Made by a program: the position numbers and the translations under genes. This document shows, piece after piece, positions 1-49,108 of a stretch of 49,108 nt of DNA. The notes under the pieces are model-generated. The model ran no database searches. It had not been told where the DNA came from and saw only the letters and a list, made by a program, of their open reading frames with translations. Numbering within the stretch: the stretch's first letter is position 1; each line of letters starts with the position of its first letter. The stretch lies in assembly GCA_028714635.1 (NCBI GenBank), contig JAQTLZ010000007.1, positions 1-49,108 on the forward strand. The letters run 5' to 3'. The stretch is from Candidatus Paceibacterota bacterium. Its GTDB lineage: Bacteria; Patescibacteriota; Minisyncoccia; Phycocordibacterales; JAQTLZ01.

Positions 1-32
1 GAGAAATCAATGTGGAAATCTTATTAAAAAAC

Positions 33-64
33 AAAAAACGGGATTGGTACATTTCCACCCGTTT
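33..64 (-). terminator. Intrinsic terminator after msrB
   Basis: Read on the minus strand, a 7-bp stem (AAACGGG / CCCGTTT) with inner TGG/CCA pairing is followed by a run of T. It lies about 45 bases beyond the msrB stop codon and would end the msrA-msrB transcript. Confidence 0.75.
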
Positions 65-109
65 AAGTCGCTCAAGTGAGCCAAATTTTCGACCTCTGTT
101 TTTTGATTT

Positions 110-496
110 TCAGTTTTTCTTTTCTTCTAAATCGAGGCAGACGGAATTGAGACAATATCGCTTGCCTGTTTCTGTCGGACCGTCATCAAATACATGTCCA
201 AGATGGGAACTGCATCTCGCGCACACAATTTCTGTGCGAGCCATTCCGCCAGAGCGGTCTTCAATATTTTTTACAGCGCCGGGAAGAGCTTGGTCAAAGC
301 TTGGCCAGCCGGTGCCAGAATCAAATTTTGCGTCCGAAGAAAAAAGAGGATTGCCGCAAGCCTTGCAAACATACATTCCATCTCGCTTTTCAGCAAGAAA
401 TTTCCCCGAAAAAGGCCTTTCCGTAGCCCTTTCCCGTAAAACTCGGTATTCTTCCTCGGTAAGCTTCTCTTTCCACTCCTCTTCATTTTTTGGCAT
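110..496 (-). CDS. msrB: Peptide-methionine (R)-S-oxide reductase MsrB
   Basis: MsrB reduces the R-epimer of methionine sulfoxide in proteins. Numbered from the upstream in-frame ATG at 517, the zinc-binding pairs are CxxC at 51-54 and 99-102, and the catalytic cysteine is C122 in RYCLNS; the SGTGWPSF substrate-pocket motif is near 67-74. The length (128-135 residues) is normal for a stand-alone MsrB. The ATG at 517 overlaps the msrA stop codon (ATGA), but an AAAGGAG box lies 8 bases before the ATG at 496, so I prefer 496; both are possible. No signal peptide is seen, so it is probably cytoplasmic. It is translated with msrA as a two-gene repair operon. Confidence 0.95.
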   Translation of the reverse strand: MPKNEEEWKEKLTEEEYRVLRERATERPFSGKFLAEKRDGMYVCKACGNPLFSSDAKFDSGTGWPSFDQALPGAVKNIEDRSGGMARTEIVCARCSSHLGHVFDDGPTETGKRYCLNSVCLDLEEKKN

Positions 497-513
497 TGGC
501 ATATCTCCTTTTG

Positions 514-1077
514 TCATTTTTGTTTTGATTTATCTGCTAATAGATTCGCGAACTTTTCTTGCACCTTCTCTAACTTAGGATTAATGATAACTTCACAATA
601 TGGATTTCCGGGATTGCGGGCAAAATAATTTTGGTGATAATTTTCTGCTTCGTAGAAAGTTTCGAGTGGTTTAATTTCCGTCACAATCGGTTTCCCATTC
701 GGATTCGAAGCATTGAGCTCTTTGATAAAATTTTCTGCTTTTATTTTTTGTTCTCCGGTCGTGTAGAGAATAATTGAGCGATACTGCGTGCCGACATCAT
801 TCCCCTGCCGATTCATTGTCGTTGGATCATGCGAAGCAAAAAATACGGTAAGGAGATCCTCGAACTTTACTTGTGCGGGATCGAACTTTATTTGTATAAC
901 TTCTGCATGTCCTGTCATGCCTGCGCAAACATCTTCATACGAAGGATTCGGTTTCTCTCCGCCGGCGTATCCAGGCAACACAGAACTGACCCCGCGAAGC
1001 ATTTTAAAAACCGCTTCAGTACACCAGAAGCATCCGCCTCCGATTACTGCAATTTCTGTGTCAGAAGATTCCGTCAT
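514..1077 (-). CDS. msrA: Peptide-methionine (S)-S-oxide reductase MsrA
   Basis: MsrA reduces the S-epimer of methionine sulfoxide, complementing MsrB next to it. The active-site motif GGCFWC is about 12 residues from the chosen start, and the downstream YAGG, HAEV and YHQNYF motifs are family hallmarks. The frame stays open to 1146, but the upstream residues are not part of the family. The ATG at 1077 has a TATACT box (complement of 1084-1089) six bases before it and no Shine-Dalgarno, which suggests a leaderless message. A possible -35 (TTGGTC) lies 17 bases further upstream. The stop codon overlaps the first possible ATG of msrB. Confidence 0.95.
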   Translation of the reverse strand: MTESSDTEIAVIGGGCFWCTEAVFKMLRGVSSVLPGYAGGEKPNPSYEDVCAGMTGHAEVIQIKFDPAQVKFEDLLTVFFASHDPTTMNRQGNDVGTQYRSIILYTTGEQKIKAENFIKELNASNPNGKPIVTEIKPLETFYEAENYHQNYFARNPGNPYCEVIINPKLEKVQEKFANLLADKSKQK

Positions 1078-1139
1078 AGCTTTAGTATAACGAGTCCAAG
1101 CTAAATGACCAAATGTGTTGATAAATAAGGGATAAAAAA

Positions 1140-1168
1140 TTGACAAAAGTTTAAAATACAGGTACGTT
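1140..1168 (+). promoter_or_regulatory. Sigma-70-type promoter of the 1215 gene
   Basis: A perfect TTGACA at 1140-1145 is separated by 17 bases from TACGTT at 1163-1168. Transcription would begin near 1175, giving a leader of about 40 bases with a Shine-Dalgarno before ATG 1215. Confidence 0.6.
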
Positions 1169-1214
1169 TCTTCTCAGGAACTCAAACCGCCAAAGGGCGA
1201 GACAAGGAGAAAGA

Positions 1215-1676
1215 ATGCTTTTCTACAAAAGTTTCGAAATGCTCGATCCCGGCCTTCTCCAAAGGCTTCGAAAGGCCGGCTACGTTCACGCCACGGGGAT
1301 AAGTTACCATCCCCTGAGAGATCCTATGACAAGCGTCGCCATTTGCTTGCATCAAGATCATTGTTGGAAATGGGGTGAGAGTCGTGGCATAGGCATCATT
1401 GTTACGGCTGACGGCCAAGTTTGGCTTCGTCAGGACGCCCCAAGGGAGGAGTACGCCATTATTCTCGAAGGGGAATTGCGGGGCGAACTCTGCCTGAGAG
1501 GTGGCGGATGCCCCGTTCCTTTCTCGGCAAAAGAAATCGCATCCGTGAGTGAATCGCTTGCAATTCGCCAGGACAATCCCTACAAGGATATCCTTGGCCT
1601 GCCGACGACTTCCGATTATATTCCGGATGACGTCGCTCATTGGCCGGATGCGACCTTGGCAGAGGCGGTTGAGTAA
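1215..1676 (+). CDS. Hypothetical 153-residue protein
   Basis: I do not recognise this protein. It has no signal peptide or membrane segment and is rich in Gly, Cys, Trp and His in its centre, with a short GELRGELCLRGGG stretch near residue 90. The plus-strand reading is preferred over the long antisense frame because it has a full expression unit: a TTGACA promoter, an AAGGAG site seven bases before the ATG and a hairpin terminator after the stop. It is visibly GC-richer than the msr genes. It belongs to the set of isolated Shine-Dalgarno-led genes scattered through this window. Confidence 0.7.
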   Translation: MLFYKSFEMLDPGLLQRLRKAGYVHATGISYHPLRDPMTSVAICLHQDHCWKWGESRGIGIIVTADGQVWLRQDAPREEYAIILEGELRGELCLRGGGCPVPFSAKEIASVSESLAIRQDNPYKDILGLPTTSDYIPDDVAHWPDATLAEAVE

Positions 1677-1701
1677 AGACCAGACAGTACAAACGTTATC
1701 G

Positions 1702-1738
1702 AATTTCCTACGGCTCACGCTGTGGGAAATTTTATTTT
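1702..1738 (+). terminator. Intrinsic terminator after the 1215 gene
   Basis: A 13-bp stem (AATTTCC plus TACGGC pairing with GCTGTG plus GGAAATT, with two G-T wobbles) closes a TCAC loop and is followed by TTATTTT. Confidence 0.8.
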
Positions 1739-1761
1739 CAAGCTATTCAGTAAAAAAGCTG

Positions 1762-3381
1762 TTAAGTCTCTTCGGCCGTGGTCACCTCTTTTGTGGGAGT
1801 ACGTCGAGCGATTTTTCTCCATCCGTGCACATGCTCTTGTGTCAAAAGAGCAACTATTTCATCCCGACTATATTTTTTCTCTTCAAGCGTCTTTATGGTT
1901 CCTATCCACGCAGAAAGCTCGTCGAAATAAAGTTCTTTAAAAACAGATTGTAAATAGGCGTCTTTCATATTTTTCTTACTGAACATCTTACGCAAATCCT
2001 TACTGCGTTTTGCATAGAACTCGGAGATACGCTCAATTTCTGCTTGAATCACCCCCTTGTATTCTGTTGGGTAATCATAAGAGGAATGCTCTTCAGACAT
2101 AATGCCGAAAATTTTGTCCACCATTTCCCCGCCTTTGTATTGGGCTAAAATTTCATCCCTCGCCCTTTGATCATAGATTTCAGCGCGAATAAGTCTGAAA
2201 AAATCTCTTAAAATCTCCGTCGTCTTAGATTTGTCCTTTATCGCTTCTCCCCGACTCACAGAATCCACAAACAACCACGGACTGTCGGAGGCGGGTTTAA
2301 AAAGACGATTGAAAATGTGTTGTTCTTCGTGAATTCGTGTCATTTCTGAAGCAGATTGATCAATCTCTTTCTCATCGATATATTCTGTCTTTCCGATACT
2401 GGCCTTTTGCCCACTTGTATTTCGAAACCTCATTTCTTTCGTTCCTATAACAATTTCCCCATATTGAACCCCTTTTTTTTCTAGCGGGAACACAAATTCT
2501 TCCTCTTGCACTACCTCGCCTGCCACTTTTAAAATAATCTTTCCCGACTTCTTCACCCGTTCTACCGTTACACCTTCTCCATTTTCAAGATTAAATACGG
2601 CAATTAAATTCGGCTTCCCTTTCTCCTCCGGAAAGCAATTTATATCGCAGGTTAAATCTCCTACCGAGAGGTGAGCATAGTCCCACCTTTTTTCATCCCA
2701 AATAAAATCTTGTTCTTTGATTTCCTTGGATACACCTATCTCTTTGTGTCGAAGGACGCGCTCGGTATTCTCAAGCGTCACCGCATCGTTCAGATCAGAA
2801 ATTCTTGTTTTACTCAAAGCACATCCAATTGAAGATGGTATTTTTTCTACATCATCTACAGAAGGAGAAGAAATACCGCTTCCCACGGCTCGAGCAAATG
2901 CATAATCTTCTGAATCGTAGCATTGGATATAAAAACAAATCGGCAATACTTTCATTTCTACTCTTCCTTTCGGTTTTTTACCAAAACAAGCTTCATACAA
3001 AGCTGAAGCTTCCGGATAGAGCCTAGCGTGTTCTTCTACTGTCTCATGCTGGCTAGCGTATGCATGGGATGCCTCAATAAGGTTTCCCGCCTGTATATCG
3101 GTGATTTCTCCTTGGTGGCGTCTCCTGTATACCTCATCAATAAGATCGTGTCTCGATATATCAGGATTTTTCTCTATGATGCTGCGAAACTCTAGGATTA
3201 TCTTGGCAACATTTTGGTAACTTGTTGAAACCTTCTCTTTGATTCGCGCGAGTTTCTCTCGTAATTCAATATTTTTTGACTCGTCAAAAGAACCCTCCGG
3301 AGATGTTCTATTAGACTCATCCTCTTTTCTGATTTCTTCTACTTCTCTCGACAGGGGACCTTCTTGTCCAAAGCTTTTCAT
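1762..3381 (-). CDS. Putative HEEQH-motif (metalloprotease-like) protein
   Basis: This 539-residue protein is not a family I can name. Residues 351-355 read HEEQH, fitting the HExxH zinc signature; acidic residues about 45-60 further on (AEIYDQRARDE, 400-410) could supply a third ligand as in gluzincins. The N-terminal 60 residues are charged and probably coiled; the central part is mixed alpha/beta. There is no clear signal peptide, so it is likely cytoplasmic. A TAGAAT box (complement of 3389-3394) lies seven bases before the ATG, so the message is probably leaderless. It runs in the same direction as the dipZ operon upstream but has its own promoter. Protease function is inference from one motif. 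Confidence 0.7.
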   Translation of the reverse strand: MKSFGQEGPLSREVEEIRKEDESNRTSPEGSFDESKNIELREKLARIKEKVSTSYQNVAKIILEFRSIIEKNPDISRHDLIDEVYRRRHQGEITDIQAGNLIEASHAYASQHETVEEHARLYPEASALYEACFGKKPKGRVEMKVLPICFYIQCYDSEDYAFARAVGSGISSPSVDDVEKIPSSIGCALSKTRISDLNDAVTLENTERVLRHKEIGVSKEIKEQDFIWDEKRWDYAHLSVGDLTCDINCFPEEKGKPNLIAVFNLENGEGVTVERVKKSGKIILKVAGEVVQEEEFVFPLEKKGVQYGEIVIGTKEMRFRNTSGQKASIGKTEYIDEKEIDQSASEMTRIHEEQHIFNRLFKPASDSPWLFVDSVSRGEAIKDKSKTTEILRDFFRLIRAEIYDQRARDEILAQYKGGEMVDKIFGIMSEEHSSYDYPTEYKGVIQAEIERISEFYAKRSKDLRKMFSKKNMKDAYLQSVFKELYFDELSAWIGTIKTLEEKKYSRDEIVALLTQEHVHGWRKIARRTPTKEVTTAEET

Positions 3382-3401
3382 AGGAATAATTCTATATGAA
3401 A

Positions 3402-3413
3402 TTTAGCGCTAAA
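3402..3413. repeat. 12-bp perfect palindrome
   Basis: TTTAGCGCTAAA is a perfect palindrome between the dipZ stop codon and the -10 box of the 3381 gene. Its position is right for a repressor site on that promoter, but no regulator is identified. Confidence 0.45.
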
Positions 3414-3414
3414 A

Positions 3415-5214
3415 CTACCCGAAAGTGAATGTGAAAGCCTTCATTCCCGGGCTTTTTATTTTTATATCCAAAGTATGTTCGCTGTAATCTTTACCTTCTA
3501 TTAAAGAGTAAAGACGGTTTTCCTTTATACGCACCGTATTTAGTAATTTTCCATCTTGCCAGATTTCTATATCTGCGCCGGCGTCCGAACTTGCCACCAT
3601 ATAGACATTTTTTGAATTATATTTGAAGGCGATTTCCCCGCTACCGCTATTTTCTGCAAATTCTTCTTGAATATTCCATTTCCCGCCCAAATACAGTTTG
3701 TTCCTGGCTATGCTCTGCGGAAGAGTGAATGTTTGCATCCCCGATACGCCCGAATTTCCATTTGCGAGATCCTCATTCCGAGCGGAACCAAAATATGTTT
3801 CGGGACTAGCAATTTTTGAAAGAGTAGAGTCGATTTCTCCCACAGGACTTTCCGTAACATCGCCCATTTTTACTTCTGTACCCAGCCTGTGGCTTCGCTC
3901 CAAAAGCGCTTTTTGAATAGCTTTCTCGGTTTCCTCATAATTCCCTTCTCCGATATGATCGTAAACAACAAAACCGTCGATATCGATGAGATATTTGCGA
4001 GGCCAATACTGATTTCCGTAAGCATTCCAGGTCTTATACTCGCTGTCGAGAATAACCGGATACTTGATACCGAAACGCGCGACGGCATCTTCGACATTTT
4101 TCAAGACTTTTTCAAATGCAAATTCGGGAGTGTGGATTCCAATAATCTCGAGTCCTTGGTCTTTGTATTTTGCATACCAGCTCTTGAGATACGGCAAGGT
4201 GCGCTGGCAATTGATACAGCTATACGTCCAAATGTCGAGAAGCACCACTTTTCCGCGAAGAGAGGCGAGGTTGATTGGTTTCCCGCCCGTGTTTATGTAC
4301 CCGTCTGGAGAAACGAGCTCCGGGGCAAGCAGGAACATTTTTTGCTTCTCCGCAATATCTTTTTTTATTTGTTCTTGAGTTTCTGTCGCAACAGACTCCG
4401 TTGCTTTCACGGAAGTGACTGGAATTTCTGTTGGAGTTGCCGACTCGGAAGGCTTTACAGAAGGAATTGTTAAAGCAGGCTTTTCATTTAATTTCAGAAG
4501 CTTTTGCTCAACTTGAGTGATATCGAACACTCCGGCATTTAGTAAAAGAGACGCTTCGATCTGCTTATCAACCCCCGTAATAACTGCGAGACCAACAAGA
4601 ATGAAAAGAATTCCAAGCACTCTTTTGATCCACCCTTTTGGATCAGCCATATCTCCAATCCTGTTTAGAATATTTTGGCCGACAACAGAGATTGCGAACA
4701 AGGCGAGGCAAAGTCCTACGGTATACGAGACAAGATAGAGCGTCCCTAGAAAAAGACTTGCAGGCAAGACTGTAGCTAAAACAATAAAATAGGTTGGACT
4801 ACAGCTCGAGAAAACGGGCCCGAGCGATGCTCCGATAATAATATCTCCCCAAAAACTTTTTTTCTGATACCCGACGCCTAAAATCTTATTCGATTTTTGA
4901 TTAATACGGGCAGCAAATTTCAAATTATCCCAAAGCGAAGGAAAAAGAGTAATGAGTCCAAACAGAATGAGAATTGTTCCAGAAATCCACATCCAGAGAC
5001 TTTCCGGAATAGCGATGAATGCAGTGCTTACTTTTAGAATAAAAGTGAAAAGGATCACCGATATCCCAAGAGCAATGACAATTGTGAGAGCTTTTTTTCT
5101 ATTTACTTCTTCACCGGCGAGAGAGCCACCAATGACAACGGGTAAAAGTGGGAGCACGCAAGGCGCAAGAACTGTGAGTAATCCAGCAATAAATGAAATA
5201 ACCAGAAATACCAT
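3415..5214 (-). CDS. dipZ: DipZ-type CcdA/thioredoxin/CBM-like fusion protein
   Basis: A three-part thiol-redox protein that moves reducing power across the membrane. Residues 1-215 form a CcdA/DsbD-like transmembrane domain with its two conserved cysteines (C19 in APCVLP, C138 in SSCSPT). A Pro/Thr/Ser linker (about 245-290) leads to an extracytoplasmic TlpA/redoxin domain (300-455) with CINC at 333-336. The last 125 residues form a beta-rich domain resembling the CBM-like C-terminus of mycobacterial DipZ. The 599-residue length fits DipZ. It is last in an apparent operon, six bases after the gene ending at 5221. Likely substrates are disulfides in envelope proteins; the partner is unknown. 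Confidence 0.9.
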   Translation of the reverse strand: MVFLVISFIAGLLTVLAPCVLPLLPVVIGGSLAGEEVNRKKALTIVIALGISVILFTFILKVSTAFIAIPESLWMWISGTILILFGLITLFPSLWDNLKFAARINQKSNKILGVGYQKKSFWGDIIIGASLGPVFSSCSPTYFIVLATVLPASLFLGTLYLVSYTVGLCLALFAISVVGQNILNRIGDMADPKGWIKRVLGILFILVGLAVITGVDKQIEASLLLNAGVFDITQVEQKLLKLNEKPALTIPSVKPSESATPTEIPVTSVKATESVATETQEQIKKDIAEKQKMFLLAPELVSPDGYINTGGKPINLASLRGKVVLLDIWTYSCINCQRTLPYLKSWYAKYKDQGLEIIGIHTPEFAFEKVLKNVEDAVARFGIKYPVILDSEYKTWNAYGNQYWPRKYLIDIDGFVVYDHIGEGNYEETEKAIQKALLERSHRLGTEVKMGDVTESPVGEIDSTLSKIASPETYFGSARNEDLANGNSGVSGMQTFTLPQSIARNKLYLGGKWNIQEEFAENSGSGEIAFKYNSKNVYMVASSDAGADIEIWQDGKLLNTVRIKENRLYSLIEGKDYSEHTLDIKIKSPGMKAFTFTFG

Positions 5215-5220
5215 ATCTCC

Positions 5221-6150
5221 TTATGGAGTTGCTGTCGGAGAAGTTGTTGGAGATGGAGTAGCCGTTGGTGTTGCGACAGATGTAGCAGTAGGTGAAGGAG
5301 AAGGCGTTTCCTCATCAGATTTTTTATCACCAGAATTAAATCCCTTCAGTGCTTTCAAAATTGTTTCTGCATCTTTCCTGGCATCCCGAAGATCTGCGGC
5401 GCCTACTTTTATATCTGCTCGAGCTGCAAGAAGAGCTGCTCTATTAGCCTCTGCTTTTGTCTTATCCCCATTATCTGGTACAAGTCCGGAAATCCTGTCT
5501 TTTGCCGCCTTTGCCTGGACCAAAGCATCAGCAATTTGCGCGTTCATGTGTGCCAAGGTCGTATTCACAGCGGTAACGTCTTTACCCGCTGCTTGTGCCG
5601 TAGTAATTCGAGTCTTGAGCTTTCCACTAATCGTTGCGAGATTTCCTGCAATTGTTTCAATTCGCAAAGCTGCAGCAGTAATAGCCGCTTGGGGCATTAC
5701 GAGTGCAAAAATACGATGAGACGCTGTTATTGACTTCAGATCTGTTCGAAGGGTTGCTTCATCTGTATCAGCATCAATTTTTGTCTTAAGTACAGTAAGG
5801 ATATCGATCTGAGACTGTATTGAACCGGCAATCATAGATTTGCCCTCGTCAGATACTCGTTTTGCAGACTGTATTCGATCGTTTTGATTTTGAAGAGCAG
5901 CGATACGCCTGTCAATTTCTTTATCCCCCCTTTCGATAAGTTTAGAAAGATCACCATCCCATTTTGTTTTGGATCCCCGGTCCGCATCTCCCCGAAACTT
6001 TTCGGTCGATGATCCCATTCTGTCTTTCCCTCCGCGATCCGGCGTACCTGTCGCATTTCCGCCATCTTCTGCAATTACAGGAAGAGCGACGCCAGCCAGA
6101 AGTGTGAGACCTAAAGAAGAAGCAACGAGGAATTTATATTTAGTATTCAT
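5221..6150 (-). CDS. Secreted helical protein with Pro/Thr-rich tail
   Basis: A signal peptide covers residues 1-28 (TLLAGVALPVIA before the likely cleavage site). The mature protein is Ala/Asp/Lys-rich, helical and probably coiled, with repeating segments around 70-250. It ends in a Ser-Pro-Thr-Ala tail of about 25 residues like the linkers in the surface protein at 17060-19540. There is no cysteine in the mature part, so it is not an obvious DipZ substrate. It is the middle gene of a three-gene operon (22 bases after its upstream neighbour, six before dipZ). I cannot assign a family; a wall-associated structural role is inferred. Confidence 0.75.
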   Translation of the reverse strand: MNTKYKFLVASSLGLTLLAGVALPVIAEDGGNATGTPDRGGKDRMGSSTEKFRGDADRGSKTKWDGDLSKLIERGDKEIDRRIAALQNQNDRIQSAKRVSDEGKSMIAGSIQSQIDILTVLKTKIDADTDEATLRTDLKSITASHRIFALVMPQAAITAAALRIETIAGNLATISGKLKTRITTAQAAGKDVTAVNTTLAHMNAQIADALVQAKAAKDRISGLVPDNGDKTKAEANRAALLAARADIKVGAADLRDARKDAETILKALKGFNSGDKKSDEETPSPSPTATSVATPTATPSPTTSPTATP

Positions 6151-6172
6151 ATGATTGTGGGAAAAATTTTAT

Positions 6173-6442
6173 CTAGTAAGTTGATTGATCTTTGAGTCCG
6201 GCATCAGCATTTGCTGCGTCAGTATTCAAATCCGCCATGCCACTGTCCACAGCCTTTAGATCAGCGTCGAAAGAAGCATCAGAAGTATCCGTTGTAGAAA
6301 TACCAGATGGTGGCGGAGTAGCTGTTGCTTGAATCACCACAGGACTCACTACCGGAGTTTCTGTGGAACTTGTGCTTTTCCAATACATCCAACCAAGAAG
6401 CACGAGCACGATAATAACAATGACGATAATTATTTTTGACAT
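6173..6442 (-). CDS. Small membrane-anchored protein, 89 residues
   Basis: Residues 3-19 form one very hydrophobic segment (Ile/Val/Leu-rich), followed by WKS and a Thr/Pro/Ser-rich extracytoplasmic part with Asp/Ala-rich helical turns at 58-85. No family is recognised. The ATG at 6442 follows TTATATAAAAA directly, so the message probably has little or no leader. It opens the operon with the secreted helical protein and dipZ, which points to an envelope role. Confidence 0.7.
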   Translation of the reverse strand: MSKIIIVIVIIVLVLLGWMYWKSTSSTETPVVSPVVIQATATPPPSGISTTDTSDASFDADLKAVDSGMADLNTDAANADAGLKDQSTY

Positions 6443-6510
6443 TTTTTATATAAGAAAATCTGCTAATAAGCTCTTTCGAGCCTTCTCCTCTTTATTGTAT
6501 CACGCTTGAT

Positions 6511-8169
6511 TTATTTGTGAACTTCCCCTGATCCCTTTATATGAGCTTTGAAATACGCGAGAGTTCCTCCCACTTTTTTACCGGGATTGAAAATGTTTTG
6601 AGGGTCAAGAATATGCTTTACCTCTTTAAAAAGCCGGTACATCGGCGTTCCGAACATTTTCTCTACAAAAGGCGTCCGGACAATTCCGTCATTGTGCTCT
6701 GCGGTAATGCTTCCCCCGTATTCAACGATGAGCTCATACACCTTTTCAGAAACTGGAATGATTTTTGCCCGCTCGCTTTCTTTTGAAAGGTCCATGAGCG
6801 GAATGATGTGGTAATTTCCATTTCCCGCATGTCCCGCGATATTAGCTTTAATACCGTTTTCTTTCAGAATTGTGAGAACTTTTGGCAAAAATTCCGGCAT
6901 CTTTTCCGGCGGGACGATGAAATCGTCGATGAAAGGTGCAGTTTGCTTCCCCGCCACATGCTCTCGTAAGAGATTAAAGCTTTCTCGACGCATGATCCAA
7001 TATTTTTCAGAATCCGGACCATCAGCGAGCACACGCATATGCACAGGAAATTTTCTAAGCGTTCGGACAATTTTTAAGGTTTTTTCGTAGAGAACATCCT
7101 CTTTTTCCTCCGCAAGTTCAATAAGAACGATGAGTTTCGGAAGGCCGAACATTTCAATTCCGATGAACACTTCCGGCAAAAAACGGGACGCAAAACGAAG
7201 CAGGCTTTGGTGCACCTTCTTTGCAATTTCAGGCATAAACCGAATACCGAGCTTCAGCGTCGTATCATCAAAAGCTTCCATACTTTCAACTCCAAATGGC
7301 AAAACCGCGTTCACGACGGCAGGCAGATCATCCCAATTCTTAAAGAAAAGAGCGATGAGTTTCCTCTCCGGCGTATCTTTTACCAATCGGACCTTCGCTT
7401 CGGTCAAAAGCCCGAGCGTTCCTTGCGAACCAACAAAAATCTGTGAAAGATCGAATGTGTCTTTCGCTTTATCCCACACTCGCCAAAGAGCGTAACCGGA
7501 AGAGTTTTTAGAAGTTTTAGGAGCGGCGCTTTCAATCAAATCATGATTTTTTGTCACCAGACGGTGCATTTTCCTGTACACTTCACCTTCAAAATTTGCT
7601 TCTAAAAGTTTCTTTTGAAGCTCCTCGCGATTGAGTTTTCGGAAAGTGTATTCATTCCCGTCAGAAAGCACCATGTTCATTTCTTCTACGAAATCCCTCA
7701 TCTGGCCATAGCGCAAAGTTTTTTCCCCCGCGCAGTTATTCATGATCATTCCGCCGAGAGCGGCAAGCTGTTTTGAAGCCGGATAGATCGGTAAAGAGAC
7801 TTTTTCCGGGGTCGTTAAGGCCTCAAAGTCACGAAAAAATACGCCCGGCTCAACTGTACCCGTCAAAGCTCCAGCATCTATGGTTTTTTCTTTAAAATGT
7901 GACGTAAAATCCAAAACGATGGATTCACTAAGGGGGCCTCCGGTCATATCCGTACCCGCAGAGCGCCCGGTCAGGGAAAGTCCCGGCCGTTTTCCTTTTT
8001 CATGAGACACAAAAGAGACGAGCTTTTTTACATCTTCCCTGTTACGAGGAAAAACCACGAGCTTTGGCCTGACTTCAAGAAGTGAAGCATCGTGGCTATA
8101 TTTAGAAAGGGTTTCCGTATCATCAAGAACTTCGCCTGCAAATATTTTCTGGACCTCATCCTTAAACAT
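6511..8169 (-). CDS. FAD-binding oxidoreductase, GlcD/D-lactate dehydrogenase type
   Basis: The 552-residue protein has the two domains of the vanillyl-alcohol-oxidase/GlcD family. The PCMH-type FAD-binding half (about 35-230) carries SLTGRSAGTDMTGG near 62-75 and a GGMIMNNCAGE motif. The FAD-oxidase C-terminal half ends with AGHAGNGNYH (metal/substrate histidines), a conserved AEHNDG and DPQNIFNPGK. Members oxidise 2-hydroxy acids such as D-lactate or glycolate; the substrate cannot be told. There is no cysteine-rich Fe-S extension. A TATAAT box (complement of 8177-8182) is seven bases before the ATG and no Shine-Dalgarno is seen. It lies 24 bases after the HAD gene but has its own promoter. 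Confidence 0.9.
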   Translation of the reverse strand: MFKDEVQKIFAGEVLDDTETLSKYSHDASLLEVRPKLVVFPRNREDVKKLVSFVSHEKGKRPGLSLTGRSAGTDMTGGPLSESIVLDFTSHFKEKTIDAGALTGTVEPGVFFRDFEALTTPEKVSLPIYPASKQLAALGGMIMNNCAGEKTLRYGQMRDFVEEMNMVLSDGNEYTFRKLNREELQKKLLEANFEGEVYRKMHRLVTKNHDLIESAAPKTSKNSSGYALWRVWDKAKDTFDLSQIFVGSQGTLGLLTEAKVRLVKDTPERKLIALFFKNWDDLPAVVNAVLPFGVESMEAFDDTTLKLGIRFMPEIAKKVHQSLLRFASRFLPEVFIGIEMFGLPKLIVLIELAEEKEDVLYEKTLKIVRTLRKFPVHMRVLADGPDSEKYWIMRRESFNLLREHVAGKQTAPFIDDFIVPPEKMPEFLPKVLTILKENGIKANIAGHAGNGNYHIIPLMDLSKESERAKIIPVSEKVYELIVEYGGSITAEHNDGIVRTPFVEKMFGTPMYRLFKEVKHILDPQNIFNPGKKVGGTLAYFKAHIKGSGEVHK

Positions 8170-8193
8170 GCCAAGAATTATAGCAGAAGAACG

Positions 8194-8847
8194 TCACTCT
8201 CCCTGTTGATTTCTTTCCGCGAAGTAATCAGAAACTGCCGAAATCAAAGCTTCTGGCTCATGCACAATGCGATAAGGATTACCTTTTGTAAGACGCGCAT
8301 GCTCATGGTAGCCCCAAGATGCTCCGATTGAATCAACATCCATTTCACGCGCTTCGCGCATATCCCCAACCGTATCAGTGACAAAAACGCATTGTTCGGG
8401 CAAGATTTTATACTTTTCAAAAACCATTCTGATCTTTTCAACCTTGCTTGTGTGAACGTCATTACCCAAGAGATCCGCGAAATATTCTCGAATTGCATTT
8501 TTTTGCATAAATTCTTCAATGAGATAAGTCGGGGATGAAGATATAATGAAAAGAGTATATTTTTCAGCTAATTTCTTTACCACTCCGCTCACCCTTGGAA
8601 ATATGACTACGCGTTGCTGCATAAGAGGGGCATATTCCGCGAACCAATCAAAAATTTCATGCTTGCAATCGGGACTGTGCCAATGCGCAGTATTTTTGTC
8701 CCAGTCATGAACGTTTCCATCAAAGACTTCGAGCCACCTCTCTCTCGTTATTGTGGCGCAAATCTTTTTATTCAAATCCCACGACACCTCCGAAGAATCA
8801 GCGATAACGCCGTCGAAATCGAAAAGGATGTATTTTTTCTTTTTCAT
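8194..8847 (-). CDS. HAD-family hydrolase
   Basis: A haloacid-dehalogenase-like phosphatase. Motif I is DFDGV (nucleophile D10, acid/base D12), motif II is SSSP near 103-106, and motif IV is VFVTDTVGD near 153-161. The helical cap lies between motifs I and II, as in phosphoglycolate phosphatase-like enzymes. Substrate is unknown. A TATAAT box (complement of 8856-8861) sits eight bases before the ATG, directly after the terminator of the previous transcript. Confidence 0.88.
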   Translation of the reverse strand: MKKKKYILFDFDGVIADSSEVSWDLNKKICATITRERWLEVFDGNVHDWDKNTAHWHSPDCKHEIFDWFAEYAPLMQQRVVIFPRVSGVVKKLAEKYTLFIISSSPTYLIEEFMQKNAIREYFADLLGNDVHTSKVEKIRMVFEKYKILPEQCVFVTDTVGDMREAREMDVDSIGASWGYHEHARLTKGNPYRIVHEPEALISAVSDYFAERNQQGE

Positions 8848-8864
8848 ATTTACTGATTATATAC

Positions 8865-8897
8865 AAAAAAACACCAAGCTGTCGCTTGGTGTTTTTT
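8865..8897 (-). terminator. Intrinsic terminator after the helicase operon
   Basis: A perfect 10-bp stem (AACACCAAGC / GCTTGGTGTT) with a TGTC loop is flanked by A and T runs, so it can act on both strands. It ends the minus-strand transcript of the helicase and the small gene at 8905. Confidence 0.9.
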
Positions 8898-8904
8898 ATC
8901 GAAT

Positions 8905-9117
8905 TTATCGAATTTCTCGAAGCCGGACAAGACAGGGCACGCAAGTAGTCTGTCCTGGACGAGTTTTTAGATATTTATTTCCACATACGCAGAGAAGCAC
9001 GGTGCTTTTTGTGACCTTTTCTACCCACTTACCTTTCATATTCTGATACTGCCGAGGAGGCAACACAACGGCAACGGGCATTGGCTTTTTACTTTTTGTT
9101 TTTGTGGTAGTTTTCAT
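8905..9117 (-). CDS. Small basic zinc-ribbon-like protein
   Basis: A 70-residue basic protein. The N-terminus is Lys/Thr-rich, and the C-terminal half carries CVCGN and CVPC, a CxC plus CxxC set that could hold one zinc ion and bind nucleic acid. No family is recognised. ATG 9117 is chosen over an in-frame TTG at 9138 that overlaps the helicase stop codon. It follows the helicase by 13 bases and shares its terminator, so a linked RNA role is plausible but unproven. Confidence 0.65.
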   Translation of the reverse strand: MKTTTKTKSKKPMPVAVVLPPRQYQNMKGKWVEKVTKSTVLLCVCGNKYLKTRPGQTTCVPCLVRLREIR

Positions 9118-9130
9118 GGCAAAAGAAAAA

Positions 9131-10510
9131 TTATTCAATAAATGTTAAAGCTTTACCTTTCTTTCCTCCTCGTCCTGTTCGTCCGATTCGGTGGACATAG
9201 TCGTCGTAGGTCGCAGGAAGTTCGTAGTTAATTACATGGGATACATCCGGAATATCGAGGCCTCGAGCAGCGACGTCTGTTGCCACAAGGATCTGTGCAT
9301 GGCTCTTTTTGAAAGCGTCCAATGCGCGTACTCGTTGTGATTGATTCTTGTTTCCGTGGATTGATTCTGCTTTGAAACCTTTTTGGTTCAAAAGTTTCGT
9401 AAGTTTTTCCACCCCGTGTTTTGTCCGCCCGAAAATAAGTACTTTATTGAATTCTTTTTGGTTCAAAAGATCGTGAAGGGTGTCGAGCTTATCTGCTCCG
9501 CGTACTCGCACAACGTCTTGATCAACACTTTTTGCAGTGTCTCGTGTTTTTACTGAAATTCGAACCGGTTCATGGAGAAATTCTTTGATAAGTTTTTCGA
9601 TTTCACCAGAAATCGTTGCGGAGAAGAAAAGGGTGTGTCGTTTCTGTGGCATTCCTTTCATAATGAGTCGCATATCATTTACGAATCCCATATCAAGCAT
9701 CCGGTCGGCTTCGTCGAGAACAATAGAATTGAATTCATGAAGATGAATCATCTTTCGCTCGATAAGATCTTTCACTCGCCCAGGAGTACCTATGATGAAA
9801 TTGTATTGAAATCGCAGATCTCGAAGCTGTTTGCCGATCGGAGCGCCTCCAACACAGCACACAGAGAACATTTTCATGCTCTTGGTAAGAATTTTGAGCT
9901 CTTCGTCGATCTGCATTGCAAGTTCTCGCGTCGGAGCGAGCACCATTACTTGCTCTTTTCGATTGAGTCGTACTTTTTGAATGAGAGGAATAAGAAATGC
10001 CGCGGTCTTCCCTGTTCCAGTGTTTGCAATTCCAACAATGTCAGAGCCATTTAGGATATGCGGAATAGCCCGGTCTTGAATCGGAGTTGGGGTTGTATAG
10101 CCTTTCGCAACGACAGAAGCTTTGAGCTCTGCGTCAATTTTGAAATCAGTGAAAGCATGTTCGGGGACAAAATGTTCAACCTCTTCGGTGATTACAGCTT
10201 TATTTATAAATCGAGCAGTATCAATTCGCTCTCCGCCTCCACGAGAACCGCTTCGTCCTCCAAAGTGAGGACGCGACCCGCCCTGACCGCCACCGAAACG
10301 TCGAGGGCCACTACTATGTCCTCCAAATCGGGATGGACCAGAAGAAGAACCGCCAAATCGAGAAGGTTGCGGGTTTGAACGGGAATGCGAAGAACTTCCA
10401 CTAGATGAGCTACGAGAAAAACCGCCAGAACGCGGAGCGCTGGAATTTGAAGACGAATGAGTATGATACGGCTTGCGAGGGCCGTTATTGTGAGACTGTT
10501 TTGGATGCAT
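9131..10510 (-). CDS. DEAD-box RNA helicase
   Basis: An ATP-dependent RNA helicase of the RhlE/DeaD type. A long N-terminal extension (about 100 residues) is rich in Ser, Gly, Arg and His with RFGG-type repeats and is probably disordered and RNA-binding. The core follows with the Q motif (TPTPIQ), AxxGTGKT (TGTGKTAAF), PTRELA, DEADRM, SAT, ARGLD and HRIGRTGR. The protein ends soon after the last motif with no C-terminal extension, so the disordered tail of many homologues is moved to the front. ATG 10510 is preferred because AGGA lies six bases upstream; the frame itself opens at a TTG 12 bases earlier. Confidence 0.95.
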   Translation of the reverse strand: MHPKQSHNNGPRKPYHTHSSSNSSAPRSGGFSRSSSSGSSSHSRSNPQPSRFGGSSSGPSRFGGHSSGPRRFGGGQGGSRPHFGGRSGSRGGGERIDTARFINKAVITEEVEHFVPEHAFTDFKIDAELKASVVAKGYTTPTPIQDRAIPHILNGSDIVGIANTGTGKTAAFLIPLIQKVRLNRKEQVMVLAPTRELAMQIDEELKILTKSMKMFSVCCVGGAPIGKQLRDLRFQYNFIIGTPGRVKDLIERKMIHLHEFNSIVLDEADRMLDMGFVNDMRLIMKGMPQKRHTLFFSATISGEIEKLIKEFLHEPVRISVKTRDTAKSVDQDVVRVRGADKLDTLHDLLNQKEFNKVLIFGRTKHGVEKLTKLLNQKGFKAESIHGNKNQSQRVRALDAFKKSHAQILVATDVAARGLDIPDVSHVINYELPATYDDYVHRIGRTGRGGKKGKALTFIE

Positions 10511-10632
10511 ATTCTTCCTCAAACTTCACTGTTAGAGGAAAATGCTTCCAAAAACAAGAGAAACAGCGAGATTTGATTACCCCTGAAGTATATACCAAAA
10601 CCGCTATTTTGTCAAACTTTCTCCCTTTGCGC

Positions 10633-10785
10633 TCAGGAGATAGGGTTTCTACCCTGGATAATTCGCACCAGAACCATAATAATCGCCAAAACAAGGAGAA
10701 TGTGGATAAACGACCCGATACTATACACTCCAACAACTCCCAAGAGCCAGAGGATGAAGAAAATAATTGCAATTGTTTCGATCAT
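10633..10785 (-). CDS. lmo0937/DUF5670-family small membrane protein
   Basis: About 50 residues forming two hydrophobic helices (FFILWLLGVVGVYSIG, then FIHILLVLAIIMVLVRIIQG), which matches the widespread lmo0937/DUF5670 pattern, including WLLG and the IHILL to RxIQGR spacing. The function of the family is unknown. ATG 10785 fits the family length; ATG 10818 or GTG 10830 would add 11 or 15 residues and cannot be excluded. Confidence 0.75.
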   Translation of the reverse strand: MIETIAIIFFILWLLGVVGVYSIGSFIHILLVLAIIMVLVRIIQGRNPIS

Positions 10786-10858
10786 AAAGTCTAGAAAAAT
10801 GGTCTTATAATTTCGACTCATCTCTTTCACATCTGATGACGTCTTACGAGCAGGCTTG

Positions 10859-11332
10859 TTACAGAGGTTTCTCCAAGAAAAAGTAGAGAGGAGAAAATGA
10901 AAATCCGGGAATAATCCTTAAGTGAAGCTTGCCCATATATTCTCCGGGAGCAGTTTCGACAATCTCGTCTAAAATGGGGCGGATCCAGAAAGGATTTTCC
11001 GGAATATCATAATCAATTTTCATTACTTGCAAATGCGTGTCCCGAATTCCCGGACCGAAAAATGTTTTAAAAGGATATTTTTCCACCTCGGCATTTCCTA
11101 AATCTTTGAAAACATTGATTCCCTCTTCATATCTTGCATCGAACTTTTTCCCAAGCCAGGAACCGGTGAGATATGCCGAACCTGAGTAAAAACCGTCTGG
11201 ACTAGGGTTTGGTGCCTTTCCTGATACAAAGATCTTTTGATTGGCACTCCATTCATTTGTCCAATAAGTCATACAGAAAAGAATAGTGATAGCGATAAGA
11301 ACAAGTAGAAAGAGGATTAGTATAAATTTCAT
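10859..11332 (-). CDS. Membrane-anchored hypothetical protein
   Basis: A 157-residue protein with one N-terminal hydrophobic segment (3-23) and an extracytoplasmic globular part rich in Gly, Phe, Pro and Tyr. Motifs such as GKAPNPSPDGFYSGSAYL and FGPGIRDTH look conserved, but I do not recognise a family. It sits 16 bases downstream of the GH18 gene and is probably co-transcribed with it, which suggests an envelope or wall role. Confidence 0.7.
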   Translation of the reverse strand: MKFILILFLLVLIAITILFCMTYWTNEWSANQKIFVSGKAPNPSPDGFYSGSAYLTGSWLGKKFDARYEEGINVFKDLGNAEVEKYPFKTFFGPGIRDTHLQVMKIDYDIPENPFWIRPILDEIVETAPGEYMGKLHLRIIPGFSFSPLYFFLEKPL

Positions 11333-11348
11333 CTCTTCATTATACCCC

Positions 11349-12392
11349 CTAGAGAACCTTTTTTACACTTGGTACCTCAAGTCCCATTGCCCAAGCAGAA
11401 AATCCCGCAAGCCCGTATTTTTTCATAAGGTCGAGTTTGGCCTGAATGCTTCTGCCACTTTCATACCAAAGAGTATATTTTTTCTTGTTACTCGTGTACT
11501 TAAAGTACGGAGCCTGCTCCTTTTCGCTATATCCGCTCGTCATATAATGTTTTTTGAGCGCTTCTTGGATTCCTCCGTTTCCACCAATCTCTACAATTTT
11601 TCCAGTCGCATCATTCCATAGCCAATAATAGAGAGCGAGTCCCATTGAAACTTTTTCTTTTGGAACAAGGGTGAGCGTATAATCCATCACTCTTTTAAGC
11701 CATGAATAACGGGCAATTGGACCTTCTGAATCCGGATCGTCGTACGACATAATGCTTAGAAAATCCGTATGCGAAGCAAGCGCGGAGTAATCATAAACAC
11801 CAATAAGGTCCTGCCAAAGCGTTTTCACATAATCTTTCGGGTTTTCGGAAAATTTAGAAACTACGGCGACGCTTGAGGTAAGACCGTTCGCCTTCATCTT
11901 ATCTCCAAATTTTTGTACGAAGGCGGAAAATTTATCGCGGTACGAAAGATCCATCTGCTCGAAGTCGATCTGCCAGCCCCAATACCCTTTCGTTTTTGCT
12001 TCTGCGATAAGCCCGTCAATTGCTTTATCCTGCTGTGCAGCATTATCGAGAAAAGAATGTGCGCCCGCTTTGCTGAAATTGGGATTCGTTACGAGTGGCA
12101 TCAATTTGATGCCTTTATTGTGAGCGTAATTTATAACAGTCTGATTCATGGTTCCAGTCAAAGTTCCATCGGTTTTAAAGGTGTACGCCTGCGGAGCAAG
12201 GACGTCTATATCAAGTTCTTTTCCGTAGAGAGATGCTCGGGCGTTCTTCCCCTCCCTGTAATAGAAGATTTTGAGGGGCTTGTAGTGGGCTTTCACGGGC
12301 GCTACGGGGACTGCAGAAAAAACTGCGAGCGGTGAGAATCCCAGTATAAAAAGCAATGTAAAAATTGTGATTTTTTTGTATATTTTCATCAT
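11349..12392 (-). CDS. Secreted GH18-family (YaaH-like) glycosidase
   Basis: A signal peptide (residues 1-27) precedes a TIM-barrel of the glycoside hydrolase 18 type. The active strand reads GWQIDFEQ; catalytic Glu is E145 with D143, while the first Asp residues of the chitinase DGxDxDxE motif are replaced, as in spore-cortex YaaH-type enzymes. Later barrel motifs include MSYDD and GLALYYWLW, and SAWAMGLE ends the barrel. No LysM domain is present. A wall-sugar substrate is likely rather than chitin. A perfect TATAAT (complement of 12402-12407) lies nine bases before the ATG with no Shine-Dalgarno. Confidence 0.88.
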   Translation of the reverse strand: MMKIYKKITIFTLLFILGFSPLAVFSAVPVAPVKAHYKPLKIFYYREGKNARASLYGKELDIDVLAPQAYTFKTDGTLTGTMNQTVINYAHNKGIKLMPLVTNPNFSKAGAHSFLDNAAQQDKAIDGLIAEAKTKGYWGWQIDFEQMDLSYRDKFSAFVQKFGDKMKANGLTSSVAVVSKFSENPKDYVKTLWQDLIGVYDYSALASHTDFLSIMSYDDPDSEGPIARYSWLKRVMDYTLTLVPKEKVSMGLALYYWLWNDATGKIVEIGGNGGIQEALKKHYMTSGYSEKEQAPYFKYTSNKKKYTLWYESGRSIQAKLDLMKKYGLAGFSAWAMGLEVPSVKKVL

Positions 12393-12449
12393 CTCATTGC
12401 CATTATACAGGCCAGGAGAAAATTCGTCTAAAATGGCTTTAATGCTAGG

Positions 12450-13721
12450 ATGGGAGCCATGAATAAGGAAGTTTGGGATGTGGCTGTAATAGGAGGCGGA
12501 CCTGCGGGAATGATGGCCGCGGGACGCGCAGGAGAGCTCGGCGCGCGAGTCATTTTGATCGAGAAAAATGCGACGCTTGGTAAAAAGCTTCTAATTACCG
12601 GTGGAGGACGATGCAATGTTACGAATGCTGAATTTGATAACCGAAAACTTCTCGAAAAATTCAAAGAAAACGGAAAATTTCTTTTTTCTGCTTTTTCTCA
12701 ATACGCAGTCAAGGATGCTTTAGATTTTTTTCATCTGCGAAACATGGAAACAAAAGTGCAAAACGAGCAGCGCGTTTTCCCCGTAAGCGACAGTGCTCAA
12801 AGCGTATGGGATGTCCTTGTCGAAAATTTAAAAAAACACAATGTTACCGTTCTCTCGAATTCTCCTGTGACAGAAATTCTTATATCAAAAGAAAATCACA
12901 AAGAAGTCTCGGGGGTAAAATTAAAAAACGGGAAAGAAATTCTGGCCCGCTCTGTCGTGATTGCGACCGGAGGAGTCTCTCGGCCAGAGACCGGCTCAAC
13001 CGGAGATGGATACAAATGGCTCAAAAAAATTGGCCATACGGTCACGGAGCCGACGGCTTCGCTGGTTCCGATTGCGATAAAAAACAAATGGGTAGAAAGG
13101 CTTGCCGGAGTCAGTCTCACCGATATTAAAATTACCCTTCTTCAAAACGACGTAAAACAAGATGTAAGGAAGGGCAAAATTCTTTTCACTCATGTTGGCG
13201 TGAGTGGTCCAACCATTCTCAATATGAGCCGTGATGTTGGAGAACTTCTGAAGTACGGCGAGGTTGTCATTTCACTCGATCTTCTCCCCTCTCTCGATTA
13301 TGGAAAACTCAACGCGCGACTCCAGGAAATCTTTAAAGAAAATGATAAGAAAAAGTTTAAGAATGCCCTCGGATCTCTTGTGCCATCAGCATTAGCACCA
13401 ATTATCGTAGAGCTTTCAGGAATAAACCCCGAAACCGCCTGCAACAGTATAACCCGAGAAGAAAGATTAAATCTTGTAAAACTTTTGAAAAATATTCCGC
13501 TTCATGTAGATAAACTCCTCGGCCTCGAGAAAGCAGTTATTTCTTCAGGCGGAGTATCCCTCGAAGAAGTAGATTTTAAAACAATGCGCTCACGCCTCTT
13601 TTCAAACCTCTATCTTATCGGCGATATCTTAAATATTGACCGTCCAAGCGGTGGCTATTCCCTTCAGCTTTGTTGGACAACTGGATTTGTTGCCGCCACT
13701 TCCGCAGCGGAGAAAAAATAA
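12450..13721 (+). CDS. YhiN/HI0933-family NAD(P)/FAD-dependent oxidoreductase
   Basis: A flavoprotein with an N-terminal dinucleotide-binding motif GGGPAGMMAAG (about 15-25), then GKKLLITGGGRCNVTN, the signature of the HI0933-like family; the C-terminus has GGVSLEEVDFKTM and GDILNIDRPSGGYSLQ. Biological substrates are unclear, although some members are reported as aminoacetone oxidases. The 423-residue length is normal. ATG 12450 has TTTAAT six bases upstream; ATG 12459 is an alternative. It is divergent from the GH18 gene. Confidence 0.9.
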   Translation: MGAMNKEVWDVAVIGGGPAGMMAAGRAGELGARVILIEKNATLGKKLLITGGGRCNVTNAEFDNRKLLEKFKENGKFLFSAFSQYAVKDALDFFHLRNMETKVQNEQRVFPVSDSAQSVWDVLVENLKKHNVTVLSNSPVTEILISKENHKEVSGVKLKNGKEILARSVVIATGGVSRPETGSTGDGYKWLKKIGHTVTEPTASLVPIAIKNKWVERLAGVSLTDIKITLLQNDVKQDVRKGKILFTHVGVSGPTILNMSRDVGELLKYGEVVISLDLLPSLDYGKLNARLQEIFKENDKKKFKNALGSLVPSALAPIIVELSGINPETACNSITREERLNLVKLLKNIPLHVDKLLGLEKAVISSGGVSLEEVDFKTMRSRLFSNLYLIGDILNIDRPSGGYSLQLCWTTGFVAATSAAEKK

Positions 13722-13735
13722 GCTAGAATACTTGT

Positions 13736-14530
13736 ATGAAATCCGTCCTGGTAACTATGTCGGACAAGAATCATCTTGATAGAGCAAAACAGTTACTTTC
13801 GAGCGCCTTTTTTAAGGCACCATGGCATGAAGACATGCTTCTCCTTTCTGACGGAATACCAGAAGAAGATTTGAAATGGTTTACCGATCGAGGAATACTC
13901 GTTCACTCTTATGTGGGCGAAAATCCTAAAAAATATCCGAGCCGGCTTCTTTTAAAACTCGAACTTTTCACTCCCCACTTCAAAAAATGGGAGCACGTTG
14001 TATACCTCGATTCAGACATGATGGTCTATGACTCACTCAAACTTTTAACGACTGTAGATACATTCGCGGCAATGGGAGACATGAATCGGCTCCGTCTCAA
14101 AGATCAATTTGTCTGGAACAAAGAAAATAATGATGCTTACAAAAAATTCCTTTATCATTACAACATAAACGAATACGCCTTTAACGCCGGAATGATCGCA
14201 TTCAATACAGACATCATCACAAAAGCCCTTTATTCAAAGATGCAAAAATTCATCCAAGAATATTTCTCGCTCATTGTGAAAGAAAGAACTGTGGGCGACC
14301 AACCGATCTTAAATTTGGCGTTTTATCAAGATTGGATCGAGCTGACTCCGCATTACAACTATTACGTTCCCGATGAAAAACGTATTGTGGATTTCCAGAA
14401 TTCAAAGGCGGCAATCTACCATTTTGCCGGAAGCGGGCTTAAACCATGGAACGAGAAAAGTCCTTTTCACAAAGAGTGGAAAGAAAATCTGGCGAAAGCG
14501 GAAGAAATTCAGATTAAAACAACTAGCTAA
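13736..14530 (+). CDS. Glycosyltransferase family 8 protein
   Basis: A glycogenin/LgtC-like GT-A sugar transferase. The metal-binding DxD is DSD at 92-94 (YLDSDMMV), FNAGMIAFN lies at 148-156, and YHFAGSGLKPW near the end supplies the later metal-binding histidine. At 264 residues it is just the catalytic domain, with no membrane anchor. The product is unknown; a surface glycan is likely. TAGAAT at 13724-13729 lies six bases before the ATG. The 3' end overlaps the convergent GIY-YIG gene by eight bases. Confidence 0.9.
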   Translation: MKSVLVTMSDKNHLDRAKQLLSSAFFKAPWHEDMLLLSDGIPEEDLKWFTDRGILVHSYVGENPKKYPSRLLLKLELFTPHFKKWEHVVYLDSDMMVYDSLKLLTTVDTFAAMGDMNRLRLKDQFVWNKENNDAYKKFLYHYNINEYAFNAGMIAFNTDIITKALYSKMQKFIQEYFSLIVKERTVGDQPILNLAFYQDWIELTPHYNYYVPDEKRIVDFQNSKAAIYHFAGSGLKPWNEKSPFHKEWKENLAKAEEIQIKTTS

Positions 14531-14765
14531 AAAGCTTCAATTTCTCGGGCCTTGTGAGGCTTTTGAGTGCATTCTCTCTTTTACGCGCTAGTGAATAAGA
14601 CTTCAGCTTTTTAAAATATTTGAGAACCACAGGCCGGCGGATTTTGGTGTAATGCGCCCCCGATTTCAGGTGGTTGTGAGCATGAAGTCTTTTCTTCAGA
14701 TTATTTGTGGAACCAACGTAGAGGGTTTTGTCCTTACATTCCAAGATGTATACGTAATACGGCAT
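14523..14765 (-). CDS. Stand-alone GIY-YIG nuclease-domain protein
   Basis: An 80-residue protein made of one GIY-YIG domain. YYVYIL is the first motif, LYVGST the second (YVG in place of YIG), the catalytic arginine is in LKKRLHAHN and the metal-binding Glu in KRENALKSL. It resembles the small YhbQ/UvrC-like group, not homing endonucleases, since no intron or DNA-binding extension is present. Its role in DNA metabolism is not established. Confidence 0.9.
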   Translation of the reverse strand: MPYYVYILECKDKTLYVGSTNNLKKRLHAHNHLKSGAHYTKIRRPVVLKYFKKLKSYSLARKRENALKSLTRPEKLKLFS

Positions 14766-14786
14766 TACCCTATACTATCGCACAAT

Positions 14787-15140
14787 CTAGTAAATGTTGC
14801 TGTCCGCAATCACGCCATGTTCGATAGAAGCAATGGCTTCGGGAGTTGCTGGAGTATTTTTTGCGAACACAGTGAGTTCCTTTTGCTTGCGGAGCGCTTC
14901 TGCTAGTTTCTGATTTTCTTTCTTCAAGCCCCTTTGCTTAAAGTAATTATCGATAGAGCCCGGAAGGACAATGAGAAGCGCCGTTACAATTCCAGCGGAG
15001 AGCGCCAGAAGCAATATCACAGCAAGCGAACCCTCAAGTTTCCAACTGAAGAAAGAAACCGTGACTACCGCCACGTTCTGCAGAGCAAAGATAACAGCTA
15101 CGCTCCCAAGCAATAATCCCACAATAAAAAGTATAAACAT
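14787..15140 (-). CDS. LapA/DUF1049-family membrane protein
   Basis: Two transmembrane helices (about 1-22 and 35-62 from ATG 15140) flank a short loop with FALQNVAVVTVSFFSW, the hallmark of the lipopolysaccharide-assembly protein A domain. The cytoplasmic tail (about 70-117) is charged and probably coiled. In a lineage with no expected LPS the family name should not be read as a function. A GTG at 15167 in the same frame is an alternative start. Confidence 0.8.
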   Translation of the reverse strand: MFILFIVGLLLGSVAVIFALQNVAVVTVSFFSWKLEGSLAVILLLALSAGIVTALLIVLPGSIDNYFKQRGLKKENQKLAEALRKQKELTVFAKNTPATPEAIASIEHGVIADSNIY

Positions 15141-15209
15141 TGTTTTTTGATTAGAATAAAGTCTCACATATAGAGACGTCTAGATACCTTCTTCCTTACA
15201 AAGAAGCGT

Positions 15210-16661
15210 CTATTTATCGAGATCGAGCGTTTCGTCAATTCGGATTTTCTCCACAAACTCTGGAACGTGAGAAACAAGAATCATTGCTCCTTCGTATTTA
15301 TTGAGCGCTTCAGCAATAAGTGGAATGTGGCGGAAGTTTATGTGGTTTGTCGGCTCGTCGAGTATGAGAAGTCCGGGTTTTTCAAGTACAAGCCGCGCAA
15401 ATGCTACAAGTCCTTTTTGTCCTTCGCTCAAACTTCCAATTTTTGTAAAAATCATCTCTCCTGTAATAAGAAATCCTCCAGCAACACGTCGCATCTCTTC
15501 TTCATACTTTTTATCCATCACCGAAAGAAGCGAATCACAGACGCTGTCTTCAAAATTGAGGGTTGAAAAATCTTGCCGGTAATATCCGACTTTAACCCCA
15601 TCTGCAATTTTTACATGTTTTTCAGTCCCTTTTGCGATACTTTCGAGAAGAGTGCTTTTGCCGATACCATTTGGCCCACGAAGGAGGAGATGCTGGTTCT
15701 TGCGAAGCGAAAGATCGGCTTTTCTTTGAACCGCTTTATGATTCTTAATCATTTTAAATCCTCCGATGTGGAGAATTTCTCCTGAAAGATCTTTTTGCGC
15801 TGGAATGATGAAGGGTTTGATGGTTCTATCTTCTTTTCTCACATCCACTTTTTCTTCCTCAAGCTCTTCTGCTTTTTCGCGCATTCGTTTCGCGACAAGA
15901 CGCATCTGCCCGCCTTTGTTTGCAAAAAAGTTTGCCTTGTCCTTGTTTTCCTGGATTTCTTTTGCCAACTGCGCGTTTTTGCGATTTTCTTTTTCAAGCC
16001 TAACGGAAATTTGTTCTCTCACGTCAAAATAGTTCCCCACATACTGCTCGATTTTTCTTGTATAAATATCTAGATACAAAACTCCTTCTGTGAAGACGTT
16101 CAGAAATTCTGCATCGTGGGAAATAACGATAACTGTCTTTTTATAGTTCTTGAGAAATTGGGTGAGATGTTCGATTCCCGCCTTATCGAGATTATTCGTC
16201 GGCTCGTCAAGTAAAAGAAGATCTGGGTCTTGAATGAGAGCAGAAGCAAGGAGAAGCCGTGCCTGCTGACCACCGGAAAAAGAGCGGACGATTCTGTCGT
16301 GCGGAGCAGTGAAATTAACCGCTTCAAACACAGCGTCAATCCTCGGATCAATGTCATACACTTTTTCTTTGAATTGTTTTTGAAAAAAATCGGTGATAGA
16401 GAGATCAAGATCTCCTCGTGGAATAACTTGTCGCGAGGTGGCAATCGTAATTCCATTCGAGATATGTACGCTTCCCGACTCTGGTTTCAGATGTTTTGTA
16501 ATGAGTCCAAAGATGGTGCTCTTTCCAGCGCCGTTTTGTCCCATAAGAGTGATCTTCGCGCCCCGGCGAATAGAAAAATCAGCCTCTTCGAGAATGGGCT
16601 TGTTGTGACCGTATTCAAATGACGTTTCCTCGAAACGTACTACCGTGTCGTCTTTGGGCAT
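15210..16661 (-). CDS. ABC-F family ATPase
   Basis: Two ABC cassettes in one chain and no membrane segments, as in ribosome-associated ABC-F proteins. Cassette 1 has GQNGAGKST, signature SFSGGQQ and LLLDEPTNNLD; cassette 2 has GPNGIGKST, signature SLSEGQK (diverged from LSGGQ) and LILDEPTNHIN. The charged linker between them (about 210-280) corresponds to the P-site tRNA interaction motif. At 483 residues it is shorter than EttA or Uup and lacks a C-terminal extension. Translation factor or antibiotic-protection role cannot be separated. TATCCT (complement of 16668-16673) is six bases from the ATG. Confidence 0.92.
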   Translation of the reverse strand: MPKDDTVVRFEETSFEYGHNKPILEEADFSIRRGAKITLMGQNGAGKSTIFGLITKHLKPESGSVHISNGITIATSRQVIPRGDLDLSITDFFQKQFKEKVYDIDPRIDAVFEAVNFTAPHDRIVRSFSGGQQARLLLASALIQDPDLLLLDEPTNNLDKAGIEHLTQFLKNYKKTVIVISHDAEFLNVFTEGVLYLDIYTRKIEQYVGNYFDVREQISVRLEKENRKNAQLAKEIQENKDKANFFANKGGQMRLVAKRMREKAEELEEEKVDVRKEDRTIKPFIIPAQKDLSGEILHIGGFKMIKNHKAVQRKADLSLRKNQHLLLRGPNGIGKSTLLESIAKGTEKHVKIADGVKVGYYRQDFSTLNFEDSVCDSLLSVMDKKYEEEMRRVAGGFLITGEMIFTKIGSLSEGQKGLVAFARLVLEKPGLLILDEPTNHINFRHIPLIAEALNKYEGAMILVSHVPEFVEKIRIDETLDLDK

Positions 16662-16697
16662 TACGAGAGGATACAGGAAAAATGTTGAATTGGAAAG

Positions 16698-16736
16698 AAA
16701 AAATCACTCTCCCATTTCTGGGAGAGTGATTTTTTT
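16698..16736 (-). terminator. Intrinsic terminator after the cold-shock gene
   Basis: An 11-bp perfect stem (ATCACTCTCCC / GGGAGAGTGAT) with A and T runs on either side follows the csp stop codon and can act on both strands. Confidence 0.9.
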
Positions 16737-16740
16737 GAAA

Positions 16741-16941
16741 TTAAATTCGTGATACTCCTGTAGCTGCTGGGCCCTTTTCACCTTGAGTAACTTCGAAAGA
16801 AACTTTGTCTCCCTCTCGAAGCTCTTCAAAAGTAACACCCTTCAACTCCTTTGAGTGAAAGAAAAGATCCTTTGCTTCACCTTCTCGTGAGATGAATCCA
16901 AATCCTTTCTGTGTCAAAGTCTTGATTGTTCCTGTTTGCAT
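16741..16941 (-). CDS. csp: Cold-shock domain protein
   Basis: A 66-residue single cold-shock domain: RNP1 is KGFGFIS and RNP2 is LFFHS, the RNA/DNA-binding aromatic motifs. It acts as an RNA chaperone. The frame is open to 17022 but ATG 16941 matches the universal start MxxGTIK. A TAGAAT box lies about 20 bases upstream and no strong Shine-Dalgarno is seen. A strong terminator follows within five bases of the stop. Confidence 0.95.
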   Translation of the reverse strand: MQTGTIKTLTQKGFGFISREGEAKDLFFHSKELKGVTFEELREGDKVSFEVTQGEKGPAATGVSRI

Positions 16942-17059
16942 TTTGATTGATTGTTGCTTTGTAAGTATTCTACGTTTTGAAACTCGACTTAGGCTGTTTC
17001 TTGTATCTGAATACGAAGACAATAGTACCTCAAAAGAGGAGTTTAATCAATTCTTTTGC

Positions 17060-19540
17060 CTAAGACTCCAAGAGCTGATTTACGAATCCTCGAGTGACCG
17101 TCCCGAAAATACCTGTCCCCTCGGTAATATCCGCTGGAATAAGAATTTCATTTGGATGCGCGTTTTGGAATTTTTTCATCGCATCTCTCGTTTTTTCTCC
17201 GTAATACGTGGTCTCATGGCCGGAAGATCCATTTCCACTTTGAGAAACAGTAAAGCCTTGTCCATTCAAAAATGTTTGGAGTACTTTTACATCATTTCCC
17301 TCCATGCCGAGCATAAGATTTCTCGTGAATTCAAAATGAATCGTCGATGCACCAAGAACACTGCCGTGCGAATTGATCGATGGAGTTGCGGGTACTGCTG
17401 GACTTACTCCCGGTATCGCAGGAGTTGCGGGGGTAGCTGCATTTGGATTTCTGGTGCCACCACTGCTGCCTCCGCCCGGTTTCGGTTTAGGAGTTGGAGA
17501 AGGTGTCGGTGCAGGAGTTGGCGATGGTGTAGGACTTAGTGTGGGGCTTGGCGATGGGGTTGGTGAAGGCGTTACAACCGGAGTAGGTGTTGGAGTAGCA
17601 GTCGGCTCGGGGGTGGGGCTAGGTGTAGGTTCAGGAGTTGGGGACGGAGTTGATTCCGGAGTGGGGCTTGGGGTCGGGACGGGAGTAGGACTCGGCGTAG
17701 GTACTGGTGTTGGAGAAGGAGTCACAACTGGAGTCGGACTTGGGGTAGGTTCGGGCGTAGGTGAAGGAGTGGGAACCGGCGTTGGGGTTGGTGTTGGTTC
17801 AGGTGTGGGCGTTGGAGTGGGTTCCGGGGTTGGAGACGGCGTTGGGACAGGAGTAGGTGATGGCGTAGGTACTGGAGTTGGCGATGGTGTAGGAGACGGC
17901 GTCGGGGTCGGAGTTGGGACAGGCTGAACTACCTGATTAAGCGTCGGCACAGATGTTGTCTGCCCTGCTCCAGTCGTTGAATTAAAATTTGAATCCCCTT
18001 CATAAGCAACTTTTAATTTTCGTGTACCGACTGGTAAATTGCTAACAACAAGAGAAGCGTGTCCTGTCACATCAAGAGTTGATGTACCAATTACTATCGG
18101 TGTTCCTGAAGCAGTAACATCTCTAAAATCTGCGATGCCTGTTGGAATCCGTAAATCTCCGGCAACAGCTGGAGTGATAGAGACCGTCAAAGTAACCGGC
18201 TGGCCGAAAATAGAAGGATTGTTATCAGAAGTCAAAATACTCGTTGTAACGTTTGTTTTGGGAACAGGAGTAGGGCTCGGGGTTGGCGAGGGTGTCGGAC
18301 TTGGTGTTGGAGAAGGAGTAGGCGTTGGGCTTGGCGTAGGTTCTGGCGTAGGAGAAGGAGTTGGCTCCGGTGTAGGGCTAGGTGTTGGTTCGGGGGTCGG
18401 TGTGGGCGTAGGCACAGGTGTTGGAGTAGGAGTTGGAACGGGGGTAGGAGACGGCGTAGGAACCGGCGTTGGCGTCGGGGTTGGAGCAACAACATTCACT
18501 GTTCGCGTGACCTGTGTAGCATTGTTAAGCGCTAAGTCCGCCACATTATAAGTAACCACATGCGAACCAGGGACTGATGTGTCAACTGGTAATCCTCCGG
18601 TAACGATCGAAGCAGTGAGATCACCATCTTCCGTGTCGCTCGCAGTTGCTCCCGCATCCGCGTAAACGTCTCCGACAAGAACGGTTGCAGGATTTACACC
18701 AAGACGAGTAATGACAGGATTTGTATGATCCGGGGTAACAGTGACTGAAGGAGTCAAAGAGACGCCGCCACCTCCAGCCGTTGCGTTAAAATTACTGTCT
18801 CCAAGATATTTTGCGTTTATATCAGATGTGCTGACAGAGGTATTATTTCCGAGAGTACTAATATCGAACACTGCGTTCCCACTAGCATCAGGTATGGCGG
18901 TTCCAAGGTGCGTTCCAGTGCCGGCTAAGTTGAATTGAACCTGGCCGTTTGGAGTTCCTACCCCGCCAGTAGCAGAATTTGAGACATTTACGGAAAGAGT
19001 GACTGTTTGGCCGAAAAAGGGAGAAAAATTATCTGCAGTAAAATTGGTTAATTTCACATTCGCCTTGTTCACCGTTTTTGTAATTGCCGCAGTTTTACCA
19101 ACAAGAGTCCCGGAAAGTGAGCCTGTAACTGCCGTCACTGTCCCCGTCAAAGTAACAGAACCGGCGGTCGTATCTCGATAGAAAAATCCCGGAGTATTTT
19201 GCGAGTTTGAAGGAATCACAAGTGAAAGGCTTGAGCTTGCAAATGCACCGGTAGTGGTTGCATCAAAGCGCCCGGTTGCAGAGCTTGAAGTAACGAGCAC
19301 AGTCATTGAATCCCCGCCAGAAATATCTTCTCCAGTACTTCCCACATTTTGCGACTGAATCCGAAGCGGAGAACTTGCCGCATTCGATACTCCAACAGTA
19401 AAGCTCGAAGGCTGGCTGGTTGCATTAAAACCGATCTTTGTAACAGAAGTACTTACTGCAAATGCGGGAAACGCAAGAAAAGAACTGAATACAAGACAAA
19501 CCACCAGAAAGACAGATGCTCCCTTAGAAAAAATTTTCAT
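17060..19540 (-). CDS. Large surface protein: Ig-like domains, Pro/Thr spacers, PG-binding-like end
   Basis: An 826-residue secreted protein. A signal peptide (1-28) is followed by a first beta-rich region, an Ig-like domain of the Big_3_5 type (about 165-260), a DUF5011/HYR-like Ig domain (about 270-350), a Pro-Thr-Ser spacer (about 352-428), a second Big_3_5-like domain (430-530) and a second, longer spacer (535-695). The last 90 residues resemble a peptidoglycan-binding-1-type domain ([22 protein letters not shown], then [14 protein letters not shown]), which could anchor it to the wall. The layout suits a long stalk or adhesin. The spacers are short PTP(S/V/E) units that could vary in number by slippage. 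It is expressed alone. Confidence 0.85.
17480..17925. repeat. Long degenerate tandem repeat (Pro-Thr spacer 2)
   Basis: About 445 bases of near-tandem 6- and 12-base units (GGxGTx periodicity on the plus strand) encode the PTPSPTP-like spacer. Each unit varies at third positions, so the repeat is maintained more at protein than DNA level. The antisense Gly/Val-rich frame is a shadow. Confidence 0.85.
18257..18487. repeat. Degenerate tandem repeat (Pro-Thr spacer 1)
   Basis: About 230 bases of the same 6/12-base unit type as at 17480-17925, encoding the first spacer. The two tracts are in the same orientation and could recombine, removing the second Ig-like domain between them. Confidence 0.8.
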
Positions 19541-19622
19541 TATTGTAAAAGATAAACTAATTGGCTAGTCCCCTTATTCTACAGAAGAATACTTCCGAAA
19601 GGAAGGGAGTTGGGGATAAAAA

Positions 19623-20162
19623 TCAAATTTGCTCTTTGAGAATCTCCATGGCCTCTTCGGGAGTATTCACTATCGTATAGAGAGACGAAGCAGACTTTTC
19701 TAGAAATCCTTCCTCCATCATTTTCTCGAGAGTTTCTTGTATCATCGAGAAATAGTCACTGATCAAAATAAGGGGCATATCTTTTGGTATCTCCCCAAGT
19801 CTTTTGAGCCCTAAAATATTGTAAATTTCAAAAAATGTGCCGACACCTCCGGGCAGTGCGATATATGCATCCGCGAGTGTAATCAGTTTTTCTTGCCGTG
19901 GACCGAGATTTTTAAAAATCTCAATTGTCTTTACATACTTTGATTGTACTCTCCCGCCAAAATCCAAACCGATACCCATAGTCTCTCCGCCAGCCTCAAA
20001 CGCACCGCGAGAAACTTCTTCCATAAGGCCAGTGCCTGCTCCAGTTACCGTTATAAATTTATTCTCAGCCAAAAGCTTGCCTGTTTGGTAAGCCAAGCCA
20101 AAATAATGTTTTTGTCTTTCTTTAAAGCAGTCATTTCCGGCAAAAACCGAGATTTTTTTCAT
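19623..20162 (-). CDS. LOG-family (TIGR00730) Rossmann-fold protein
   Basis: About 179 residues of the lysine-decarboxylase-like LOG family, which removes the ribose phosphate from nucleotide-type substrates such as cytokinin riboside monophosphate. The signature PGGVGTFFE is present, with GTGLMEEVSRGA upstream. The real bacterial substrate is unsettled. ATG 20162 (AGG directly before) is chosen over an in-frame TTG at 20198. A 24-bp perfect palindrome lies about 70 bases upstream. Confidence 0.9.
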   Translation of the reverse strand: MKKISVFAGNDCFKERQKHYFGLAYQTGKLLAENKFITVTGAGTGLMEEVSRGAFEAGGETMGIGLDFGGRVQSKYVKTIEIFKNLGPRQEKLITLADAYIALPGGVGTFFEIYNILGLKRLGEIPKDMPLILISDYFSMIQETLEKMMEEGFLEKSASSLYTIVNTPEEAMEILKEQI

Positions 20163-20233
20163 CCTGTAGTGAAAAATGGCATCGCTCTTTTGGAGCAAAT
20201 AATTACCATTTTTAAAAATTATATTTATAATCG

Positions 20234-20257
20234 AATACTATCATATATGATAGTATT
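20234..20257. promoter_or_regulatory. 24-bp perfect palindrome, candidate operator
   Basis: The half-site AATACTATCATA is followed immediately by its exact complement, giving 12 + 12 bp with no spacer. It lies upstream of the LOG gene next to a TATAAT-like box (minus strand), a typical place for a dimeric repressor. A short T-run on the plus side makes a weak terminator an alternative. Confidence 0.6.
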
Positions 20258-20333
20258 TTTATTACTTCTCCAATGCCATTTTCTACTACGGGATTCATGA
20301 CAGAATTCTAGCCGAAAAGAAAGAAAGTGCAAA

Positions 20334-20371
20334 ATAAAAAACCCCGCTCTGCCATTTCTGACAAAGGGGGT
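20334..20371 (-). terminator. Intrinsic terminator of the pyrDC operon
   Basis: On the minus strand CCCC + CTTTGTC pairs (with two wobbles) with GGCAGAG + CGGGG and is followed by TTTTTTATTTT. It lies 18 bases after the pyrC stop. Confidence 0.85.
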
Positions 20372-20388
20372 TCGAACATTACGAACTT

Positions 20389-21477
20389 TTATTCCCGGAT
20401 ACTCCAGTTGATTGTCTGGCCCGCCCAGAACGGCTCAACCTTCCAATGCCCCACCTCGTAAAACGGCGGAATCTTGAAAGGCTCGCGAACAAGGGTGACT
20501 TCCCTTGTGGCCGGAGGCAACTTGTGGAGCTTCCGAGCATTTCCGCTCATGAAGTTTACAAAGACTTTCCGACCGTGCTTCGTTTTCAGATGAAGCACAG
20601 GGTCGAGCGCATGAGCGTAGAGCTGATAAACGAACCGCCCATGATACGCGCCGCAGGCACACTTTCCTTCGTGGACATGCTTCGCGCCCTCGCCGGGAGT
20701 GGTGGGTTCCATCGGATGTGGTGCATCATCAGGACCTGCCATGACCCAGGGATGGTTTTCCGCAATGAGTGCGAGAAGTGCCAGTCGATCATCTTCAGTT
20801 TTGATCGGAGGCTTGCAAGTCGCCCGGACATCGCCGAAGGTATTGTCTTCGTTCGTGACGAGATGGTGCGGACAGAGAGTCACGTAGAATCTTCCTGTCT
20901 TCGCCCATTCTTTCCAGTAGCGGATACAACGTGCATCCGTACCGTGTTCCCACACAATCACTGCGTTGGTCTCCCGCATGAGCATGTCGACAATAGGAAT
21001 GAAGAGATACTCCGCGTCCCGATTGCCGATATCCAACATCGGATGTTCGGGATGCAGATGCACAATCATACCCTTTTCCCCGCAACGTTTGACGACGGGG
21101 AGAATGCGACTGTAGTCTCGCACGCCGTTTTTGGATTTTGTCGTCCGATCTTTCGGATATACCTTCCCGTTTCTAATCCCGCTTTTTACAGCCCAATCGA
21201 TTTCATCGAGCGCAGTATTTTCGGTAAGCATCATACACAAAATAAACTTGATCAAATTGGCGCCAACAACACTCGGCGCGTTTAATTCTCGGTTATAGTC
21301 AAGTGTCTCTTGGATGGTGACTAGCCCGTCGCCTATATTGGGCATGGCAAGAATCGTATCCGCACCACCCCTTATGACATTCATAACGAGATCACGAATA
21401 ACGGCATGCCCGTGGCGCAGATGCGAATGTGGATTTACATACGCAGGGACTCTCATTTTAAAGAGCTTTTGCTTCAT
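20389..21477 (-). CDS. pyrC: Dihydroorotase-like metal-dependent amidohydrolase
   Basis: Converts carbamoyl-aspartate to dihydroorotate in pyrimidine synthesis. The zinc ligands of class II dihydroorotase can be followed: HSH near the start (NPHSHLR), GKVYPK with the lysine that becomes carboxylated, HLHPE, WEHGTD, and GPDDAPH with the catalytic Asp. A cysteine-bearing insert (GKCACGAYHG) lies near residue 273. ATG 21477 has AAGGAG seven bases upstream, so the longer frame to 21519 is not used. It follows pyrD by 14 bases in an operon with its own terminator. Codon use is visibly GC-richer than in neighbouring housekeeping genes, suggesting transfer. Confidence 0.88.
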   Translation of the reverse strand: MKQKLFKMRVPAYVNPHSHLRHGHAVIRDLVMNVIRGGADTILAMPNIGDGLVTIQETLDYNRELNAPSVVGANLIKFILCMMLTENTALDEIDWAVKSGIRNGKVYPKDRTTKSKNGVRDYSRILPVVKRCGEKGMIVHLHPEHPMLDIGNRDAEYLFIPIVDMLMRETNAVIVWEHGTDARCIRYWKEWAKTGRFYVTLCPHHLVTNEDNTFGDVRATCKPPIKTEDDRLALLALIAENHPWVMAGPDDAPHPMEPTTPGEGAKHVHEGKCACGAYHGRFVYQLYAHALDPVLHLKTKHGRKVFVNFMSGNARKLHKLPPATREVTLVREPFKIPPFYEVGHWKVEPFWAGQTINWSIRE

Positions 21478-21491
21478 GGCAATTTCTCCTT

Positions 21492-22505
21492 TCAGGAAAA
21501 AATTCCTCGGAAAACACATCTACAAAAATTGTAGACATGGGCTGTAACGATCGCCGGGAAGACTCCCCACGGAGCCAGAATTCCACAACTGCCAACCGAG
21601 ATTGAATCCGCTCCGGCCCACATAACTCTGAAAGCCGAGATCGGACCGAGTATCCCTCCGCACCCATTGATGTGGATCTTCACACCGAGTTTGCGGACTT
21701 CGCGGATGCGCCGGCAGATGATTTTGCAAAGCGCTTTGCCGGAATATCCGCCCGGTTGAGCAAACCCGCGCTCAATGAGTGGTGATTTCTTAGGATCTGC
21801 CGTTCCAAAGATACCAACCCAGTCGATATCTTCCGGCAACTCGCCGAAGGAAACAGTATTACCGATGCAAAGACCATCGCACCGTTCGTGCCTCGCTATC
21901 TCGGCAATATCGTACGCCGAAGTAGTTGGAGCAACTTTCACCACAAACACAATCCTTTTTCTCGGATCATGCACATGCACGGTATCAAGAAGCGCATGCG
22001 TATCAGTAACGATATTTCCAGTCTTCAGGTCGACATTCGGGCAAGAGACATTCAACTGACCGCCGATGCGAGCACGAAATTGATCCAACCGATTCATAAT
22101 CGCATGCATGCACTTGCCAGTTTCCTCACACTTTCCCTCGATCGTCGGCGCTACCGACATAATCGAGATGAAAAAGTCCTTCGTCCGCTTCTGCCAAAGG
22201 AATTGATGGAGAAGCCATTCAAGCCCGCGACCGCTTAGGCCGACGGCATTCAAAATGGCCCGCTTCCACCACTTCACAACGATACAGCGCGGGAACAACT
22301 CTTTTGGAGTAACTGTGCCCTCCTTGAGAGGCATGTTGCCTTCCCGCGGAAGAAATGTGGAGGTCTTGCTCACAAAAGTGAGCCAGATGAACCACATACC
22401 GAACCACAGACCGATCTTTTGGTACCAGTATCGGTCAGTGCCGAAAAACCCAAGCACTCCCGACGCGGCCCACACAGGCCGGACTTTCAAATGACGGATT
22501 TGCAT
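21492..22505 (-). CDS. pyrD: Dihydroorotate dehydrogenase (divergent)
   Basis: Oxidises dihydroorotate to orotate with FMN. Family landmarks are QLNVSCPNVD (substrate loop, with Cys where class 1 enzymes have their catalytic base), KVAPTTSA, GGYSGKAL and the phosphate-binding INGCGGI followed by AGADSISVGS. The first 110 residues include a hydrophobic stretch (WFGMWFIWLTFV) that may touch the membrane, as in class 2, so class assignment is mixed. GGGAGG lies nine bases before ATG 22505. First gene of the pyrD-pyrC operon; no pyrB, carAB, pyrE or pyrF is in the window. Confidence 0.85.
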   Translation of the reverse strand: MQIRHLKVRPVWAASGVLGFFGTDRYWYQKIGLWFGMWFIWLTFVSKTSTFLPREGNMPLKEGTVTPKELFPRCIVVKWWKRAILNAVGLSGRGLEWLLHQFLWQKRTKDFFISIMSVAPTIEGKCEETGKCMHAIMNRLDQFRARIGGQLNVSCPNVDLKTGNIVTDTHALLDTVHVHDPRKRIVFVVKVAPTTSAYDIAEIARHERCDGLCIGNTVSFGELPEDIDWVGIFGTADPKKSPLIERGFAQPGGYSGKALCKIICRRIREVRKLGVKIHINGCGGILGPISAFRVMWAGADSISVGSCGILAPWGVFPAIVTAHVYNFCRCVFRGIFS

Positions 22506-22600
22506 GCTTCTCGCCCTCCCACAAGTTAGTTTTCAATTTGTCCAGGTTCCGCCTCTTATACTAAGGAAATGGGACGGGAAAGCAAATAGATAACGGGGAA

Positions 22601-22632
22601 GCAAAAAAGCGCCCTGGGACGCTTTTTTGCTT
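22601..22632 (-). terminator. Intrinsic terminator after the SWIB gene
   Basis: An 11-bp perfect stem (GCAAAAAAGCG / CGCTTTTTTGC) with an 8-base loop lies about 17 bases beyond the SWIB stop codon. The A/T-rich arms allow it to work on both strands. Confidence 0.85.
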
Positions 22633-22648
22633 CTTAATCTAGAGAGAT

Positions 22649-22903
22649 TTAAGAAAGATGTTTAGACACTAATTTTGTCATCTCAAACATATTGACCACC
22701 GCCTTTCCGCCGAATACTTTCTTAAGCGCTTCGTCAGCCATAATGTTTCGCTTGTTCTTTGGATCCTGAAGATTATTCTTCTTGATGTATACCCAAAGTC
22801 CCTTTACCACCTCGCTTCGAGGCATTGGACCTTTTCCAACAACAGCTGCTAAATCTCCACTCACAGTCATCGGCTTCATAAACGCAGAAACTTTTTTCTC
22901 CAT
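22649..22903 (-). CDS. SWIB/MDM2-domain protein
   Basis: An 84-residue protein that is one SWIB domain (MPRSEVVKGLWVYIKKNNLQ, then DPKNKRNIMADEALKKVF). In eukaryotes the fold mediates protein contacts in chromatin remodelling; bacterial single-domain forms (for example in Chlamydia) are thought to bind DNA or affect chromosome structure, but the role is not settled. It has a good promoter with a palindrome in its spacer, a 22-base leader and a strong terminator, so it is an independently controlled unit. Confidence 0.9.
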   Translation of the reverse strand: MEKKVSAFMKPMTVSGDLAAVVGKGPMPRSEVVKGLWVYIKKNNLQDPKNKRNIMADEALKKVFGGKAVVNMFEMTKLVSKHLS

Positions 22904-22931
22904 ATGTTTTAGTTAATTAGTAACGGCATTT

Positions 22932-22959
22932 ATTATAGCATCCCTATAGGGGAAGACAA
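22932..22959 (-). promoter_or_regulatory. SWIB promoter with palindromic spacer
   Basis: On the minus strand TTGTCT (22954-22959) and TATAAT (22932-22937) are 16 bases apart. The perfect palindrome CCCTATAGGG (22942-22951) lies between them, where a bound protein would block RNA polymerase. Confidence 0.6.
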
Positions 22960-22988
22960 TTGCCTAAGAACTGAGAAAGTCGTACCTC

Positions 22989-23603
22989 CTAAGAAGCCCT
23001 CGTTTTTATTGTGAGCTCTCCGGCCGGCTCGTAGGTGGCGAGAATGAGACCGGTCGCGCCAGTTTTAGAATCAACAAGTTTGAAGTTTTGCGCATGAGTC
23101 CCTTCTGCAAAAAGTTTTTTACCCGTACCTATCGTAATTGGATGTATCCACAAATGCATCCGATCAATCAAATTATATTTGAGCAAAGTCTGAATCAGAT
23201 TCCCACTACCCCACACCCACAAATCGGGACCGTCTTCTTCTTTGAGTTTCCTGATCTGTTCCACAACATCACCAGTAATAACCGAAGAGTTCTGCCAAGA
23301 AGGTTCGAAAGACGTATGCGACACGACATATTTCTTTGTTTTATTAAATGGAACCGCCACCTCGAGATCTGTTTTTGCGGTAGGCCAAAATGAGGCAAAG
23401 ATATCATAGGTGATCTTACCCAGAAGAAGTTCGAATGGAATAGTGAAAAATCCGTAGAGAATGGAGCCTAACTTCTCGTCGTGAGGAAAAGAGAGTTGCC
23501 AGCCGCCGTATTTAAAGCCTCCTGTCGTATCTTCCTTCGGCCCTCCCGGTGCTTGCATGACACCGTCCAATGTTACAAAAGTTGTTGTAATTATTTTACG
23601 CAT
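22989..23603 (-). CDS. DHFR/RibD C-terminal-family reductase
   Basis: A 204-residue protein of the dihydrofolate-reductase-like RibD C-terminal family. The start (KIITTTFVTLDGVMQAP), the central GKITYDIFASFWP, and the NADPH-binding VWGSGNLIQTLL are characteristic. These stand-alone proteins are usually annotated as deaminase/reductase or DHFR-family; their substrates are unknown and this is not evidence for folate or riboflavin synthesis. TATAAT lies about 20 bases before the ATG. Confidence 0.88.
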   Translation of the reverse strand: MRKIITTTFVTLDGVMQAPGGPKEDTTGGFKYGGWQLSFPHDEKLGSILYGFFTIPFELLLGKITYDIFASFWPTAKTDLEVAVPFNKTKKYVVSHTSFEPSWQNSSVITGDVVEQIRKLKEEDGPDLWVWGSGNLIQTLLKYNLIDRMHLWIHPITIGTGKKLFAEGTHAQNFKLVDSKTGATGLILATYEPAGELTIKTRAS

Positions 23604-23645
23604 ACCATGTGAGACGTTCTATTATAATAAATATTTCGAAAAAAA

Positions 23646-24056
23646 TTACTTTCGTAAAATTTCCCCCATCGCTTTGCCCTTTGCCAGTTCATCTATAAGT
23701 TTATCTAAATAACGAATCTCGCGCATAACCCGATCTGTAATCTCTTCTATTCGGACACCGCAAACCACACCTTTGATCAGACGGCGCTTCGGATTCGGTT
23801 TAGGGGCTTTGAGATAGAAAGTTTTAAAATCTATCCCCTTTTCCAATTGTTTTTCAAACTGTTTTTGACTATAGCCAGTAAGCCAACAAATAATTTTATC
23901 GACCTCTGCCTTTGTCCGTCCTTTCTTCTCCGCCTTAGCAATATAGTAAGGATAAACCTTCGAAAAGCTAGTTGCGTACAGATTTTCTTTGAGCATGGGG
24001 TTTGATTTGGCTGGAGAACAGGGGTTAATCTCGACTACCGTCGCGGGTGGCTTCAT
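23646..24056 (-). CDS. DUF2200-family protein
   Basis: Recognised from [40 protein letters not shown] and the end [18 protein letters not shown]. Function is unknown; the protein is cytoplasmic and basic. Most family members begin near the second Met (23996), but a strong GGAGG site six bases before ATG 24056 supports a 20-residue N-terminal extension containing a cysteine. It is one of the Shine-Dalgarno-led genes. Confidence 0.88.
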
Positions 24057-24083
24057 TTGCTTCCTCCCAGCAATAATACGAAA

Positions 24084-24110
24084 AAAGAGTAGCGAAAGCT
24101 ACTCTTTTTC
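24084..24110 (-). terminator. Intrinsic terminator after the permease gene
   Basis: A 7-bp stem GAGTAGC / GCTACTC with a GAAA tetraloop, flanked by A and T runs, lies 30 bases beyond the permease stop codon. It may act in both directions. Confidence 0.88.
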
Positions 24111-24139
24111 TCTAAGTTACACGCAACTGTCCTAGAAGC

Positions 24140-25570
24140 TTAGGCAGCTTTCCTCTCTTTCCCCACTCTTCGATTTCCTAGAATGTAAACAATGATCCCG
24201 ATAATAGTTATCGAAACACAAGTTATTCCAAGCCAAAGCAACCAACTATGAGAAGAAATCCCGCTTACCCACGGTTTCGCGAAAACATAATAGATCGCAA
24301 GTGCATTAAACACAATTCCCCAGATACAGACGGCCCATAATCCAAATTTTCCTCCCGGAATACGCCACACTTTATCTCCTCTTTCTTTATACAGTTCAGA
24401 GTATTTTGTTCGAGCTTTGATAAGAGCGAAATAAATATAAAATAATGACGCACACCACACCGCAACAAGCGCGGCGAGATAAAGATTATACGTTACAACC
24501 AATTGTGTTTGAGTTGCGAAAATCAATATTACGACCGTGCCCCCGACAGCTTGCACGAGCATAGCCGGCCAAGGTGTTCTTCCTTTGTCTGAAACTTTAG
24601 CCATGACTCCCGGCAACTTTTTCTCCACGCCTCCAACAAATACAAGCCTTGAATATGCATTCATGGTAGAAGTTGCCTGGGCAAAAACAGCAAATACTAT
24701 TCCGATAGCGACGACGATTCCCAAAAACGGAGAGACCGACGCAACCGCTCTTACTATTCCAGTCGTCTGGTCAATGTGCGCAAGAGGCGTGCTCCAGAGA
24801 ATTCCGATAATTCCCATGAAATATCCGACAAGCAATGCAAGCGTTCCCCACGCAAGCATCGTTTTGCCGGTTCTTTTGTGCTCCGAATATTCTGCACTCA
24901 TATTGTATGGAACTTCAACTCCGAGAAGCCACAGGACGGCGGCAGAATAAAGAAATCCCCACTTGCCGAGGTCGAGCGAGAAAATATCACTGGTTACAGG
25001 ATTGACCGGATGGCCATGCAAGAGTCCGGCAATAAGGGCCGCGACCGCTGTTCCCATTGCAACAAAAAACATTCCATTCACTACCGTTTGAGAAATTCGA
25101 AGTCTTAAAGCAGTGAGTCCGAAAAGTATCCAAACAAAAAGTATCTGGCAAATAACCGATGTCCAAAGTCCCCACTCCACACCAAAGATATATTGAATAT
25201 GCGGAGAAATAATGCTCGCGTCTAATGGGAGAAGTAGGAAAATCGGTATCCATGAAAGCCACCCGGCGATAAATCCATGTGAGGGTCCGAAAGCTTTATG
25301 TGCCCAGACATAGATACCTCCTTCGCTTGGGAATAATGTTCCCAACTCATAAGAAGCGAGAGCGCATGGCAACAAAAAAGTAACGGCGGCCAAAACCATC
25401 ATGGGGATACCTGCCCAGCCCTGAGCAGCCATCTGGGCAGCACCGTACGAGCCGAAAATTATAGCGAAATAGACGGTAACAAGATCAAAACGCCGAAGTA
25501 CCCTAGGCAATATTCTTGGGGGTACTGTTTCGGCAAGCATCTGTGAATCCGCTGTTTGTAAATTTGTCAT
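24140..25570 (-). CDS. APC-superfamily amino-acid permease
   Basis: A 476-residue integral membrane protein with about 12 hydrophobic helices. The first helix pair (FDLVTVYFAIIFGSYGAAQMAAQG, with the unwound Gly-containing motif) and FPSEGGIYVWAHKAFG are typical of the amino acid-polyamine-organocation superfamily. Closest in look to glutamate/GABA-antiporter-like permeases, but substrate cannot be told. A host that makes few amino acids would depend on it. It is divergent from the 25653 gene, whose product may regulate it. TATACC is ten bases before the ATG. Confidence 0.9.
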   Translation of the reverse strand: MTNLQTADSQMLAETVPPRILPRVLRRFDLVTVYFAIIFGSYGAAQMAAQGWAGIPMMVLAAVTFLLPCALASYELGTLFPSEGGIYVWAHKAFGPSHGFIAGWLSWIPIFLLLPLDASIISPHIQYIFGVEWGLWTSVICQILFVWILFGLTALRLRISQTVVNGMFFVAMGTAVAALIAGLLHGHPVNPVTSDIFSLDLGKWGFLYSAAVLWLLGVEVPYNMSAEYSEHKRTGKTMLAWGTLALLVGYFMGIIGILWSTPLAHIDQTTGIVRAVASVSPFLGIVVAIGIVFAVFAQATSTMNAYSRLVFVGGVEKKLPGVMAKVSDKGRTPWPAMLVQAVGGTVVILIFATQTQLVVTYNLYLAALVAVWCASLFYIYFALIKARTKYSELYKERGDKVWRIPGGKFGLWAVCIWGIVFNALAIYYVFAKPWVSGISSHSWLLWLGITCVSITIIGIIVYILGNRRVGKERKAA

Positions 25571-25591
25571 ACGAGCCCAGGGTATAAGCCC

Positions 25592-25621
25592 TTGACAAAC
25601 TATGCAAATATCTTGTATATT
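25592..25621 (+). promoter_or_regulatory. Promoter of the 25653 regulator gene
   Basis: TTGACA (25592-25597) and TATATT (25616-25621) are 18 bases apart. The 30-base leader contains two copies of TTTAAA around CATAAG that could be an autoregulatory site. Confidence 0.6.
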
Positions 25622-25652
25622 TTAGGTGCTTTTTAAACCATAAGTTTAAATT

Positions 25653-26513
25653 ATGATATCGTTTCCAACCCAGGGTTTAGGAGAAAAGATAGTTGATGCC
25701 CTGCGAACAGGGCCTTTTAAAACTGGTGATCTTATTCAGTATCTTCGAGAGAAAAAGGTAAAAGGAACTATCCAAGGAATCTACAAATCCCTGCGGGTAC
25801 TCCGAAAACAGCACATAGTGCTTATGCAGAAGAAGGAAGTCGTATTGAACCAATCATGGCTTCGCCAGATGGGAGACTTTGCTGCACTCGCTGAACACGC
25901 CTATCGTCACCCAGCCTCCGACTCTGGACACTTCCTTCAAATGCAGGATGGCGACCGAATCACCTACGAGTTTAAAGACCCAATACAGGTTGATATTTTC
26001 TGGAATCATGTACTGTATGTTTTATTTGATGCCCTCCCTAAAGTTGATCGCTGGTATGCCTATGCATCACATTGCTGGTTCTTGCTCGGTAGACGTAAAG
26101 ATGAACTCGCCTTGCGGGACTACATGGTAAACAAAGGCATATGTTATTTATTTACCGTCGGAAACAAAACGCCGCTCGACCGTCTTGTTGCAAAAGATTT
26201 TGACAGAGTCAATTCAAAATACCATATGTTGGAAAAACCCTTATTTCCAAAACGCAAAAATAGTCTCGGCCTTGTTTTGAATATTGTCGGCGATTATGTT
26301 ATCGAGGCACAGTACGACAAACATATTACCGATCGAATCGAACAGTTTTACAAGACAAACACAATAATTAACCCAGAAAAGACGTCTGAACTTCAAGCTA
26401 TTGTCTCTCTGCCTTCCCGAATCAAATTCACAATTACAAAAGATGCTGAAAAGGCAGCAAAACTTTCCCGAATGTTTGAAAAGAATTTTTACTTCAAAAA
26501 GCAAAAATTATAA
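25653..26513 (+). CDS. Putative winged-helix transcriptional regulator
   Basis: A 286-residue protein. The first 75 residues fit a winged helix (GLGEKIVDALRTGPFKTGDLIQYL, then GIYKSLRVLRKQHIVLMQKKEVVLN as recognition helix and wing). The remainder is an alpha/beta effector-like domain with many aromatic and basic residues; I do not recognise it, though length and layout recall PaaX-like or CPR-specific regulators. It shares a 82-base intergenic region with the divergent permease gene and has a strong promoter, so control of amino-acid uptake is a reasonable inference. Confidence 0.65.
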   Translation: MISFPTQGLGEKIVDALRTGPFKTGDLIQYLREKKVKGTIQGIYKSLRVLRKQHIVLMQKKEVVLNQSWLRQMGDFAALAEHAYRHPASDSGHFLQMQDGDRITYEFKDPIQVDIFWNHVLYVLFDALPKVDRWYAYASHCWFLLGRRKDELALRDYMVNKGICYLFTVGNKTPLDRLVAKDFDRVNSKYHMLEKPLFPKRKNSLGLVLNIVGDYVIEAQYDKHITDRIEQFYKTNTIINPEKTSELQAIVSLPSRIKFTITKDAEKAAKLSRMFEKNFYFKKQKL

Positions 26514-26575
26514 ATTGAGCGCGATAACCTAGCACGAGGCGAGACTTAAAATATCGAAACCTACAGTTTCAGTAC

Positions 26576-26625
26576 CCTCGTTGGAGATTTTGTTTCGCTT
26601 CACTCACAAAATCCGCTCAACGAGG
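26576..26625. repeat. Long imperfect inverted repeat
   Basis: CCTCGTTG and GATTTTGT on the left pair with ACAAAATC and CAACGAGG on the right, with small internal bulges and a 12-base loop. No T-run follows, so it is not a standard terminator. It lies between the regulator gene and the tRNA-Gln duplication. Confidence 0.6.
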
Positions 26626-26626
26626 C

Positions 26627-26714
26627 TTCGATTCCCTGCCGGAAGCAACCCCATTGCTTCCTCCCTCCCAGCAAATAAAAAAAACGGCTTTCGCCGCTTT
26701 TTTCATTTGCTGGG
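26627..26714. repeat. Inverted partial copy of the tRNA-Gln 3' end, with hairpins
   Basis: TTCGATTCCCTG at 26627-26638 copies the T-arm of the tRNA-Gln in the opposite orientation. A perfect 8-bp hairpin (GGAAGCAA / TTGCTTCC, 26641-26661) is inserted next. Then a 22-base arm (26667-26688) pairs with 26693-26714, which is the tRNA 3' flank, with only two mismatches and a TTTC loop. The inner part with T-run also serves as terminator of the tRNA. Confidence 0.75.
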
Positions 26715-26780
26715 GGACAGGGAATCGAACCCCGATTAAAGGCTTCAAAGGCCTCTGTCCTACCGTTAGACGATCCCCCA
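26710..26780 (-). tRNA. tRNA-Gln (UUG)
   Basis: The acceptor TGGGGGA pairs with TCCCCCA; the D-arm is GTCTAACGGTAGGAC, the anticodon stem GAGGC/GCCTT holds loop CTTTGAA (anticodon TTG), and the T-arm is CGGGG TTCGATT CCCTG. The discriminator is G and no CCA is encoded, so CCA must be added. It is a single gene followed by a hairpin with T-run. Confidence 0.95.
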
Positions 26781-26823
26781 GTGATAAAACAGGGTTAAGA
26801 ATATCTTAAAACGACTAAAAAAT

Positions 26824-27864
26824 CTATTGTTGAGAGGTGCCAGAAAGCTTTACCAAAGCTATTTCAAGTGGAAGTTCTGGAATATAGGAGCGGCCTATCA
26901 TATCGTAAGCGGAAAGAATTTCGAGAAGGGTTGCCGATGAAATATGAGATTCCTTTTTTTGTGAAAGTGTTTTCAGATATTCAAAATCTTCTTTGGAGAT
27001 ATGCGAGGAAAATTCTTGCGCAAGCGCCGGAGCAAATTTCAACAGAAGCACAAAGCGAAGCTTCATAAGGATAAGTTTGGCATACACTTTCATATCCACA
27101 TTCTGTTTCAGTGCTTTTTGAATTGCTCCAATCCCCTTTTCGCTGTTTTTTTCGGAAAGCGCTTCGATAAATGCGTTTACGAGCTCGGAGCGAGGAGCAC
27201 CAGTCACCATTTCCACTTCTTCGACCGAAATCTTTTTGTCTTTTGAAATTCCGAGGATTTTCTGCACAATCCCAAGCGCATCGCGAAAAGAACCGTCGGC
27301 AAGAATCCCAATGAGATCTGCGGATGCAGGCTCAAGCGTGTACCCTTCTTTCTTTGCAACATTTTTTACGACAGTTGCGAGAATTTCTTGGCTCGGCTTT
27401 CGGAAAGTAAATGTCTGACAGCGAGAAATAATTGTTTCCGGCACTTTATCAATTTCTGTCGTCGCAAGAATGAAAATGACATGTTTCGGTGGTTCCTCGA
27501 GCGTCTTCAAAAGCGCATTCCAAGCAGACTTAGAAAACATATGAACTTCATCAAAAATATAGACTTTGTATTTTGATTCAAAAGGAAGAACGCTTACAGC
27601 CTCATTTAATGCCCGAACCTCGTCCACGCCATTGTTAGACGCGGCATCTATTTCATTTAGATCATTTGCGCTCGTGCCAAGCGTTTCAGCAAAAATTCGT
27701 GCAAGAGAGGTCTTCCCCGTCCCCCGAGAACCGGAAAAAAGATAAGCATGAGCAATTTTCCCTGAAGAAGCAGATGCTTCAAGAACTTTTACAATGTGTT
27801 CCTGTCCCACAACCTCAGAAAAAGAATGCGGGCGGTATTTTCTATAGAGGGCTGTATCTGACAT
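26824..27864 (-). CDS. dnaX: DNA polymerase III gamma/tau subunit, short form without zinc module
   Basis: Clamp-loader ATPase subunit. The start MSDTALYRKYRP is at 27864; earlier in-frame codons are not family-like. Walker A is GSRGTGKT, followed by IFDEVHM (Walker B), SRC with the arginine finger, and sensor motifs. Between SLARIFAETLG and NEIDAASNNG the four-cysteine zinc module of most DnaX proteins is absent; only a seven-residue connector remains. At 346 residues there is a collar domain but no tau extension. TATACT (complement of 27872-27877) is seven bases before the ATG. Confidence 0.94.
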   Translation of the reverse strand: MSDTALYRKYRPHSFSEVVGQEHIVKVLEASASSGKIAHAYLFSGSRGTGKTSLARIFAETLGTSANDLNEIDAASNNGVDEVRALNEAVSVLPFESKYKVYIFDEVHMFSKSAWNALLKTLEEPPKHVIFILATTEIDKVPETIISRCQTFTFRKPSQEILATVVKNVAKKEGYTLEPASADLIGILADGSFRDALGIVQKILGISKDKKISVEEVEMVTGAPRSELVNAFIEALSEKNSEKGIGAIQKALKQNVDMKVYAKLILMKLRFVLLLKFAPALAQEFSSHISKEDFEYLKTLSQKKESHISSATLLEILSAYDMIGRSYIPELPLEIALVKLSGTSQQ

Positions 27865-28037
27865 ACACAGAAGTATATCAAGAAAAATAAATGAATAAAG
27901 GAGAGAAGATCTGCGGTGTCGTTGCCGTTTCTCTTCCCTCCTTTGTGGGGCAGATCCATTTTTCAACAGATTGCCTTTCCTGCACCCAGTCGTTTCGGCG
28001 ACTAGGTTATTTCAAATGTACTACAGAAGTATTGGGC

Positions 28038-28079
28038 GGGATTGGCCCACCTCGATGGAATCGAGAATGGGCCAATCCC
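28038..28079 (-). terminator. Strong hairpin after the 28095 gene, no T-run
   Basis: GGGATTGGCCCA pairs perfectly with TGGGCCAATCCC, and inside it CTCGAT pairs with ATCGAG around TCC. The 18-bp stem starts 15 bases after the stop codon, but the following sequence is GCCCAATAC, without a T tract. It may protect the mRNA 3' end or pause polymerase. Confidence 0.6.
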
Positions 28080-28094
28080 TTTGCCGGCGGCCGA

Positions 28095-28676
28095 CTATTT
28101 ATTTTCGGCGCCGGGGGCGGAGGTAGTGGTGACGGCGGCCAGGCCGTTGATCAACTTGCTGTTGCTCATACTGACGCTGGCCTTCTTCAGCGCCGGGACC
28201 AGATCGATCATATCGGGGCGCGAGGAGTTGTCGAGCTTCAGGATCAGCTCCTTGAGGTCGTTCTCGCTCAACGCGTACTTCACGCCCTCGTTGTTTTCCA
28301 GCTTGATGCAAAAATCGCGCACAGGCGTGATGTTCACGGTCTTCGCGTCAATGAGTTGCGCGAAAACTTTGGTAGTGTCCTGCGTGCCGATGGCCACAGG
28401 CTTCAGGTTGAGGCCGACTTCGCAGATGGAGCTCAGAAACTTGACCGCCCCGTCCTTGTTGTTGACCTGAACCGTCTGCACCGCCGCCTTGTCGACCTGC
28501 TTCAGGCCGTCCTTCACGGCCGGCGCGGTCTCCTTGCCCGCCGCCGTCGGCTTGTCCTTGCCCTGGTCGCTCTGCGGTTGCGGCACGTCGCCGGCGCGCG
28601 TAGAGAAATTCAGACAGAAAGCAAAAACCATCAACCCGGCCAGCATCAGGCCGTAATGCTTGATACCAAACTGCAT
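28095..28676 (-). CDS. Secreted hypothetical protein, 193 residues
   Basis: Residues 8-28 are a signal peptide (hydrophobic, ending near STRAGD). The next 45 residues are Lys/Pro/Ala/Gln-rich and probably disordered; the rest is a small globular domain with two cysteines (SICEV near 84, DFCIKL near 121) that may form a disulfide. No family is recognised. The Shine-Dalgarno is AAGGAGGTGA, a full match to the usual 16S tail, and the promoter lies 130 bases upstream, giving a long leader. The gene is much GC-richer than dnaX beside it, so it looks recently acquired. Confidence 0.75.
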   Translation of the reverse strand: MQFGIKHYGLMLAGLMVFAFCLNFSTRAGDVPQPQSDQGKDKPTAAGKETAPAVKDGLKQVDKAAVQTVQVNNKDGAVKFLSSICEVGLNLKPVAIGTQDTTKVFAQLIDAKTVNITPVRDFCIKLENNEGVKYALSENDLKELILKLDNSSRPDMIDLVPALKKASVSMSNSKLINGLAAVTTTSAPGAENK

Positions 28677-28807
28677 ACGTCACCTCCTTGTACGGGGCCG
28701 CCATTTTGGCTTCCCCACCCTGTCATCTAGTAACGAAAACGCGCCCACAAAGGCGTGCCTGCTACTAGAGTCGTTTTTTATGTAACCTTACTTCTTGACC
28801 GGGAGAT

Positions 28808-28835
28808 ACCTTAGCACAGCCCTAAAAAATGTCAA
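28808..28835 (-). promoter_or_regulatory. Promoter of the 28095 gene with long leader
   Basis: On the minus strand a perfect TTGACA (28830-28835) is 16 bases from TAAGGT (28808-28813). The leader to ATG 28676 is about 125 bases and can fold: TCTAGTA and TACTAGA enclose a GC-rich arm. Confidence 0.55.
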
Positions 28836-28852
28836 CTATTCCATTCGGGCAT

Positions 28853-28886
28853 GAAAAAGACAGTGACCCTCCAAAGGGATCACTGT
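28853..28886 (-). terminator. Intrinsic terminator overlapping the 28880 stop codon
   Basis: An 11-bp stem (ACAGTGA.CCCT / AGGG.TCACTGT with one mismatch) and CTTTTT follow the last codons on the minus strand. The stem includes the TGA stop. Confidence 0.75.
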
Positions 28887-29368
28887 TGTTTGACGTACTT
28901 TACGGAACTCATTTTCCACTGACCCTTCGGACGAGAACAATCCAGTGCGTAGAGCTCTCCCGGGAATAGTGAGGCAATCGGGCCGATTTGAGTATCCCCA
29001 TCATCTTCATTTCTCGCGAAGTAGCCGAGGAACGATTCAAACCAGTAGCAATTTCCCACCAACACTAGAACCTCGTGGTCCTCGGTATAGCCAGAAAACC
29101 ATGTGCGAATAGCTGGAATCGGCTCGGAACTACGCCAACCCTTATCCATCACTTTGGTCCGGCTAAAGGTGAATCGAGTCGGGTTCACATGTTGAAAAAG
29201 TTTTGCTGCGCATTCCCAACTCTCTTCTTCGTTGAAAGAAAAAAAGATGTTCACTCGCGATGACGCAAAATCTCCTCCCGAAAGAGTCCAAGAGAACCAT
29301 TGAGCAAGATGCTCTATTTCTTCTCTAGTTCCCCCGGATCTTACAACTACAAGCAATTTAAGTTGCAT
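28880..29368 (-). CDS. Histidine-phosphatase-like protein without catalytic histidines
   Basis: A 162-residue cytoplasmic protein whose pattern recalls the SixA/phosphoglycerate-mutase superfamily. The start LKLLVVVRSGG sits where that family has an RHG motif, and VLVLVGNCYWFESFL near 108-122 sits where it has VGH. Both catalytic histidines would be replaced (Ser and Asn), so it is likely non-enzymatic if the relation is right; sequence search is needed for proof. ATG 29368 is chosen because AAGGAGGG lies five bases upstream; the longer frame to 29407 lacks this. It has its own promoter (TATAGT) and terminator. Confidence 0.55.
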   Translation of the reverse strand: MQLKLLVVVRSGGTREEIEHLAQWFSWTLSGGDFASSRVNIFFSFNEEESWECAAKLFQHVNPTRFTFSRTKVMDKGWRSSEPIPAIRTWFSGYTEDHEVLVLVGNCYWFESFLGYFARNEDDGDTQIGPIASLFPGELYALDCSRPKGQWKMSSVKYVKQQ

Positions 29369-29463
29369 TTGACCCTCCTTCAAAAGGTAACCAGAGACAA
29401 ACTCCAATCTTCATACTATACCCACAGAAAATTCAAATCAATGAAGAGGCTAAAAATTGAAAC

Positions 29464-29506
29464 AAAAAAAACGGGGCTGACGAACTTTGTGAGTTCCGTC
29501 AGCCCC
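29464..29506 (-). terminator. Intrinsic terminator after the 29534 gene
   Basis: A 13-bp stem (GGGGCTGACG + GAAC / GTTC + GTCAGCCCC, one bulged base) with a 7-base loop is followed on the minus strand by eight T. Confidence 0.92.
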
Positions 29507-29533
29507 ATTGAGGCACCCGATTGCTCGGGGTAT

Positions 29534-30079
29534 TTATTGGCCGGTGTTGAGTGACGCCATGCCCTTGCTGTTGTTGTGAAGACCGAACATGCCGGCGATG
29601 CCCAGATTCCTGAAATGCTTCTGCGGGTTGTTATTCCACGCGGATGTATTCGGGCCGTTGCCACGCCAACTTTCGGTCCTGGTATTGTTCACTGCGATGA
29701 TGCTCTCGTTGACCTGGATGGCAGACTGCGGCGACGAATCGTAGTTCGTCGCGGTGGTCTGGAACGCCGAATTGTCGCCGTTGTTCTTGTACTGTTCGAT
29801 GGCGAAATTGCGGCCGTTCACGTTCATCCCGTCGGGCTGCCCTTGCAGTGCGAGATTGACATCGTTCCAGCGGTTGTCGTTCACGTACACGACGTGGATA
29901 CGACCGTGCTCGACGCGGTTGTTCAGATCCACGAAGACGGCGATGTTGTCCGGATTGGCGGCGATTGCCTTGCCCTCCCCATTCGCGGTCGTCGTCGGCG
30001 GATTGCACCACGCACTCGGCACCCAGAATGCCAGGATCGCTGCGATGAGCAGCGCCTTTACGGCGGTCGTTCTGATCAT
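29534..30079 (-). CDS. Secreted Asn-rich hypothetical protein
   Basis: ATG 30079 gives a clean signal peptide (residues 1-25, ending SAWC-N); AAGGAGG lies nine bases upstream. The mature protein (about 156 residues) is strikingly rich in Asn, Gly, Gln, Thr and Ser with few Lys, and has no further Cys; IAVFVDLNNRVEHGRIHVVYVND looks like beta-strand. If the cysteine at 25 were a lipobox Cys, the protein would be a lipoprotein, but SAWC is a poor match. I do not recognise a family. The leader carries a perfect GTCTCC/GGAGAC hairpin just before the Shine-Dalgarno. Confidence 0.7.
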   Translation of the reverse strand: MIRTTAVKALLIAAILAFWVPSAWCNPPTTTANGEGKAIAANPDNIAVFVDLNNRVEHGRIHVVYVNDNRWNDVNLALQGQPDGMNVNGRNFAIEQYKNNGDNSAFQTTATNYDSSPQSAIQVNESIIAVNNTRTESWRGNGPNTSAWNNNPQKHFRNLGIAGMFGLHNNSKGMASLNTGQ

Positions 30080-30189
30080 AGATTGAGCCCTCCTTTGGCC
30101 CCGTCTCCACATTGGAGACACAACTCCCCTTCTCCCCGAGGCAGGCTATCCAGAATAGGACAGCATCAGCTCGGAAAGTTCCATAATTA

Positions 30190-30219
30190 ATAGTACTGCT
30201 GCTATTTAATAAAAGCCAA
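30190..30219 (-). promoter_or_regulatory. Promoter of the 29534 gene
   Basis: On the minus strand TTGGCT (30214-30219) is 18 bases from TACTAT (30190-30195). The predicted leader is about 100 bases and overlaps no gene, but the promoter lies just beyond the dus stop codon. Confidence 0.5.
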
Positions 30220-30221
30220 CA

Positions 30222-31214
30222 TTATTCGGATGACTTATCCACAGATGACGCGAGAAAGTCTTTCAGAAGAGATTTTATTTTCACCGCATCTTCCGCTTCC
30301 ATAAGTTTGACTCGTAATTCTTTCGCACCAGGGAAACCTTCAACGTATGCTTTGAAATGTTTTTTCATAAGTGCGAAATTTTTAACCCCGCCGAGAAGTT
30401 TCTCAAAAGTTTCCGTATGCTCGCACATAACTTCAAATCTTTCAGGGAGCGGAACATCTTCAAGTTTTCTTTCTTGGAAAAGCCACGGATTGCCGAAAAT
30501 AGCGCGACCGAGCATTGCTCCATCTGCTCCAGACTCTTTTATTTTCGCTCGCCCATCTTCGAGGTCTTTCACATCGCCATTTCCAAGAATAAGGCTCTGG
30601 CTTTTCAGTTCATTGCGAATTTCTACCGCTCTCTTCACCACATCCCATCGCGCAGGAACTTTTGACATCTCTTTTCGCGTGCGGGCATGAACAATCACAG
30701 CGGATGGCTCTTCTGCCAAAATTTCTGGAAGCCATGTTTCGATTTCATTCTTGTTCCAGCCAATCCGAGTCTTCACTGAAACGGGCAAACTTCCCGCTCC
30801 CCTTTTCGCAGCTTGGATAATTTCTCGAGCACGTTTCGGGTTTTTGATAAGTGCCGCGCCTGCTCCTTGTTTTTCGATTGGCCCCGCCGGACATCCCATA
30901 TTGATATCAATTCCATCGAACCCGAGCTCTCCAGCAAGCTGTGCCGCTTTTTCTATCATCTCTGACTTCCCAGAGAAAAATTGCGCAACAATCGGACGTT
31001 CAGATTCAGAGAACAGTAAATCTTTTTTTAATTTTGCTTTTCCCTCTTCGTCCGCCATCACAAGCCCATCAGCAGAAACAAATTCTGTGTACATCACATC
31101 TGGCTTCCCATATTTTGCAATAATGCGCCGAAAAGCCGCGTCCGTAACATCTGCCATCGGAGCAAGTATCATTATTGGCTTTTTCAACTTCGCCCAAAAT
31201 CCAGAATTGACCAT
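30222..31214 (-). CDS. dus: tRNA-dihydrouridine synthase
   Basis: An FMN enzyme that reduces uridines in tRNA D-loops. The start of the TIM barrel (ILAPMADVTDAAFR) binds FMN, NMGCPA carries the catalytic cysteine, KTRIGW and HARTRKE follow, and GNGDVKDL and GAMLGRAIFGNPW bind phosphate. At 330 residues it is a DusB-like form. A TACAAT box (complement of 31223-31228) lies eight bases before the ATG, and there is no Shine-Dalgarno. It is the only clear housekeeping gene within the 28-32.5 kb accessory stretch. Confidence 0.95.
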   Translation of the reverse strand: MVNSGFWAKLKKPIMILAPMADVTDAAFRRIIAKYGKPDVMYTEFVSADGLVMADEEGKAKLKKDLLFSESERPIVAQFFSGKSEMIEKAAQLAGELGFDGIDINMGCPAGPIEKQGAGAALIKNPKRAREIIQAAKRGAGSLPVSVKTRIGWNKNEIETWLPEILAEEPSAVIVHARTRKEMSKVPARWDVVKRAVEIRNELKSQSLILGNGDVKDLEDGRAKIKESGADGAMLGRAIFGNPWLFQERKLEDVPLPERFEVMCEHTETFEKLLGGVKNFALMKKHFKAYVEGFPGAKELRVKLMEAEDAVKIKSLLKDFLASSVDKSSE

Positions 31215-31281
31215 AGTTGGCTATTGTATCCTAATATGTTACCTTTTGGTAGGAATACGGGCCCCTACAGGAGAAAATGGA

Positions 31282-31527
31282 ATGAACATAAACGGAAGAA
31301 GTTTTTGGCATGAACACAGGCAAGAACTATTAGAGATTGCTTTGGCGGTAACAATTTTTCTCGCCAGTCTCTACCAGCTTGTTTGGAGGAAAGGGGGAAT
31401 TCTTCTTTACACTCCTCTTGCACTTTCTTTTGTGTACCTGCTCGCTGTTCTGCACGCAATTTTCGGCAACATTCTATTCCATCGCCAAGAATGCAAAACC
31501 GAGCAGAAATCAAAGCCTCCACCGTGA
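31282..31527 (+). CDS. Small two-helix membrane protein, 81 residues
   Basis: Two hydrophobic helices (about 17-34 and 40-64) are joined by WRKGG, with a charged N-terminus and a Lys/Pro tail. No family is recognised. The frame runs far upstream antisense to dus, but AGGAG eight bases before ATG 31282 and an intrinsic terminator overlapping the stop define a real small gene. Confidence 0.7.
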   Translation: MNINGRSFWHEHRQELLEIALAVTIFLASLYQLVWRKGGILLYTPLALSFVYLLAVLHAIFGNILFHRQECKTEQKSKPPP

Positions 31528-31536
31528 GGCTTTTTT
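31511..31536 (+). terminator. Intrinsic terminator overlapping the 31282 gene stop
   Basis: AAGCCTC pairs with GAGGCTT around CACCGT, followed by a T-run; the TGA stop (31525-31527) lies in the stem. Confidence 0.88.
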
Positions 31537-31585
31537 ACTTAATAAAATAATGCGCTTAATGAAAGAGAATGGGTGCCGTATAATC

Positions 31586-31614
31586 TTGACAGAAGTGGAA
31601 AAAACATATATTTT
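31586..31614 (+). promoter_or_regulatory. Promoter of the IS1595-like gene
   Basis: A perfect TTGACA (31586-31591) is 17 bases from TATTTT (31609-31614). The leader to ATG 31695 is about 75 bases. Confidence 0.65.
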
Positions 31615-31694
31615 CATTTCGGGTCATTGTGGCTCATTTGTAAGCATTTGAGAGAACATTGGGGGACGTTTTTTTACAGAAAGGACGGTGCGTG

Positions 31695-32444
31695 ATGTTG
31701 ACCAAGAGAAATTTTCCCAAGACTCCTCGGAAGCTGAGGAGAGTGTTCAGGAACAATGAGGACTGCCTCAAGTACATCATCAAGGCGCGCTGGCCAGGAG
31801 GCTTCATATGCCCGGATTGTGGCTGTGATCGTAGTTGCCGCTTGACCACAAGACGGGTCATTCAGTGTGCGGAATGCCGGAAGCAGATCAGTTTAACTGT
31901 CGGCACGACGATGGACCACACGCACATTGCGTTGACCAAGTGGTTCCTGGCGGCGTTCATGCTTTTGCAGGATGAATACTGCAGTGCGATCAAGATGCAG
32001 AGGGTCCTCGGTCTCAAACGATATGAGCCGGGCTTCTACATGTTGCACAAGTTGCGCGAGAGTATGGCGACAGCAAACATGAAGTATGAGAATAAGTCTG
32101 TCCACCTCGCGCAGTGCGTACTCGGAGGCATCGGCATATGCGACCGGGACAAAGTGCTGATTGCGCTTGTAAACGATAAGTTGGTGCTGAAACACGTGGA
32201 TCTAAGAAACCTGGAAAGGTTCTGCGAAGCGAACGGTTTTTCGCCGCTTGAAAAGACAGACCGCGAAACGAAGATAAAACTGTTCAAGATCTTCAAGACG
32301 ATCAAGGACAAGATGAACTTGAGGTATCACGGCGTCGATCCCAAGCGTCTGCAGCCCTATCTCGATCAGTGCACCTTCATGTGGAACCGCAACGATAAAG
32401 CCAAAGCGTTCCACGAGATGTTGGGGCTCGTCGAAGTGGCATAG
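31695..32444 (+). CDS. IS1595/ISXO2-type transposase derivative lacking the DDE core
   Basis: The first 125 residues match the IS1595-family transposase front end: CLKYIIKARWPGGFICPDCG and IQCAECRKQ form a zinc ribbon (C39, C42, C58, C61), then the GTTMDHTHIALTKWF and MLHKLRESM motifs of its helix-turn-helix part. The C-terminal 40 residues also match (YHGVDPKRLQPYLDQ, WNRN), the end of the DDE domain. The middle is only about 80 residues and lacks VDET and the later catalytic acids, so it cannot transpose. No flanking inverted repeats were found. It has its own promoter, AAAGGA site and perfect terminator and an intact frame, which suggests domestication as a DNA-binding protein rather than decay. 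Confidence 0.75.
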   Translation: MLTKRNFPKTPRKLRRVFRNNEDCLKYIIKARWPGGFICPDCGCDRSCRLTTRRVIQCAECRKQISLTVGTTMDHTHIALTKWFLAAFMLLQDEYCSAIKMQRVLGLKRYEPGFYMLHKLRESMATANMKYENKSVHLAQCVLGGIGICDRDKVLIALVNDKLVLKHVDLRNLERFCEANGFSPLEKTDRETKIKLFKIFKTIKDKMNLRYHGVDPKRLQPYLDQCTFMWNRNDKAKAFHEMLGLVEVA

Positions 32445-32473
32445 CTGAGTACAGGACATTGATGCAAACATGG

Positions 32474-32513
32474 CCGGACGAAAAGACTAATCATCTTTTC
32501 GTCCGGTTTTTTT
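32474..32513 (+). terminator. Intrinsic terminator after the IS1595-like gene
   Basis: A perfect 13-bp stem (CCGGACGAAAAGA / TCTTTTCGTCCGG) with a 7-base loop is followed by seven T. Confidence 0.95.
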
Positions 32514-32529
32514 ACCCTGTTAAATATCA

Positions 32530-32559
32530 CGCCTTTGGCGCGATCCCGCGAAGCGGGAT
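32530..32559. repeat. Two adjacent REP-like hairpins
   Basis: CGCC-TTT-GGCG is followed two bases later by ATCCCGC-GAA-GCGGGAT. Both are perfect and have no T-run. Such GC-rich palindromes between AT-rich genes look like a dispersed REP-type element; copies elsewhere in the genome cannot be checked here. Confidence 0.55.
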
Positions 32560-32608
32560 TTAAAAGGGTGAATTTTGAAATTTTGTATAAAAGACCTACT
32601 ATTGAGAG

Positions 32609-33181
32609 ATGATTATTGGAATTACTGGAACGCTCGGTGCCGGAAAGGGCACCATCGTCGAATATCTTGTGAGGAAAAAGGGATTTAAGCATTTTGGCGT
32701 CTCTGACACTTTTCTTACGAATGAAGCCGTAAAACGCGGGCTTAAACCTGACCGGGTCACCAGACGAATTATCGCGAATGAATTTCGAGCACTTGGCCCC
32801 ACAAAACTCATGGAAGAAGTGTACAAACTTGCAAAGGATGCAATAGCGAAAAAGGAGAACGTTATCATTGAACCGCAACACACAGTTTCCGAAGTTGAAT
32901 TCATCCACTCACTTGGCGGGATTGAATTTGCCGTGGATGCACCGCTTGAAGTGCGGTATGAGAGGATTAAAAAAAGAGGAGGTGAAAAAGACCAGATAAG
33001 TTTTGAGGAATTTAGGAAGGAACAGGAATTCCAAATGTCTCAAAAAGACCCGAACAAAAACAATCTCGCCAACGCAATGGCGAAAGCTGATTATCATTTT
33101 CAAAATGTCGGCACGAAGAAAGAGCTCGAGAAACAGATTGAGAATGTTTTAAAAAGCATCAAGCAAAATCTGCCGAAGTAA
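32609..33181 (+). CDS. P-loop nucleotide/dephospho-CoA kinase-like protein
   Basis: The N-terminus IGITGTLGAGKGTIVEYL is a Walker A of the AAA/nucleoside-kinase type. VIIEPQHTVSEVEFI takes the place of Walker B, and the VDAPLEVRYERIKKRGG lid helix with two arginines is typical of dephospho-CoA and nucleoside-monophosphate kinases. At 190 residues the size fits. The substrate is not clear; it is annotated at family level only. TACTAT at 32597-32602 lies six bases before the ATG. The 3' end overlaps the convergent Clp gene by 23 bases. Confidence 0.82.
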   Translation: MIIGITGTLGAGKGTIVEYLVRKKGFKHFGVSDTFLTNEAVKRGLKPDRVTRRIIANEFRALGPTKLMEEVYKLAKDAIAKKENVIIEPQHTVSEVEFIHSLGGIEFAVDAPLEVRYERIKKRGGEKDQISFEEFRKEQEFQMSQKDPNKNNLANAMAKADYHFQNVGTKKELEKQIENVLKSIKQNLPK

Positions 33182-35588
33182 GTTCAACTTTTGAACCGGA
33201 GGAAATCTCGCCTCTAATTAGTTTGTCCGCCACAAGTTGTTCTACTTTGTCCTGCACCGCTCGATTCATGGGGCGTGCGCCGAATTTCGGGTCGGTGCCG
33301 GCTTTTACCACCTCATCGAGAGTTGCGTCATTAATCACAAACTCGACTCCTTTCTCTCGGAGACGTTTCTGAAGCTTTTGAAGCATGAGTGTAGCAATTT
33401 TTCGTAACTCTGCATCGTTCAAAGGCTTGAAAAGAATCACCCCATCAAAACGGTTCAAAAGTTCGGGCTTGAATATCCCCTGCTCGATGATTGAATCGAT
33501 AAGCGTATTTTTCTCCCCCGCAAGATCTTTTCCACTTTCAACTGCTTTGAAAATAATATCGCTCCCTGCGTTCGAAGTCGCAATAATGATAAGATTTCTC
33601 GCGTTCACCTTCTTGCCAGCCATATCCGAAAATATTCCTTCATCGATTATCTGCAAAAAGAGATCAAGCACTTCTTTCATTGTTTTCTCAAACTCGTCGA
33701 GCAAAAGTACGCCGTACGGATGCTCGCGTAGCATTGAAGTCAAAACTCCAGGTTTTCCTCCTTCAAATGAGCCGATAAGGCGCTCCAGTGCGTCATCGGT
33801 GCGATATTCAGACATATCAAGCCGAAGAATTTTCGACTCATCACCAAAGAAAGTTGCTGCGAGCGCTTTTGTCGTTTCAGTTTTTCCTACTCCAGTCGGA
33901 CCAAGGAAAAGAAACGAACCCATCGGCCTGTCTTTACTTCCCACTCCCGAGCGAGCCCGGCGAAGCGCCGAAGCAATTGCCTTGATGGCCTCGTCTTGGC
34001 CGACAATTCTTTTATGAAGCACTGATTCCAAATCGGCAAGCACGCCTTTTTCTTTCGGAGTTACTTCCCCAAGCGGAATTCCTGTTTTTGTTCCTAAAAG
34101 CGCCAAGACTTCTTCTTTTCCAATAACCCCCTTTTTCTTTTGATGAGCGTACGGAATTAATTCAAAAAGAATATCGAGTGCCTTATCAAGCGGACTTGCA
34201 TCCATATAATATCGCGCAACGCTTTGTGCGACCGCGACGAGAGCTGGATAGGTAAAGAAAACTCCCGATTTGTATTCAAGAGAAAGGGCACTTCGGCAAA
34301 GCGCGTCCAAAAGGCTTCCTTCGTTATCAGAAACGAGCGTTACTTTTTCGAAATATTCACTGCAAAGTTGGTTTGGCTCTATGTCTTGGCGATAGGAACC
34401 TGCGCCAGAAAAAGCAATAATTTGAAGGTGTGAAGAAGCAAAATAGGTTTCCATAAGGCTAAGCACTTCGGAGTGGAGAGCTTTCGCACCAGAAAGGAGA
34501 ACAGAAAAATCTTTGAACACGAGAATGACGTTGCCCGCTTTTATCGCTTCATTCAATATTTGAATGAGCTCAATCTCGAACGCAGCCTTTTCTTTGGTAA
34601 GATCAACCAAAAGCGAGGCGTTCAAAACAAAAAGTCTTTTATGTTCAAGCGGAGCGAAGACATCTCCCCGAGAAATTTTCCCAGCCAGAGAAGAAAGGAT
34701 TTTATCTTTTCTCGTTTCATCATCCCCCACCAGAATGACGTTGGAACTGCGATTACGGCAGAGAATTTTCTCAATTTCTTCGACTTCTGAAAGCAAAGCC
34801 TGCTTCGATCTCTCCTCGCCCAAACCAGAATCGGTGATGTCCGTAGCGTATTTAAGAAGGGTGTAAGCATTGCCATATGCCCAATCCTTGCCAATTCCTT
34901 GAATGCGGGCAAGATGATCTTTCCCCCACCATCTTAAATGTAATTTTTCCTCGCGAAGCGAATCTTCAACCCAGGACGTTGCTCCGATAAATTCTTTTTC
35001 TTGAATTTGGTGCTGGAAAAGAAATTCTTGAAATTCTTTGTCTTGTTTAAAAATGTGTGCAACATAATCAGTAACGGAAATTCCCCCTTCGCCGTCAATA
35101 CAGACGACATCACCAAAATTTTCAGCAGAAAGCGGGACCTCTCGTCCTTCTAAAAAAGTTTTTGCATCATCTGGATTAATTCCGCATCGCACAAGAATTA
35201 TTTCAGCTATGTCAGATCGAAGAAATCCTGCAGTTACATCATCTGGATAGCTGTGATACACAAGAGAGGCGACTTCAAGAGTAATAATCTCGCTTCCCGC
35301 TTCAAGCGCAGTTTCATTCAATATCGGATCCAGGTGCCAGAAATAAAACGAAAAGTAAAATGCATCGGCGACTGTAATAAGGATAAGGGCCGCAAAAAGC
35401 AAGAAACAAGCGCCGTAAACAAGATGCGATGGCACCAAAGTTCCAATTTGTATAAGAAGGAATGAAAGAAGCGCAATACCGATGATCACATCTCGAAGCA
35501 TTTTTCTTTTGCGACGAGAAATGATGTCCTCAAGAAGAAGGACCGGATTATAGGGTTTCGTCGCTTTTTTTAATTCTTCAAACGTCAT
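33159..35588 (-). CDS. Membrane-anchored Clp-type AAA+ ATPase with degenerate first domain
   Basis: An 809-residue ClpA/ClpC relative. Two transmembrane helices (about 33-50 and 57-80) replace a normal start, then a Clp-N-like region (about 95-215). AAA domain 1 is degenerate: Walker A reads GDDETRKDK at 288-296 in place of GxxxxGKT, and Walker B lacks its Glu (LVFKDFS, 356-362). Domain 2 is intact: GPTGVGKTE (563-571), LLLDEFEK, sensor ATSNAGS and arginine NRFDG. The tripeptide loop that binds ClpP is not seen after the sensor, so it probably works without ClpP. It overlaps the upstream membrane-protein gene by four bases. Role inferred: unfolding or disaggregation at the membrane. Confidence 0.88.
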   Translation of the reverse strand: MTFEELKKATKPYNPVLLLEDIISRRKRKMLRDVIIGIALLSFLLIQIGTLVPSHLVYGACFLLFAALILITVADAFYFSFYFWHLDPILNETALEAGSEIITLEVASLVYHSYPDDVTAGFLRSDIAEIILVRCGINPDDAKTFLEGREVPLSAENFGDVVCIDGEGGISVTDYVAHIFKQDKEFQEFLFQHQIQEKEFIGATSWVEDSLREEKLHLRWWGKDHLARIQGIGKDWAYGNAYTLLKYATDITDSGLGEERSKQALLSEVEEIEKILCRNRSSNVILVGDDETRKDKILSSLAGKISRGDVFAPLEHKRLFVLNASLLVDLTKEKAAFEIELIQILNEAIKAGNVILVFKDFSVLLSGAKALHSEVLSLMETYFASSHLQIIAFSGAGSYRQDIEPNQLCSEYFEKVTLVSDNEGSLLDALCRSALSLEYKSGVFFTYPALVAVAQSVARYYMDASPLDKALDILFELIPYAHQKKKGVIGKEEVLALLGTKTGIPLGEVTPKEKGVLADLESVLHKRIVGQDEAIKAIASALRRARSGVGSKDRPMGSFLFLGPTGVGKTETTKALAATFFGDESKILRLDMSEYRTDDALERLIGSFEGGKPGVLTSMLREHPYGVLLLDEFEKTMKEVLDLFLQIIDEGIFSDMAGKKVNARNLIIIATSNAGSDIIFKAVESGKDLAGEKNTLIDSIIEQGIFKPELLNRFDGVILFKPLNDAELRKIATLMLQKLQKRLREKGVEFVINDATLDEVVKAGTDPKFGARPMNRAVQDKVEQLVADKLIRGEISSGSKVELTSADFA

Positions 35589-35980
35589 ACTGTTGTGAAT
35601 AACTCATGAAAACCCTGATAAACAAGGAGCGCGACCAAAAAAGGAAGAAAGCACCAGATTACTAAAAATGAAGCGGAAAGAAGAATCGAAACGCAAAGAA
35701 CAAAAAAGGCTACGAAAAGCGTTACTGCGCGGATAAGCACGCCCACAATCCTCATCATCGTATTTACAACAAAAGAAGAAAAAATTGCTTCTACATTAAA
35801 ACCTCCGCGATACTCTTCATTAAGACGTCTCCAGGGCGAGAAAAAAGTTTTGAGGAGTATCGGAACCGAAAAAAAATGATAGAGAAACCAGATGAAATTG
35901 TGAGCGATGCCCACAATTGCGTTTAAAGCTCGAGAGTAGTGCCAAGTGAAATAATGTTCGAAAAAGAGAGCAATTTCCAT
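35585..35980 (-). CDS. Membrane protein co-translated with the Clp ATPase
   Basis: A 131-residue protein with hydrophobic stretches at about 20-48 and 78-128 and a charged middle (SPWRRLNEEYRGG) that is probably cytoplasmic. I do not recognise a family. Its stop codon overlaps the Clp start (ATGA), so the two are likely coupled and may form one membrane complex. TATACT (complement of 35989-35994) lies eight bases before the ATG. Confidence 0.8.
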   Translation of the reverse strand: MEIALFFEHYFTWHYSRALNAIVGIAHNFIWFLYHFFSVPILLKTFFSPWRRLNEEYRGGFNVEAIFSSFVVNTMMRIVGVLIRAVTLFVAFFVLCVSILLSASFLVIWCFLPFLVALLVYQGFHELFTTV

Positions 35981-36052
35981 ACATATATAGTATACCCCGT
36001 GAGATAGCCCTTCTGTATCTCGGAGTAATCCACATGTCTATTATAGAAATCG

Positions 36053-36080
36053 TTGACAAAAATGGTTATCGGCATAAACT
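36053..36080 (+). promoter_or_regulatory. Promoter of the ACP-like gene
   Basis: A perfect TTGACA (36053-36058) is 16 bases from TAAACT (36075-36080), leaving a leader of about 50 bases. Confidence 0.55.
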
Positions 36081-36138
36081 AGTGCACCAGGGGTTTGTGA
36101 AGTACATTTTTGGCGCAGGGGGCAGAAAGGAAAGGTCT

Positions 36139-36393
36139 ATGTCGAACACGCGAGTAAAGGGGCGCCCAATCGAAGAGTTGATTGCGACGGCTCTCGGGAT
36201 TAATCCGCAGGAGGCAAGGACGAAGATTTTGCCGTCCACGACGTTTACAAGTCTCGGAATGCGCCAGGAGCATCGCCTGAGACTCTGTGACCAGATTCAA
36301 CAAGAGATGGGGGTTGTCATGACGACCGAAGAGATATTCGGAGCTGGCTCGCCCGAAAATCTTGCCGTAGAGGTCCGTTCGAAAAGCAGGTAG
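36139..36393 (+). CDS. Acyl-carrier-protein-like protein without the serine
   Basis: 84 residues with the length and pattern of an acyl carrier protein: IEELIATALGINPQ as helix 1, a loop, FTSLGMRQEHRLRLCDQIQQEMGV as the conserved LG-loop and helix 2, then MTTEEIFGAGSPENLAVEV as helices 3-4. In true carriers LGxDSL holds the phosphopantetheine serine; here it is LGMRQE, so Ser is Gln43 and Asp is Arg42. It therefore cannot carry an acyl group in the usual way. ATG 36139 has AAAGGAAAGG upstream; the frame opens earlier without such a site. It has its own promoter and terminator. The fold assignment is by eye. Confidence 0.6.
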   Translation: MSNTRVKGRPIEELIATALGINPQEARTKILPSTTFTSLGMRQEHRLRLCDQIQQEMGVVMTTEEIFGAGSPENLAVEVRSKSR

Positions 36394-36425
36394 AAGAAGT
36401 GAAGTTGAGTAAAAAGTCAGAGTAG

Positions 36426-36452
36426 AATCACCAGAACATCGGTGGTTTTTTT
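36426..36452 (+). terminator. Intrinsic terminator after the ACP-like gene
   Basis: ATCACC pairs with GGTGGT (one wobble) around AGAACATC, followed by a T-run. Confidence 0.75.
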
Positions 36453-36472
36453 ATTGCCGACGTAGAGTGAGA

Positions 36473-36500
36473 GAAGTGAAAAAGTATTCTTTTTCACTTC
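36473..36500. repeat. Perfect 12-bp hairpin between convergent transcripts
   Basis: GAAGTGAAAAAG pairs exactly with CTTTTTCACTTC around TATT. It has no T-run on either strand, and lies between the ACP-like terminator and the ftsQ terminator. Confidence 0.7.
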
Positions 36501-36518
36501 CGAGCCGAGGAGAGCAAA

Positions 36519-36540
36519 AAGAAAGGTTAATACCTTTCTT
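36519..36540 (-). terminator. Hairpin overlapping the ftsQ stop codon
   Basis: AAGAAAGGT pairs perfectly with ACCTTTCTT around a 4-base loop, followed on the minus strand by TTTTTG. The ftsQ stop codon (36539-36541) overlaps the first two bases of the stem. Confidence 0.7.
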
Positions 36541-37378
36541 ATTTGTAAAAAACCTTATTATCAAATCGAAGGTCAATATATTCCAAAGTTGTGGGAATTC
36601 CCTTTTCTCCCCAATCAAGCGTTGAGTCATTAAAAAGTGATTCCAGATTCTGAAGAGCCGTATCATACGGCATCCCCGTGCGTAGAAGAAGTTTATGTCC
36701 CCCTTCAATATGTACTTCCAATTCCCCGCCCGAGTCAGCAACTATAAAAAGAGGCGTAATATGAAGGGCTCCAAGAAATTCGAGAAAAGCGGAGAGATTG
36801 TGAAGGTCATCAGAAGTTAAAAAATGCTCTCCAATCGGATCAGTTTGTTTTTCAACTGCGCCGGAATAGGTCAAAAGATTGGGAGGCAAAGGGTCGCTCG
36901 CTTCCGCAAAAATCAGTCCATCTTTATCGAGAAGATAGCACTTTGCATTTGCAGGTGGAAGAGAAGTTACCTTGCCCGTACACCAGAAAGCAAAGGGCTC
37001 GCGTTCTGTAATCTTTATGAGAAGGGTGTGTACATCAGCTCGTGTGACTTTGACGCTTTCCACCGAAGGGAAAGTATTCAGAATATCGTTCTCAATTTTT
37101 TGCTTTGGAAAGAAAAGGCTATTTGCTCGGGAAATAAAATGAAAATATTTTCCCTCGAGCTCTCCTCGAGCTACCTTTTCAATAAGAGAAGCATTCGCGC
37201 TGTCGGCTCCAACAACCTGGACAGCATGAATCGTCGTAGCAGAAATGCCGGATACGTAAGAGAGAGAAAAGAGGATCACTACCACAGCGAAAACAACCGC
37301 TATCACCTTTCCGATTAGGCGCTTGCGCTTGCGGTTATAAACCCGAGAATGTTTTAAAATTGATTTTCGACTGTACAT
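36539..37378 (-). CDS. ftsQ: FtsQ/DivIB-like division protein with POTRA domain
   Basis: A bitopic protein: a basic cytoplasmic tail (RKRKRLIGK), one membrane helix (about 24-46), then a POTRA domain (about 48-120: IHAVQVVGADSAN, LFFPKQKIENDILNTFPSVESVKVTR and KITEREPFAFW) and a beta domain. This is the FtsQ layout; FtsQ links the early and late division machinery. The first in-frame ATG (37408) lies inside serS, so MYSRKS at 37378, ten bases after the serS stop, is preferred. It is probably co-transcribed with serS, without the usual mur/fts neighbours. Confidence 0.82.
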   Translation of the reverse strand: MYSRKSILKHSRVYNRKRKRLIGKVIAVVFAVVVILFSLSYVSGISATTIHAVQVVGADSANASLIEKVARGELEGKYFHFISRANSLFFPKQKIENDILNTFPSVESVKVTRADVHTLLIKITEREPFAFWCTGKVTSLPPANAKCYLLDKDGLIFAEASDPLPPNLLTYSGAVEKQTDPIGEHFLTSDDLHNLSAFLEFLGALHITPLFIVADSGGELEVHIEGGHKLLLRTGMPYDTALQNLESLFNDSTLDWGEKGIPTTLEYIDLRFDNKVFYK

Positions 37379-37388
37379 GAAAAGAGGC

Positions 37389-38663
37389 TTATCTTTTCTT
37401 CGGCGCAATCATACTGTCTCCAAAATAAGGTTGGAGGACTTCAGGAATTGCAATAGAACCATCTCCTTGCTGGAAATTTTCGACGAGAGAAACGAGGATG
37501 CGCGGAGTGGGAATCGCGGTGTTATTGAGTGAGTGGGCAAATTTCATTTTCCCATCGGTATCTTTGTAGCGGATATTTAGTCGGCGGGTTTGGAAATCAT
37601 GGAAATAAGAAGCCGATGCGATCTCGCGATATTTCTTCTCAAGTGGAACCCAAAGCTCCAAGTCATACTTTTTCACTTGTCCTAGCCCCAAGTCCCCTCC
37701 GCAATTTATTACTCTGTGATATGGAATGCCAAGCGATTCGATGAATTCTTCGGTGTTTCGGGTAAGTTCTTCGTGAAATCGTACCGATGTCTCGTGGCTC
37801 GCTTCACAGAGAATGACTTGCTCGAATTTATAAAATTCATGAACGCGGATAAGTCCTTTCACATCTTTACTATGACTTCCCGCTTCTCTGCGAAAACACG
37901 GAGAAAAGGCCAAAAACTTTTTTGGCAAATCTTCCATCGGAAGAATTTCGTCGCTATGGTATCCCATCGTTGCCACTTCTCCCGTGCCAGCAAGAAAATC
38001 TCCGTCTTGCGTCTTATACAAATCTTCTTCGCCTTGTGGAAGAAATCCTGTGCCGAGCAAATTTTCTCTTCGTACGAGCGACGGCACGATCATCGGTGAA
38101 AATCCTTTTTTAGAAAAGAAATCGAGTGCGTAATTCCAAATTGCGAAAGAAAGCTTTACTCCAGCATCTTTCAAAAAATAGCCTCGGAAGCCAGCGACTT
38201 TCGCTCCGCGAACCAAATCTACCATTCCAAGATTTTCCATAAGCTCGATATGATTTTTCGGCGTGAAATCAAATTCAGGCAAAGAACCCCATTTTTTCAC
38301 TTCCATATTGCCCACATCACTCTCGCCATCCGGCACGGTCATATCCGGAATATTCGGCACGAGAAGCATAAGCGAGCGCCACTTTTTCATTATTTCCTCA
38401 AGCTCGGTTTCCTCTTTATTCATGTCCGCCTTAAACTTCCGCATTTCAAAAATCATTGCGTCGCGCTCCGCTGGGTCCTTTGCGCTCGCAACTTTATCAC
38501 TCACGACATTTTGCTCGGTGCGTTTCTTCTCCACTGATTGAAGTTTCATCTTCCGGAGATCATCAGTAGCAAGAAGTTCCTCCACATCAAAAGCAACAAA
38601 TTTCTTTTTTGCAGCAAGGGCAATAAGGTCTTTATTTTCTCGGATGAACTTGATATCGAGCAT
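37389..38663 (-). CDS. serS: Seryl-tRNA synthetase
   Basis: A class II synthetase charging tRNA-Ser. The start MLDIKFIRENKDL leads into the N-terminal coiled-coil arm (about 28-105). Motif 2 is FSPCFRREAGS, and motif 3 is LNNTAIPTPRILVSLVEN. Length (424 residues) is normal. ATG 38663 has TATACT (complement of 38673-38678) nine bases upstream and no Shine-Dalgarno; codons further up to 38720 are not family-like. It is divergent from dprA and probably leads into ftsQ. Confidence 0.96.
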   Translation of the reverse strand: MLDIKFIRENKDLIALAAKKKFVAFDVEELLATDDLRKMKLQSVEKKRTEQNVVSDKVASAKDPAERDAMIFEMRKFKADMNKEETELEEIMKKWRSLMLLVPNIPDMTVPDGESDVGNMEVKKWGSLPEFDFTPKNHIELMENLGMVDLVRGAKVAGFRGYFLKDAGVKLSFAIWNYALDFFSKKGFSPMIVPSLVRRENLLGTGFLPQGEEDLYKTQDGDFLAGTGEVATMGYHSDEILPMEDLPKKFLAFSPCFRREAGSHSKDVKGLIRVHEFYKFEQVILCEASHETSVRFHEELTRNTEEFIESLGIPYHRVINCGGDLGLGQVKKYDLELWVPLEKKYREIASASYFHDFQTRRLNIRYKDTDGKMKFAHSLNNTAIPTPRILVSLVENFQQGDGSIAIPEVLQPYFGDSMIAPKKR

Positions 38664-38702
38664 AGTTACAACAGTATATAATAGATAGTGCAATAAAAAA
38701 AG

Positions 38703-39569
38703 ATGGATAACAAGATTCAAAAAATCGGTCCAAAAGATTTTCCTCCACTCCTTCGCGAGATCAATGACCCTCCGAAAAAGCTTTACGTGAAAGGAACGCT
38801 CCCCGATTGGAAAGAAAATATGTTTTTAGCAGTTGTCGGTGCACGAAAATATACGAGTTATGGAAAAGAAGCTTGCGAGAAATTAATTGCTGGCCTTCGC
38901 GGATACCCTATCGTGATTGTTTCTGGGCTTGCACTTGGAATTGATTCCATCGCCCACCGAGCAGCGCTGGATGCGGGATTAAAAACCATTGCAGTCCCCG
39001 GCTCGGGGCTTGGCCCAGAATTTATTTATCCACGCTCGCATGTTGCCCTTGCAGAGAAAATTGTTGAATCCGGCGGAGCGCTCCTTTCTGAATTTGAACC
39101 AAAAACTCCAGGGTATCCGAAAAACTTTCCCCAGCGTAATCGCATCATGGCGGGAATGACACATGCCACACTAGTCGTAGAAGCAGAGATTCGCTCGGGT
39201 ACACTTATCACATCCAAATTTGCAATCGAATACAATAGAGACGTACTGACCATCCCAGGCTCAATTTTTTCGAAAACTTCCGAAGGCCCGCACATGCTCC
39301 TTCGGCTTGGTGCCACACCAATCACCACAAGCGAGGAACTTCTCGAAGCTCTTGGATTTGAACAAGACGAGGAAACAAGAACTCAAGTGCTTTTTGCAGA
39401 TGCTTCGCCAGAAGAACAAATTATTCTCAATTTTCTTGTAGAACCCATGACTCGAGATGAACTCATTCGCACCTGCGGGAAAAGTACATCAGAGATGAAC
39501 GTTCTACTATCAGGAATGGAGATAAAAGGAATGATAAAAGAGAGCTTGGGAGAGCTTCGAAAAACTTGA
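38703..39569 (+). CDS. dprA: DNA-processing protein DprA
   Basis: Loads RecA on incoming single-stranded DNA during transformation. The Rossmann-like core has VVGARKYTSYG, VSGLALGIDSIAHRAAL, GSGLGPEFIYPRSH, FPQRNRIMAGM and SGTLITSKFA, all typical. The C-terminal 60 residues are a small winged-helix domain (ASPEEQIILNFLVEPMTRDELIRTCG). No SAM-like N-terminal domain is present. TATAAT near 38677 lies about 20 bases before the ATG. It implies the cell may take up DNA, in line with the accessory genes around. Confidence 0.95.
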   Translation: MDNKIQKIGPKDFPPLLREINDPPKKLYVKGTLPDWKENMFLAVVGARKYTSYGKEACEKLIAGLRGYPIVIVSGLALGIDSIAHRAALDAGLKTIAVPGSGLGPEFIYPRSHVALAEKIVESGGALLSEFEPKTPGYPKNFPQRNRIMAGMTHATLVVEAEIRSGTLITSKFAIEYNRDVLTIPGSIFSKTSEGPHMLLRLGATPITTSEELLEALGFEQDEETRTQVLFADASPEEQIILNFLVEPMTRDELIRTCGKSTSEMNVLLSGMEIKGMIKESLGELRKT

Positions 39570-39669
39570 CCTTTTGCAAGAAAAGTCCTTGCTAAAAAAG
39601 GACCGTTTGATACTGTTGAATGAGTTTTTCTTCAACTTTCATTTCTTTTTCACATTGGGGAGGTGCGCC

Positions 39670-39969
39670 GTGGCTCATAGTGTCCTTTGCAAAAATTGCG
39701 GCTGGGTTGAAGCCGAGCACGAGATACTTGCAGAAACTCTTCTTAGTAACACAGAGCGTGGGAGAGAGCTTAGGAAAGAAGATGAGGAAAAGACCAGGAA
39801 AAAATCTCGTCGCAAACTTTCGTTAAAAGAGTGTGTGGAGGGACCATGGTATACCCCCCAAAATAAGAAGAAAGGACGTTTGACCGAGAAAGAGAAGAAG
39901 CAGAATGAGGAACGGGAAAAAAGAGAACGAGCTCGTAGATCAGAGCTTGAGGATGCAAATATGGGGTAG
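39670..39969 (+). CDS. Small charged protein with one CxxC, GTG start
   Basis: A 99-residue protein: the front has LCKNCGW and a His/Glu-rich turn (AEHEIL), and the remainder is extremely rich in Lys, Arg and Glu, a probable long helix. Not recognised. GTG 39670 has GGGGAGGTG just upstream; earlier in-frame codons (from 39574) give a Phe-rich stretch with no such site. Possible promoter is TTGCTA-16-TACTGT. It ends before a good terminator. Confidence 0.65.
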   Translation: MAHSVLCKNCGWVEAEHEILAETLLSNTERGRELRKEDEEKTRKKSRRKLSLKECVEGPWYTPQNKKKGRLTEKEKKQNEEREKRERARRSELEDANMG

Positions 39970-39980
39970 TATTCTGAAGG

Positions 39981-40013
39981 CACTTACTGATGAATGTTGG
40001 TAAGTGTTTTTTT
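39981..40013 (+). terminator. Intrinsic terminator after the 39670 gene
   Basis: CACTTAC pairs with GTAAGTG around a 12-base loop, followed by seven T. Confidence 0.85.
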
Positions 40014-40065
40014 ATCCCCAATTTGCAAAAATTTTCTCTTTCGTGTAATACTGGGGAACATCACT

Positions 40066-42249
40066 ATGAAATTATTCATTGTTGAGTCGCCTGCAAAAGC
40101 GAAAACAATCGGAAAATATTTGGGAGACGGATACACTGTGAAAGCATCTGTCGGACACGTCCGCGATCTTCCAAAATCAAATAAAAAAGCCGTCGACATC
40201 GAAGGCGGTTTTGTTCCGCATTACGAAATTTCAAAAGGCAAAGAAAAAATTGTTGAGGAACTAAAATCCCTTGCAAAGAAAGCGACCGAAGTCATCCTAG
40301 CAACCGACCCCGACCGAGAAGGAGAAGCTATTGCTTGGCATATAGTAGAGGCGACGGGATTAAAGAAAGGAAAGACCAAACGCGTTGTCTATCACGAAAT
40401 TACCGAGGATGCTATTAAAGACGCCATCGCCCACCCGCGAGATATAGATGAGAACCTGAAAGAAGCGCAGGAAGCAAGGCGCGTACTCGATCGGCTTGTG
40501 GGCTATGACCTCTCGGGAATTATTTGGAAAAAGGTACGATATGGCTTGTCTGCGGGACGAGTGCAGTCCCCCGCTCTTCGCATCATTATGGAACGCGAAC
40601 GGGAAATTCGCGCTTTCAAATCTCATACCTTTTGGATAATTACCGCCGACACGGAAACAGCGAAAAAAGATAAGCTTCCACTTACCTGTGTAGAAGAACC
40701 GACAGCGAAAAAAGAAGTGGACAGAATTCTCGAAGTTGGAAAGAAAGAAAAATGGGTAGTTGAGAGTGTTGCTGAAACGGAAGCAAAACGCTCCCCCCGC
40801 GCTCCTTTCATCACTTCTACACTCCAGCAGTCGGCGAGTTCCCGCCTCGGTTTCTCTCCTTCCCGTACCATGCAGGTTGCTCAAAGACTTTACGAAGCTG
40901 GACACATCACCTACATGCGTACGGACTCGACAAACTTGAGCCAAACCGCGCTCGATGGAATCCAGAAAGAAATTACAAAAAAATGGGGAAAAGAACTTTT
41001 TGTGCCCCACACCTACAGCAAGAAAAGCAAGAACGCGCAGGAAGCGCACGAAGCGATCCGCCCCTCTCATTTTGAGAAAGAATCTGCCGGGCTAAATGAC
41101 GAACAGCAAAAGCTTTACCGGCTCATTTGGAGACGAGCGGTTTCTTCCCAAATGGCTGATGCAAAAATTCTGCGAACGAAGATCACGGTAAAAGTTGGGG
41201 AAGGCCTGCCCGGCCAGGGGAAAATCCCGGATTTTGCAACAAACGGAAGCCGAGTGCTCTCTCCTGGATGGCTTCTCGCTGATCCAGCTGCCCGAGGCGA
41301 GGATGTTGAAGTTCAGAAAGTAGTCGCTGGAGATGTTTTGGATTTGAAAGAGATGCATACAGAAGAGAAGCAGACGGAACCTCCTCCACGATATTCAGAA
41401 GCGGGGCTTGTGAAAGAGCTCGAAAAACGAGGCATCGGACGACCTTCGACTTATGCTGCAATTATTAAGACCCTCGAAGATCGCGGATATGTGGAAAAAA
41501 TTCAAAAAGCACTTTGCCCTACGGATACGGGAGACGTGGTTTCAAGTTTCCTTGAAGAGAATTTTAAAGACTACATAAGCGACACCTTCACCGCAGAAAT
41601 GGAAGACAAGCTCGACCTTATCGCAGAAGGAAAAACCACTTATCTGAAAACGCTCACTGATTTCTACAAGCCATTTCTGAAAGAACTGAAATCAAAAGAT
41701 AAGCTCGATAAGGTAACAAATCTCGGCGATGCGCCGGCAGAATTTAAATGTCCAAAATGCGGAGCGCCGATGGTGATCAAACTTTCCAAAACTGGAAAGT
41801 TTATGAGCTGTTCAAAATTCCCAGACTGTCTCGGCGCTCGAAATATGGAAGGAAAAGAACTTGAGGGACCGAAAGAAACCGGAGAAATTTGTCCAGACTG
41901 CGGAGGAAAACTTGTGCTTCGAGAAGGGCGCTTCGGACAATTTATTTCCTGTGCAAACTATCCGAAATGTAAATATATTAAAAAAGACGCAGAGTTGGAG
42001 CGCAAAAATTCAACGGGCGTGCAATGTCCGCTCTGCAAAGAAGGAATGATGACAGAAAGAAAAGGACGATTCGGACTCTTCTACAGCTGTTCAAATTATC
42101 CAAAGTGCAAACACATCATCAAATCAAAACCTACTGGCAACATTTGTCCAATGTGCCAAAGCTTGATGATGGCGGGGACAAAAACTATTCCGGAACGATG
42201 TAGTAGCAAGTCTTGCCCAAATCATAACCCGCACAAACTCAATAAGTAA
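40066..42249 (+). CDS. topA: DNA topoisomerase I
   Basis: A type IA enzyme that relaxes negative supercoils. ATG 40066 begins MKLFIVESPAKAKTI, the Toprim start; DPDREGEAI is the metal site, and the active tyrosine is in ITYMRTDSTN. RPSTYAAIIKTLEDRGY lies before the C-terminal part. At the end are three four-cysteine zinc ribbons (CPKCG..CSKFPDC, CPDCG..CANYPKC, CPLCK..CSNYPKC) and a fourth partial set (CPMC..CSSKSC). Length is 727 residues. A GTAATACT box lies about 12 bases before the ATG; the frame opens earlier without support. Confidence 0.97.
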   Translation: MKLFIVESPAKAKTIGKYLGDGYTVKASVGHVRDLPKSNKKAVDIEGGFVPHYEISKGKEKIVEELKSLAKKATEVILATDPDREGEAIAWHIVEATGLKKGKTKRVVYHEITEDAIKDAIAHPRDIDENLKEAQEARRVLDRLVGYDLSGIIWKKVRYGLSAGRVQSPALRIIMEREREIRAFKSHTFWIITADTETAKKDKLPLTCVEEPTAKKEVDRILEVGKKEKWVVESVAETEAKRSPRAPFITSTLQQSASSRLGFSPSRTMQVAQRLYEAGHITYMRTDSTNLSQTALDGIQKEITKKWGKELFVPHTYSKKSKNAQEAHEAIRPSHFEKESAGLNDEQQKLYRLIWRRAVSSQMADAKILRTKITVKVGEGLPGQGKIPDFATNGSRVLSPGWLLADPAARGEDVEVQKVVAGDVLDLKEMHTEEKQTEPPPRYSEAGLVKELEKRGIGRPSTYAAIIKTLEDRGYVEKIQKALCPTDTGDVVSSFLEENFKDYISDTFTAEMEDKLDLIAEGKTTYLKTLTDFYKPFLKELKSKDKLDKVTNLGDAPAEFKCPKCGAPMVIKLSKTGKFMSCSKFPDCLGARNMEGKELEGPKETGEICPDCGGKLVLREGRFGQFISCANYPKCKYIKKDAELERKNSTGVQCPLCKEGMMTERKGRFGLFYSCSNYPKCKHIIKSKPTGNICPMCQSLMMAGTKTIPERCSSKSCPNHNPHKLNK

Positions 42250-42261
42250 TCTTAAAGCATG

Positions 42262-42290
42262 TAGCCAATGCTACTTGCGCAGCTAGTTTT
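42262..42290 (+). terminator. Weak hairpin after topA
   Basis: GTAGC-CAAT-GCTAC is followed by TTGCGCAGCTAG and TTTTTG. It may stop part of the topA message before the small RNA region. Confidence 0.4.
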
Positions 42291-42315
42291 TGTCGGGCGC
42301 AGGTATAATTTTTTA

Positions 42316-42433
42316 GTAGAAAAATTACCGAGCCGGGGTCGCGGAAATTTGTGAGCGACGGCGAACAAATTATCTGTGACCAAAAACCATACCTGACCAA
42401 TCCCCCCAAAACAGCCTTAAAAGGCTGTTTTTT
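42316..42433 (+). ncRNA. Candidate structured small RNA upstream of relA
   Basis: A perfect TATAAT (42304-42309) predicts a start near 42316, and an intrinsic terminator (ACAGCCT/AGGCTGT with T6, 42411-42433) gives an end, about 118 bases in all. There is no good ORF. A strong two-part helix is visible: GGTCGCG (42337-42343) with TGTGACC (42375-42381), then AATTTGT (42346-42352) with ACAAATT (42365-42371), capped by GAGCGACGGCGA. It matches no RNA class I know. It could instead be a processed topA 3' UTR; the -35 is weak. Confidence 0.5.
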
Positions 42434-42474
42434 GGCTTATTAGACTTTTTCCTACCAAAAAGTACAATGAGGAC

Positions 42475-44031
42475 ATGCCCCAAGTGAACGAAATTCTCGA
42501 TCTCATGGACTCCCCCACAAAGGAGGATATTGAACTTATCGTCAAAGCCTACAATTTCGCTGAAAATGCACACCGGGACCAGAAACGCTACACAGGCGAA
42601 CCCTACTTCGGTCACCTTGTAGAAACAGCAAAAAATCTTGCGAACATCGGCATGGGTTCGACTACAATTGCCGCCGGACTTCTCCACGATTCAATCGAGG
42701 ATGTAAATGTAAAAGCTGAAGAAGTTGAGAAAGAATTCGGAAAAGAAGTTCTCTTTCTTGTGGAAGGCGTGACCAAGCTCGGACACCTCCGCTATTTAGG
42801 AAACGAACGGCACGTGGAATCCTTGCGAAAACTTTTTATCGCCATCTCCGAGGACGTCCGCGTACTCATCATTAAGCTCGCTGATCGTCTTCACAATATG
42901 CGCACCCTCCAGCACGTTCCAAAACACAAACAGAAACGAATCGCCCAAGAGACTCTCGAAATTTACGCTCCGCTCGCCTACCGAATCGGAATCCGAACAT
43001 ACAAGCGAGAACTCGAAGATTTGGCTTTCTCTTTCATCAATCCCGAAGAATTCGAGAAAACGAAAAAAATGATGAAGCAGAAAGGAAAAGAAATTTCCGA
43101 ATCGCTCCAGAAATTCAGCAAATCAATGCGAAAAGAATTCGGAAGAGAAGGAATGACGGTTATTAAGACCGATTCCCGGGTGAAAAATATGTATAGCCTC
43201 TACCAAAAGCTTCTCCGGAAAGATTGGGATATCGATAAGATCTACGACCTCGAAGCCTTGCGAGTCATCGTGCCGACCGTTTCCGATTGTTATAAAGTGT
43301 TGGGCATCGTTCACAGCATCTGGAGACCGCTTCCAGGGCGAATCAAAGATTATATCGCATTTCCGAAACCGAATGGCTATCAAGGGCTTCACACGACCAT
43401 CTTTACGGGCAACGGTACTATTGTAGAAATTCAAATCCGTACCGAAGAAATGCATGAGCGCGCAGAATATGGGATCGCCTCTCACATTGCTTTCAAAGAA
43501 AAACAAAATAAAAAAGAACCGACCGGATATTTCGTCTGGCTCAAAAATCTTTTGCCAGGAGGATGGGGCGGAAATGGAAATGGCACGGCAAATGGTATTG
43601 GGAACGCAAACGAAGCCGAAAAGAAAAGTACGAAAAAATCTGATATTCCTACATGGATCAGAGAGCTCGCAGAAGTTCAGGCGGGAGCTCTTAAACGCGA
43701 CCAATTTATGGAAGATTTGAAATCGGATTTCGTCAGAGACCGCGTGTTCGTCTTTACTCCGAAGGGCGACGTAGTGGATCTGCCAATTGATTCCTGCCCA
43801 ATCGATTTCGCTTACGCAATTCACTCGGATATCGGAGACCACATATTCGGAGCCCAAGTGAACGGCAAGCATTCCCCGCTCTCACAACCTCTTCGAAATG
43901 GAGACATCGTCGAAATTCAAACTCGAAAATCTAGCAAGCCTTCGGGAAAATGGCTCGACATCGTGAAGACAAGTATGGCAAAAAAACACATTCGGGCTGT
44001 GCTTGAAAAACAGGTGAAAGTTAGACAGTAA
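42475..44031 (+). CDS. relA: RelA/SpoT-family (p)ppGpp synthetase/hydrolase, short form
   Basis: Makes and possibly degrades the alarmone (p)ppGpp. The HD hydrolase domain keeps its ligands (FAENAHRDQKRYTG, GHLVETA, GLLHDSIED and later KLADRLHNM). The synthetase domain has YDLEALRVIVP and KDYIAFPKPNGYQGLHTT. TGS follows (VFVFTPKGDVVDLP). The C-terminal helical, zinc-finger and ACT parts of long RSH proteins are missing, giving 518 residues. TACAAT (42463-42468) lies six bases before the ATG with TTAGAC 17 bases upstream. The 3' end overlaps convergent parB by 11 bases. Confidence 0.95.
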   Translation: MPQVNEILDLMDSPTKEDIELIVKAYNFAENAHRDQKRYTGEPYFGHLVETAKNLANIGMGSTTIAAGLLHDSIEDVNVKAEEVEKEFGKEVLFLVEGVTKLGHLRYLGNERHVESLRKLFIAISEDVRVLIIKLADRLHNMRTLQHVPKHKQKRIAQETLEIYAPLAYRIGIRTYKRELEDLAFSFINPEEFEKTKKMMKQKGKEISESLQKFSKSMRKEFGREGMTVIKTDSRVKNMYSLYQKLLRKDWDIDKIYDLEALRVIVPTVSDCYKVLGIVHSIWRPLPGRIKDYIAFPKPNGYQGLHTTIFTGNGTIVEIQIRTEEMHERAEYGIASHIAFKEKQNKKEPTGYFVWLKNLLPGGWGGNGNGTANGIGNANEAEKKSTKKSDIPTWIRELAEVQAGALKRDQFMEDLKSDFVRDRVFVFTPKGDVVDLPIDSCPIDFAYAIHSDIGDHIFGAQVNGKHSPLSQPLRNGDIVEIQTRKSSKPSGKWLDIVKTSMAKKHIRAVLEKQVKVRQ

Positions 44032-45034
44032 AATTCTTAACTGAATAGAGATCAGTATCGTCGTCCTTCGTTTCCTCTATTTTCGGCTTGTCATTTACAG
44101 CAACCGGGTCCATAGGAGTGTCTTTAGAAACGGCCGGAGCTTGGGAAGCCAAATAATTTTGCAACATCTCATTGGGTTTCTTACCTTTTCCATTTGTACG
44201 CAAGAGATTGAGAATGCTGTGCAGGTCATCATTCGAAAAGAAATCAATCAGAATTTTTCCCCCGACTTCTTTTTGTTCGATATGAACGCGAGTTCCTAGC
44301 GACTCGGTCAATTTTTCTTCCATCTCGATAATTTCCGGATCAAAAGTGGTTTCTTTCTTGCGAGCTCTGTCGTACGCAATTCTTCGCGAGATGCTTTCTG
44401 ATTCCCGAACAGTAAGGTGTTTGAGAAGAATTTCTTTGTAGAGCGTTTGCTGTTCTTCAGGGCGCGTTCCAAGCATGAGAAGCGGACGGGTGTGTCCTTC
44501 GGTGATTTTCCCTTCGGAAAGCGCGGTTATCATCTCCGGCGGAAGTGAAAGAATTCGGAGACTATTTGTAACATATTCACGGCTCTTTCCTACTTTGGCA
44601 GCAACTTCATTGTGTTTAAAATTAAATTCACTGGTGAGACGTTCGAATGCCCGTGCTCGGTCAACTGGATTCAAATCTTCACGTTGAAGGTTTTCGATGA
44701 TCGCAAGTTCGAGCTTTAATTTTGCATCTTCTGTTCCGCTTCGGATAATTGCAGGAACTTGGGAGAGACCGGCAATTTTTGAAGCACGAAGACGGCGCTC
44801 GCCAGAAATAAGCTCATATTCAACTGCGAGACCGCCCGTAGCCTTTTCTACTTCGCCTCGGGTGACAACAAGAGGCTGGAGCACTCCATATTGCCGGATT
44901 GATTCAGCAAGATCTTTCAGCCGTGCCTCGTCAAAGTCGTGTCGAGGCTGGTAAGGGTTTGGTTTTATCTTCTCAACTTCAATCCAGAAAATGGCATTGT
45001 TCTCGAATTGTGGACGCACAGCATCATTTTTCAT
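44021..45034 (-). CDS. parB: ParB/Spo0J-family chromosome partitioning protein
   Basis: A CTPase-type centromere-binding protein. The N-terminal ParB/Srx domain has PNPYQPRHDF, YGVLQPLVV, and GERRLRASKIAG (nucleotide box); ENLQREDLNP and the helix-turn-helix (NEVAAKVGKSREYVTNSLRIL) bind parS. The C-terminal dimer domain (about 250-290) and a variable Pro/Asp tail follow. No parA is adjacent, which is unusual. TAAAAT (complement of 45041-45046) lies six bases before the ATG. Confidence 0.95.
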   Translation of the reverse strand: MKNDAVRPQFENNAIFWIEVEKIKPNPYQPRHDFDEARLKDLAESIRQYGVLQPLVVTRGEVEKATGGLAVEYELISGERRLRASKIAGLSQVPAIIRSGTEDAKLKLELAIIENLQREDLNPVDRARAFERLTSEFNFKHNEVAAKVGKSREYVTNSLRILSLPPEMITALSEGKITEGHTRPLLMLGTRPEEQQTLYKEILLKHLTVRESESISRRIAYDRARKKETTFDPEIIEMEEKLTESLGTRVHIEQKEVGGKILIDFFSNDDLHSILNLLRTNGKGKKPNEMLQNYLASQAPAVSKDTPMDPVAVNDKPKIEETKDDDTDLYSVKNFTV

Positions 45035-45079
45035 AGTGGAATTTTAGCATAAGCACTCGTAGGCGCAAAGCCAAAAGAA

Positions 45080-45108
45080 TTGATTTTTGAGCCATTTTTG
45101 AATACACT
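45080..45108 (+). promoter_or_regulatory. Promoter of tRNA-Leu
   Basis: TTGATT (45080-45085) is 17 bases from TACACT (45103-45108); the start would lie a few bases before the tRNA 5' end. Confidence 0.6.
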
Positions 45109-45122
45109 TGTGTAGTTTGAAA

Positions 45123-45204
45123 GCCGGGATGGCGGAATTGGTAGACGCACACGACTCAAAATCGTGCGGAGTAATCCATGAGAGTTCGATTCTCTCTCCC
45201 GGCA
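45123..45204 (+). tRNA. tRNA-Leu (CAA)
   Basis: Acceptor GCCGGGA pairs with TCCCGGC. The anticodon stem CACGA/TCGTG holds loop CTCAAAA (anticodon CAA), a long variable arm (CGGAGTAATCCAT) marks type II, and the T-arm is GAGAG TTCGATT CTCTC. The discriminator is A, and CCA is not encoded. Confidence 0.95.
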
Positions 45205-45215
45205 CAAAAATAAAA

Positions 45216-45241
45216 AGCTGTCTCGCACCCGCAAGACAGCT
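45216..45241 (-). terminator. Terminator of the 45255 gene, shared with tRNA-Leu
   Basis: AGCTGTCT pairs perfectly with AGACAGCT around a 10-base loop; the minus strand continues TTTTTATTTTT. The hairpin also follows tRNA-Leu on the other strand. Confidence 0.85.
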
Positions 45242-45254
45242 CAACTCACTCAAA

Positions 45255-46316
45255 TTATCCCTTCGGCTCGACGTCATGGAAAACGCCGCTCTCAAAGTAA
45301 ACCTCAACATACGACCACGTCGGCGAAGCTACTGAACGTTGGAGTTCGAACACAATGTTGATTCTTCGGGCTTTCCGTCCCAAAAGATCAAGGAACTCTT
45401 TTTCCGAGGCAATATTCAGAGCAGCAGCTAGGCTCATGCGCTCGCCCCTCTTGCCTTTTACAGTAAATGTAAATGGCAAAGCGTCGGAGGAAGGGGGCTG
45501 TGGGATTACGACCACTTTTGCACGGATGACGGAGAAAATGTCCCCTCTCAAACGCTGGCTATCAGTTGCCACAAACGGACGATCCGCATGCGGAGCAAAA
45601 GTGCAGTTGCGCATATGCAAAATGGCCTTCGTTTGCCCATCCATTCCCTCTTCCAGAAGCACCTGATCGACGCCCCATACAAGACCTGGATTTTTTGACG
45701 CTTCCGTCAATCGCCGGGCAAGCTCTTTCGCCTTTTCAAGATCGGAGAGCGCCTGATCGCGTTCTCCTCGCAACTTCTGGACGGTCACATTTGCATCCGT
45801 CTTCGCATTTGAGATCATCTTCTGGAGCTTTGTCCCATCCTCGGCAGACATCCCGCTTGAAGCAGGAGCTGCAAAAGCCCGCACAAAAGTGTACGCTCCT
45901 GCGGCGCCGATAAGCAGGAAGATGGACGCCAAGACGATTGCGTCCTTGTGATTCCTCTGCGTCTCCGTCTCATCCCTTCGGGACGACTTTTTTACTACCG
46001 GCTTTACTACTGGCGGAGCAATCTTTTCCGCTTTTGGAACTTCAGGATCGTTTTTCCGACTTGCTCTTTCCGCAGCCAGCTCGGCCTGCGCATCAGACAA
46101 TTGCTGCTTGGCGGTATCTAACTGCCCAGAAAGCTCAGTGCAACGACGATTGAGATTTGCGAGTTCCGCAGTCTTCCCGTCGCCGGATCTTTTCTTCCTG
46201 AGTCGGGCATTTTCGATCTCCGCTTCCCTAAGCTCACGTTCCAAGCGAAGAGCTTGATGTTCCCAAAAGGCAAGTTGTCTTTCCGGATCAGTTCCTACTT
46301 CAACAGGCATTTCCAT
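45255..46316 (-). CDS. Coiled-coil membrane protein, unrecognised
   Basis: 353 residues. An N-terminal coiled coil (about 14-90, Leu/Glu/Arg heptads) and a Lys/Pro linker precede one membrane helix (about 126-150, IVLASIFLLIGAAGAYTFV). A second coiled coil (165-205) and an outside beta-rich domain with a single Cys follow. ATG 46316 has AAGGAG upstream; a GTG two codons earlier is less likely. The GC-rich coding, TTGACA promoter and terminator are those of the scattered accessory set. Function unknown; topology suggests a link between cytoplasm and envelope. Confidence 0.7.
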   Translation of the reverse strand: MEMPVEVGTDPERQLAFWEHQALRLERELREAEIENARLRKKRSGDGKTAELANLNRRCTELSGQLDTAKQQLSDAQAELAAERASRKNDPEVPKAEKIAPPVVKPVVKKSSRRDETETQRNHKDAIVLASIFLLIGAAGAYTFVRAFAAPASSGMSAEDGTKLQKMISNAKTDANVTVQKLRGERDQALSDLEKAKELARRLTEASKNPGLVWGVDQVLLEEGMDGQTKAILHMRNCTFAPHADRPFVATDSQRLRGDIFSVIRAKVVVIPQPPSSDALPFTFTVKGKRGERMSLAAALNIASEKEFLDLLGRKARRINIVFELQRSVASPTWSYVEVYFESGVFHDVEPKG

Positions 46317-46370
46317 GCTCACCTCTCCTTTATCCCTTTGTGTTTAACTCAAACAGCTGAAACTAAAATG

Positions 46371-46399
46371 AATCTATCAGTGATTTGAGGGTATGTCAA
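46371..46399 (-). promoter_or_regulatory. Promoter of the 45255 gene
   Basis: On the minus strand a perfect TTGACA (46394-46399) is 17 bases from TAGATT (46371-46376). The leader is about 48 bases and contains AAGGAG. Confidence 0.65.
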
Positions 46400-46422
46400 T
46401 TTCCTGATATGCTTCGGGCGTT

Positions 46423-47313
46423 ATGAAGCCAAAAATCCTCCTAATTCTCGGCCCCACAGCCAGCGGAAAAAGCGCGCTCGCGGTTACGCTCGCGCGCAAA
46501 CTCGGCGGCGAGATTGTTTCTGCTGACTCACGGCAAGTTTACAAAGGGCTTGATATCGGAACGGGAAAAATCACTCGGCGCGAAATGAAAGGTGTTCCCC
46601 ACCATTTGCTTGATGTTGCTAGCCCGAAACGGCAATTTACGGTTGCGGAGTATAAAAAACTGGCTGATAAAGCGATTGATGATATTTTGGCGCGTGGAAA
46701 GTTGCCCATCATTTGCGGAGGAACAGGATTTTATATTCAGGCAATTGTGGACGGAACAGTTCTGCCCGAAGTCGCGCCCAATGCGCGACTTCGGGCAGTG
46801 CTTGAGAAGAAGTCTGCCCTCGAGCTTTTCAAAATCCTCAAAAAACTCGACTCCCGCCGAGCAAAAGAAATTGATAAAAATAATCCACGTCGACTTATTC
46901 GTGCCATTGAAATAGCAAAAGCGCTCGGAAAAAACCCAAAAAATGAATCAAAACCAAAATATGACGCAGTTCAAATTGGTATTAAACTTTCTGATGCGGA
47001 ATTAAAGAAGAGAATAACTATTCGCCTATTCGATCGAATTAGAAAGTATATGATCTCAGAAGCGAGACAACTCCATAAAAAAGGTTTGAGTTGGAAACGA
47101 ATGGAAGCGCTAGGCCTCGAATACCGTTATCTCGCGAAATTTCTCAAGGGAGAAATTTCGCGAGAAGAAATGATTTCCAAACTCAAAACCGAAATCTGGC
47201 ATTACGCAAAACGCCAGATGACATGGTTCAAAAGAGATAAAAGAATTCAGTGGATTTCGCTAAAAGAAATGGCTACTTTATCAAGCCTCCGTGGAAAACT
47301 GCGTAGTAAATAA
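46423..47313 (+). CDS. miaA: tRNA dimethylallyltransferase MiaA
   Basis: Adds the isopentenyl group to A37 of tRNAs reading UNN codons, such as tRNA-Leu(CAA) beside it. Walker A is GPTASGKS, followed by SADSRQVYKGLDIGTGK, HHLLDV, GGTGFYIQA and, near the end, QMTWFKRD. At 296 residues it is normal. A TATGCT box lies nine bases before the ATG. The end overlaps the convergent DUF5680 gene by 41 bases. Confidence 0.96.
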   Translation: MKPKILLILGPTASGKSALAVTLARKLGGEIVSADSRQVYKGLDIGTGKITRREMKGVPHHLLDVASPKRQFTVAEYKKLADKAIDDILARGKLPIICGGTGFYIQAIVDGTVLPEVAPNARLRAVLEKKSALELFKILKKLDSRRAKEIDKNNPRRLIRAIEIAKALGKNPKNESKPKYDAVQIGIKLSDAELKKRITIRLFDRIRKYMISEARQLHKKGLSWKRMEALGLEYRYLAKFLKGEISREEMISKLKTEIWHYAKRQMTWFKRDKRIQWISLKEMATLSSLRGKLRSK

Positions 47314-47734
47314 GCTTGCCATTCTTTGATATCTCTTCGCGACCATCAAATCGAGAAAGTTCGCCATTTATCTTATTTCTATACTCAAAATCTTCCACTC
47401 TGTATAATTTGGGACCTCGAACCGGAATCAAATCACTATATTCTTGCATGAGGGCTCCCCGAAGAGATTTATCTATTTCTGCTTCCGTAATCGTTGAGTC
47501 GAGAACATATCCATTATAGTTCATGCCCCATTGAGGTGTGTTTTCTGCATACACAACTTCTTCACCGATAAAATTGATTCCTCCAAAATAAGTATCATGA
47601 TAAGTAAGCAACCCTTCGGAATATTCGTAATCTTTAGAAGACGGCCTTAGAGATTTTGCCTTTTTAGCGCTTTCGGAAGCGTAGGTATTTTTCTTTGCCC
47701 TTTTTAAGAATCCTTCGAGAATTTTTAAATTCAT
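47273..47734 (-). CDS. DUF5680-family protein
   Basis: A 153-residue cytoplasmic protein recognised by LRPSSKDYEYSEG, YHDTYFGG, WGMNYNGYVLDS, VRGPKLY and the closing YYAVFHGGLIK. The family is of unknown function and often found as a C-terminal domain of small regulators; here it is alone. TATGAT (complement of 47741-47746) lies six bases before the ATG. It overlaps the 3' end of miaA by 41 bases, so the two transcripts can pair. Confidence 0.85.
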   Translation of the reverse strand: MNLKILEGFLKRAKKNTYASESAKKAKSLRPSSKDYEYSEGLLTYHDTYFGGINFIGEEVVYAENTPQWGMNYNGYVLDSTITEAEIDKSLRGALMQEYSDLIPVRGPKLYRVEDFEYRNKINGELSRFDGREEISKNGKLIYYAVFHGGLIK

Positions 47735-47762
47735 AAAAATATCATATCACGGGTATATAATT

Positions 47763-48917
47763 CTATTTTTCTTTTTTCTTCCACTTCAAATATTTTTTAT
47801 TCTTGAGCTCATCAGGCAAATAACTTTCTTTATCGTATTTTTCATACCCCTCGCCGTATTTCAAATCTTTCATGAGTTTGGTTGGAGCGTTTCTGATGCG
47901 AAGAGGAATCGGTAAATTTCCAGTTTTTTTCACGTCTTCAAGTGCTTCAAAATACGCACCGTGAGAATCTCGGCTTTTTGGTGCAAGAGCTAAATATGAA
48001 ACCCCATGAGCGAGGTTTATTTGCGCTTCTGGAAGCCCGATCACATCTACTGCTGCAAATACTGCATTTGCTACCACAAGAGCCGTTGGCTGTGCCAAAC
48101 CGATATCTTCTGAAGCAAAAATGACCATCCGGCGAGCAATAAATTTTGGATCTTCTCCCGCATCAATCATTCGCGCCAAATAATAGAGCGCAGCATCTGG
48201 TTGGCTCGCCCGCATACTTTTTATGAATGCGCTCACGGTGTTGTAATGCTCCTCGCCTTTTTTATCAAAACGTAAAAGCTTGCTCTGCAGAGTATTCTTT
48301 AGATTTTCGATCGTAATTGTTCCGTAGAGTTTTTTAGTATTTTCAAGCATCGTCACCGCTTGCCGAGCGTCGCCATTTGCCATTCGCACAAGCCAGTCTT
48401 TCGCTTCTTTTCCAATCTTCATTTTCGTTCGGTCAATAATTTCGGACATTTCTTTCTCCGAAAATTCATTCAGAACAAAGACACGACAACGAGAAAGAAG
48501 CGGAGATATGACTTCAAAGCTTGGATTTTCTGTTGTTGCGCCGATGAGTGTCAATTTTCCAGACTCAACATAGGGCAAAAGAAAATCCTGTTGGGCTTTG
48601 TTGAAACGGTGGATTTCGTCTAGAAAAAGTACTTTTGGTTTGTCGGAAGAAAGCAGGTCTGCATCCTCAACAATTTTACGAATATCATCTTTTCCAGCCG
48701 AAACTGCCGAAAGCTCATAGAGCTTGGCATCCAAAGCATTGGCATAGATTTTCGCCAGTGTCGTCTTTCCCACCCCTGGTGATCCCCAAAGAATAAAGGA
48801 GAAGAGATGCTTCTTTTCTATAGCAATGCGAAGAGGCATTGCCTTACCCACAAGGTGTTTTTGCCCAATGAATTCGGCAAGATTTTTCGGTCGAATTTTT
48901 GAAGCAAGGGGTTCCAT
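47763..48917 (-). CDS. rarA: Replication-associated recombination ATPase RarA/MgsA
   Basis: A clamp-loader-like AAA+ protein acting at stalled forks. [17 protein letters not shown] is the start; Walker A is GSPGVGKTT, Walker [10 protein letters not shown], sensor 1 [10 protein letters not shown], and the arginine finger is in LLSRCRVF. The C-terminal tetramer domain (about 245-384) has [15 protein letters not shown] and [18 protein letters not shown] (complement of 48924-48929) lies six bases before the ATG. Confidence 0.95.
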
Positions 48918-48953
48918 ACCCCCATTCTATCGCTGGGGTTGGAGAAGGCAAAT

Positions 48954-49108
48954 TTATATTCTTGCCTCCATGACCGAGACGAAAGAAAATGCTCTTCCTT
49001 TTACAAAATGAAGTTCAATAATCCCTCGTTTCGCCAAATTTCGAGCGTGCTCCAAAACCTTTTTATTTGGCTTACCCTCGGAAAGTGGAAAAAACTCCAC
49101 TCGTTTTT
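48954..49108 (-). CDS. Partial gene, C-terminus only
   Basis: The last 50 codons of a minus-strand gene that continues beyond the window. The visible end reads KRVEFFPLSEGKPNKK, then LEHARNLAKRG, and stops with VMEARI. It is basic and probably cytoplasmic; the family cannot be told. The stop lies 36 bases before the rarA start, and the rarA -10 box is between them. Confidence 0.6.
   Translation of the reverse strand, partial: KRVEFFPLSEGKPNKKVLEHARNLAKRGIIELHFVKGRAFSFVSVMEARI

Follow-up and report, generated by a model that had tools for sequence, protein, structure and literature searches.

Clp/Hsp100 rings are threading unfoldases. In ClpB, the pore-loop tyrosines Y251 and Y653 of D1 and D2 grip the substrate by direct contact (PMC6546751). 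Torsins are related to Clp/HSP100, lack aromatic pore loops, and require membrane cofactors, and a case has been made that they do not thread (PMC5425593). They have a single AAA domain and work in the ER lumen, and their cofactors LAP1 and LULL1, themselves AAA-like, contribute a residue to the active site. Bcs1 is a membrane-anchored AAA protein of the classic clade that has one ring and moves folded cargo without threading (PMC11143374). FtsH and Msp1 are AAA machines anchored in the membrane at their N-termini. ClpI of the Actinomycetota, recognized from its sequence, is an additional Clp class with one subtype that lacks the LGF loop; its ATPase modules and unfolding motifs are intact, and a membrane anchor is unmentioned in that report (PMC10149685).

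The window is a 49,108-nucleotide stretch of a Candidatus Paceibacterota genome that encodes a Clp-type protein and a small membrane partner. The Clp resembles ClpC/ClpB (Hsp100 class I) in having a putative, decayed N-domain, D1, D2, and D2-small, which follow in identical order. It differs from them in having a transmembrane hairpin and an obligate membrane partner, in lacking the aromatic pore loops, the ClpP loop, and the long M-domain, and in a D1 that is degenerate in the window's clade. The likeness to torsins, a lack of aromatic pore loops combined with a membrane partner, is an analogy only; the modeled partner is helical, whereas the torsin cofactors are AAA-like. Homology with Bcs1 is limited to AAA+, and compared to FtsH and Msp1 the window Clp is a two-ring Clp-type protein without a protease domain. 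A text search of the open-access literature returned no description of the pair, which does not prove that none exists.

The genome is 0.99 Mb in 23 contigs. ClpP, FtsH, and FtsZ are encoded in it as well, as are a canonical ClpC-like protein and a second paralogue with two AAA domains. The pair and its parts are located in the window as follows.

35585-35980, minus strand: small membrane partner, ORF of 131 amino acids
35585-35588, minus strand: ATGA overlap of the partner stop and the Clp start
33159-35588, minus strand: Clp-type two-AAA protein, 809 amino acids, ATG start
35343-35516, minus strand: N-terminal transmembrane hairpin, amino acids 25-82, from hydropathy and model
34911-35291, minus strand: putative degenerate Clp N-domain, about amino acids 100-226, from profile-profile comparison
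34872-34898, minus strand: family signature linker GIGKDWAYG, amino acids 231-239
34149-34811, minus strand: D1 AAA domain, folded and catalytically degenerate
34704-34727, minus strand: D1 Walker A remnant GDDETRKD, K retained and GxxxxGK[ST] lost
34506-34532, minus strand: D1 Walker B remnant NVILVFKDF, DE lost
33174-34061, minus strand: D2 AAA domain, ATPase motifs intact
33879-33902, minus strand: D2 Walker A GPTGVGKT
33741-33776, minus strand: D2 pore-loop segment IGSFEGGKPGVL, four residues shorter than canonical and without GYVG
33684-33710, minus strand: D2 Walker B LLLDEFEK

Translation of the partner and the Clp is likely coupled through the ATGA overlap. Hydropathy places hydrophobic stretches at residues 29-59 and 48-86 of the Clp N-terminus, and its AlphaFold2 model (pLDDT 84, pTM 0.76) has helices at 25-48 and 55-82. 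D1 is modeled as an AAA core of strands and helices with a folded five-strand core, and it has no KYRG pore loop. D2 carries ATSN, NRFD, and GARPMNR in addition to its Walker motifs. The ClpP-loop segment is shortened and lacks IG[FL]. The partner consists of an aromatic helix (residues 2-36), a PW[RK]R loop, and a long hydrophobic C-terminal helical region (63-130); its model (pLDDT 94) is an all-helical membrane protein that is not AAA-like, and no relative was found among Pfam families or PDB folds. The original prediction, made from the DNA of this locus, had described a small membrane protein joined by ATGA to a Clp ATPase with two N-terminal membrane helices, a D1 stripped of Walker A and B residues, an intact D2, and no visible ClpP-binding loop. 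All of these features are present. Both ORFs lie within the span it gave, 33159-35994, the end of which is slightly beyond the partner ORF.

The region between the hairpin and D1 probably corresponds to a decayed Clp N-domain, which the original prediction had missed. It does not score with PF02861, and hhalign against a single sequence did not detect Clp_N. The homology was traced profile against profile with distant relatives as intermediates. The profile of the window's clade matches that of the distant family (99.7%, 4e-27), which in turn matches canonical Clp_N across both repeats (96.6%, 6.7e-10); the direct comparison of the window-clade profile with Clp_N gave only 40.8%. A decayed Clp N-domain behind the hairpin points to a protein derived from ClpC.

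The Clp matches Pfam AAA_2 (1.6e-38) and ClpB_D2-small (7e-23), its PDB match is ClpB (1e-90), and the top full-length fold match of its model is a ClpC-ClpP model. D2 is ~39% identical to the canonical Clp of the same genome, and AAA_2 and ClpB_D2-small occur together with Walker A/B, the sensor, and the Arg finger, as expected of an Hsp100 D2. The curated NCBIfam cut-offs for ClpA, ClpB, TssH/ClpV, ClpK, and ClpG are not reached; the highest score, for ClpB, is 369 bits where 1232 are required. The intact D1 Walker A and B that go with the two ATP-hydrolyzing rings of ClpC and ClpB are lacking, and D1 has no Walker A in the window protein or in any of the 29 members of its clade. The M41 peptidase domain that is the hallmark of FtsH is absent from the Clp, and FtsH is encoded elsewhere in the genome. 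These data agree with the earlier view that the protein is not ClpA, ClpB, ClpC, or FtsH. In a D2 tree that took in the 90 partner-linked Clps then collected, these proteins form one clade with no canonical intruder and a support of only 0.52; support for the window's clade is 0.92. A 554-amino acid cytosolic two-AAA paralogue in the window's genome (L002; G000:C3:57221-58786) has no N-domain, keeps a GYIG loop in D2, and in this tree falls immediately outside the membrane family. Of the canonical ClpC-like gene there is one complete copy (G000:C1:200.4-203 kb); a nearly identical but partial one lies on a 3.2 kb contig (G000:C20) and reflects an assembly variant or a duplication.

The partner was found in 43 of 98 genomes of the order, and the Clp gene is adjacent or fused to it in all 43; two of these genomes carry the fusion. 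This adjacency, together with the AAA_2, ClpB_D2-small, and PDB ClpB matches, argues that the pair is not a chance association. Across the phylum, the partner profile matches 129 of 380 genomes (E <= 0.001, the weakest marginal), and a distant N-terminal profile matches 209 of 380. The partner is directly upstream or fused in the first 40 distant loci (40/40). Of a further 20 loci, from genomes without a strong match to the first partner profile, 17 have a diverged partner that lies upstream of the Clp or is fused to it, and three have a weak probable fusion, which brings the distant loci to 57/60 with a clear partner and 3/60 with a weak one. Fusions of the partner and the Clp occur in several lineages. 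Named carriers include Berkelbacteria, Saccharibacteria, Moranbacteria, Yanofskybacteria, Gottesmanbacteria, Woykebacteria, Gribaldobacteria, WS2, and Dojkabacteria. The named-genome scan returned no match with a partner outside the Patescibacteria; it is not a measure of distribution because its query was a narrower linker alignment. Its matches beyond the phylum (Nocardioides and others) are canonical Clps that have no partner, and the majority of the complete sequences carry GYVG. As judged from sequence, the Clp and its partner appear to constitute a Patescibacteria-wide family.

The fusions and the obligate adjacency indicate that the two proteins work together. They also bear on the idea that the Clp is merely a divergent ordinary ClpC or ClpB, paired with a membrane gene by operon synteny only. 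Its top PDB and fold matches are indeed ClpB and ClpC, but the pairing persists phylum-wide while all other neighbors change, the same genome encodes a separate canonical ClpC-like protein, and the fusion of the two genes in several lineages largely refutes this explanation, which we regard as very improbable.

A motif census covered 110 family members, 29 from the window's clade and 81 from elsewhere, with canonical relatives aligned alongside for the D1 and D2 pore loops. Every member has Walker A and B in D2 (110/110), and 109/110 have the Arg finger; sensor 2, like Walker B and the Arg finger, is essentially invariant in D2. The D1 pore loop [YF]RG occurs in 0/110 members compared to 18/20 canonical relatives, and the D2 loop G-aromatic-hydrophobic-G in 0/110 compared to 16/18. 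The secondary D2 pore motif EKH was found in none of 90 members, and the ClpP-docking loop (IG[FL]/LGF) in none of 110. The original prediction had named homologues with a ClpP loop or without the membrane partner as evidence against it; no member has the loop, and no partner-less homologue was found among the 43 order genomes and 60 distant loci. It had also made a dead first ring the defining trait and asked whether the pair and the D1 losses always occur together. The pairing is constant, but D1 Walker A is found in 0/29 of the window's clade and 35/81 elsewhere, and both D1 Walker motifs are retained in 18 of the 110 members (0/29 in the window's clade). Homologues with a working D1 had also been named as evidence against the prediction, and these 18 members are, in part, such evidence. 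D1 loss was therefore rejected as the hallmark. The constant features of the family appear to be an active D2, the membrane anchor with its partner, and the missing grips; D1 decay seems to have come later and unevenly. The decisive feature is the loss of both aromatic pore loops, which the original prediction had missed.

In the window's clade, the shortened D2 loop has the Phe of IGSF in 17/29 members and some aromatic residue in 24/29, so a substitute grip is possible. Dojkabacteria members also have a Phe near the D2 loop. The protein may be an envelope unfoldase or extractase independent of ClpP, with D2 threading membrane proteins through substitute loop residues such as this conserved Phe. 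An intact D2 motor, a retained if decayed Clp_N, and the existence of membrane AAA extractors such as Msp1 (PMC12793716) suit such a machine. The canonical D1 and D2 loops are nevertheless missing in every member, the secondary EKH motif is lost, the D2 loop varies in length and sequence outside the window's clade, and two fusion proteins (genomes G088 and G053) have no D2 pore loop altogether. We consider this explanation possible although unlikely. The original prediction of a separate, ClpP-independent envelope unfoldase thus holds as to a separate, ClpP-independent, membrane-anchored protein with an obligate partner, and the loop losses speak against the word unfoldase in its customary meaning. 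One relative (L277) retains a near-canonical loop, GYPGYEEGG, and is perhaps an evolutionary intermediate. Another (L132, G396:C20, ORF 5368-9132) has an intein-like insert of ~418 amino acids exactly in the D2 P-loop (GPTGVGK / TETSKAL). Four distant Clps (L278, L280, L281, and L286) have a CxxC...CxxC zinc-ribbon-like N-terminus ahead of the membrane hairpin.

Another possibility is a degradation machine, tethered to the membrane, that has no usual loop and yet delivers its substrates to ClpP or a different protease. ClpP is encoded in 95/98 order genomes, and the fusion gene of G088 (L075, 8225-10721) is convergent beside clpP. However, IG[FL] is missing throughout the family, ClpP was not detected in a 98% complete genome that has the pair (G011), and no protease gene was found among the conserved neighbors, which leaves this explanation quite improbable. 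The presence of ClpP, FtsH, or FtsZ showed no clear relation to the pair. Replacement of FtsH by the pair was rejected with FtsH missing from 5/43 pair-positive and 6/55 pair-negative genomes, and dependence of the pair on ClpP or FtsZ was set aside when co-occurrence gave no clear pattern.

The conserved neighbors of the pair in the window are these.

37389-38720, minus strand: SerS, identified by sequence and synteny cluster
36539-37408, minus strand: FtsQ/DivIB-like (POTRA) gene, Pfam match just below the cut-off
30222-31214, minus strand: DusB-like gene

The order arrangement is serS-ftsQ-[partner-Clp]-dusB-dnaX in 14/20 loci, and a DusB-like gene also adjoins the pair in four loci of one distant lineage. 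In other lineages, mraZ-rsmH-ftsL-like-[partner-Clp]-mraY/wecA-like is found in 7/10 extended loci, which were picked partly after rsmH or ftsL had already been seen there, and in one locus (L116) the pair directly precedes mraZ-rsmH-ftsL-like-ftsI. Only 5/60 unselected distant loci have a division-gene context. A link to division is no more than suggested, because most distant loci lack it and the extended loci were partly preselected. Outside the order there are mostly no conserved neighbors, and the pair alone is constant. An acyl-carrier-like ORF (36034-36393, plus strand; PP-binding match just below the cut-off) lies between the ftsQ-like gene and the partner in the opposite orientation and is absent from the other order loci inspected.

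Recurrence of ftsQ or ftsL-mraZ-rsmH beside the pair, the decayed D1, and the lost pore loops would also fit a scaffold or regulator with little catalysis, an ATP-switched membrane platform that tethers, for example, divisome or wall-synthesis proteins. However, D2 scarcely varies in its Walker B, its Arg finger, or its sensor 2, which argues for hydrolysis, and we judge this explanation improbable.

The explanation we favor, tentatively and at slightly less than an even chance, is a membrane-tethered, ClpP-independent, probably non-threading Clp remodeling complex formed with the partner across the Patescibacteria. Threading into a protease most likely does not occur, because neither pore loop remains and the loop that docks ClpP is gone too. 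The two gene products would form one membrane complex, in which a ClpC-derived two-ring AAA+ protein, presumably a hexamer, is anchored on the cytosolic side of the membrane through its hairpin and the partner, a putative membrane cofactor. D2 would be the ATP-hydrolyzing motor, and D1 would act as a structural ring or scaffold that, in the window's clade, may no longer bind or hydrolyze ATP normally. ATP-driven conformational change could then reshape or take apart complexes of the membrane or envelope, the presumed substrates, in a torsin- or Bcs1-like manner. The foremost candidate for its site of action is the divisome, because the pair is repeatedly beside ftsQ, or ftsL and mraZ-rsmH. A more specific version is a more doubtful proposition: a non-threading, Patescibacteria-wide membrane Clp, equivalent in its mode of action to torsin or Bcs1, that arose from ClpC by addition of the hairpin and obligate cofactor, followed by loss of the pore loops, and that serves envelope or divisome assembly in cells of such reduced make-up. 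Throughout the phylum, a vast assemblage of minute, uncultured bacteria, the family appears to have kept the D2 motor, lost the grips, and become tethered by a dedicated partner, and its membrane-based job is probably different from that of its threading relatives. If so, the pair would represent a separate instance of a Clp-type ATPase in non-threading membrane work, a long-standing puzzle of the torsins for which a bacterial version could be purified and tested. A conserved, uncharacterized two-gene unit would also join the envelope and division machinery of the Patescibacteria.

Two other genes of the window were observed. An 826-amino acid protein (17060-19540, minus strand) combines bacterial Ig-like domains with a peptidoglycan-binding domain and is probably a surface protein. 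A zinc-ribbon protein (31659-32444, plus strand) resembles the N-terminus of IS1595-type transposases.
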